Origin: Candidatus Dadabacteria bacterium | GTDB taxonomy: Bacteria; Desulfobacterota_D; UBA1144; Nemesobacterales; JADFKM01 | Length of the DNA: 32,496 nucleotides | Reading direction: 5' to 3' | Assembly (NCBI GenBank): GCA_022564935.1 | Contig: JADFKM010000019.1 | Span: 1 to 32,496, forward strand | Shown: piece after piece, positions 1 to 32,496 of the stretch | Layout: the number at the start of each line of letters is the position of its first letter | Position numbering within the stretch: position 1 is the first letter of the stretch | Notes under the pieces: generated by a model | Told to the model about the DNA's origin: nothing | The model's input: the letters and a program-made list of their open reading frames with translations, nothing else | Database searches by the model: none | Position numbers and translations under genes: made by a program

Positions 1-831
1 GCCATTGTCTGGACGCTTCTTGAAATCGGTCCTGTTTCCTGTCTTGGCCACACCAATACAACCTTTGGCGAAGTGGTTCTGCCGGGAGATACCAAGCGTA
101 AAAGCGGTCTGCGATTTCGCCATCAAATGCGCCGTCAAGCTCAACAGAAACACTCTCAATGAAAGCGCGGCTCTTTTGGAATTCAAAAGCTTGTACCTGG
201 CATATGGATACAACAACCCGGGCCGTTTGAAAAAGTAACTCACGGCTTTTAGATATTCGGGCTTCCCCCTTGAGTCGTAAAAGGCCCCAATTGCGGGCAG
301 AGCGTCATCGGAGTCGTCCGATATGACCCGTACGCAGAGCACCTGCGTGCGGCTCCCCCGGGCTCCCTCCACAACACCCCACGTCTCCATATCGACACAC
401 ATTGCCCCCGTTCGCTCAAACAAGCTCTTCTTATCCCTCGGGTCATGCACAAACCTGTTTTCAGTGAGCAGGGCGCCGGTCACAAATTCCATATCCACAC
501 CGCACTCCGGGCTGTAAAGGTCTATGCCGGCGCCCTTTTTTTCGCTGACAACTCGCTCCCCTACAACTATATCGCCGACCTTTAATCCCGGACTGAGCGC
601 TCCGCTGAAACCGGCGGAAACAATTATTGAGGGCTTGAACTTTTGCACCACGTAACCCGCAGCCTTCCTCGCCCTCCTTATCCCGACTCCCGAAACGCCA
701 ACTAAAATCTGCGAATCATTGAGCCTGCCTTTCACGTAGGCGAGGTCGTCGAAAGTCCCCGCCTCATCCGGCTCCACCTCCGCACAGAACCCCCCAATCT
801 CCTCATACGTTGCAGCAAGAACGGCGATCAA
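1..831 (-). CDS. Nucleoside phosphorylase/nucleosidase family protein, hopanoid-associated (HpnG-like), partial at left edge
   Basis: The reverse strand is open from a TTG at 831 to the left edge (277 codons, no stop). TTG is chosen because an in-frame TAA lies three codons upstream, a GGGG tract sits about 11 bases before it, and the product begins with the family's usual N-terminal strand (IAVLAATYEE). Motifs in order are VGVSGVGIRRA, the phosphate/ribose-loop-like SAGFSGALSPGLKVGD, DMET near residue 147 (the purine/ribose contact of the PNP/MTAN fold) and the acidic SDDSDD near residue 170. The family cleaves or phosphorolyses purine nucleosides. HpnG-type members release adenine from adenosylhopane, giving ribosylhopane or a phospho-ribosyl form. 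The tail ending near residue 235 (FFKRPGLLYPY then a Leu-rich helix) resembles HpnG proteins. The last ~40 residues before the edge look less like the family, so a frameshift near position 120 is possible. No other hopanoid gene is visible, so the specific substrate is inferred. Confidence 0.72.
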   Translation of the reverse strand, partial: MIAVLAATYEEIGGFCAEVEPDEAGTFDDLAYVKGRLNDSQILVGVSGVGIRRARKAAGYVVQKFKPSIIVSAGFSGALSPGLKVGDIVVGERVVSEKKGAGIDLYSPECGVDMEFVTGALLTENRFVHDPRDKKSLFERTGAMCVDMETWGVVEGARGSRTQVLCVRVISDDSDDALPAIGAFYDSRGKPEYLKAVSYFFKRPGLLYPYARYKLLNSKRAALSLRVFLLSLTAHLMAKSQTAFTLGISRQNHFAKGCIGVAKTGNRTDFKKRPDNG

Positions 832-957
832 TCTGTGTTAAGCCCCTTTTCTTTTATAGCGTCAAGATATATGAAGTTTAAGTCCTTTTGAACATATAAC
901 TCAAATAGCGTAAAATTTTAAAACTTTAATTAAGAAACAAGAAGTATAGGATTTACT

Positions 958-1344
958 ATGATACTTGATGGTTTTGGGATTGCCGGATACAGGAGTTTTG
1001 GGGAGGAGATAGTATTCATCCCAGACCTGGGAAAAGTTAATGTATTTATCGGAAAAAACAACTCCGGTAAATCAAATATATTGAGATTTTGCAAGCATTT
1101 ATCTGAAATAGAATTAAACAAACCATACAAGAACTTCAATGATGAACTTGATTATAACAAAGATTTGACTGAAAAAGATATCAAATTCGCTTTACAAATA
1201 AAAAAGGATTCACCGGTAACTGGCCAAATATACAATCGGATTTCAAAGGATTTCCACAAATTAGCCTTAATCGCTCCCGACCGTCAGGAATGTAGATGGC
1301 TAAAATGTTCACCCACTAAATGCAAAAAAAATCAGGTGGTGTAA
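958..1344 (+). CDS. Truncated AAA-family (SMC/OLD-like) ATPase, N-terminal fragment
   Basis: The 128-residue product starts with a strand-turn typical of AAA_15/AAA_21 and OLD-type ATPases (GFGIAGYRSFGEE), followed by a textbook Walker A, GKNNSGKSN, near residues 38-46. Everything expected downstream is missing: no ABC signature, Walker B or C-terminal nuclease-like part, whereas full family members are usually 350-600 residues. The last ~15 residues (after APDRQE) are Cys/Lys-rich and do not look like the family, which suggests a breakpoint or frameshift near 1290. Base composition is strikingly AT-rich compared with the GC-rich genes on both sides, which points to acquired DNA. Full-length relatives often sit in phage-defence or overcoming-lysogenization loci. 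Whether this fragment is expressed cannot be told from sequence. I read it as a relic. Confidence 0.55.
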   Translation: MILDGFGIAGYRSFGEEIVFIPDLGKVNVFIGKNNSGKSNILRFCKHLSEIELNKPYKNFNDELDYNKDLTEKDIKFALQIKKDSPVTGQIYNRISKDFHKLALIAPDRQECRWLKCSPTKCKKNQVV

Positions 1345-1381
1345 ATTTCGTGTCATGACAAAACTAAAGGAAGGTAAATCT

Positions 1382-1498
1382 ATGAATAAAGTTGCAGTGG
1401 CAAAAGAGGTAGCAAAAGAGGAACCGGATTATTCACTTCTATATTTAGACAGAGAAATAGAAAAGCTTATCGAGCGTATTAAAGGCGCTAATTCTTAA
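1382..1498 (+). CDS. Small hypothetical protein (38 aa)
   Basis: A short ORF beginning MNKVAVAKEV and ending KGANS is preceded by AAGGAAGG, a good ribosome binding site seven bases before the ATG at 1382. An upstream in-frame ATG at 1355 has no such site. The product is a charged, helix-prone peptide with no recognised domain. It lies in the AT-rich stretch after the truncated ATPase and ends in a double stop (TAATAA). Reading continues open in the same frame into the zinc-ribbon relic that follows, so it may be the head of a longer gene now broken. The strong ribosome binding site is the main support. Confidence 0.4.
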   Translation: MNKVAVAKEVAKEEPDYSLLYLDREIEKLIERIKGANS

Positions 1499-1501
1499 TA
1501 A

Positions 1502-1678
1502 ATTTTTCCTAATCAAGCAAGGAAAGAGCTGATCGATCGGCTAGGCTCTTCGGAGGGCATCATTGCTGAGAGATACGCATACTTTTGGGTTTGTGTTTGC
1601 TGCGACGGCCCTATCGAGAGGGGAGAGAGCTACTGCTCAAGCTGCCGCGCTTTCATAGCAGGCCCGCACTCTCTGTAA
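1502..1678 (+). pseudogene. Zinc-ribbon-like relic or start-less ORF
   Basis: An open frame without an ATG, GTG or TTG start encodes about 58 residues containing two Cys pairs, CVCC (in VCVCCDGPIERG) and CSSC (YCSSCRAF), 13-14 residues apart. This is the layout of a small zinc ribbon. The frame is the same as that of the 38-residue ORF upstream, separated only by TAATAA, so the two may once have been one gene. Sequence from 1679 to 1801 holds nothing I can name apart from the leader of pyrC. Coding status is doubtful. Confidence 0.3.
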
Positions 1679-1801
1679 AACCCTCTGTATCAATCAAAAC
1701 CCGCGTATGATATTCTTTTCCTGCATTGCAATGACGGCAAGTATTGATTCATAACCGTTTGGATATATTAAAACGCCTGACCATTAAACCTATTAATTCT
1801 C

Positions 1802-2809
1802 ATGGAAATTAAGCTAAATTCCCCCCTCGACATGCACCTTCACCTAAGAGACGGTGAGATGCTCGGACTCACCGTTCCCAGCTCATCCAAGACCTTCTCC
1901 GGAGCGCTGGTTATGCCGAACCTGACCCCCCCGCTCACCTCCGCTTCTTCGGTCCTCGAATACAGCGGTAGAATAAAAGAGCATTCTTCCGGGGACGTAT
2001 TCACCCCGTACATGACGCTTTTCTTTAAAAACTCTTATACGCGGGAGTTCCTCCATGACATTAAAGATAAAATTCTCGCCGTTAAACTGTACACGGCGGG
2101 AGCCACCACTAACTCCGAAGACGGAATTTCCCTGCCCATAGGTGACGATACGCTTGAGGTAATCGGGATGCTGGAGGAGCTCGGCATCCCCCTAAGCGTC
2201 CACGGCGAGACCACGGGGTTCGTGCTGGAAAGGGAGACCGAGTTTGCAGCCGCATACGACGAGCTGGCATCGAGCTTCCCCAAACTAAAGATCGTTATGG
2301 AGCACATAACAACAACGACTCTCGCAGAGCTCCTAGGCAGGCGCGAAAACCTGTTCGCCACAATTACCCTTCACCACTTGCTCATTACCCTCGACGACGT
2401 TATCGGAGGAGCGCTTAGCCCCCACAACTTCTGCAAGCCCGTGGCTAAAAGCCCACGAGACCGCGAGGCGCTGAGACACCTTGCATTGTCCGCACACCCT
2501 AAAGTGATGTTCGGGAGCGATTCGGCCCCTCATCCAAGGGACAAAAAAGAGTCGTGCTGCGGGGCGGCGGGGATTTTTCACGCCCCCTTCGCGCTGCAGC
2601 TGCTCGCAACAATATTTGAAGGGGCCGGTAAGCTGGAAAACCTGCAGGGCTTCGTAAGCGACAACGCCAGAGCCATATACGACATCGACCCCCCGCCCAA
2701 AACGGTCGTACTGGAGAAAAAGCCCTTTACCATACCCAAAACCTGCGGCGGGGTCGTCCCCTTCCTCGGCGGCAGCACCCTAGAATGGTCAATCAAGGAG
2801 GTGTCGTGA
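1802..2809 (+). CDS. pyrC: Dihydroorotase (class II, PyrC type)
   Basis: This cytosolic zinc enzyme reversibly cyclises N-carbamoyl-L-aspartate to dihydroorotate, the third step of de novo pyrimidine synthesis. The 335-residue length fits the E. coli-type class II enzyme (about 348). Visible landmarks are the metal-binding HLH at residues 12-14, MPNLTPP (substrate loop), VKLYTAGATTNS with the expected carbamylated lysine at about Lys95, the metal histidines in SVHGE and MEHITT, and the catalytic Asp near residue 240 in GSDSAPH. No clear ribosome binding site precedes the ATG at 1802. The following glycosyltransferase starts only 10 bases after its stop, so the two are probably co-transcribed although functionally unrelated. 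No pyrimidine-specific regulator or attenuator is visible upstream. Confidence 0.97.
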   Translation: MEIKLNSPLDMHLHLRDGEMLGLTVPSSSKTFSGALVMPNLTPPLTSASSVLEYSGRIKEHSSGDVFTPYMTLFFKNSYTREFLHDIKDKILAVKLYTAGATTNSEDGISLPIGDDTLEVIGMLEELGIPLSVHGETTGFVLERETEFAAAYDELASSFPKLKIVMEHITTTTLAELLGRRENLFATITLHHLLITLDDVIGGALSPHNFCKPVAKSPRDREALRHLALSAHPKVMFGSDSAPHPRDKKESCCGAAGIFHAPFALQLLATIFEGAGKLENLQGFVSDNARAIYDIDPPPKTVVLEKKPFTIPKTCGGVVPFLGGSTLEWSIKEVS

Positions 2810-2819
2810 TACAGCCCCA

Positions 2820-3701
2820 ATGAAAATCTGTGTCATAATACCCACTTTTAACCGCTCATCGGTGGTTTCGAGGGCCATAGACTCCGCTCTCGCCCAAACC
2901 CGCCCGCCCGCCGAAGTCATTGTTGTGGACGACGGCTCTACTGACTACTCGGCGCATGTTCTCGATCTTTATAACGGCATCAGGGTCATCTCGAAGCGCA
3001 ACGGCGGTGTGTCTCACGCTAGAAACTCCGGCATAAGGGCATCGCGTGGGGAATGGCTGGCATTTCTGGACTCCGATGACGAGTGGCTCCCAAAAAAACT
3101 GGAGGCTCAGGTAAGGTATCATACAGAGAATCCATCGGTCTTAATATCGCAGACCGAAGAGATTTGGATCAGGGGCTCTAGGAGGGTAAATGCTCGTAAA
3201 AAGCACCGGAAACAGGGGGGGTGGATATTCAATAGCCTTTTGCCTCTATCTCTCGTAAGCCCCTCCGCGGTAATGATACACAGATCGGTTTTCGAGGATG
3301 TGGGCCTCTTCGACGAGGGTTTTCCCGTATGCGAAGACTACGACCTTTGGCTCAGGATATCAAAAAAATACTACATAGGCCTCGTCCCGGAAAGACTTAT
3401 AATTAAATACGGAGGCCGCAGCGACCAGCTTTCGCGCAAGCTGTGGGGTATGGACCGCTGGAGGGTACGCGCCCTCGAGAAGCACATCCATAACCCCGGG
3501 GAGTTCGCCGGGGGATTTAGTGAAAGCTACGATACAGTCGAGACAAGATGGGCGATATTGACCGAGATCATCAGGAAATCAAACATCATCGCTAAAGGCG
3601 CCGGGAAAAGAAAAAACAATGAAATCTTTACCGAGTTCAGCGCTAAAGCACAGTATTACAGAAAGCTCATACAAGGCCAAGAAATTCACTGTATTCGTTG
3701 A
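2820..3701 (+). CDS. Glycosyltransferase family 2
   Basis: The 293-residue soluble protein has the GT-A fold signatures of family 2 from its first residues: an N-terminal nucleotide-binding strand (VIIPTFNRS), VVDDGSTD, NGGVSHARNSG, the metal-binding acidic motif in FLDSDDEW, and an acceptor-side acidic motif CEDYDLWLR near residue 180. The family transfers sugars from nucleotide donors to glycans or lipids, typically for cell-surface polysaccharide. Donor and acceptor cannot be read from sequence. There is no membrane segment, so it would act at the cytosolic face. An AGGAGG lies unusually far (about 18 bases) before the ATG, inside the end of pyrC, and no closer alternative start exists. 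It is probably in an operon with pyrC and possibly the diguanylate cyclase that follows after 54 bases. Confidence 0.93.
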   Translation: MKICVIIPTFNRSSVVSRAIDSALAQTRPPAEVIVVDDGSTDYSAHVLDLYNGIRVISKRNGGVSHARNSGIRASRGEWLAFLDSDDEWLPKKLEAQVRYHTENPSVLISQTEEIWIRGSRRVNARKKHRKQGGWIFNSLLPLSLVSPSAVMIHRSVFEDVGLFDEGFPVCEDYDLWLRISKKYYIGLVPERLIIKYGGRSDQLSRKLWGMDRWRVRALEKHIHNPGEFAGGFSESYDTVETRWAILTEIIRKSNIIAKGAGKRKNNEIFTEFSAKAQYYRKLIQGQEIHCIR

Positions 3702-3755
3702 TAGTTCCCACTAACAGTTCAAAACTCATACCGTTGCCTGCACAGAGGAGTAGGT

Positions 3756-5003
3756 TTGAAAGCACACCAAATCCTGACACTTTTGATCATCTCGCTCGTG
3801 CCCGCGGCAGTTTTAGTCCTCAACCCCGCTCTGCCCCCTTACGAGAACAATAGAGAAGTCTACAACATCATCACAAACGCCCCGTATGTGTTGTTTCTAC
3901 TCGTAGCTTTCTTTGGCTTAAGGCTGAATCAATCGAGGATCTTTTTCTCAGCCCTACTCCTCGCGACAGGCTACGCTTCCCTGAAAGAACCCTATTTTAT
4001 CCTGTATTTCACGACCACAAAATCCCTGGCGGCAGAAGTCCTCAGCATTACCGTCCCACTCAGCTTGGCGCTCCTGTTTATTTCGGGAGAAGGGAAAAAG
4101 CTGGGCAAAAGGGGTCTCCTGCAGCTTGCTATTGTTATTTGTCCCATTGGCTTAATGCATTTTGGAATGAAATATGGAAATCACATCCCTGAGGAAATCC
4201 TAAAGTGGAGCTTCATGCCCACGTTCGAGCCCTTTTATCTCCCCCAAAGCAGCCTTATCGCCGCGGGAGCTTTCCTCCTTGCAGCCATCATACCCGGAGA
4301 CCTATCCATAAGAGCTTTTATCTGGGCAATCGTATTTTCGCTAATACCCCTGTTCGTGAACCTCAACCACCTTGCCGGCTCAAGCTCGCTTTCCCCTTGG
4401 AACCTGATTCACACGTCGTTTAGCCACCTGGCAATCTCAGCCCTGCTTTTATATTGCCTGTACCTTCTGTACTGGCAAAAGATATATATCGACGACTTGA
4501 CCGGGATTCACAACCGGCGGGCTTTCAACGAAGCGCTCCGCTCGGTCGGCGGGAAATACTCCATCGCTATGGCCGACATCGACCATTTTAAAGACTTTAA
4601 CGACACATACGGTCACGCCGCAGGAGACGACGTGCTCAGGTTTGTGGCCCAATTCCTTAGCACAAACTCCGGAGCCGAAGTGTACAGGTATGGAGGCGAA
4701 GAGTTCACCATCATATTCAGGAGGCAGTACGGCGAAGACCTGTATAGATTTATGGAATCCCTCTGCGGGGAGATCGCAAACAAGGCATTTCACCTTCGCT
4801 CACCGGCCTCAGCGCGTAAAAAGAGCTCCAAAAAGGGAAGGGGAAAGAAAAAGGGGGAATCTCAGACCGTAAATGTGACGTTAAGCGTCGGGCTCGCCGG
4901 GAGCTCAAGTAAACTTAAGTCACCCAAAGACGTCATCAACGCGGCCGACAATGCTCTTTACGAGGCAAAGGAAACCGGCAGGAACCGTGTGGTGACCGCA
5001 TAA
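3756..5003 (+). CDS. Membrane-anchored diguanylate cyclase (GGDEF)
   Basis: The protein starts at TTG 3756, supported by AGGAG eight bases upstream. The first ~240 of 415 residues form about seven to eight hydrophobic segments, a membrane sensor with no recognised ligand site. The C-terminal GGDEF domain contains YIDDLTGIHNRRAF, the substrate/metal acidic loop DIDHFKDFND, the active-site GGEEF near residues 313-317, and SVGLAG plus NAADNALYEAKETGRN near the end. GGEEF is a functional variant, so synthesis of cyclic di-GMP from two GTP is expected. The allosteric RxxD inhibitory site normally found five residues before GGEEF is absent (SGAEVYRY is there). A strongly basic insert of about 20 residues (near 350-371, rich in KK/GKKK) interrupts the domain before the last strands. 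Confidence 0.94.
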   Translation: MKAHQILTLLIISLVPAAVLVLNPALPPYENNREVYNIITNAPYVLFLLVAFFGLRLNQSRIFFSALLLATGYASLKEPYFILYFTTTKSLAAEVLSITVPLSLALLFISGEGKKLGKRGLLQLAIVICPIGLMHFGMKYGNHIPEEILKWSFMPTFEPFYLPQSSLIAAGAFLLAAIIPGDLSIRAFIWAIVFSLIPLFVNLNHLAGSSSLSPWNLIHTSFSHLAISALLLYCLYLLYWQKIYIDDLTGIHNRRAFNEALRSVGGKYSIAMADIDHFKDFNDTYGHAAGDDVLRFVAQFLSTNSGAEVYRYGGEEFTIIFRRQYGEDLYRFMESLCGEIANKAFHLRSPASARKKSSKKGRGKKKGESQTVNVTLSVGLAGSSSKLKSPKDVINAADNALYEAKETGRNRVVTA

Positions 5004-5224
5004 CGCCATGCTCCGCATCAACCGAATGTGTGCCTCTCTACCCACAATGCCCCTATACACAATGCCTAGTGCCGGAGCTACGTTGCGCCTTTAACAGCCT
5101 TTAATAATGCACGCGCCTGGTTTTTAAACCCTCCGGCACCCAGCGTTGGTTTGCCGAGGCATATAAGCACAAGCAGAAACCGATAAAGACCTAACGCTAA
5201 ACACACCGGGACTTCTTCGCTCAC

Positions 5225-6031
5225 TCAACCCCTTGCAAAATAGAACGAAATAATCACAGCGGCCAGCGCCAGGCGGTAGACCACAAACACAGTGTAGCTC
5301 CTGCCCTGAACGTACTTTAAAAGGAACCTTATGCTCAGGTATCCGAACACCGCCGATGCAAGCACCCCGGAGAGAAACTCGGGGCTGAGAGCTGTCGAGA
5401 AATCCAGGTGCCTGGCCTCCAGCGCCCCCGCCCCGGCTACTATGGGAGCCGATATAAGAAATGAGAACCTGGCCGCCTCATCCCTTTTGTACCGCCTCAG
5501 AAGCCCCCCGGTAATGGCAATGCCGGAGCGCGAAACGCCGGGCACAATGGCAATCGCCTGAAACGCCCCGATTACAATACTGTCTACGAGGGCTATCTCC
5601 CCTACGGATTTGACCCTGCCCGGAAGCCTGTCGGCGGCAAAAAGGACAATCCCGAAAAGGGCGAGAGCTCCCGCTATAACAATGGGCTGCCTGAGGGTAC
5701 CGCTTGCCCATCTCTCGAGCACAAGACCCACGAGCGCTCCGGGTACGCTGGCTGCAATGATGTACGTCCCCAGCCTGCCCTGCGGATAGGAAGCGAAGCT
5801 GCCCTCTAGCGCCCCGCGAAAAAACTCTCTCGCAATCCCTGCCCATTCCAGCCGGAAATAATAAAGGATGGAGGCAAGTGTCCCCATGTGAAGCGCCACG
5901 TTGTGGGGAAGACCCGGGTCGTACCAGGAAAAAAACCAGGGCACAAGCACGAGATGGGCGGTGCTGCTGATGGGGAGTATTTCTGTGATACCCTGAATAA
6001 CCCCAAGCGCTATCGATTGAATGAAATCCAA
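5225..6031 (-). CDS. uppP: Undecaprenyl-diphosphate phosphatase (UppP/BacA)
   Basis: This integral membrane enzyme dephosphorylates undecaprenyl diphosphate to recycle the lipid carrier of peptidoglycan and other envelope polymers. It is also linked to bacitracin resistance. The two family motifs are present: QGITEILPISSTAHL near the N-terminus and PGVSRSGIAI in the middle, with multiple hydrophobic helices. A longer frame opens to 6136, but the TTG at 6031 is the better start. It lies four bases after the uvrA stop, GAGGA precedes it by nine bases, and it gives 268 residues beginning LDFIQSIALG, close to the usual 265-275. The tight spacing implies translational coupling with uvrA. Confidence 0.95.
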   Translation of the reverse strand: MDFIQSIALGVIQGITEILPISSTAHLVLVPWFFSWYDPGLPHNVALHMGTLASILYYFRLEWAGIAREFFRGALEGSFASYPQGRLGTYIIAASVPGALVGLVLERWASGTLRQPIVIAGALALFGIVLFAADRLPGRVKSVGEIALVDSIVIGAFQAIAIVPGVSRSGIAITGGLLRRYKRDEAARFSFLISAPIVAGAGALEARHLDFSTALSPEFLSGVLASAVFGYLSIRFLLKYVQGRSYTVFVVYRLALAAVIISFYFARG

Positions 6032-6035
6032 GGCG

Positions 6036-8861
6036 TCAATTCCTCGTATCGGCTCGGCAATCCAGTACCCTTCGTAAGAACATGCCCGTGTACGAGCCCT
6101 CGGTCCGTGCCACCTCTTCAGGGGTCCCGCAGGCAATAACCCTCCCGCCGTCCTCCCCGCCCTCGGGGCCGAGGTCTATCACATAGTCCGCAGTCTTGAT
6201 CACTTCGACGTTGTGCTCGATTACTACCACGGTGTTGCCCAAATCCCTCATCCGCTCAATCACGCCGAGCAGCTTCAATACGTCGTCGAAATGAAGCCCT
6301 ATGGTGGGCTCGTCCAGTATGTATAGGGTTTTCCCCGTGGAGCGTTTCGACAGCTCCTTACCCAGCTTAATCCTCTGAGCCTCGCCGCCCGAAAGCGTCG
6401 TGGCCGGCTGGCCGAGCCTTACGTAGTCGAGCCCGACGTTGCGAAGCACCTCCAGCTTGGAGCTTAAGTGGGGGACGTTCTCAAAAAAAACACACGCCTC
6501 GCTCACCGTCATATCAAGCACATCGGCGATGCTCTTTCCCCTGTACCTCACCTCGAGGGTCTCGGAGTTGTATCTCTTAGCGCCACACTCCTCGCACCTC
6601 ACGTACACGTCGGATAAGAAGTGCATCTCGATCTTTTTGACCCCGTCTCCCCTGCACCCCGCGCACCTGCCGGCCTCGACGTTGAAGCTGAACCTCCCCG
6701 GATTGTACCCCCTCATTTTCGAGGTGGGCAGCATCGCAAACAGCTGTCTTAAGGGAGTGAAAATGCCCGTGTACGTGGCGGGGTTGGAGCGGGGCGTGCG
6801 CCCGATGGGCGATTGGTCGACATTGATTACCTTGTCGATCTCCTGCGCGCCGACGATCCCGCTATGCCCGCAAACCTTCCTCTTTGCGCCGTAGAGCCGG
6901 TTTGCAAGCTCCGCATACAGCGTATCTACGATAAGGGTGCTTTTGCCTGAGCCGGAAACCCCGGTAACGCAGGTGAAGAGTCCGAGGGGTATGGAGACGT
7001 CCATCCCTTTCAGGTTGTTCCCAGACGCCCGCTTGACGGTGAGGTAACCCTCGGGGCTTCGGCGCGGGCAAGTCACTGGAATTGATAAAGCCCCTGAGAG
7101 ATACCTTCCCGTCAGGGAGTTCTCATCCTTTATGATCTCACTCACCGTTCCCATCGAAACCACTTCTCCCCCAAGCTCACCCGCACCGGGGCCGAGGTCG
7201 AGCACGTAGTCGGCGCTCCTTATTGTGTCGGCGTCGTGCTCGACGACGATGACAGAGTTGCCGCTGTCCCTGAGGGCATAAAGGGTATCGATAAGCATTT
7301 TGTTGTCGCGCGGGTGGAGACCGATTGTGGGCTCATCCAGCACATAAGTCACCCCCGTGAGCTTAGAGCCGACCTGCGTGGCCAGGCGTATGCGCTGCGC
7401 CTCGCCCCCGGAAAGCGTCGGAGCGGCCCGCTCGAGGGTGAGGTAGCTGAGGCCAACGCCCTCAAGGAACTCCAGCCTGCTCCGTATCTCTTTAAGCACC
7501 CTCCCGGCAACCTCGGCCGCAGTCCCTTCGAAGCGCAGCCCTTTGAAAAACTGTCCGCACCGGGCAACGTCCATAACGGATATGTCGTAGATCGATTTTC
7601 CCCCCACCCTCACGGACATGCTCTCCTTTCTCAGACGCGAGCCTCGACATTCCGGGCAGACATCGGTGCGCATGTATTTTCCGAGCGTCTCCCTTACCTT
7701 GCGTGAGTCCGTCTCCTCGTACCATTGGGTTAAAATCCCCACTATGCCCGGAAACGTGTCGGTGTAAGTGTCTTTGTAGCGTGCGGTCTGATAGCTGAAT
7801 GTGACCGCCTCGCTCCCGGAGCCGTGCATCAGCACCCTTCTAATACGTTTGGGGAGCTTTTTAAGCGGCGTGCTCAAATCAAAGTCGAAGTGTCTTGAAA
7901 CGGCATTGATAACCCTTTTAAAATACGTAGAGTTCCTCCATGGGATTATGGCTCCCTGATCGATCGATTTGTCCCAGCTCTCGACTATAAGCTCCGGATC
8001 GAAATACGAGCTCGTCCCAAGTCCCTGGCAGTTCCGACAGGCCCCGTATGGGCTGTTGAACGAAAAGAGCCTGGGTGAGATTTCAGGGTAGCTGACGTCG
8101 CAGTTAGTGCAGGCGAATTTCTCGCTGAAAGTGATGTCATCCCCGCCGCTCGATTCCACCCTCACCGTCCCGCCGGAGCGCTTCAAGGCCAGCCTCAACG
8201 ACTCATCAACCCTTGAAGCGGAAGGGGCGCCCTTGAGGACGATCACGTCCACGAGGAGCTCAATGGTGTGTTTTTTCTGCCTGTCGATATCTATCTCTTC
8301 ATCAAGGTCGTAAAGCTCGCCGTCGATCTTTACCCTCAGAAAACCCTGCGCCCTCAGCTCTTCAAGCTCTTTTTTATACTGCCCTTTCCTGCCCCGGACA
8401 ATGGGTGAGAACACACTCGCGCGCTGCCCCTCTCCGAGCTGTAGAACACGCTTGACCATCCCTTCTACCCTCTGCGGCTGGATTGCGCTCCCGCATCTGT
8501 AGCAGTACGGGGTGCCGAGGCGCGCAAAGAGGAGGCGCATGAAGTCATAAATCTCCGTAATCGTCCCAACGGTGGAGCGGGGATTCCTCAGAAACGACTT
8601 CTGGTCAACCGAAACCGATGGCGAGAGACCCTCTATGGAGTCCACATCGGGCTTGTCCATCTTCTCGACGAACTGCCTGGCATATGAGGAGAGGGACTCC
8701 ATGTAGCGCCTCTGCCCCTCGGCGAAGATGGTGTCGAAGGCAAGCGAGGACTTCCCCGAGCCGCTCACCCCCGTGACTACGACGAACTTCCCCCTGGGCA
8801 CGTCGATGTTTATGTTTTTAAGATTGTGCTGCCTGGCGCCTACAATCCTTATCACATTCAA
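6036..8861 (-). CDS. uvrA: Excinuclease ABC subunit A
   Basis: UvrA is the damage-sensing ATPase of nucleotide excision repair, which loads UvrB at lesions. The 941 residues match the family's usual size. The first ABC module has Walker [10 protein letters not shown] near residue 32. Its CxxC pairs (CYRCG, CTNCD, CRNCQ) supply zinc sites, and LSGGEAQRI is the first ABC signature with DEPTIGLHP after it. The second module has GVSGSGKST, the zinc finger CAGCRGDG with CEECG, a second LSGGEAQRI and DEPTIGLHF. All nucleotide-binding elements look intact. There is no convincing ribosome binding site at the ATG 8861. uppP follows with a four-base gap. No LexA-type operator was recognised in the 280 bases upstream. 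Confidence 0.98.
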
Positions 8862-9140
8862 GGTGAGTTAATTTTACCTGCTATGACTAACAATGGTTAT
8901 AGCCGTCCCTAGAGGATCAGGCAACATCATTTTCACCACGTTTGAGGGCACAGGTTCCTCCAATGTTTGCTTTCACCATCCGGGTACCCCTCAATTTTAC
9001 CGGCAAGGATATCAAGCGCTCATGTATTAATTCGTGTCGTTTGAGTGGGACGGCGAGAAAAGCCGATAGAATATTCCTCCTTTCTTAGTATTCTATAATA
9101 CAACCTGATTCATCGCCCTCATTTCTCAGGAGACCCCATA

Positions 9141-9995
9141 ATGCGCACGCTTGTAATCTTTGCGGCGATACCGCTTTTTTATCTCTCATACCCCGCCCAA
9201 TCGCCGGCTCAAGAGAACAACCCAAGCCACAGTACTCTTGTCGCCACGGCATACTCACAACAAATATTTCCCGAGCAGCTGGAGCCGGAGAAGAGCCTCC
9301 GAAAAAAAATGAGATCGGAGCAGTCCGATGAACAGTACACAGAGTGGCTCAAGGACTACAGAACCAAGCAGCTTTCGGGATGGATACAGAAGGCCATGTG
9401 GGACGAGTTCGTTGAAAAATCCAACATCGGGGTCACCGACGACCAGATCGAAGAGTTTAACCAGGCCATGAACCGACTTTCGGCAAAGCAGCGAGAAGAA
9501 AGTGAAGAGCGGAGGGCGCAGCTTAAGCGGGAATTGAAATCCGCAGACCTGAGCGCCGAGCGAAAAGAAGAGATTAAAAAACAGCTTGAAATTCTCGATG
9601 AGCTAAAGGCTTTTGCAAAGCAGAGGGCAAAAAGGAAATCCGAAACACTTGCTGTGGAACGACAGGTTTCGAGGCAGTTCATCCTGCAGTGGAAAATCAA
9701 TAAAGCCCTCTATAACAAATACGGAGGCAGAGTAATCTTTCAACAGGCGGGTTGGGAGCCCTTGGATGCGTATAAGAAATTTATCGACCAGTCCGATAAG
9801 AAGAAAGACTATTACATAATCGACCCTGAGCTCAAAGCGGCCTACGAAGCGTACAAACAGGAGCTCAAAGACTCGTTCGAGGACTACTACAGGGGTGGCC
9901 ACGCGTTCATGGACAAGTCGGAAGCGGACTTTTACTTCGAGAAGCCGTGGTGGCTGTGGAGCGAAGAAGAGCAGAAGAGGTTTCGGATTCAGTGA
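9141..9995 (+). CDS. Secreted coiled-coil protein, weakly SurA N-domain-like
   Basis: The 284-residue product starts with a clear Sec signal peptide (hydrophobic LVIFAAIPLFYLSY, cleavage likely after SPAQ near residue 23). It is then almost wholly helical and charged, with a Lys/Glu/Arg-rich coiled coil near residues 100-165 (QREESEERRAQLKRE). The pattern of an exported helical protein with a QIFPEQLEPE-type start resembles the N-terminal chaperone part of SurA/PpiD-like proteins, but there is no parvulin isomerase domain. A periplasmic location is expected and a folding role is only a possibility. The start is supported by AGGAG eight bases before the ATG. A TATAAT at 9094-9099 could be its -10 box, without a good -35. 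Both neighbours are independent. Confidence 0.82.
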   Translation: MRTLVIFAAIPLFYLSYPAQSPAQENNPSHSTLVATAYSQQIFPEQLEPEKSLRKKMRSEQSDEQYTEWLKDYRTKQLSGWIQKAMWDEFVEKSNIGVTDDQIEEFNQAMNRLSAKQREESEERRAQLKRELKSADLSAERKEEIKKQLEILDELKAFAKQRAKRKSETLAVERQVSRQFILQWKINKALYNKYGGRVIFQQAGWEPLDAYKKFIDQSDKKKDYYIIDPELKAAYEAYKQELKDSFEDYYRGGHAFMDKSEADFYFEKPWWLWSEEEQKRFRIQ

Positions 9996-10161
9996 TTAGA
10001 TGTAAATGCGTTAAGTTGGAACTTTATAAAAAATATTATCGGCAAAGCTAAGCTTTTTCCCTGAGAAATTAATTAGAACAAAGTTGTAATGGTTTGCCAT
10101 TTGTCTCAACGGTATGTTTTTACAAAGTGGGACATGTAAATCAACAGTCTGGAGGTTTATC

Positions 10162-10473
10162 ATGAGGTGTTTGCTAAAAGCTGAAATCCCCGTAGAGGAG
10201 GGCAATGCAGGAATTAAAGACGGAAGCCTTCCCAAAACTTTTAACTCAATCATCGAAGAACTGAAGCCCGAGGCTGCCTATTTCCTTGCTCAAAACGGGA
10301 AGAGGGCGGCTTTCTTTTTCATCGACATGCAGGACCCTTCGCAACTACCCGCTGTGGCCGAGCCTTTGTTCCTAGCATTCAATGCCAGCGTCGAAATCAT
10401 TCCGGTAATGAAACCCGAAGACCTGATGAAGGCTGCTCCGGCCATTAAGAAGGCTGTAAATAAGTACGGCTGA
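10162..10473 (+). CDS. Small conserved hypothetical protein (about 103 aa)
   Basis: The start is set at ATG 10162 because GGAGG sits seven bases before it, although an earlier in-frame ATG exists at 10114. The product (MRCLLKAEIP, PEAAYFLA, DMQDPSQLPAVAEP, LFLAFNASVEIIPVM) has alternating strands and helices that suggest a small ferredoxin-like alpha/beta fold. I recognise it as a type of short cytosolic protein seen in varied bacteria, some members of which carry doubtful pantothenate-related names. I would not assign a function. It has no signal peptide, no membrane segment and no cysteine pair. It stands alone on the plus strand, convergent with the DtxR-family gene after an 80-base gap. 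Confidence 0.85.
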   Translation: MRCLLKAEIPVEEGNAGIKDGSLPKTFNSIIEELKPEAAYFLAQNGKRAAFFFIDMQDPSQLPAVAEPLFLAFNASVEIIPVMKPEDLMKAAPAIKKAVNKYG

Positions 10474-10552
10474 AATCGCAAAGGGAACATCAGCGGCTAA
10501 GTATATTAAGCAGCCCTTTACATCCGGGGAAAAGGCAGATACCACTCATGGC

Positions 10553-11227
10553 TCATCCCCCCACCACCTGCTTCACCCTGATCTGAGAAGCGGCTTCGAG
10601 ACCCACGGTAAAGGTTTGCCCATCCACCGAGACAACGATCGGGCCTCCGTACGGCTCACGCCTTTTGACTTCAAACATCGTGTTGGGAGTGAGCCTCATG
10701 CCCTCAAGGTAGTTCAAAAGCTCGGGGTCTTCGTCCGGCACCTCGCGCACCACGCCCTTTCCTCCAACGTCCAGCTCAGACATCAGAACCAGCTCCTCGT
10801 TCTCAATAACAAGCTCCTCGGAGGGTATGGGAGAGCCGTGTGGGTCGCGTGTAGGGTGGTTCAATACTTCGTCCATGCGCCGCTCGACGTCCTCGGATAT
10901 GAAGTGCTCCCACTTCTCGGCTTCCTCATGCACCTTGTCCCAGGGAACTCCAAGGGCCTCGTGCAGGTATTGCTCGACAAGGCGGTGGTGGCGTATTATT
11001 TCGATGGCTATCTTCTCGCCGGCAGTGCTCAGCACAAACCCCTTGTACGGGACATGCTTTACCAGTCTCAGCTCGGCCAGCTTCTTTATCATCTGGGTTA
11101 TAGTGGGAGGCGACACCCCCAAGGTCTTTGCAAGGTCGTTGGTATTGGCCTTGCCCTTTTCCTTGAGGAGGTGGAAGACGGTTTTTAAGTAATCCTCTAT
11201 GACGGGGGAGAGCCCGACTTTTTTCAT
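10553..11227 (-). CDS. DtxR-family metalloregulator, manganese-type (MntR/SloR-like)
   Basis: This is a metal-dependent DNA-binding repressor of 224 residues with the full three-part layout. It has a winged helix (VSPPTITQMIKKL recognition helix, residues 38-50), a dimerisation/metal domain (RHHRLVEQYL, EEAEKWEHFIS, HPTRDPHGSPIP) and a C-terminal FeoA/SH3-like domain (about 150-224). Ligands can be aligned by eye. Asp12 stands where DtxR has Met10, and Glu104 where DtxR has Cys102. His81, Glu85, His100, Glu107 and His108 complete the sites. The Asp/Glu pair is the combination seen in manganese regulators such as MntR and SloR, whereas iron regulators use Met/Cys. Manganese is therefore the likelier co-repressor. 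No transporter gene is adjacent. An inverted repeat 76 bases upstream may be an operator. Confidence 0.93.
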   Translation of the reverse strand: MKKVGLSPVIEDYLKTVFHLLKEKGKANTNDLAKTLGVSPPTITQMIKKLAELRLVKHVPYKGFVLSTAGEKIAIEIIRHHRLVEQYLHEALGVPWDKVHEEAEKWEHFISEDVERRMDEVLNHPTRDPHGSPIPSEELVIENEELVLMSELDVGGKGVVREVPDEDPELLNYLEGMRLTPNTMFEVKRREPYGGPIVVSVDGQTFTVGLEAASQIRVKQVVGG

Positions 11228-11302
11228 GATGGTTATCCCCAGCGGGAATCTCCTAACAACTCAAAGCACTTAGTGAAAATAATACCACAATGAAGGCAAC
11301 TG

Positions 11303-11318
11303 TAGGACTTGACTCCTA
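11303..11318. promoter_or_regulatory. Inverted repeat, candidate operator of the DtxR-family gene
   Basis: TAGGA and TCCTA flank a six-base centre 76-91 bases upstream of the regulator's start. On the regulator's strand the site reads TTAGG-N8-CCTA, resembling the outer arms of DtxR/MntR-type boxes (TTAGG-N9-CCTAA). Autoregulation is plausible, but no convincing -35/-10 pair overlaps it and the spacer is one base short of the classic box. Confidence 0.3.
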
Positions 11319-11388
11319 ATAATACGTTTATTTGTAAAAATGAGACCTCAGAGGCGGCCTGCAACACACCCGCCCCTAGAAACACCGG

Positions 11389-12144
11389 TTACTTCATGCC
11401 GTATCGGGTAGAGGAACCCAATCCACCGGCGCACTCATAAATAAACGCTTCGAAAAGGCGCTTCGACAGCTCGTTATCATCCCTTTCAGGATGCCACTGC
11501 ACCCCAAGCACAAACGTTTCAAACCCCTCGTCGCCCTCTATAGCTTCTGTAACGCCGTCGGGCGCCAGCGCCGCTACCCTCAGCCCTTTGCCCACGTCCT
11601 TTACACTCTGGTGGTGATGGCTCTTGAGGGAGAACTCCTCCGTGTCGAGGACTGTATAAAGGAGGGTGCCTCGACACACCTCCACAGCGTGTACGGCACC
11701 GCCCTCATGGTCAAGGGCGTCGGGTAGCTGAGACGGTATGTCCTGGTACAGGGTGCCTCCGAAAAACACGTTTATAAGCTGCATCCCGTTGCATATGCCG
11801 AGTACGGGCTTATGCAGCTTTAGGGCCTCGTCCATTATGCACAACTCCGCTTTTGTCCGCCCTGCGTCCATCAGCCGAAGCCCGGGGCGGGGCTGCTCAT
11901 TGTAAAAAGCCGGGTCCATATCCCTTCCTCCGGGAACTAGAAGGCCGTCAACGGCCCCTACGATATCAAGGAGTGTCCCTTCCGCTCCAGCCAAGGAGGG
12001 TATAAAGAGGGGCAGGCCGCCGTATCCGGCAACCGCATCGGCGTAAACGGTGTCCATGACGAAGCTCATCTCACCATCTACTGTTTTTATGTCAGCGCTT
12101 ATGCCTATAACGGGCTTTTTGTCAATCATTGCACAACATGACAA
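11389..12144 (-). CDS. Class I glutamine amidotransferase-like hydrolase (peptidase C26, PuuD-like)
   Basis: The family hydrolyses gamma-glutamyl amide bonds. PuuD cleaves gamma-glutamyl-GABA in putrescine degradation. Visible are VIGISADI at the N-terminus, LLVPGGRDMDP, the nucleophile elbow GICNGMQLIN (catalytic Cys; many relatives have GICRGMQ), HHHQSV, and the C-terminal GVQWHPE with the catalytic His and Glu. A longer frame opens at 12243, but the product only resembles the family from MIDKKPVIG (ATG 12129). The TTG at 12144 is preferred because AGGAAGG lies nine bases before it, whereas the ATG has no ribosome binding site. A run of ten G (12172-12181) lies just upstream of that site. 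No polyamine genes are near, so the exact substrate is unknown. Confidence 0.9.
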   Translation of the reverse strand: MSCCAMIDKKPVIGISADIKTVDGEMSFVMDTVYADAVAGYGGLPLFIPSLAGAEGTLLDIVGAVDGLLVPGGRDMDPAFYNEQPRPGLRLMDAGRTKAELCIMDEALKLHKPVLGICNGMQLINVFFGGTLYQDIPSQLPDALDHEGGAVHAVEVCRGTLLYTVLDTEEFSLKSHHHQSVKDVGKGLRVAALAPDGVTEAIEGDEGFETFVLGVQWHPERDDNELSKRLFEAFIYECAGGLGSSTRYGMK

Positions 12145-12541
12145 CGCAAGGAGCCTTCCTCTCCCTGCGCTCCCCCCCCCCGACGCTGTAAACAGCTTGA
12201 ATAATGATTGATTAGTAGTCAAATAAAGCCCCATCGACCGCAACGGGAACGCACGGGGAATTCCAGGGTCGCAAATGCAGGGAGTAGGAAGGAATTAACA
12301 TCGATAAAAAGTAGGCCCGGCGGAGATAAAACTCTATGAGGCAGGTGGCCTCGGTTTGTTTGGAGAAAGGGATACCGAAGGAATAATGAACTGTATAGAG
12401 GGGCTCGATGGGAAAATCTACCGGTCAAGGAATGCGCTCGGTAAAGATGAGGGAAACAGATTTTATCACGCCTCAATGAATACGGGAGCGAACCACCCAA
12501 CTTATCTCCCTAGCCAAAGGACAAGTCAGTCAACACGACCC
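12145..12541. other. Gene-poor interval with a C10/G10 homopolymer
   Basis: About 400 bases between the PP2C gene and the amidotransferase-like gene hold no ORF I believe; the open frames here lack ribosome binding sites and family resemblance. The notable element is an uninterrupted run of ten C at 12172-12181, immediately upstream of the translation signals of the minus-strand amidotransferase gene. I saw no terminator or RNA gene. Confidence 0.5.
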
Positions 12542-13333
12542 TTACTCAACGAGCTTCTCGCCCTGTATCAGGACAACTGTAATGTTGTCCTCGCCTCCAA
12601 CCTCATTCGCTCTCCTTATGAGCTCATTTCCCATATCCTCCAGAGTCTCTCCGTCAAGAACTACAGAATGAATTTCCTCATCGCTCAACATATCCCAAAG
12701 ACCGTCGGAGCACATCAGCACAATATCGGACTCCGAAACGGGCTCCCTGTTGTATTCGGGGGCAATAACAAAAGGGGCGCCTATGGCCTGGTTTATCTGG
12801 CTTCTAAGCGGACTCGTCCTGGCTTCTTCTACTGATATCTTTCCGGCCCTGACAAGGTCTCCGACGCTTGAGTGGTCGTTGGTTACCTGGCTTATTCCAG
12901 ATTCGTTTATTACGTAGACTCTCGAATCTCCGACATGACAGATATGTAGAAAGCGATTTCTTGTAAACACCACTACAGCTGTAGTTCCCATGCCCCTGTA
13001 ATCCTGTTTTGTTCGCGCAAGCTGAACAATCTTATCATGAGCTTCTTTGATGGCGTTGCTCATTTCCTCTCTGATTTTCTCGGGATTTTTTGTCATATCC
13101 GTAAGACGGGATGTGCTGAAGTACTCACATAATAGATCAACGGCCCTGCTGCTTGCAACCTCTCCAGCGTTGTGGCCGCCCATGCCGTCGGCCAGAATAT
13201 ATACGCCCTTTTCAGGGACAAGCTTGTATACGTCCTCATTCTTAACCCTAACCATTCCAACATCGGTAGCCCCGTACACCAATTCATCTTTAGGGGCTTG
13301 TTCCACTTTAAAAATCTTCTTGAAAATATTCAT
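12542..13333 (-). CDS. PP2C-family Ser/Thr protein phosphatase
   Basis: This 263-residue soluble phosphatase has the PPM/PP2C metal-binding motifs in order: TDVGMVRVKNEDV, ADGMGGHNAGEVAS, GMGTTAVVVF, CHVGDSRVY, TNDHSS, LCSDGLWDM and GGEDNITVVLI. All aspartates that hold the two Mn/Mg ions are present, so it should remove phosphate from Ser/Thr. It lies 90 bases downstream of the large WD40 kinase on the same strand, the usual bacterial kinase-phosphatase pairing, and probably reverses that kinase's autophosphorylation or shared targets. It starts at ATG 13333 with a GGGGTGGA site. The inter-gene gap contains a hairpin that touches this site. There is no membrane segment. Confidence 0.96.
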   Translation of the reverse strand: MNIFKKIFKVEQAPKDELVYGATDVGMVRVKNEDVYKLVPEKGVYILADGMGGHNAGEVASSRAVDLLCEYFSTSRLTDMTKNPEKIREEMSNAIKEAHDKIVQLARTKQDYRGMGTTAVVVFTRNRFLHICHVGDSRVYVINESGISQVTNDHSSVGDLVRAGKISVEEARTSPLRSQINQAIGAPFVIAPEYNREPVSESDIVLMCSDGLWDMLSDEEIHSVVLDGETLEDMGNELIRRANEVGGEDNITVVLIQGEKLVE

Positions 13334-13344
13334 ATCATTCCACC

Positions 13345-13379
13345 CCGGCTTATATTTATTTGCGCCAATGAAAAGCCGG
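13345..13379 (-). promoter_or_regulatory. Hairpin in the kinase-phosphatase gap
   Basis: CCGGCTT (13345-13351) and AAGCCGG (13373-13379) form a perfect seven-base-pair stem with a 21-base AT-rich loop just before the PP2C start. There is no U-tract after it, so it is not a good intrinsic terminator. In a kinase-PP2C transcript it would sit against the GGGGTGGA ribosome binding site and could lower phosphatase translation or stabilise processed RNA. Confidence 0.35.
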
Positions 13380-13423
13380 TGTGTGTGGTATTAACCAGTT
13401 AATTTCGACGCACCTTCTGTATG

Positions 13424-16400
13424 TTACATTTCCCATTCCCAGTCAAACTCCCATAGAATGATGTTGTTATCCCAGCCCCCTGAGACAGCGTAACGGCCGT
13501 CGCCCGAGAATTGCACACAAGTGATCCAGCCTGTGTGTCCCTCAAACCTCCTAACTTCTTTGCCGCTTGAGACCTGCCAAAGCCTCAAGGTGCTGTCCTT
13601 GCTGCCGGATAATATAAACCTGCCGTCTGGAGAAAAACAAACCGAGGATATAGAGCTGGAATGACCCTGAAATCTGCGCACCTCAAGCCCCTTGTTCACA
13701 TCCCACAATCTGATGGTCCCGTCCTCACTTCCCGAAATTATCGATTGCCCATCTGGAGAAAAACTGGTTGTGAACACGGTGTTGTAGTGACCTTCAAAAC
13801 TTTGAACGAGCTTATTGTCCACTATGTCCCACATCTTAATGGTATTATCGTCGCCTGAAGAAATCGCATACCTGTTATCGGGAGAAAAACCCACGGAATA
13901 TACAATGTCCCTGTGACCTTCGAACATCCTAACCTCTTTTCCGGTCGAAACCTGCCAAAGCCTAACGGTCTTATCCGTGCTTCCGGAAAGGACATATCGG
14001 TTGTTTTTCGAATAACTTACGGATGTAACGTATCCGGTATGACCGCTGAAAACTCTCAGTTCATGCCCCGTCATTACTTCCCATAGCCTTATTTTTTTAT
14101 CCCAGCTTCCCGAGATGGCGTAACGACCGTTCGAAGAAAACTGCAGGGACTGCACATTGAACGACTGGCCCCCAGACCAGGTTGTTTCATCATAGCATTT
14201 CAGCAGCTGCCCCTTGGAAACATCCCATAACCTTACCGTTTTATCCCAACCCCCCGATAGAACGTGACGTATACTTGGAGAAAAACAAATGGCAGTGATC
14301 CAATCGGAGTGTCCTTGGAGGGTTTTCAGCTGCCATGCGCTCTTTAATGCTTTACGCTTTGCATTGCCCCATGAAGCGCAAAGGTTGACAAGGTCCACAA
14401 ACCCCTTGTCCCTTTCATAACCCGGCACCTGCTGACCCTCCTTAAGTAGAGTGTAAGCTTTATGGAAGTGCCCATTCTTGATCTCCACCTTAGCCGCGGC
14501 AATTATGCTCTTTACTTTCTCCATCTCCCGACCGAGCTTTGCGACGGTCCTGACCTTGCATATGAGAGGGTAGGGATGGACATTTTCCCCTATCCTTTCC
14601 GGAAAATTCACGTCCCATATCACAATGTTCCCTTCCCCACAGCTAGATAGCACCTTCCTGTCGCCTGAGAAAAACTTCACCGAGGTGATTTTCCCATTGT
14701 GTGCCTGGTGCCAGGTGTTGAGGCCCGTTGCAACTTTCCACATCCTCACAGTCTTATCCCATCCCCCGGACACCGCATACTGTCCATCAGCTGAGAAATC
14801 AACGCAGCTTACGGCATTACTGTGCCCTTTGTACCTACGAGCTTCGGTTTCGCCCTCCACATCCCAAAGACGAATGGTTTGGTCACCGCTCCCGGAGAGA
14901 ATGTAGCGGCCGTCGGGTGAATAGCATAAGTCATAGACATCATCGTCGTGGCCGAGGAGACGATAGCTCAGCCTCCCGCTTTTCAGGTCCCAAACCCTTA
15001 TTGAATTATCCGCGCTGCCGGATGCTAAGTACCTTCCGTCAGGTGAAAAACACAATGAAAATACAGCGCCCTTATGGCCCTCAAAGCTGTGTATGAGCTT
15101 TTCCCCGGTCACGTTCCATAACACTATCGTGGAATCTGTGCAACTCAGCGCGACATGCTTTCCGTTCGGAGAAAACCTCACGCAAGTTATGGATTGATTG
15201 TTATCGTCGAGTCTCGTAAGAAGCCGTCTTGTAGCAAGGTCCCACACTATTGAAGTGCTATCTCCACTCCCCGACAAAGCATGGCTGCCTTTAGGAGAAA
15301 CGCTGACCGAATTTACTTCATCGTCATGGCCCTCAAAGGTTCTTAACAGCTTGCCGTTTGTAATATCCCATAGCCTTACCTTGCCGTCTTTACTGCCGGT
15401 AATCACGTTTCTCCCGTCCCGGAACATGGCCAAGGAGGTTATTGTCTCCACGCTCCAGTTACTCCCCTTAATAATGCGCGAGGCCTTTAACAACGGCTTG
15501 CGGTAGGACTCAACAGCTCTGTGAAACGCCGGGTCGCTGACGTGATATGATGAATTCTGTATTTTCTGTACAGATTCAAAGTCTCCCATCTCAAGATACA
15601 TCCAAGCTAGGAGCCTCCAATAATCCGCAGATGAACCCCACGCATTTTCAAGCTCACGCAGCTTTGTAATAAAAGCCCCGTCTGAGTGCATCAGGTTCTG
15701 CCACTTCAAATAACCGTAGTTGAATATTGTCTCCAGATGCTGCGGGTCTTCCCTTAAGGATTGCTCCCACAAACTCACAGCCTCGTCTTCCCTGCCTACC
15801 TCCATATACGAAACCGCCCTATTATTCAAACTGCCGGCCTTTAACCCAATTTCGGTAACGGTTTTATGGATCGGGTCTTCTTTGAAGATATCATGGTAAA
15901 TCGAGATCAGTTCTTCGCCCACTTCACTGAAGGACTTGTAACGCCGGTCAGGATCAAATTCGACACAGCGCTTAAGTAACTCGGCCAGCCCCGGAGGCAA
16001 ATCACTCCTGAGCTCCTGGGGCTCGGCGGGTCTATCCCCCATATCCTTTGCGTCTATTGCAGTTTTTTTGAACGGCCTTTGGGCGCAGAACATCTCATAC
16101 ATACACACACCGAATGAATATATGTCGGCCCTGTGATCAACGCTGCGAGAGTCTTCCCACTGCTCGGGGGACATGTAGGATGGAGAACCCATGATAGCTC
16201 CGATCGCGGTTAAACGAGTGCTCTCCTCCCCCCCTCGCCCAAGAGATGGGGCATCGACAACGTCATCTGAAATATCGTCTGAATCACCCAACATCACTAT
16301 GCCGAAATCAGTTATTTTTACTATCCCCTCGTTGGTTATGAGAATGTTCTCGGGCTTGATATCCCTGTGTACCATCCCCTTGGTGTGGGCATAATGCATT

Positions 16401-16969
16401 CCGTGACAAAACTGAATACAAAGGTCCAGTCCGATCCGAAAATCCCAGCACTTTCTATCTATTATCCACTCTCTAAGACTACCGCCGTCTACGTACTCAA
16501 TGAATATATTGGGAATTCCCTCTATCTGACGGACGTAGTAGCAATATGCTATATGTGGGTAAAGTCCCAGGCCTATCCATGCATCTGCTTCCCTCAATAC
16601 CCTTGCAAAATATGACTTATTGGAGAGCATGACCTCATTGGGACACTTGATGGCCATTTTAACCTTCCATCCTATATGCTCAGCTATATATACATAACCC
16701 ATGCCCCCAATCTTAATGTCGAGAACTCGATAGGTTCCAAGCATGACATCGTTTTTTTGCCATACCTTTATTTTCTTTAACTCCCACGAATCTTTAGGTG
16801 CCATATCGAGAATGCTCACATCCGGGGCGGGGCTCGTCGCTCCAACGTCTTGGTGATATTGGGAACCTTCCATGGAGAAAGGTGAAATTTCAGACTGCGG
16901 TGAGAAAGAGAGTTTTTCCGTTTGGTCGCCTTTTTTGAACAGACTCCTAAAATTGGTGAATATTGACAT
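13424..16969 (-). CDS. Ser/Thr protein kinase fused to two seven-bladed WD40 propellers
   Basis: The protein has 1181 residues and no membrane segment. The Hanks-type kinase domain spans about 78-350: glycine loop GGMGYVY, Lys108 in MAIKCP, catalytic Asp203 in HRDIKPEN, Mg-binding DFG at 221-223, and GSPSYMSPEQW. All catalytic residues are present. An acidic insert of about 20 residues extends the activation segment (DSDDISDDVVD). A TPR-like helical stretch (about 385-440) follows. Fourteen WD repeats can be counted, seven in about 500-790 and seven in about 885-1180, separated by a helical linker, so two complete propellers are expected. Repeats such as FSPDGRYILSGSGDQTIRLWD are well preserved. 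Propellers normally bind partner proteins, so this looks like a cytosolic scaffold kinase. AAGG precedes the ATG by about eight bases. The PP2C gene lies downstream. Confidence 0.97.
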   Translation of the reverse strand: MSIFTNFRSLFKKGDQTEKLSFSPQSEISPFSMEGSQYHQDVGATSPAPDVSILDMAPKDSWELKKIKVWQKNDVMLGTYRVLDIKIGGMGYVYIAEHIGWKVKMAIKCPNEVMLSNKSYFARVLREADAWIGLGLYPHIAYCYYVRQIEGIPNIFIEYVDGGSLREWIIDRKCWDFRIGLDLCIQFCHGMHYAHTKGMVHRDIKPENILITNEGIVKITDFGIVMLGDSDDISDDVVDAPSLGRGGEESTRLTAIGAIMGSPSYMSPEQWEDSRSVDHRADIYSFGVCMYEMFCAQRPFKKTAIDAKDMGDRPAEPQELRSDLPPGLAELLKRCVEFDPDRRYKSFSEVGEELISIYHDIFKEDPIHKTVTEIGLKAGSLNNRAVSYMEVGREDEAVSLWEQSLREDPQHLETIFNYGYLKWQNLMHSDGAFITKLRELENAWGSSADYWRLLAWMYLEMGDFESVQKIQNSSYHVSDPAFHRAVESYRKPLLKASRIIKGSNWSVETITSLAMFRDGRNVITGSKDGKVRLWDITNGKLLRTFEGHDDEVNSVSVSPKGSHALSGSGDSTSIVWDLATRRLLTRLDDNNQSITCVRFSPNGKHVALSCTDSTIVLWNVTGEKLIHSFEGHKGAVFSLCFSPDGRYLASGSADNSIRVWDLKSGRLSYRLLGHDDDVYDLCYSPDGRYILSGSGDQTIRLWDVEGETEARRYKGHSNAVSCVDFSADGQYAVSGGWDKTVRMWKVATGLNTWHQAHNGKITSVKFFSGDRKVLSSCGEGNIVIWDVNFPERIGENVHPYPLICKVRTVAKLGREMEKVKSIIAAAKVEIKNGHFHKAYTLLKEGQQVPGYERDKGFVDLVNLCASWGNAKRKALKSAWQLKTLQGHSDWITAICFSPSIRHVLSGGWDKTVRLWDVSKGQLLKCYDETTWSGGQSFNVQSLQFSSNGRYAISGSWDKKIRLWEVMTGHELRVFSGHTGYVTSVSYSKNNRYVLSGSTDKTVRLWQVSTGKEVRMFEGHRDIVYSVGFSPDNRYAISSGDDNTIKMWDIVDNKLVQSFEGHYNTVFTTSFSPDGQSIISGSEDGTIRLWDVNKGLEVRRFQGHSSSISSVCFSPDGRFILSGSKDSTLRLWQVSSGKEVRRFEGHTGWITCVQFSGDGRYAVSGGWDNNIILWEFDWEWEM

Positions 16970-17021
16970 TGAAAGCCTTCACATCAAAAGGGCTTAAAAA
17001 TTCAAGTTCCTCGGCCTAGTA

Positions 17022-17325
17022 TTAAACCATATATTTAGGGAAACGAATAACCAACAGTTCATCCAGAGCCTTATAGTCGGCAGCCCCGGGCCGCACAGCT
17101 CACCCGCCATTTTAGCAGTATGCCGAGGGCTGAATCCAGAGACTTCCATGGGAAATGCCGCCTTTACCACAACCACACCCTCGGAAGGGGCCTTGACATA
17201 ATAGTGGAGCCGATTCATATCATCCCTGTCAAACATCCAAATCCTCAATCCGGTATGGATATAGCCAAATCCAACCTCCGTCTCCCCGAACACGCTATTT
17301 CACCCCCCCCTATAAATTTTAGCAT
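17022..17325 (-). pseudogene. Frameshifted small gene of unknown function upstream of the kinase
   Basis: Three minus-strand frames must be joined to make a sensible product of about 100 residues. It begins MLKFIGGG from ATG 17325, runs into a G8 tract (17303-17310), continues in the next frame (FGETEVGFGYIHTGLRIW, DDMNRLHYYVKAP, GVVVVKAAFPMEVSGFS), and shifts again near 17100 to end ADYKALDELLVIRFPKYMV. Without joining, a GTG at 17293 opens a 99-residue frame to 16994 whose last third looks non-coding. I do not recognise the family. It lies in the same orientation as, and just before, the kinase. The two shifts could be true decay, a phase-variable G-tract or sequencing error. Confidence 0.4.
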
Positions 17326-17659
17326 GAAAGTGCCGTTTACATAACCCCCTGTAACTACGATTTTTTATCAGGACATACATACCTCAATGCCATCTTTCCC
17401 TCCCGGAAAAAAGCTTGTAAGGCCACATGGACACTCAAATCATTTCCGCGCGAATTATGCAGTTAAATACTTGCACTATATGAGGTTCATACCACACTCG
17501 GCTATTTTAGCCTTTAGTTTTCACATGTATATGCCCGTCGAGATTTCAGACATCTCGGTGTCCGAGGTGTCTACAGTACAAATAAAAATGTAACAATTCC
17601 CCTGCAAATAGACATGTTAACGGCACTGATTAATTGGCACATCTTTTGACGCTAACTAT
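17326..17659. other. Divergent intergenic region between kinase arm and response-regulator arm
   Basis: About 330 bases contain no ORF I can support; a 68-codon plus-strand frame at 17387-17593 has no ribosome binding site or resemblance to anything. It should hold the promoters of both arms. I could not find a convincing -35/-10 pair. The one strong element is the hairpin at 17548-17572, annotated separately. Confidence 0.5.
17548..17572. repeat. Strong 11-bp inverted repeat with 3-base loop
   Basis: AGACATCTCGG (17548-17558) and CCGAGGTGTCT (17562-17572) form an 11-base-pair stem with one G-U pair around a TGT loop. Neither side has a T-tract, so it is not an intrinsic terminator. It lies 88 bases before the response-regulator gene start and could be a regulator-binding palindrome or leader RNA structure. 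Confidence 0.45.
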
Positions 17660-18861
17660 ATGCACAAAATGCGAATATCGATTGTCGACGACGACGAGGA
17701 TGAGTGTCTTGTACTTAAAAGAGCACTCCATCTTTGGGGCCATGAAGTCGTATCAGCCCCCGATGGAATCGAAGCGCTGGAAATTTTGCAAAAGGAGCCG
17801 ATCAATTTCGTAATAAGCGACTGGATGATGCCAAGGATGGATGAGCTCAATCTGTGTAATAAAATAAGAAACGGCAATTTCAACAGATACATCTACACCA
17901 TTTTACTCACCGCAAACAATCAAAAAAATCAGCTCATTATAGGGAATGGAGGCCGGAGCGGACGATTTCATCGGAAAACCGTTCGACAAGGAAGAATTAA
18001 AAGTGAGGATAAGGGCAGGGGAAAGGATTTTGCAGCTTGAGCACTACCTGAGGAAAGAAACAACAAGCTTGCCGAGGCATATGAGATTATCAGAACCGAC
18101 ATCGATGCCGCAGCGAAATTGCAGAAAAGCCTCCTGCCGGGCTCCTCGGCAATGATATTCGACCTGAAGTTCCAATCCATTTTCCACCCCTCAAGCTTCC
18201 TGGAAGGGGATATATTCAACTTCTTTATGCTGGACGAACACCATGTGGGTTTCTATTTGCTTGATGTGGCGGGCCACGGCATACCGTTTGCAATGCTGTC
18301 GTTCACGATAAGTAAAACCCTCTCCCCCAATCTGTACAACAGCTCATTATGGAAACAAGAAAACCCCGACGACCCCTGTACATCTCAAATCGGCTCTCCA
18401 CGGCTGATCATAGACGAACTCAACACAAGCTTTATCAGCAAAAAGACGACGCCATGCAATATTTCACCATGGTTTAGGGGATTATTGACGCCCTTAATGG
18501 GAAGGCAAAGATAGCACAGGCAGGACACCCGAGCCCGATATGCAATAAATTCACAGGAGAAATTCATATAATAGGACGGGGAGGCTTCCCGATAGGCATG
18601 TTCCCTGATGCCGAGTACGAGGAAATCGAGTTATCTTTTGACAAAGGAGATAGGTTGCTTTTGTACTCAGACGGAATTACCGAGTGCCTTAACGATGCAG
18701 GCGAGTCATTTACCGACAGGAGACTTATAGAGATAATCCGGAATCTGCAAAATCAACCCCTTGAGCAGCTGATAAACGATATAGAACACAAGCTCTCTAT
18801 GTGGAACGGAGGCCTGGCTTTTAAAGACGACATATCGCTTCTAGCAATTGAGAAGATTTAG
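17660..18861 (+). pseudogene. Response regulator fused to SpoIIE/RsbU-type PP2C phosphatase, broken by three frameshifts and a stop
   Basis: The reconstructed protein has an N-terminal receiver domain (ISIVDDDEDE, phosphoacceptor Asp54 in SDWMMP, KPFDKEEL), a short helical linker (DIDAAAKLQKSLLPG) and a SpoIIE-type phosphatase domain (GDIFNFFMLD, DVAGHGIPFAML, KDDISLLAI). Such proteins dephosphorylate STAS anti-sigma antagonists on receipt of a signal. The frame changes three times: an extra base near 17942-17946 before MEAGADD, a missing A near 18060 (AAAGAAACAAC), and a missing A in the run near 18440. A TAG at 18475-18477 then replaces what should be a Tyr codon. Longest intact piece: receiver, 17660 to about 17940. 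The intact STAS gene downstream is its expected substrate. As given, the sequence cannot make the phosphatase, unless errors in the assembly explain all four lesions. Confidence 0.85.
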
Positions 18862-18967
18862 AGCGGGCCGAAGGTTTGCAAACAAGCAAAAGCTTTTGAA
18901 AATAATTGAGGAGTGCCTGAGTGCCTATCAGGCGACATAACGGCAACAATTTTCAGGAGGAAATATC

Positions 18968-19303
18968 ATGTTGTTAGAAACAAGGAATTACGCGGGGTAT
19001 TTAATCGTTAAGGTGATGGCCGAAAGGCTCGACGCCAAAAACGCAGTAGAGTTCAAAGAGCAAATCTCTGATATAATAAGTGAAGGGAACGAGAGGATAC
19101 TGTTAAACCTAGAGGGGGTCGAATTTGTGGATTCCAGCGGCCTGGGCGCAATAGTAACATGCTTAAAAAAGCTTGGAGGGAAGGGAGAGCTGGCAATCTA
19201 CGGGGTAAAAAAAACGGTGTACACTATGTTCAGGCTTACCAGGATGGACAGGGTTTTTCAAATTTTCCCGACTGAGGAATTAGCGCTCTCCCAAATCACC
19301 TAG
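18968..19303 (+). CDS. STAS-domain anti-sigma factor antagonist
   Basis: This 111-residue single-domain protein of the SpoIIAA/RsbV family has the alternating strand-helix pattern and the diagnostic VEFVDSSGLGAIV loop. The conserved phosphorylatable Ser is at 56 or 57. When unphosphorylated, such proteins bind an anti-sigma kinase and free the sigma factor. Phosphorylation by that kinase blocks this, and SpoIIE-type phosphatases reverse it. An excellent AGGAGG precedes the ATG by about nine bases. The partner phosphatase gene immediately upstream is broken, and no anti-sigma (HATPase) kinase gene is in the window, so the rest of the switch must lie elsewhere. The large Ser/Thr kinase nearby is an alternative partner, by inference only. 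Confidence 0.94.
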   Translation: MLLETRNYAGYLIVKVMAERLDAKNAVEFKEQISDIISEGNERILLNLEGVEFVDSSGLGAIVTCLKKLGGKGELAIYGVKKTVYTMFRLTRMDRVFQIFPTEELALSQIT

Positions 19304-19325
19304 CGTGTTCGGGGGTAAATGAGGA

Positions 19326-20897
19326 GTGATAGAAGCGGCAGCTAAATTGTTGAGGGGTGCGGATATAGAGCAGATAACCGCGAGAGGTCTATCTCCAGAG
19401 AAAGTACTGGCTCAGATAGAGCTTATCAAAAAAGGGACTAACCATGTAACCCTCTACAAACCATGTACCGTAAGGGACGGCGTTAAGGTAATCCAAAAGG
19501 AAACTCTGGATAGGTTGTGCTCTGTATATGACAAGGCGGCTGCACATGGGAGGGCAATGAAATTCGTGCCCGCTTCCGGGGTTGCAAGCCGCATGTTCGA
19601 ACCCCTATACTCCCTTCTACAGAAGCTTCGAAACCAAGACCCCGACTGTGTTAATAAAGAGCTTTTAGAGGACTCAGACCTCGGCATGCTCTCAGGGGGA
19701 ATCAGGAAATTACCTTTTTTTGAAGAGCTCAAAGCAGCTATGGCCACAACAGGCCTGGATCTGGAATCGGAAATACAGAACTCTAGGTGGGACGTTGTGA
19801 TAGACAGCATACTTAACCCCCGGGGGCTTGGCTACGGCAATCTGCCGAAGGGGCTTGTAAAATTCCACCTCTACCCCGACGGGGCCCGCTCGGCGTTCGA
19901 AGAGCACCTCACAGAAGCCGCCCTATACACCAAGGACTCCAAGGGAACCGCGCGCATACATTTCACAGTCTCCCCCCCGCACGAACAAATTATAAAGGAG
20001 CACACAACACCGGCATGCGGCAGGTTGAAAGAAGAGGGGACAGAGCCGCTCATCACCTTTTCCACACAGCACCCTTCAACAGACACCATAACTCTAGACT
20101 CAGACGACATCCCTCTCAGGGATAATTCAGGGCGAATACAGTTCAGGCCGGGAGGACATGGAGCTTTGCTCCAAAACCTGAATGATACCGAAGGCGACAT
20201 AGTGTTTATCAAAAACATCGACAACACCGCCCCCGACGGGCTCAAGGGCACCGAGTGCAGGTACAAGAAAGCCCTTGGAGGCATGCTGATAGAGGTTCAG
20301 GACAAGGCCTTCGGTTTTCTCGAAGCCCTGACTGGCAAAGACATCGACGAGGAAACCTTAAATGAGGCCGCCGTTTTCTGCTCGGACGAGCTTTCCAGCC
20401 CCCTGCCCCGGGAGATACTATCAAGCCCCGCAAAGCAAAGGGCGCAATACCTAACAACGAAGCTGCACAGACCCCTCAGGGTGTGCGGCGTGGTAAAGCA
20501 TGAAGGGGAGCCCGGAGGAGGGCCGTTCTGGGTGCGGGACTCAGAGGGAAACCTCTCCCTTCAGATTGTGGAATCAGCCGAGGTGGATATGTCATCTCCC
20601 TCTCAGAGGCGAGTGTGGGAGCAAAGCACTCATTTCAACCCCGTCGATATTGTTTGCGGACTGAAAGACTTTAGGGGCCGCTTATTCGACCTGAACGACT
20701 ATCGAGACGGCACCCGGCACATAATATCAACAAAGACTACGGACGGCGCGCAGGTCAAAGCCCTGGAGCTGCCGGGCCTGTGGAATGGAGGGATGGGGAA
20801 TTGGAACACGCTGTTTGTAGAGGTTCCTTTGAGCACATTCAACCCCGTTAAAACGGTTTTTGACCTGCTGAGGCGTGAACACGCCGCAGGGAAGTGA
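19326..20897 (+). CDS. DUF4301 family protein
   Basis: I recognise this 523-residue protein as DUF4301, a family of about 500-residue bacterial proteins of unknown function. The N-terminal part has KFVPASGVASRMFEPL near residues 73-90, which resembles the glycine-rich pyrophosphorylase loop (GxASRM) of sugar nucleotidyltransferase folds. Other recognisable stretches are RPGGHGALLQNLND, DIVFIKNIDN and NPVDIVCGLKDFRGR. A role in making or activating a nucleotide sugar has been suggested by fold, but I know of no demonstrated reaction. It starts at GTG 19326 with GGGGG about nine bases upstream. It follows the STAS gene after 22 bases and may share its transcript. There is no signal peptide or membrane segment. 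Confidence 0.9.
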   Translation: MIEAAAKLLRGADIEQITARGLSPEKVLAQIELIKKGTNHVTLYKPCTVRDGVKVIQKETLDRLCSVYDKAAAHGRAMKFVPASGVASRMFEPLYSLLQKLRNQDPDCVNKELLEDSDLGMLSGGIRKLPFFEELKAAMATTGLDLESEIQNSRWDVVIDSILNPRGLGYGNLPKGLVKFHLYPDGARSAFEEHLTEAALYTKDSKGTARIHFTVSPPHEQIIKEHTTPACGRLKEEGTEPLITFSTQHPSTDTITLDSDDIPLRDNSGRIQFRPGGHGALLQNLNDTEGDIVFIKNIDNTAPDGLKGTECRYKKALGGMLIEVQDKAFGFLEALTGKDIDEETLNEAAVFCSDELSSPLPREILSSPAKQRAQYLTTKLHRPLRVCGVVKHEGEPGGGPFWVRDSEGNLSLQIVESAEVDMSSPSQRRVWEQSTHFNPVDIVCGLKDFRGRLFDLNDYRDGTRHIISTKTTDGAQVKALELPGLWNGGMGNWNTLFVEVPLSTFNPVKTVFDLLRREHAAGK

Positions 20898-21089
20898 ATC
20901 TCACGGCGTTTATATACGACTTTCAAGCTCCGCAAGCTGCTGCTACCGAGGTAACCGGCCTTTCCTTCAAGCGCTATAGGGCAGTCTGAGGCAAGTGCAT
21001 ATGGAGCGCATTAGGGCGGGTCGGGAGCGTAGCTTCTTATGAAAGCGGCACACTAAGTACTGTTACAAATCCCGACGCAAAAAACACGC

Positions 21090-21118
21090 TTGACTACACC
21101 CCCGACATCTCAGATACT
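21090..21118 (+). promoter_or_regulatory. Sigma70-type promoter of xseA
   Basis: TTGACT (21090-21095), a 17-base spacer and GATACT (21113-21118) match the housekeeping consensus at 5/6 and 4/6 positions. Initiation seven bases after the -10 box would fall on the ATG of xseA at 21125, implying a leaderless or nearly leaderless transcript, consistent with the lack of any ribosome binding site there. Confidence 0.5.
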
Positions 21119-21124
21119 TAATCT

Positions 21125-22294
21125 ATGGACAACTACCCGTCATTTTTGAACCTCCTCAAGAAACGAATTTTAACCGTGGGGCAGCTAACAGAGCAGATTA
21201 AGGACACGATTGAGCTTGAGTTCGGCGGGGATTACACCTGGGTGGAAGGCGAGATCTCCAACTTCAAAGACAGCTATTCGAGCGGCCACTGGTATTTCTC
21301 CCTCAAGGACAGCGAAGCTCAGATCTCGTGTGTATGCTTCAAATCGGATAACAGGCACATAAAGTTCCTTCCCGAGAACGGCACGGAGGTGATCTGCTGC
21401 GGTCAGGTCGGTGTGTACGAAAAGCAGGGGAGGTACCAGCTAACGTGCACATACATAGAGCCCAAGGGTGTCGGCGCCGAAGCGATGGCTCTCGAGCAGC
21501 TCAAGGAAAAGCTCCTGGCCGAGGGATTGTTTGATGAGGCGAGAAAGCGCCCCCTCCCGCTCCTGCCCGAGACCCTGGGGGTGGTGACTTCCCCATCGGG
21601 GGCAGCGATAAAGGACATTATTAAAATACTGGGAAGGAGGTTTCCGGGGATCGGGGTTCTGATCTGCCCTGCGCGGGTGCAGGGAGAGGAAGCCCCGAGG
21701 GAGCTTACGGAGGCTCTGAGGAGGCTATACGGGGTTGAAGAAGTGGATCTGATAATACTTGCCAGAGGAGGGGGGTCGAAAGAAGACCTGTGGGCGTTCA
21801 ACGAGGAAATTGTGGCTAGGGAAATCGCCGCCTCGCCGGTGCCCGTAATATCGGCCGTGGGACATGAAATAGACATCACCATTGCAGACCTCGTGGCCGA
21901 CGTGCGCGCGGCAACCCCCTCGATGGCGGCGGAGCTGGCCGTAAGGGAAAAGGCCGAGCTCGTCTCCGAGCTTCACACCTTACGGGACAGGGCCGCTTCT
22001 GCGCTCAAAAACACCACTGAGCTAGCCGCTAGAGACCTCAACCGGCTCGAAGGGGAACTCGCCAGAACGATGGAGAATAAGGTCGACCGCATAGATACAG
22101 AGCTCAGGTCACTCTCTTCAACACTGGAGGCTTTGAGTCCCCTTAAGGTTCTTGAAAGGGGCTACAGCATCACTCAGAAAACCCCTTCAGGAGTGGTGGT
22201 AACAAAAATCGACCAGCTACTCAAGGGAGACACCGTGATGATAACCCTTCACAGGGGCAGGGCCGGCTGCATTGTAGAAGATGTGGAAGATTAA
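21125..22294 (+). CDS. xseA: Exodeoxyribonuclease VII large subunit
   Basis: With XseB this protein forms ExoVII, which degrades single-stranded DNA from both ends to oligonucleotides and serves in mismatch repair and DNA-damage tolerance. Visible are the N-terminal OB fold (residues 12-110, WVEGEISNFK, SGHWYFSLKD, YQLTCTYIEP), GVVTSPSGAAIKDI, and the catalytic-domain motifs LARGGGSKEDLWAFNEE, SAVGHEIDITIADLVAD and RAATPSMAAEL, then a coiled-coil that binds small subunits. At 389 residues it is a little shorter than the E. coli protein (456), mainly in the C-terminal coiled coil. xseB is not the next gene. Its stop overlaps by four bases the convergent adenylate-forming-like gene. Confidence 0.97.
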   Translation: MDNYPSFLNLLKKRILTVGQLTEQIKDTIELEFGGDYTWVEGEISNFKDSYSSGHWYFSLKDSEAQISCVCFKSDNRHIKFLPENGTEVICCGQVGVYEKQGRYQLTCTYIEPKGVGAEAMALEQLKEKLLAEGLFDEARKRPLPLLPETLGVVTSPSGAAIKDIIKILGRRFPGIGVLICPARVQGEEAPRELTEALRRLYGVEEVDLIILARGGGSKEDLWAFNEEIVAREIAASPVPVISAVGHEIDITIADLVADVRAATPSMAAELAVREKAELVSELHTLRDRAASALKNTTELAARDLNRLEGELARTMENKVDRIDTELRSLSSTLEALSPLKVLERGYSITQKTPSGVVVTKIDQLLKGDTVMITLHRGRAGCIVEDVED

Positions 22295-23313
22295 TCCAGA
22301 AGCGCCGCAAACTCCCCTAGTACTGTAATCGTTATCCCCGCCTTTGTGAACAGCGCCAATAAGTCCTCCCCCGGCTCGAAGTCGGTGACGATGTGTGCGA
22401 CCCTTCCCCCCAGAGCGCGCTTAAGCTCCACGCCCGAAGGCTCGGCGTGCCCGTTTAGGAGAATTGTGGATACGACATCCTTGAGTCCCCTTTTCGTTTT
22501 AAAGATAACCGTGGGCTTGAGCTCCAGCACGTCTTCATAAAAATCCTCTCTAGTTTCTGCAACAGAGACTCTAAGACCCATGTATATAACGATGTAGTTG
22601 ACAAACCTCGAGAAGGGACACGCCGAAGGCAGGTGTGAAAACGCCTGTCCCCCTTCCCCCAGGAACGAAAGCTTCTCTGAAGCCTCCTCAATTGCGGCGA
22701 GAAGATCGCCGTGTGTAAGCCTCGTGGCCGAAACCCCACCGTTGCCGTTGGGGTGTATAAATATGCTGGCTTCAAAGCCGGGCTCTATCCCCTGGGCAAA
22801 AAGGTTAAGCTCATCGCCGAGGCTCCTGCGCTTGACGGAGCCCAGCTTCATCAGCGTGCTGAACGCAACGACCCCTCCATCGGCCCTAATAGGCTCAGCT
22901 GTGTAAACGACTATCTTCTTTAGCTCAGGAAGCCTAGAGGAGACCTCTTTTATCTTCTCGAGGTGCTCGCCGTCCCCTGAAAATATAAGCTTTACCCCCC
23001 ACCGCCTGGCCACCTCTTCAATATACTCGGGCAAATCCTCCTCGGAGAGGGAAATGCTCACCCCTCCAAGAAGAGAAACCGCGAACTCCGTCCAGAGCAC
23101 TTCTTTCCTGTTCGGGTACAGTACGAGCACCCTGTCCCCCCGCTCAAACCCCATGCTCATTAAAAACGCGGCGGTGCTCTTGACGTCGTGGTCTAAATCG
23201 AGCCATGTAAGCTGCTTCCAGCTCCAGCCATCCTTGACCTGAAAGGCCATCCTGGAGCCGTAGCGCTTTACACGACTCGCCAAAAGCTGGGCAATGGTTT
23301 TTTCAGTTCCCAT
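22291..23313 (-). CDS. Degenerate acyl-adenylate-forming (AMP-binding) enzyme homologue, N-terminal domain only
   Basis: The 340 residues align by eye with the first part of long-chain acyl-CoA synthetases: ASRVKRYGSRMAFQVKDG, GFERGDRVLVLYPNRKE, LLGGVSISLSEEDLPEYIEEVARRWG and LPELKKIVVY. The ATP-binding P-loop that should read like TSGTTGxPKG is replaced by HPNGNGGVSATRLTHGD, so the Thr/Ser-rich loop and its Lys are lost. The chain stops about where the Y-G-x-T-E motif is expected (VLGEFAALLD). The whole C-terminal catalytic lobe is missing. Acyl activation is therefore unlikely. The frame is nevertheless clean over 1 kb, which suggests a retained non-catalytic protein. GAGGA lies a few bases before the ATG at 23313. 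It is convergent with xseA and divergent from the CCA-type gene. Confidence 0.85.
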   Translation of the reverse strand: MGTEKTIAQLLASRVKRYGSRMAFQVKDGWSWKQLTWLDLDHDVKSTAAFLMSMGFERGDRVLVLYPNRKEVLWTEFAVSLLGGVSISLSEEDLPEYIEEVARRWGVKLIFSGDGEHLEKIKEVSSRLPELKKIVVYTAEPIRADGGVVAFSTLMKLGSVKRRSLGDELNLFAQGIEPGFEASIFIHPNGNGGVSATRLTHGDLLAAIEEASEKLSFLGEGGQAFSHLPSACPFSRFVNYIVIYMGLRVSVAETREDFYEDVLELKPTVIFKTKRGLKDVVSTILLNGHAEPSGVELKRALGGRVAHIVTDFEPGEDLLALFTKAGITITVLGEFAALLD

Positions 23314-23338
23314 CCATTCCTCTTCTTAAGATGCGCTG

Positions 23339-23368
23339 TTGAGGTTAGGCAAATTATAGAAATATACT
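23339..23368 (+). promoter_or_regulatory. Candidate sigma70 promoter of the CCA-type nucleotidyltransferase
   Basis: TTGAGG (23339-23344), an 18-base spacer and TATACT (23363-23368) match the consensus at 4/6 and 5/6. It lies in the 77-base divergent gap, 22 bases before the ATG. An overlapping TATAAT at 23368-23373 is an alternative -10 box. No ribosome binding site is visible in the short leader. Confidence 0.42.
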
Positions 23369-23390
23369 ATAATAACTCCGAAATCAAACC

Positions 23391-24752
23391 ATGGCTAATA
23401 TATTCAAATTCTCACCCCCGCCATCTGAGCTCTACGACGCCGGAAAGGAAGTGGTGCAGTCCCTTGTTTCCAGGGGACATAAGGCGTTTATGGTGGGCGG
23501 ATGCATAAGGGACGCCTTCCTGGACATAGCGCCCTCAGAGTACGACATAACCACCAGCGCCACTCCGGATGAAATAACCGACATATTCTCACACACAGTT
23601 CCCGTTGGCGCGAGCTTCGGCGTCGTGCTTGTGATTCATGATGAATACAGGTTCGAGGTCGCTACCTTCAGAAAGGACTTGAGCTACTCCGACGGCAGGC
23701 ACCCTGACAGCGTAATCTACAGCGCCGATGAGAAAGAGGACGTTACGAGAAGGGACTTCACAATAAACGCCCTGCTCTACGACCCATTCCGGGAAGAGAT
23801 TATGGACTATGTGGGGGCCGTGGAAGACTTCGAGTCAAGAACGGTGCGCTCGATCGGAAACCCGCTTGAGAGGTTCCGTGAAGATAAGCTGAGAATGCTC
23901 CGGGCAATAAGGTTCAGCGCCAGGTTCGACTACAGCATCGAAGAGGACACCTACAGCGCCGTAAAGCAACATGCTTCCCACATCACGGAAGTAAGCTTAG
24001 AGAGGATTAGGGACGAGGTTACGAAAATAGCCTCACAGCGACGGCCGGGCCGGGGACTTAGGCTGCTTCTCGACTCCACCCTGCTCACACACATACTCCC
24101 CGAGGTAGCGGAGATGGATGGGGTCCCGCAGCCTCCCCAATTCCACCCCGAAGGGGACGTATTCACCCACACATGCCTGGTGCTCGACGAGCTTTACCAA
24201 TATTCAGAGGGCGATATAACTCCTGAGCTTGCAATGGGAGCGCTTCTCCACGACGTGGGCAAGCCCACCACGTACTCCGAATCCGACCGCATAAGGTTCA
24301 ACGCCCACGACACCGTTGGGGCTCAGATGGCAGAGAGCATTTGCAGGAAGCTCAGATTCTCGAAGAAGCAGACACAGAGAATCACGGAGCTGGTGCGGCA
24401 CCACCTCAAATTCAAGGACGCGCTCAAAATGCGCACTTCAACCCTCAAGAAGTTCCTGGCCATGCCACATTTCGAAGACCACCTGGCGCTCCATTACGCA
24501 GACTGCATGGCTAGCCATGGCCAACTGAAGTCATATGCGTTTATCGAATCCAAGCTCGTGGAGCTCGAAGAAGAGGAAATAAAGCCCAAACCCCTACTAA
24601 CGGGAGACGACCTGATAGAGCTCGGGTATGTGCCTGGCCCGGTGTTCCGGGAAATCCTTCGGTTTGTTGAAGAGGCTCAGCTCGAAGGCGTTGTAGGCGA
24701 CAAGGAAGGAGCCAAAGCGCTGGTCAGAGAAAAGTTCCCGCTCCTTGAGTAG
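23391..24752 (+). CDS. CCA-adding/poly(A) polymerase-type tRNA nucleotidyltransferase with HD domain
   Basis: This class II nucleotidyltransferase adds CCA to tRNA 3' ends, or A tails in the PcnB branch; the two cannot be safely separated here. The head domain has MVGGCIRDAFLD, the metal-binding motif EYDITTSATP (the first carboxylate is Glu where Asp is usual), and RRDFTINALLYDP. The neck includes RFREDKLRMLRAIRFSARF, and the next motif is SLERIRDEVTKI. An HD phosphohydrolase domain follows at about 250-360 (HTCLVLDELYQ, ALLHDVGKP, ITELVRHHLKF), which usually removes 2',3'-cyclic phosphates from RNA ends. The length of 453 residues is typical for the HD-containing form. It starts at ATG 23391 after a candidate promoter and is probably a single-gene unit. 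Confidence 0.93.
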   Translation: MANIFKFSPPPSELYDAGKEVVQSLVSRGHKAFMVGGCIRDAFLDIAPSEYDITTSATPDEITDIFSHTVPVGASFGVVLVIHDEYRFEVATFRKDLSYSDGRHPDSVIYSADEKEDVTRRDFTINALLYDPFREEIMDYVGAVEDFESRTVRSIGNPLERFREDKLRMLRAIRFSARFDYSIEEDTYSAVKQHASHITEVSLERIRDEVTKIASQRRPGRGLRLLLDSTLLTHILPEVAEMDGVPQPPQFHPEGDVFTHTCLVLDELYQYSEGDITPELAMGALLHDVGKPTTYSESDRIRFNAHDTVGAQMAESICRKLRFSKKQTQRITELVRHHLKFKDALKMRTSTLKKFLAMPHFEDHLALHYADCMASHGQLKSYAFIESKLVELEEEEIKPKPLLTGDDLIELGYVPGPVFREILRFVEEAQLEGVVGDKEGAKALVREKFPLLE

Positions 24753-24863
24753 CCCGAGTAGCAGTGCGAGGGAAATGTCCCGTGTGCGGGTAGAGAGCTA
24801 TATGTACGCAAATGAAAGTACTGAGCCGGAGTTAGGGAAAGACGCTCTATTAGCCCGCAGAGC

Positions 24864-25286
24864 TCATTGCGAGGGGGTGGCGAGGAACAATTCCCCGTAC
24901 CTGGGTTCGACCACAAACCACGACTTATTCTTCCGCACCCACTTATCCCTAATAAAAACTGTTTTCTCGGTAACGGATGGGTAAAGGTAATATGTGATCA
25001 GGACGGTGATTAAAGCCTCATCGTTTTTATCGAACATCTCTATAAGCTTGATGTCATAGCTGGTTATATTGAGCTTGTCTTTGTAATCCATTACGAACTT
25101 CTCAAAATCGCTCTTGCTGTAAGATTCCACGAATTGAGAGCCCCTGTCGTAGTGCTTCCACATCAAAAGGTTGTAATAATATTTTGACGACTTCTCCACG
25201 CTGTCCCTGTGGGAAGAATTAAATCCCCCCGACCAGCACCCCATTAGAAGCAGAATCGGCACGGTAATTAAAATCCTTTTCCTCAT
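24864..25286 (-). CDS. Small lipoprotein of unknown function
   Basis: The 140-residue product has a basic N-terminus, a hydrophobic stretch and a lipobox (LLLMGC, lipidated Cys17) directly followed by Trp-Ser-Gly. The mature part is short and rich in Tyr and charged residues (YYYNLLMWKHYDRG, VRKNKSWFVVEPRYGEL), with a C-terminal strand pattern loosely like NTF2/SnoaL-type domains (calculation of stress or ligand role not possible). I do not recognise a family. It would be anchored in the envelope. It lies downstream of the Fo operon but after its terminator, so it is probably transcribed on its own. There is no clear ribosome binding site beyond a weak AAGGGC before the ATG. Confidence 0.78.
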   Translation of the reverse strand: MRKRILITVPILLLMGCWSGGFNSSHRDSVEKSSKYYYNLLMWKHYDRGSQFVESYSKSDFEKFVMDYKDKLNITSYDIKLIEMFDKNDEALITVLITYYLYPSVTEKTVFIRDKWVRKNKSWFVVEPRYGELFLATPSQ

Positions 25287-25345
25287 ATGGAATTGCCCTT
25301 ATAGTTTAGATTAAATGAACGTCGCAGACGTACTTTTTTGAGAAC

Positions 25346-25378
25346 AAAAAGGGAGAGGAGTGTTTCGAGCCCCTCTCC
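25346..25378 (-). terminator. Intrinsic terminator after atpE
   Basis: On the minus strand GGAGAGG (25378-25372) pairs with CCTCTCC (25358-25352) around a GC-containing loop and is followed at once by CTTTTTG. A second, shifted pairing (GAGGAG/CTCCTC) strengthens the stem. It lies about 20 bases past the atpE stop and ends the Fo operon. Confidence 0.7.
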
Positions 25379-25396
25379 TCGGGTTGCTTCTTAAAA

Positions 25397-25729
25397 CTAT
25401 ATCCTGTTCTGAAGCAAAAACGTTATTGCGAGCGCGTATATAACGAGCGACTCGATAAGAGCGAGACCCACAATCATGGGCATGAATATCTTGCCCGAAG
25501 CGCCGGGGTTTCTCGCTATTCCACTCAAGGCTGCGGCCGTGGCTCTTCCCTGAGCAATACCGCCGCCTGCCGCCGCAATCCCAATTCCCAGCCCGCTGCC
25601 GATTGCGAGACCCGCCTTGGCAGTTTCGCCAAGTGTTCCGGCGGTCGCCTCTGCTGCCAGCGCTTCGGGAACAAAGGCCCCAACAATACCAACCCCTATC
25701 AAGCCCAGAAGCCATAGAACGATCCTCAT
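25397..25729 (-). CDS. atpE: ATP synthase Fo subunit c
   Basis: This proteolipid forms the rotor ring of F-type ATP synthase. It has two membrane helices separated by the polar loop ARNPGASGK, with the ion-binding Glu93 in ALIESLVIYAL. The N-terminus carries an extra ~26-residue hydrophobic segment ending in EALAAEA that looks like a cleavable signal peptide. This makes 110 residues, against about 75-85 for mature subunits. Gln60, Glu93, Ser94 and Tyr98 occupy positions used by sodium-binding c-rings, but the Thr that follows Ser there is Leu. Coupling ion is therefore open. It is last in the Fo operon, before a terminator, with an AGGAGG-like site about seven bases before the ATG. Confidence 0.96.
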   Translation of the reverse strand: MRIVLWLLGLIGVGIVGAFVPEALAAEATAGTLGETAKAGLAIGSGLGIGIAAAGGGIAQGRATAAALSGIARNPGASGKIFMPMIVGLALIESLVIYALAITFLLQNRI

Positions 25730-25809
25730 CTTTTCACCTCCTGTGTGTTTTGTATGTGTTGCACATAAAAGATGAGCCTAACGTGCATTTATCCAATATC
25801 TGAACTTCG

Positions 25810-26511
25810 CTAAAGTGTCGCCCCATGGTTGTGTGAAATAGCAAGAGATATGTAAATGGAAGAGAGGATCGTGAAAACAAAAGCCTGAAGAAGCGAGACG
25901 AAAATTCCAAGAGCGATAAAGAGCACGGGCACAATATAGCTCGTGAGGTCGGTAAAAATGCCGAGCACAAGATGTTCTCCGTTCATGTTCCAGAACAGCC
26001 TCAGAGAAAGCGACACCGGACGCACAATGTGGGTCACAACCTCTATTATAATCATAAGGGGGGCAAGCCATATCACCGGGCCAAGGAATTGCTTCAGGTA
26101 CGAGAAGCCGTGCTCCCGGAACCCGTAGTAGTTGTACATTACAAAGATAACAACGGCAAACGCCCAGGTGGTGTTTACATTCCCGGAGGGGGGGAAAAAG
26201 CCCGGTATGAGTCCCATAAGGTTCATAACCAGAATGAGTATGAAGGACGTGCCCAGTATGGGGAAGAACTGCTTTGCCCTTTCCCTAGAGCCGAAAATCC
26301 CTGTAAATAGATCGAGCAGGAAGTCGATGGTAAGAACCTCAAAAATATTTGTCAATGTAAGCTTATCGGTGGGCAGTACGGACCCGGACTTTGAAAGGCT
26401 GCTTTTAATCTTCAACCCGCTGAGCGTCAGAAATCCTAGAACCAGCAAAATACCGATAATATGGTCAAACTCGAAAATTCCTGCAAGTGTAAGCCAGCTA
26501 AAATGATCCAT
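25810..26511 (-). CDS. atpB: ATP synthase Fo subunit a
   Basis: This 233-residue membrane stator subunit makes the ion half-channels next to the c-ring. Five to six hydrophobic helices are visible. The essential Arg sits in VRPVSLSLRLFWNMNGEH, and the family motifs MNLMGLIPGF and the C-terminal LLQAFVFTILSSIYI are present. It overlaps the end of the AtpI-like gene by 14 bases and lies 80 bases before atpE, consistent with one transcript. Genes for the b subunits and F1 (delta, alpha, gamma, beta, epsilon) are absent from this window. In many bacteria with this Fo arrangement they are encoded elsewhere. Confidence 0.96.
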   Translation of the reverse strand: MDHFSWLTLAGIFEFDHIIGILLVLGFLTLSGLKIKSSLSKSGSVLPTDKLTLTNIFEVLTIDFLLDLFTGIFGSRERAKQFFPILGTSFILILVMNLMGLIPGFFPPSGNVNTTWAFAVVIFVMYNYYGFREHGFSYLKQFLGPVIWLAPLMIIIEVVTHIVRPVSLSLRLFWNMNGEHLVLGIFTDLTSYIVPVLFIALGIFVSLLQAFVFTILSSIYISLAISHNHGATL

Positions 26512-26884
26512 TTACGCTACCTCTCAAGCTCTCAGCAATTATTACCAGCACTACGCCGAAAACCCCAATAAGAAAACCATAAATACTCACCGTAGTAAAT
26601 AAAAGAATTCCCAGAACAAGCCCCACGAACACCGCCATCTTCACAAGCATCACAAACACGGCAAATCTCTTCGACTCGGTCCTGCCGATAAGCGCGCCCA
26701 CAACCATCTTGATTGCAAAAAAATTTACCACTGCCAGCCCCCCACCCACTCCTACTCCCAGCCCAAGAGAAGCGGAGCCAACCGCCCAGCACAAAAGACC
26801 TAGGGCAGCCGTGAGCAACAGCCCATACTTCTCAATCACTCCGAGTTTAAGTATCTCCGTCCTTTCCATTGTCGTTGCTTTCAT
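26498..26884 (-). CDS. atpI: ATP synthase subunit I-like protein (AtpI)
   Basis: This 128-residue protein has four hydrophobic segments in the order expected for AtpI, which helps assemble the c-ring and is found ahead of atpB in many operons. After a short polar start (MERTEILKLGV) come LLLTAALGLLCWAVG, a glycine-rich segment (GLGVGVGGGLAVVNFF), AVFVMLVKMAVFVGLVLG and the terminal YGFLIGVFGVVLV. Assignment rests on topology and position more than on residue motifs. The start is ATG 26884, inside the end of the AtpZ-like gene (38-base overlap); Met at 26869 is a possible later start. Translational coupling along the operon is likely. Confidence 0.82.
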   Translation of the reverse strand: MKATTMERTEILKLGVIEKYGLLLTAALGLLCWAVGSASLGLGVGVGGGLAVVNFFAIKMVVGALIGRTESKRFAVFVMLVKMAVFVGLVLGILLFTTVSIYGFLIGVFGVVLVIIAESLRGSVNGSF

Positions 26885-27101
26885 AGCTCTTTTTTAATAT
26901 CCTGAACAACATACCGAAGCCCGCCGCCATCCCTAAAATAACGCCGAGGAGCGTAAACCACGGCGCCGTAGTAACGAGCCACTTATCGATCATATACCCC
27001 AAAAAAAGACCGGCAAGTACAGAAAACGCAAGCTCAGTACCGACGACCATGTAGCGTATCCATCCCAAGTCATCTTTATTCCCGGAGCCGCCGGTGCTCA
27101 T
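26847..27101 (-). CDS. AtpZ/F0F1-ATPase gene 1-family protein
   Basis: This two-helix membrane protein of about 84 residues is first in the Fo operon. The features are a polar N-terminus, YMVVGTELAFSVLAGLFLGYMIDKW, a short loop (VTTAPWFTLL) and a second helix with GMAAGFGMLFRILKK. This matches the small AtpZ/AtpQ-type proteins that precede atpI and are thought to form a cation channel with it. The open frame reaches 27137, but the ATG at 27101 (MSTGG) is preferred because GGGGA lies just ahead of it; 27113 is another option. The hemL gene ends 96 bases upstream on the same strand. Confidence 0.82.
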   Translation of the reverse strand: MSTGGSGNKDDLGWIRYMVVGTELAFSVLAGLFLGYMIDKWLVTTAPWFTLLGVILGMAAGFGMLFRILKKSYESNDNGKDGDT

Positions 27102-27196
27102 CTCCCTCCCCATCCAAATATGAAGACATGTTATCAAACCTTACGCTGGACACTGGGCACGCAGTCACGATGCTCTCCCAAATTTCCCCACACCTC

Positions 27197-28480
27197 TCAT
27201 TCCAGCGCCTTCTTCATCACATCAAGCGTGCTGGAAATCTCGCTCTCGGTGTGGGAGAGAGAAACGAACACGGATTCAAACTGCGAAGGGGGAAACATAA
27301 TACCATTCTCCAAAAGCCTGCCGAAGAACCTGGAGAACAAATTCGTGTCTGAGTTAAGGGCGGCATCGTAGTCCACAACGCTCCTATCGGTGAAAAAAAG
27401 CGTGAACATAGACCCAACGCGGTTAACCGTCGCACTTACTCCCGCGCTCTTTATAATGTCTCTCAACCCATCTACAAGCTGCGAGGCCAGGTCTTCAAGC
27501 TTTTCGTAGCTGCCCGGATTGTGGAGCTTTCTAAGCGTTGCAATTCCAGCGGCCATAGCTAGCGGGTTGCCCGAAAGGGTACCGGCCTGGTACATGGGCC
27601 CGGCAGGGGCGACCATGCTCATAATTTCACGGCTCGCTCCGTAGGCCCCGACAGGAAGCCCGCCGCCTATAATCTTTCCAAGGCAGGTTATGTCGGGGGC
27701 TACCCCGTAAAGCTCCTGTGCACCACCGGGGCTCAACCTGAAGCCCGTTATAACCTCGTCAAAGACCAGTAGGGCACCGGAGCTTCGCGTTATATCCCTC
27801 AAGCCTCGAAGGAAGCCGTCTGTAGGAGCGACGACACCCATGTTGCCCGCAACGGGCTCAAGGATAACGCACGCTATTTTCTCGCCCAGCTCATCGAAGA
27901 GTTTCTCCACAGAGCCCAAATCGTTGTACTTTGCAAGGAGTGTGCAGTCGGCAAACACCTTCGGCACTCCCGGGCTGCTTGGTTGGCCGAAGGTCGTGGC
28001 CCCCGAGCCCGCCTTTACGAGTAGGTAATCTGCGTGGCCGTGGTAGCACCCCTCGAACTTCACTATCAGGTCTCGGTCTGTGCAGGCGCGGGCAAGCCTC
28101 ACGGCACTCATGGTAGCCTCCGTGCCCGAGCTCGTCATCCTCACCACATCCACCGACGGGAAAGCCTCGGTCACAATGGTGGCAAGCTCAACCTCCGCTT
28201 CACAGGGCGCCCCGTAGCTTGTGCCCCTAGCGACGGCTTTTCTCACGGCATCGACCACTTCGGGGTCGGCGTGTCCCAGTATAAGGGGCCCCCAAGAGGC
28301 CATGTAATCAATGTAGGCGTTCCCGTCCACATCCCAGACCCGTGATCCCTGCGCTCTGGAGATGAACACGGGGGTGCCTCCAACGGCGTTAAACGACCTG
28401 ACGGGGCTGTTAACGCCGCCGGGCATTAAACGCTCAGCAACCTTAAATAAATTCTCAGAGTTCTGATTTAACGAAGCCAT
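27197..28480 (-). CDS. hemL: Glutamate-1-semialdehyde 2,1-aminomutase
   Basis: This PLP enzyme converts glutamate-1-semialdehyde to 5-aminolevulinate, the tetrapyrrole precursor in the C5 pathway. The 427 residues match the family length. Landmarks are [13 protein letters not shown] at the N-terminus, [13 protein letters not shown] (gating/PLP region), [12 protein letters not shown], the PLP-ring Asp in [11 protein letters not shown], Lys269 in [12 protein letters not shown] as the Schiff-base lysine, and [14 protein letters not shown]. All look intact. There is no strong ribosome binding site. It is followed by the Fo operon. Its first ~70 codons are duplicated as a dead stub near 29640-29894. 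Confidence 0.97.
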
Positions 28481-28600
28481 ACACCATTTGAAAGCATTGC
28501 AGATAAAGGCGCGGAAAAAAGTCGCCTATATTAAACACTGTCTGAAAGCGATGTCAAGTTTAGGTAGGTATGCTGGACAGAACGCTTCGGTAAGTGAGCA

Positions 28601-28642
28601 AAAAGAGAGGGATAGAATACAATTTGAGCTTCCTATCCCTCT
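28601..28642 (-). terminator. Intrinsic terminator after the short ompA gene
   Basis: AGAGGGATAG (28606-28615) and CTATCCCTCT (28633-28642) form a perfect ten-base-pair stem around a 17-base loop. Read on the minus strand it is followed by CTTTTTG. It lies 86 bases past the ompA stop and separates that gene from hemL. A related hairpin occurs in the duplicate unit at 29981-30023. Confidence 0.72.
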
Positions 28643-28727
28643 AAATCTCTGAGAAGGATGGCACGACATCCTTCCTAGCCCTCTATAACTCATTCACACA
28701 CTAGTTGTTCTTTTTCGTCATAAGCCT

Positions 28728-29189
28728 CTAACCGGGCTGAAAGTGGGCACGTCTGTTAAGCCCTGGATCCTGTATTTTACGAAAATGAAACGTCCATCCT
28801 TTGTTGAACTGTGTGGTCTCTCCCTTGCCTACGGTCTTCATCCTGCTCGAATCTATTCCGAGGCGTACGAGATATTTTTTTGTGGCATTGGCCCTTCTCC
28901 GCGAGAGACTCAGGTTATATGCATTTGAACCTTTTATGTCTGCATAACCTTCAACTATTATCTTTTGTGAGGGGTAGTCCTTCAGTATCCGAGCATTCCT
29001 CTTCAGCACAGCTTTGGCATCGTCATTGATGCTGGTCTTATTGAAATCAAAGAAGACATCCCTTAGCATAAAGAGGTTAACAGCAAACCCCTGTTGTGAT
29101 GGCGGAGTAGCACAGCTTGAAAGAATAAACATTGCTACTACAACTACTCCGGGAAAAAGCAGAAAAGTTGACCCGTAATTTTTAAACAT
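28728..29189 (-). CDS. Short OmpA/Pal-family lipoprotein (duplicate copy A)
   Basis: This is a 153-residue lipoprotein with lipobox LSSC and a C-terminal OmpA-like peptidoglycan-binding domain (DVFFDFNKTSI, VEGYADIKGSNAYNLSLSRRRA, GKGETTQF, NRRAHF). It would anchor the outer membrane to peptidoglycan. Compared with its duplicate at 30099-30821 it lacks about 60 residues of the alanine-rich helical region between the lipobox and the OmpA domain. It also ends eight codons early, because the duplicate's Val codon (in PGVRL) is a TAG here; the old tail RLMTKKNN is still readable after the stop. The OmpA core residues survive, so the protein may still work. AGGAGG precedes the ATG with normal spacing. 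Confidence 0.85.
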   Translation of the reverse strand: MFKNYGSTFLLFPGVVVVAMFILSSCATPPSQQGFAVNLFMLRDVFFDFNKTSINDDAKAVLKRNARILKDYPSQKIIVEGYADIKGSNAYNLSLSRRRANATKKYLVRLGIDSSRMKTVGKGETTQFNKGWTFHFRKIQDPGLNRRAHFQPG

Positions 29190-29225
29190 CCCATCATACC
29201 TCCTTTAAGAGTATTTATTTCTATA

Positions 29226-29620
29226 TTAATGTTTTTGGCCCTCGAATGCAAGCTCTCTTAGCTTTTCTTTTACAAGTCTCGACCCTTCAGACTTAGAGTA
29301 TCAGTTAATGAGGGCCTGAAAGAACAGCTTATCTTCCTCCCGCCTGTTGATGATTATTAAAGAAAGGCCCTGTCTTAAGTACGCAGAGCGGCCCTTTTGC
29401 CCCTGGGATAGGTGGATTGAGGGTTTGATATTCAAGATTTGCTCTCTCATATTTTTTTCCTGCAAAAAACTCGCACACCCAAAATGGGGCATCAGGAGCC
29501 TGGGGGGGGAGGCGAACCGGCATTAACAAGTAAAAATTCTCTAAATGCTCCCGGGACTCAGGAGAGTTTCCCTTGGTAAATGCCCTGTACGCATCGGTGA
29601 ATACGTTTCTAGAGGCTCCG
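29226..29620 (-). pseudogene. cpoB (ybgF) 3'-half relic
   Basis: Joining frames gives SRNVFTDAYRAFTKGN, FWVCEFFAGKKYERA, NLEYQTLN, then LRQGLSLIIINRREEDKLFFQAL and finally SRLVKEKLRELAFEG. This matches the last ~135 residues of the intact CpoB-like protein at 30879-31631. It has at least two frameshifts and a stop (TAA/TGA after QALIN), a G8 tract at 29502-29509, and no start. The relic begins abruptly at the point matching about residue 125 of the intact gene, which marks the duplication junction. Confidence 0.85.
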
Positions 29621-29639
29621 GTCCGGGAGCTTGCGCTCC

Positions 29640-29894
29640 CTGGCTGCTATATATTCCTACAGGATACCCACGCCTTTGGGGCCTGCAGGTATAAGGGGGG
29701 GCACTTTATGGTCATGTAATCAAAGTATGCGCTCCCGTCCACGTCATAAACCGACTGCCCCTGAGCTTTGAAAACGAACACGGGGGTACTCACCACGGCG
29801 TTAAACGACCTCACCGGGCTGTTCACACCGCCCGGCATCAAGAGCGTTCCGCAGTGCTGTATAATTTCTCGGGGTCGTGACACAACGACCCAAT
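29640..29894 (-). pseudogene. hemL 5'-end relic
   Basis: The first ~70 codons of hemL are recognisable. The start codon ATG is now ATT (29894-29892), followed by [16 protein letters not shown], which matches [16 protein letters not shown] of the intact enzyme. A two-base insertion then shifts the frame to [16 protein letters not shown]...AYFDYM. Similarity ends near CCCCTTATAC, and the rest of hemL is absent. The PLP lysine region is not present, so no enzyme can be made. It marks the second copy of the tandem duplication. Confidence 0.88.
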
Positions 29895-29980
29895 GAAAGG
29901 CGCAGAAAGCCGCCTATATCAAATACTGCTTCAGGGCGCTGTCATGTCGGAAGTGTACGCTGAGGCCTTAATGGAAGTCG

Positions 29981-30023
29981 ATAAAGAAAGGGATAGGGCC
30001 CGGTATGAGCTCCTATTCCCTCT
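29981..30023 (-). terminator. Intrinsic terminator after ompA copy B
   Basis: CCTATTCCCT (30012-30021) pairs with AGGGATAGG (29989-29997), with one bulged base and a GC-rich loop. Read on the minus strand it ends in CCCTTTCTTTAT. It is the counterpart of the hairpin at 28601-28642, conserved in both duplicated units. Confidence 0.6.
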
Positions 30024-30098
30024 CGAATTCTAAAGAAACAAATAATTAAGGTTCTTCCCGGCTTCTTTCAACGGTTCGAAAGGGCTTTGATACGGGGA

Positions 30099-30821
30099 TT
30101 AATTGTTCTTTTTTATAATCAGCCTCACGCCCGGCAGCGTACCGGGTTTCATGGGCACAAAGTGCGCACGCCTGTTAAGCTGGTAGGCCTGTAGAGTTGT
30201 TCCTTCTCCGAACTTTGTGGTCTCCCCCTTGCTGAGGGCATCTATAATGCTTGAATCTATACCGAGGCTTACAAGATAATCCCTTGTGGCGTCGGCCCTT
30301 CTCTGCGCAAGTCTGAGGTTATATGCATCTGTACCCCTTATGTCTGCATAACCTTCAATTATCACTGTATATGAGGGGTTGTCTTTTAGCACCTGAGCGT
30401 TCTCCTCGAGAACCGGCACAGCATCAGTCCTGATGTAGGACTTGTCGAAATCAAAGAAGATATCTCTAAACTCAACGTCCTCTTCAACCACGACAACTTC
30501 TTCAGGGGGGGGTATTGCAGAGGTCATACACTTGAACTTAGCCTCATTCGCCTTTGTCTTGGCATCCACAAGCATCCTTCTCGCTTCGACCTCGTGGCAA
30601 AACTCCTCCATCAGCGCTTCGCCCTTTCTCAAAGCGCTCTCAGCCGCCGCTAACTCCTCGGCTCCACAATCGGGCGCACCTTCCGCTTTTGCTTCAGCTA
30701 CAGCCGCCTCTGCGTCATTCAGCTCCTGCGTCGGTGGGGAAGCCGCACAGCTAGAAAGAATAAAAATCGCTACAAGCACTGCAGGATAAACCAGAAAACT
30801 TAACCCATCATATTTAAACAT
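30099..30821 (-). CDS. OmpA/Pal-family lipoprotein (copy B)
   Basis: This 240-residue lipoprotein has lipobox LSSC near residue 25, then an alanine/glutamate-rich helical region (about 35-105, resembling the DUF4398-type helices found before OmpA domains), a short proline-rich linker (IPPPEEVVVV) and an OmpA-like domain (RDIFFDFDKSYI, IEGYADIRGTDAYNLRLAQRRA, NRRAHFVP). The acidic and arginine residues that bind diaminopimelate in Pal proteins are present. It probably helps tether the outer membrane to peptidoglycan. AGGAGG precedes the ATG by nine bases. It follows the CpoB-like gene and is likely in one operon with it and the upstream Pal-like gene. Confidence 0.93.
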   Translation of the reverse strand: MFKYDGLSFLVYPAVLVAIFILSSCAASPPTQELNDAEAAVAEAKAEGAPDCGAEELAAAESALRKGEALMEEFCHEVEARRMLVDAKTKANEAKFKCMTSAIPPPEEVVVVEEDVEFRDIFFDFDKSYIRTDAVPVLEENAQVLKDNPSYTVIIEGYADIRGTDAYNLRLAQRRADATRDYLVSLGIDSSIIDALSKGETTKFGEGTTLQAYQLNRRAHFVPMKPGTLPGVRLIIKKNN

Positions 30822-30878
30822 CCCATCATACCTCCTAAGATTATTTTTCTCTTTAAGAATACTTATCTTATATTAATA

Positions 30879-31631
30879 TCATCGGCTTTCTAATGCAAGC
30901 TCTCTGAGCTTTTCTTTAGCAAATCTCGAATCATCAGACTTAGGGTACCTGTCTATTAGGGTCTGAAGAAACAGCTTAGCCTCCTCTCTTCTGTTTATGT
31001 TTATCAAAGAAAGAGCCTGTTTTAAGTACGCATGAGGTACCCTTTGGTCGCGGGGATACGTGTCTATAAAGGTCTGATATTCCAGAATCGCTTCCTCGTA
31101 TTTTTTCCCCCTGTAAAAAGACTCACATATCCAGAACGCGGCGTCGGTAGCTTGTGGTGAATTGGGTTTATCCCTTAAAAACTCCTTAAACAGCTCCCTC
31201 GATTCGGGGTAATTCCCTTTGGTAAAAGCCCTGTAAGCATCGGTAAACACGTTTCGAGGAGGCTCCGGCCTGAGGTATGTCGAGCCCTGCCCGCCATACC
31301 TTTCAGAGGGGTACGTCGGCCGTACGGGCCCCCGGCGTTTCCTAAGCTCAAGCTTGCTTATTTTGGCGTTCAAACTTTGAAGTGTCCGCTCAAGTTTGTT
31401 CAGACGGACCTCCAACCTCTTAAGCTCATCTGTGCTCAGACCTCCGCCGCGAGTGTTGTTCAATATCCTATGTATGTTCTCTACGTCCCTGGACAAACGG
31501 TTCAGCTTCTCCTCGGTCCTCGCCTGACGTATGTACGCCCCCCTCATATCATCGCTTGTTGCCACGCACCCGAAAAGAGCGGTAACCGTCAATACAAACA
31601 CAATTCGGGTGGCGACAAAACCAATTCTCAA
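30879..31631 (-). CDS. CpoB (YbgF)-like cell-division coordinator
   Basis: The family sits in the periplasm, interacts with TolA and coordinates peptidoglycan synthesis with outer-membrane constriction. The 250-residue protein has a lipobox-like LFGC near residue 22 (many relatives have an ordinary signal peptide). A coiled coil follows at about 35-100 (LNRLSRDVENIHR, LNKLERTLQSLNAKI). Then come three TPR-like repeats: TDAYRAFTKGNYPESRELFKEF, ATDAAFWICESFYRGKKYEEAILEYQ and YLKQALSLININRREEAKLFLQTL. It lies between two OmpA/Pal genes on the same strand, matching the usual pal-cpoB order. Its 3' half is duplicated as a relic at 29226-29620. Confidence 0.9.
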   Translation of the reverse strand: MRIGFVATRIVFVLTVTALFGCVATSDDMRGAYIRQARTEEKLNRLSRDVENIHRILNNTRGGGLSTDELKRLEVRLNKLERTLQSLNAKISKLELRKRRGPVRPTYPSERYGGQGSTYLRPEPPRNVFTDAYRAFTKGNYPESRELFKEFLRDKPNSPQATDAAFWICESFYRGKKYEEAILEYQTFIDTYPRDQRVPHAYLKQALSLININRREEAKLFLQTLIDRYPKSDDSRFAKEKLRELALESR

Positions 31632-31652
31632 TTTTTTACTCTCCCGCGAACC

Positions 31653-32384
31653 TTACTCTGCCGTAACGAAATGGGCTCTTCTATTCTCCTGAAATGAGCG
31701 CTCAGAAGCGCTGGCGGCAAACTTATCCGTCTCGCCCCTGCTGACCGCCGTGATTCGATCAAGAGATACCCCGAGCCCCACGAGATACGCCTTCACAGCA
31801 TCGGCTCTCTTCTGGCCGAGAGCCAGGTTGTATTCCTCGGTGCCGCGGGTATCGCAGTAGCCTTCAACCACTACCTGTCTTACCGAGGATTTACTAATAA
31901 TTTTGGAATTTTCTTGAAGTATCGTGCGCTCACCCGATCTAATGTTGAACTTATCGTAGTCGAAAAAGACGTCAAGGAGACCATGCCGACCCTCCCGGCG
32001 ACCTTTAAGTTTCCTGAGCTCCTCTTCCTTCATGCGCCTTTGGGCATCGGACATTTCCTGCTCCCTATGGGCAATCCACGACTTCCCTTTTGCCTGCGTG
32101 GCCAGGTGTCTGGCTTCTATAAGAAGCTCCCTTGCCTTGGGGTGATCGCCGCGGGACATCAGCAGCTTGGCTTTTTCAATGAGGGCTTCGGCCGCTTCAT
32201 ATTCCTCCTTGGCATATTGAAGCGCTCCGGCGTCCGCCGCCTCTTCCAGAGCCCTCTGGGCTTGATTAAGCTCGACGTCGGCGCTTTTACACCCAAATAC
32301 GACAATACCCACCGGCAAAACCAATAAAAGTATCACCAAGATTGCTCTTTTACTCATCTTACCTATTCTCCCGAGATTGTTCAT
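31653..32384 (-). CDS. Pal-like OmpA-domain lipoprotein with N-terminal DUF4398-like helices
   Basis: This 243-residue lipoprotein has lipobox VFGC near residue 32. A helical region follows (about 38-125, LNQAQRALEEAADAGA, AKELLIEARHLATQ-like), and then an OmpA-like domain (LDVFFDYDKFNI, VVEGYCDTRGTEEYNLALGQKRA, SRGETDKF, NRRAHFVTAE). These residues match Pal, which ties the outer membrane to peptidoglycan within the Tol-Pal system. The start at 32384 has AAGGGA upstream; an in-frame ATG at 32357 (MSKRAILV) is an equally likely start and gives a more normal signal peptide. The CpoB-like gene follows after 21 bases. By analogy tolB would be expected beyond the right edge. Confidence 0.92.
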   Translation of the reverse strand: MNNLGRIGKMSKRAILVILLLVLPVGIVVFGCKSADVELNQAQRALEEAADAGALQYAKEEYEAAEALIEKAKLLMSRGDHPKARELLIEARHLATQAKGKSWIAHREQEMSDAQRRMKEEELRKLKGRREGRHGLLDVFFDYDKFNIRSGERTILQENSKIISKSSVRQVVVEGYCDTRGTEEYNLALGQKRADAVKAYLVGLGVSLDRITAVSRGETDKFAASASERSFQENRRAHFVTAE

Positions 32385-32496
32385 TTACTCATTATCCCTT
32401 ATTGATCCAAACACCTAATAATCCCCCCCCTCACCCTGCTCCCATGAAACCCTCTCAAGCCTTAAAGAACCCGCACCCCCTGATTCCCCCCCCCCC
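32385..32496. other. Right edge, no gene seen
   Basis: The last 112 bases hold no ORF or RNA gene I can support. They contain C8 (32423-32430) and end in C11 (32486-32496). Confidence 0.5.

Follow-up and report, generated by a model that had tools for sequence, protein, structure and literature searches.

The window analyzed here is a 32,496-nt stretch of contig JADFKM010000019.1, taken at its full length from the draft genome of a Candidatus Dadabacteria bacterium (104 contigs, 88.6% complete). Toward its end lies a run of genes, all on the reverse strand, that begins in the direction of reading with a single-copy pal-like lipoprotein gene (31653 to 32384) coding for an OmpA domain (PF00691, 70.9 bits) and DUF4398 (PF14346). 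This is followed by a whole cpoB/ybgF gene (30879 to 31631; TIGR02795, 93.8 bits, above the cut-off of 90.1) and by ompA2 (30099 to 30821), which encodes a full-length OmpA lipoprotein of 240 aa with DUF4398 and OmpA domains. Next come a stub of hemL (29654 to 29881), a remnant of the 3' half of cpoB (29234 to 29651), a second, short OmpA lipoprotein gene of 153 codons, ompA1 (28728 to 29189; PF00691, 75.1 bits), and a whole hemL (27197 to 28480; TIGR00713, 625.5 bits against a cut-off of 527.3). The product of hemL, glutamate-1-semialdehyde aminomutase, functions in tetrapyrrole synthesis. Both ompA frames are open. An Rfam search of the whole window recovered no RNA family. Two further sets of frames in the window were noted by eye: a short one at 958 to 1344, similar to the N-terminal P-loop portion of RecF/AAA-type ATPases and breaking off at 128 aa, and a response-regulator-like frame of 126 aa that is followed within 17660 to 18514 by a second short frame of 131 aa, which may be its broken phosphatase part.

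Local alignment of the region 28240 to 29651 with the region 29654 to 31298 unified them over 1,312 aligned bases at 77% identity, on the same strand and in one order, with a score of 941.5 against 73.5 for the best of 20 shuffles. The homology is unbroken through the 5' end of hemL, the ompA-hemL spacer, ompA, its leader with the Shine-Dalgarno sequence, and the 3' half of cpoB, so that the diagonal expected by a previous sequence-only reading, which had proposed an old tandem duplication, indeed continues outside the ompA genes. Direct repeats D1 to D6 and D8 also pair the two units. One end of the alignment joins 28240 to 29654 inside hemL, and the other joins 29651 to 31298 inside cpoB; hence, the upstream copy consists of the 3' half of the whole cpoB (from about 31298 down), ompA2, the spacer, and the hemL stub, and the downstream copy consists of the cpoB remnant, ompA1, the spacer, and the 5' end of the whole hemL. 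The copies are thus adjacent, similarly oriented, and homologous in coding and noncoding parts alike, as in a tandem segmental duplication. They differ in size (about 1.64 and 1.41 kb, respectively), mainly because ompA1 has lost 231 nt in frame. Divergence at third codon positions is similar in the three gene pairs (0.35 for ompA, 0.44 for hemL, and 0.40 for cpoB), suggesting that the parts are of like age, as a single event predicts. The junction between the two gene fragments had been placed near 29620 to 29640; the ends of the two alignments bear out the neighborhood but put its best position at about 29650, blurred over 29624 to 29690. As the copies have diverged by 23%, any microhomology at the breakpoint is unreadable.

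Comparison with related genomes indicates the direction of the change. At 20 loci from relatives, the genes occur in the same order, pal-cpoB-ompA-hemL-atpI-atpX-atpB-atpE, each in a single copy, with pal, cpoB, or atp genes lost at a contig end or lying outside the fetched stretch in a few of them. No extra piece of ompA, hemL, or cpoB was found at these loci, and no second ompA1-like match at the locus (E ≤ 1e-28) was recovered in the other 42 genomes of the order that were examined. A scan of genome contigs found one locus from the same taxonomic order (L031, G013:C37), the other matches being distant OmpA proteins. The single unit in all sampled relatives identifies the tandem arrangement as derived, rather than as two units that arrived separately, and ompA2 is the copy that occupies the operon position seen in the relatives. 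Since the compared relatives share the order of the source but belong to other families, the duplication can be placed only on the branch leading to the source genome. In the phylogenetic tree, ompA1 and ompA2 are sisters (support of 96/93), and the ompA1 branch is four times as long as that of ompA2. Separately, in one relative (L071, G019:C3; 6257 to 6978), cpoB matches as two separate pieces (query residues 1 to 122 and 123 to 246), with the open frame of the best piece no longer than 127 aa; the gene may have been broken independently there, or the assembly may be in error.

The control elements of the locus were copied together with the genes. Across the order, a strong hairpin with a U-rich tail stands in the ompA-hemL spacer, followed by a sigma-70-like promoter. 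In the window, the terminator hairpin after ompA1 lies at 28606 to 28642 (fold z of −2.8, with no shuffle as stable), and the hemL promoter, TTGACA-16-TTTAAT, lies at 28530 to 28557, 49 nt before the ATG. A second prediction also finds this promoter, reading its second hexamer 2 nt later, and a by-eye count locates TTGACA at its place in 13 of the 20 relatives, mostly 30 to 40 nt before hemL (spacers L064 to L083). The corresponding elements of the upstream copy are a terminator-like hairpin after ompA2 with one bulged A in its stem (29986 to 30024; fold z of −3.0) and a weakened promoter copy, ATGACA-16-TTTGAT (29918 to 29945), which aligns to the hemL promoter. Since both the conserved terminator of ompA and the promoter of hemL lie within the copied segment, ompA1 comes after a terminator and behind the weakened promoter copy, with about 730 nt of hemL and cpoB debris in between. 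Accordingly, ompA1 has probably been severed from the pal operon and would be transcribed, if at all, from the weakened copy of the hemL promoter, in which case the debris would form a long leader of its transcript.

The ompA1 protein is a reduced version of its sister. The 231-nt in-frame deletion, which aligns as three pieces summing to that length, has removed DUF4398; an insertion of 15 nt adds 5 residues to the loop that leads into the final strand of the OmpA domain; and 21 nt are lost near the end. A premature TAG at 28728 to 28730 removes the conserved C-terminal tail, and the codons between it and the old stop are still in register. Retained are the Shine-Dalgarno sequence, the signal peptide with its lipobox, and the OmpA core, in which the Asp and Arg of the peptidoglycan-binding motif are kept at a spacing of 15. 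The OmpA domain scores above the gathering threshold, and the protein as a whole reaches the cut-off of no named NCBIfam equivalog. In a structural model, which was built from an alignment of only four sequences and so speaks to compatibility with the fold and not to function, the pLDDT of the OmpA core is mostly >80, the insertion forms a low-confidence loop, and Foldseek matches the model to Pal and OmpA C-terminal domains (best E = 1.5e-11). The product of ompA1 is probably a minimal OmpA lipoprotein that binds peptidoglycan and overlaps in part with ompA2 and Pal, and the gene is perhaps on its way out.

Survival of both ompA genes had been attributed to selection. A codon maximum-likelihood analysis of ompA alone was uninformative, as the synonymous changes of the sister branches were inseparable and omega ran to about 12; hence, one duplication age shared by ompA, hemL, and cpoB was fitted instead. 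In this joint fit, ompA2 has an omega of about 0.19 and is clearly under purifying selection. For ompA1, omega is 0.53 with all values free or 0.78 if that of the debris is set to 1; under the second setting, an omega of 1 for ompA1 costs only 1.4 in 2ΔlnL, so that neutrality is not rejected, and values of ≤0.3 are rejected. Left free, the debris itself takes an omega of 0.45, below which ompA1 does not clearly lie and which warns that omega comes out too low under this model. In two other tests, the debris of the same age served as a control. All four indels in ompA1 keep the frame, whereas all nine in the debris break it (Fisher P = 0.0014), and the Poisson probability of finding no frame-breaking indel in ompA1 is 0.0008. 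Moreover, with the number of amino acid changes fixed, the replacements in the core of ompA1 agree far better with the family profile than those of a neutral simulation (P = 0.0015), whereas the same simulation returns neutral-looking values for the debris of cpoB (P = 0.67) and hemL (P = 0.45). Across variants of the profile and the ancestor, ompA1 remains at P ≤ 0.0007 for the profile score and P ≤ 0.011 for invariant columns, and the cpoB debris stays neutral in all of them; the hemL debris departs weakly from neutrality when the ancestor is inferred without copy 1 (P = 0.047 and 0.017). The attribution to selection therefore holds for ompA2 and in part for ompA1, where frame retention and conservative replacements favor it but strong dN/dS support does not appear. 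Purifying selection on ompA1 is moderately supported by these sequence statistics, and a balanced reading is that the gene was maintained for much of its life under weakened constraint and is possibly now being lost.

The explanation that best accounts for the whole, to which we assign a probability of about 0.72, is a single tandem duplication after which ompA1, standing outside the pal operon, was kept open under relaxed selection. Over that time, the gene lost DUF4398 by in-frame deletion and its C-terminal tail through a nonsense change, yet it persisted as an open lipoprotein gene. That ompA1 is instead a dying pseudogene, formed by the same duplication but under no selection since and with its frame kept by luck, we regard as unlikely: the loss of the same two regions, the long branch, and an omega indistinguishable from 1 are what such a gene would display, but luck would have to account for the absence of frame-breaking indels next to debris of the same age in which every indel breaks the frame, for replacements much more conservative than neutral against that adjacent control, and for the preserved Asp and Arg at their spacing. 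A recruitment of ompA1 to a new role, as a minimal Pal-like lipoprotein lacking DUF4398 that is driven by the copied hemL promoter and evolves in an accelerated but constrained manner, appears to us rather improbable.

The tandem duplication also bears on the contrasting condition of hemL and cpoB in the two units, which had been read as reciprocal decay. A duplication of about 1.64 kb with its ends inside cpoB and hemL leaves cpoB whole and hemL truncated at its 3' end in the upstream copy, and cpoB truncated at its 5' end and hemL whole in the downstream copy. Thus, pal-cpoB-ompA-hemL became pal-cpoB-ompA2-[hemL'|cpoB']-ompA1-hemL, where the bracketed fragments meet at the junction; an intact copy of each gene survives at the outer edge, and the inner fragments were nonfunctional from birth and then drifted. 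As this geometry by itself gives the opposite states, later reciprocal loss is not needed, and the earlier reading is in this respect mostly a misreading: true later decay is limited to small-scale changes within each stub. In the hemL stub, these are the change of the start from ATG to ATT and the insertion of two bases, both present as had been described, in addition to the truncation at the junction; in the cpoB remnant, they are eight indels, none a multiple of 3, and an in-frame stop. Such point mutations and frameshifts might also be expected had whole operon units been duplicated, with both hemL and both cpoB genes once complete and lost reciprocally afterward. However, the homology of hemL and that of cpoB stop at the same junction with nothing between them and with no trace there of the rest of hemL, the 5' half of cpoB, pal, or the atp genes, and several later deletions would be required where one event suffices; we accordingly consider this course very improbable. 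It is harder still to credit an assembly artifact, in which two related strains were misjoined at one locus. Although the genome is a draft and the window one of its contigs, the two copies differ by 23%, the whole hemL and pal each stand in their usual place on the contig, and the fragments at the junction bear frameshifts, stop codons, and changes of a neutral pattern, which a random cut through two living genomes would not give. Finally, the idea that the extra ompA came in on its own by horizontal transfer, for which the presence of other OmpA paralogs in the order might be invoked, can practically be dismissed, as the flanks of ompA1 are homologous throughout to those of ompA2 and the two genes are sisters.

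Understood as one tandem duplication, the locus is a natural experiment, in which a single event left an open gene next to two dead fragments of the same age. The dead fragments calibrate neutral decay for ompA1 and form an unusually clean built-in control. The locus also illustrates how the end point of a duplication can place a gene behind the promoter of another gene.

With respect to known proteins, ompA1 resembles Pal, YiaD, and the C-terminal domain of OprF in its lipobox and OmpA C-like fold. Its Asp and Arg have the same spacing of 15 as Asp271 and Arg286 of the Acinetobacter baumannii OmpA, which form the diaminopimelate-binding pair of that protein (PMC5974059). It differs from other OmpA-family lipoproteins in lacking DUF4398, which its sister has, in lacking the C-terminal tail, and in the 5-residue loop insertion. 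With respect to known rearrangements, a search of the literature on bacterial tandem duplications found nothing specific, and the event is ordinary in kind. Like other bacterial tandem duplications with partial terminal genes, the present one has head-to-tail copies, a junction of two gene fragments, and intact genes at the outer edges. Tandem arrays usually collapse or decay sooner; the present array differs in being old, at 77% identity, yet still recognizable.
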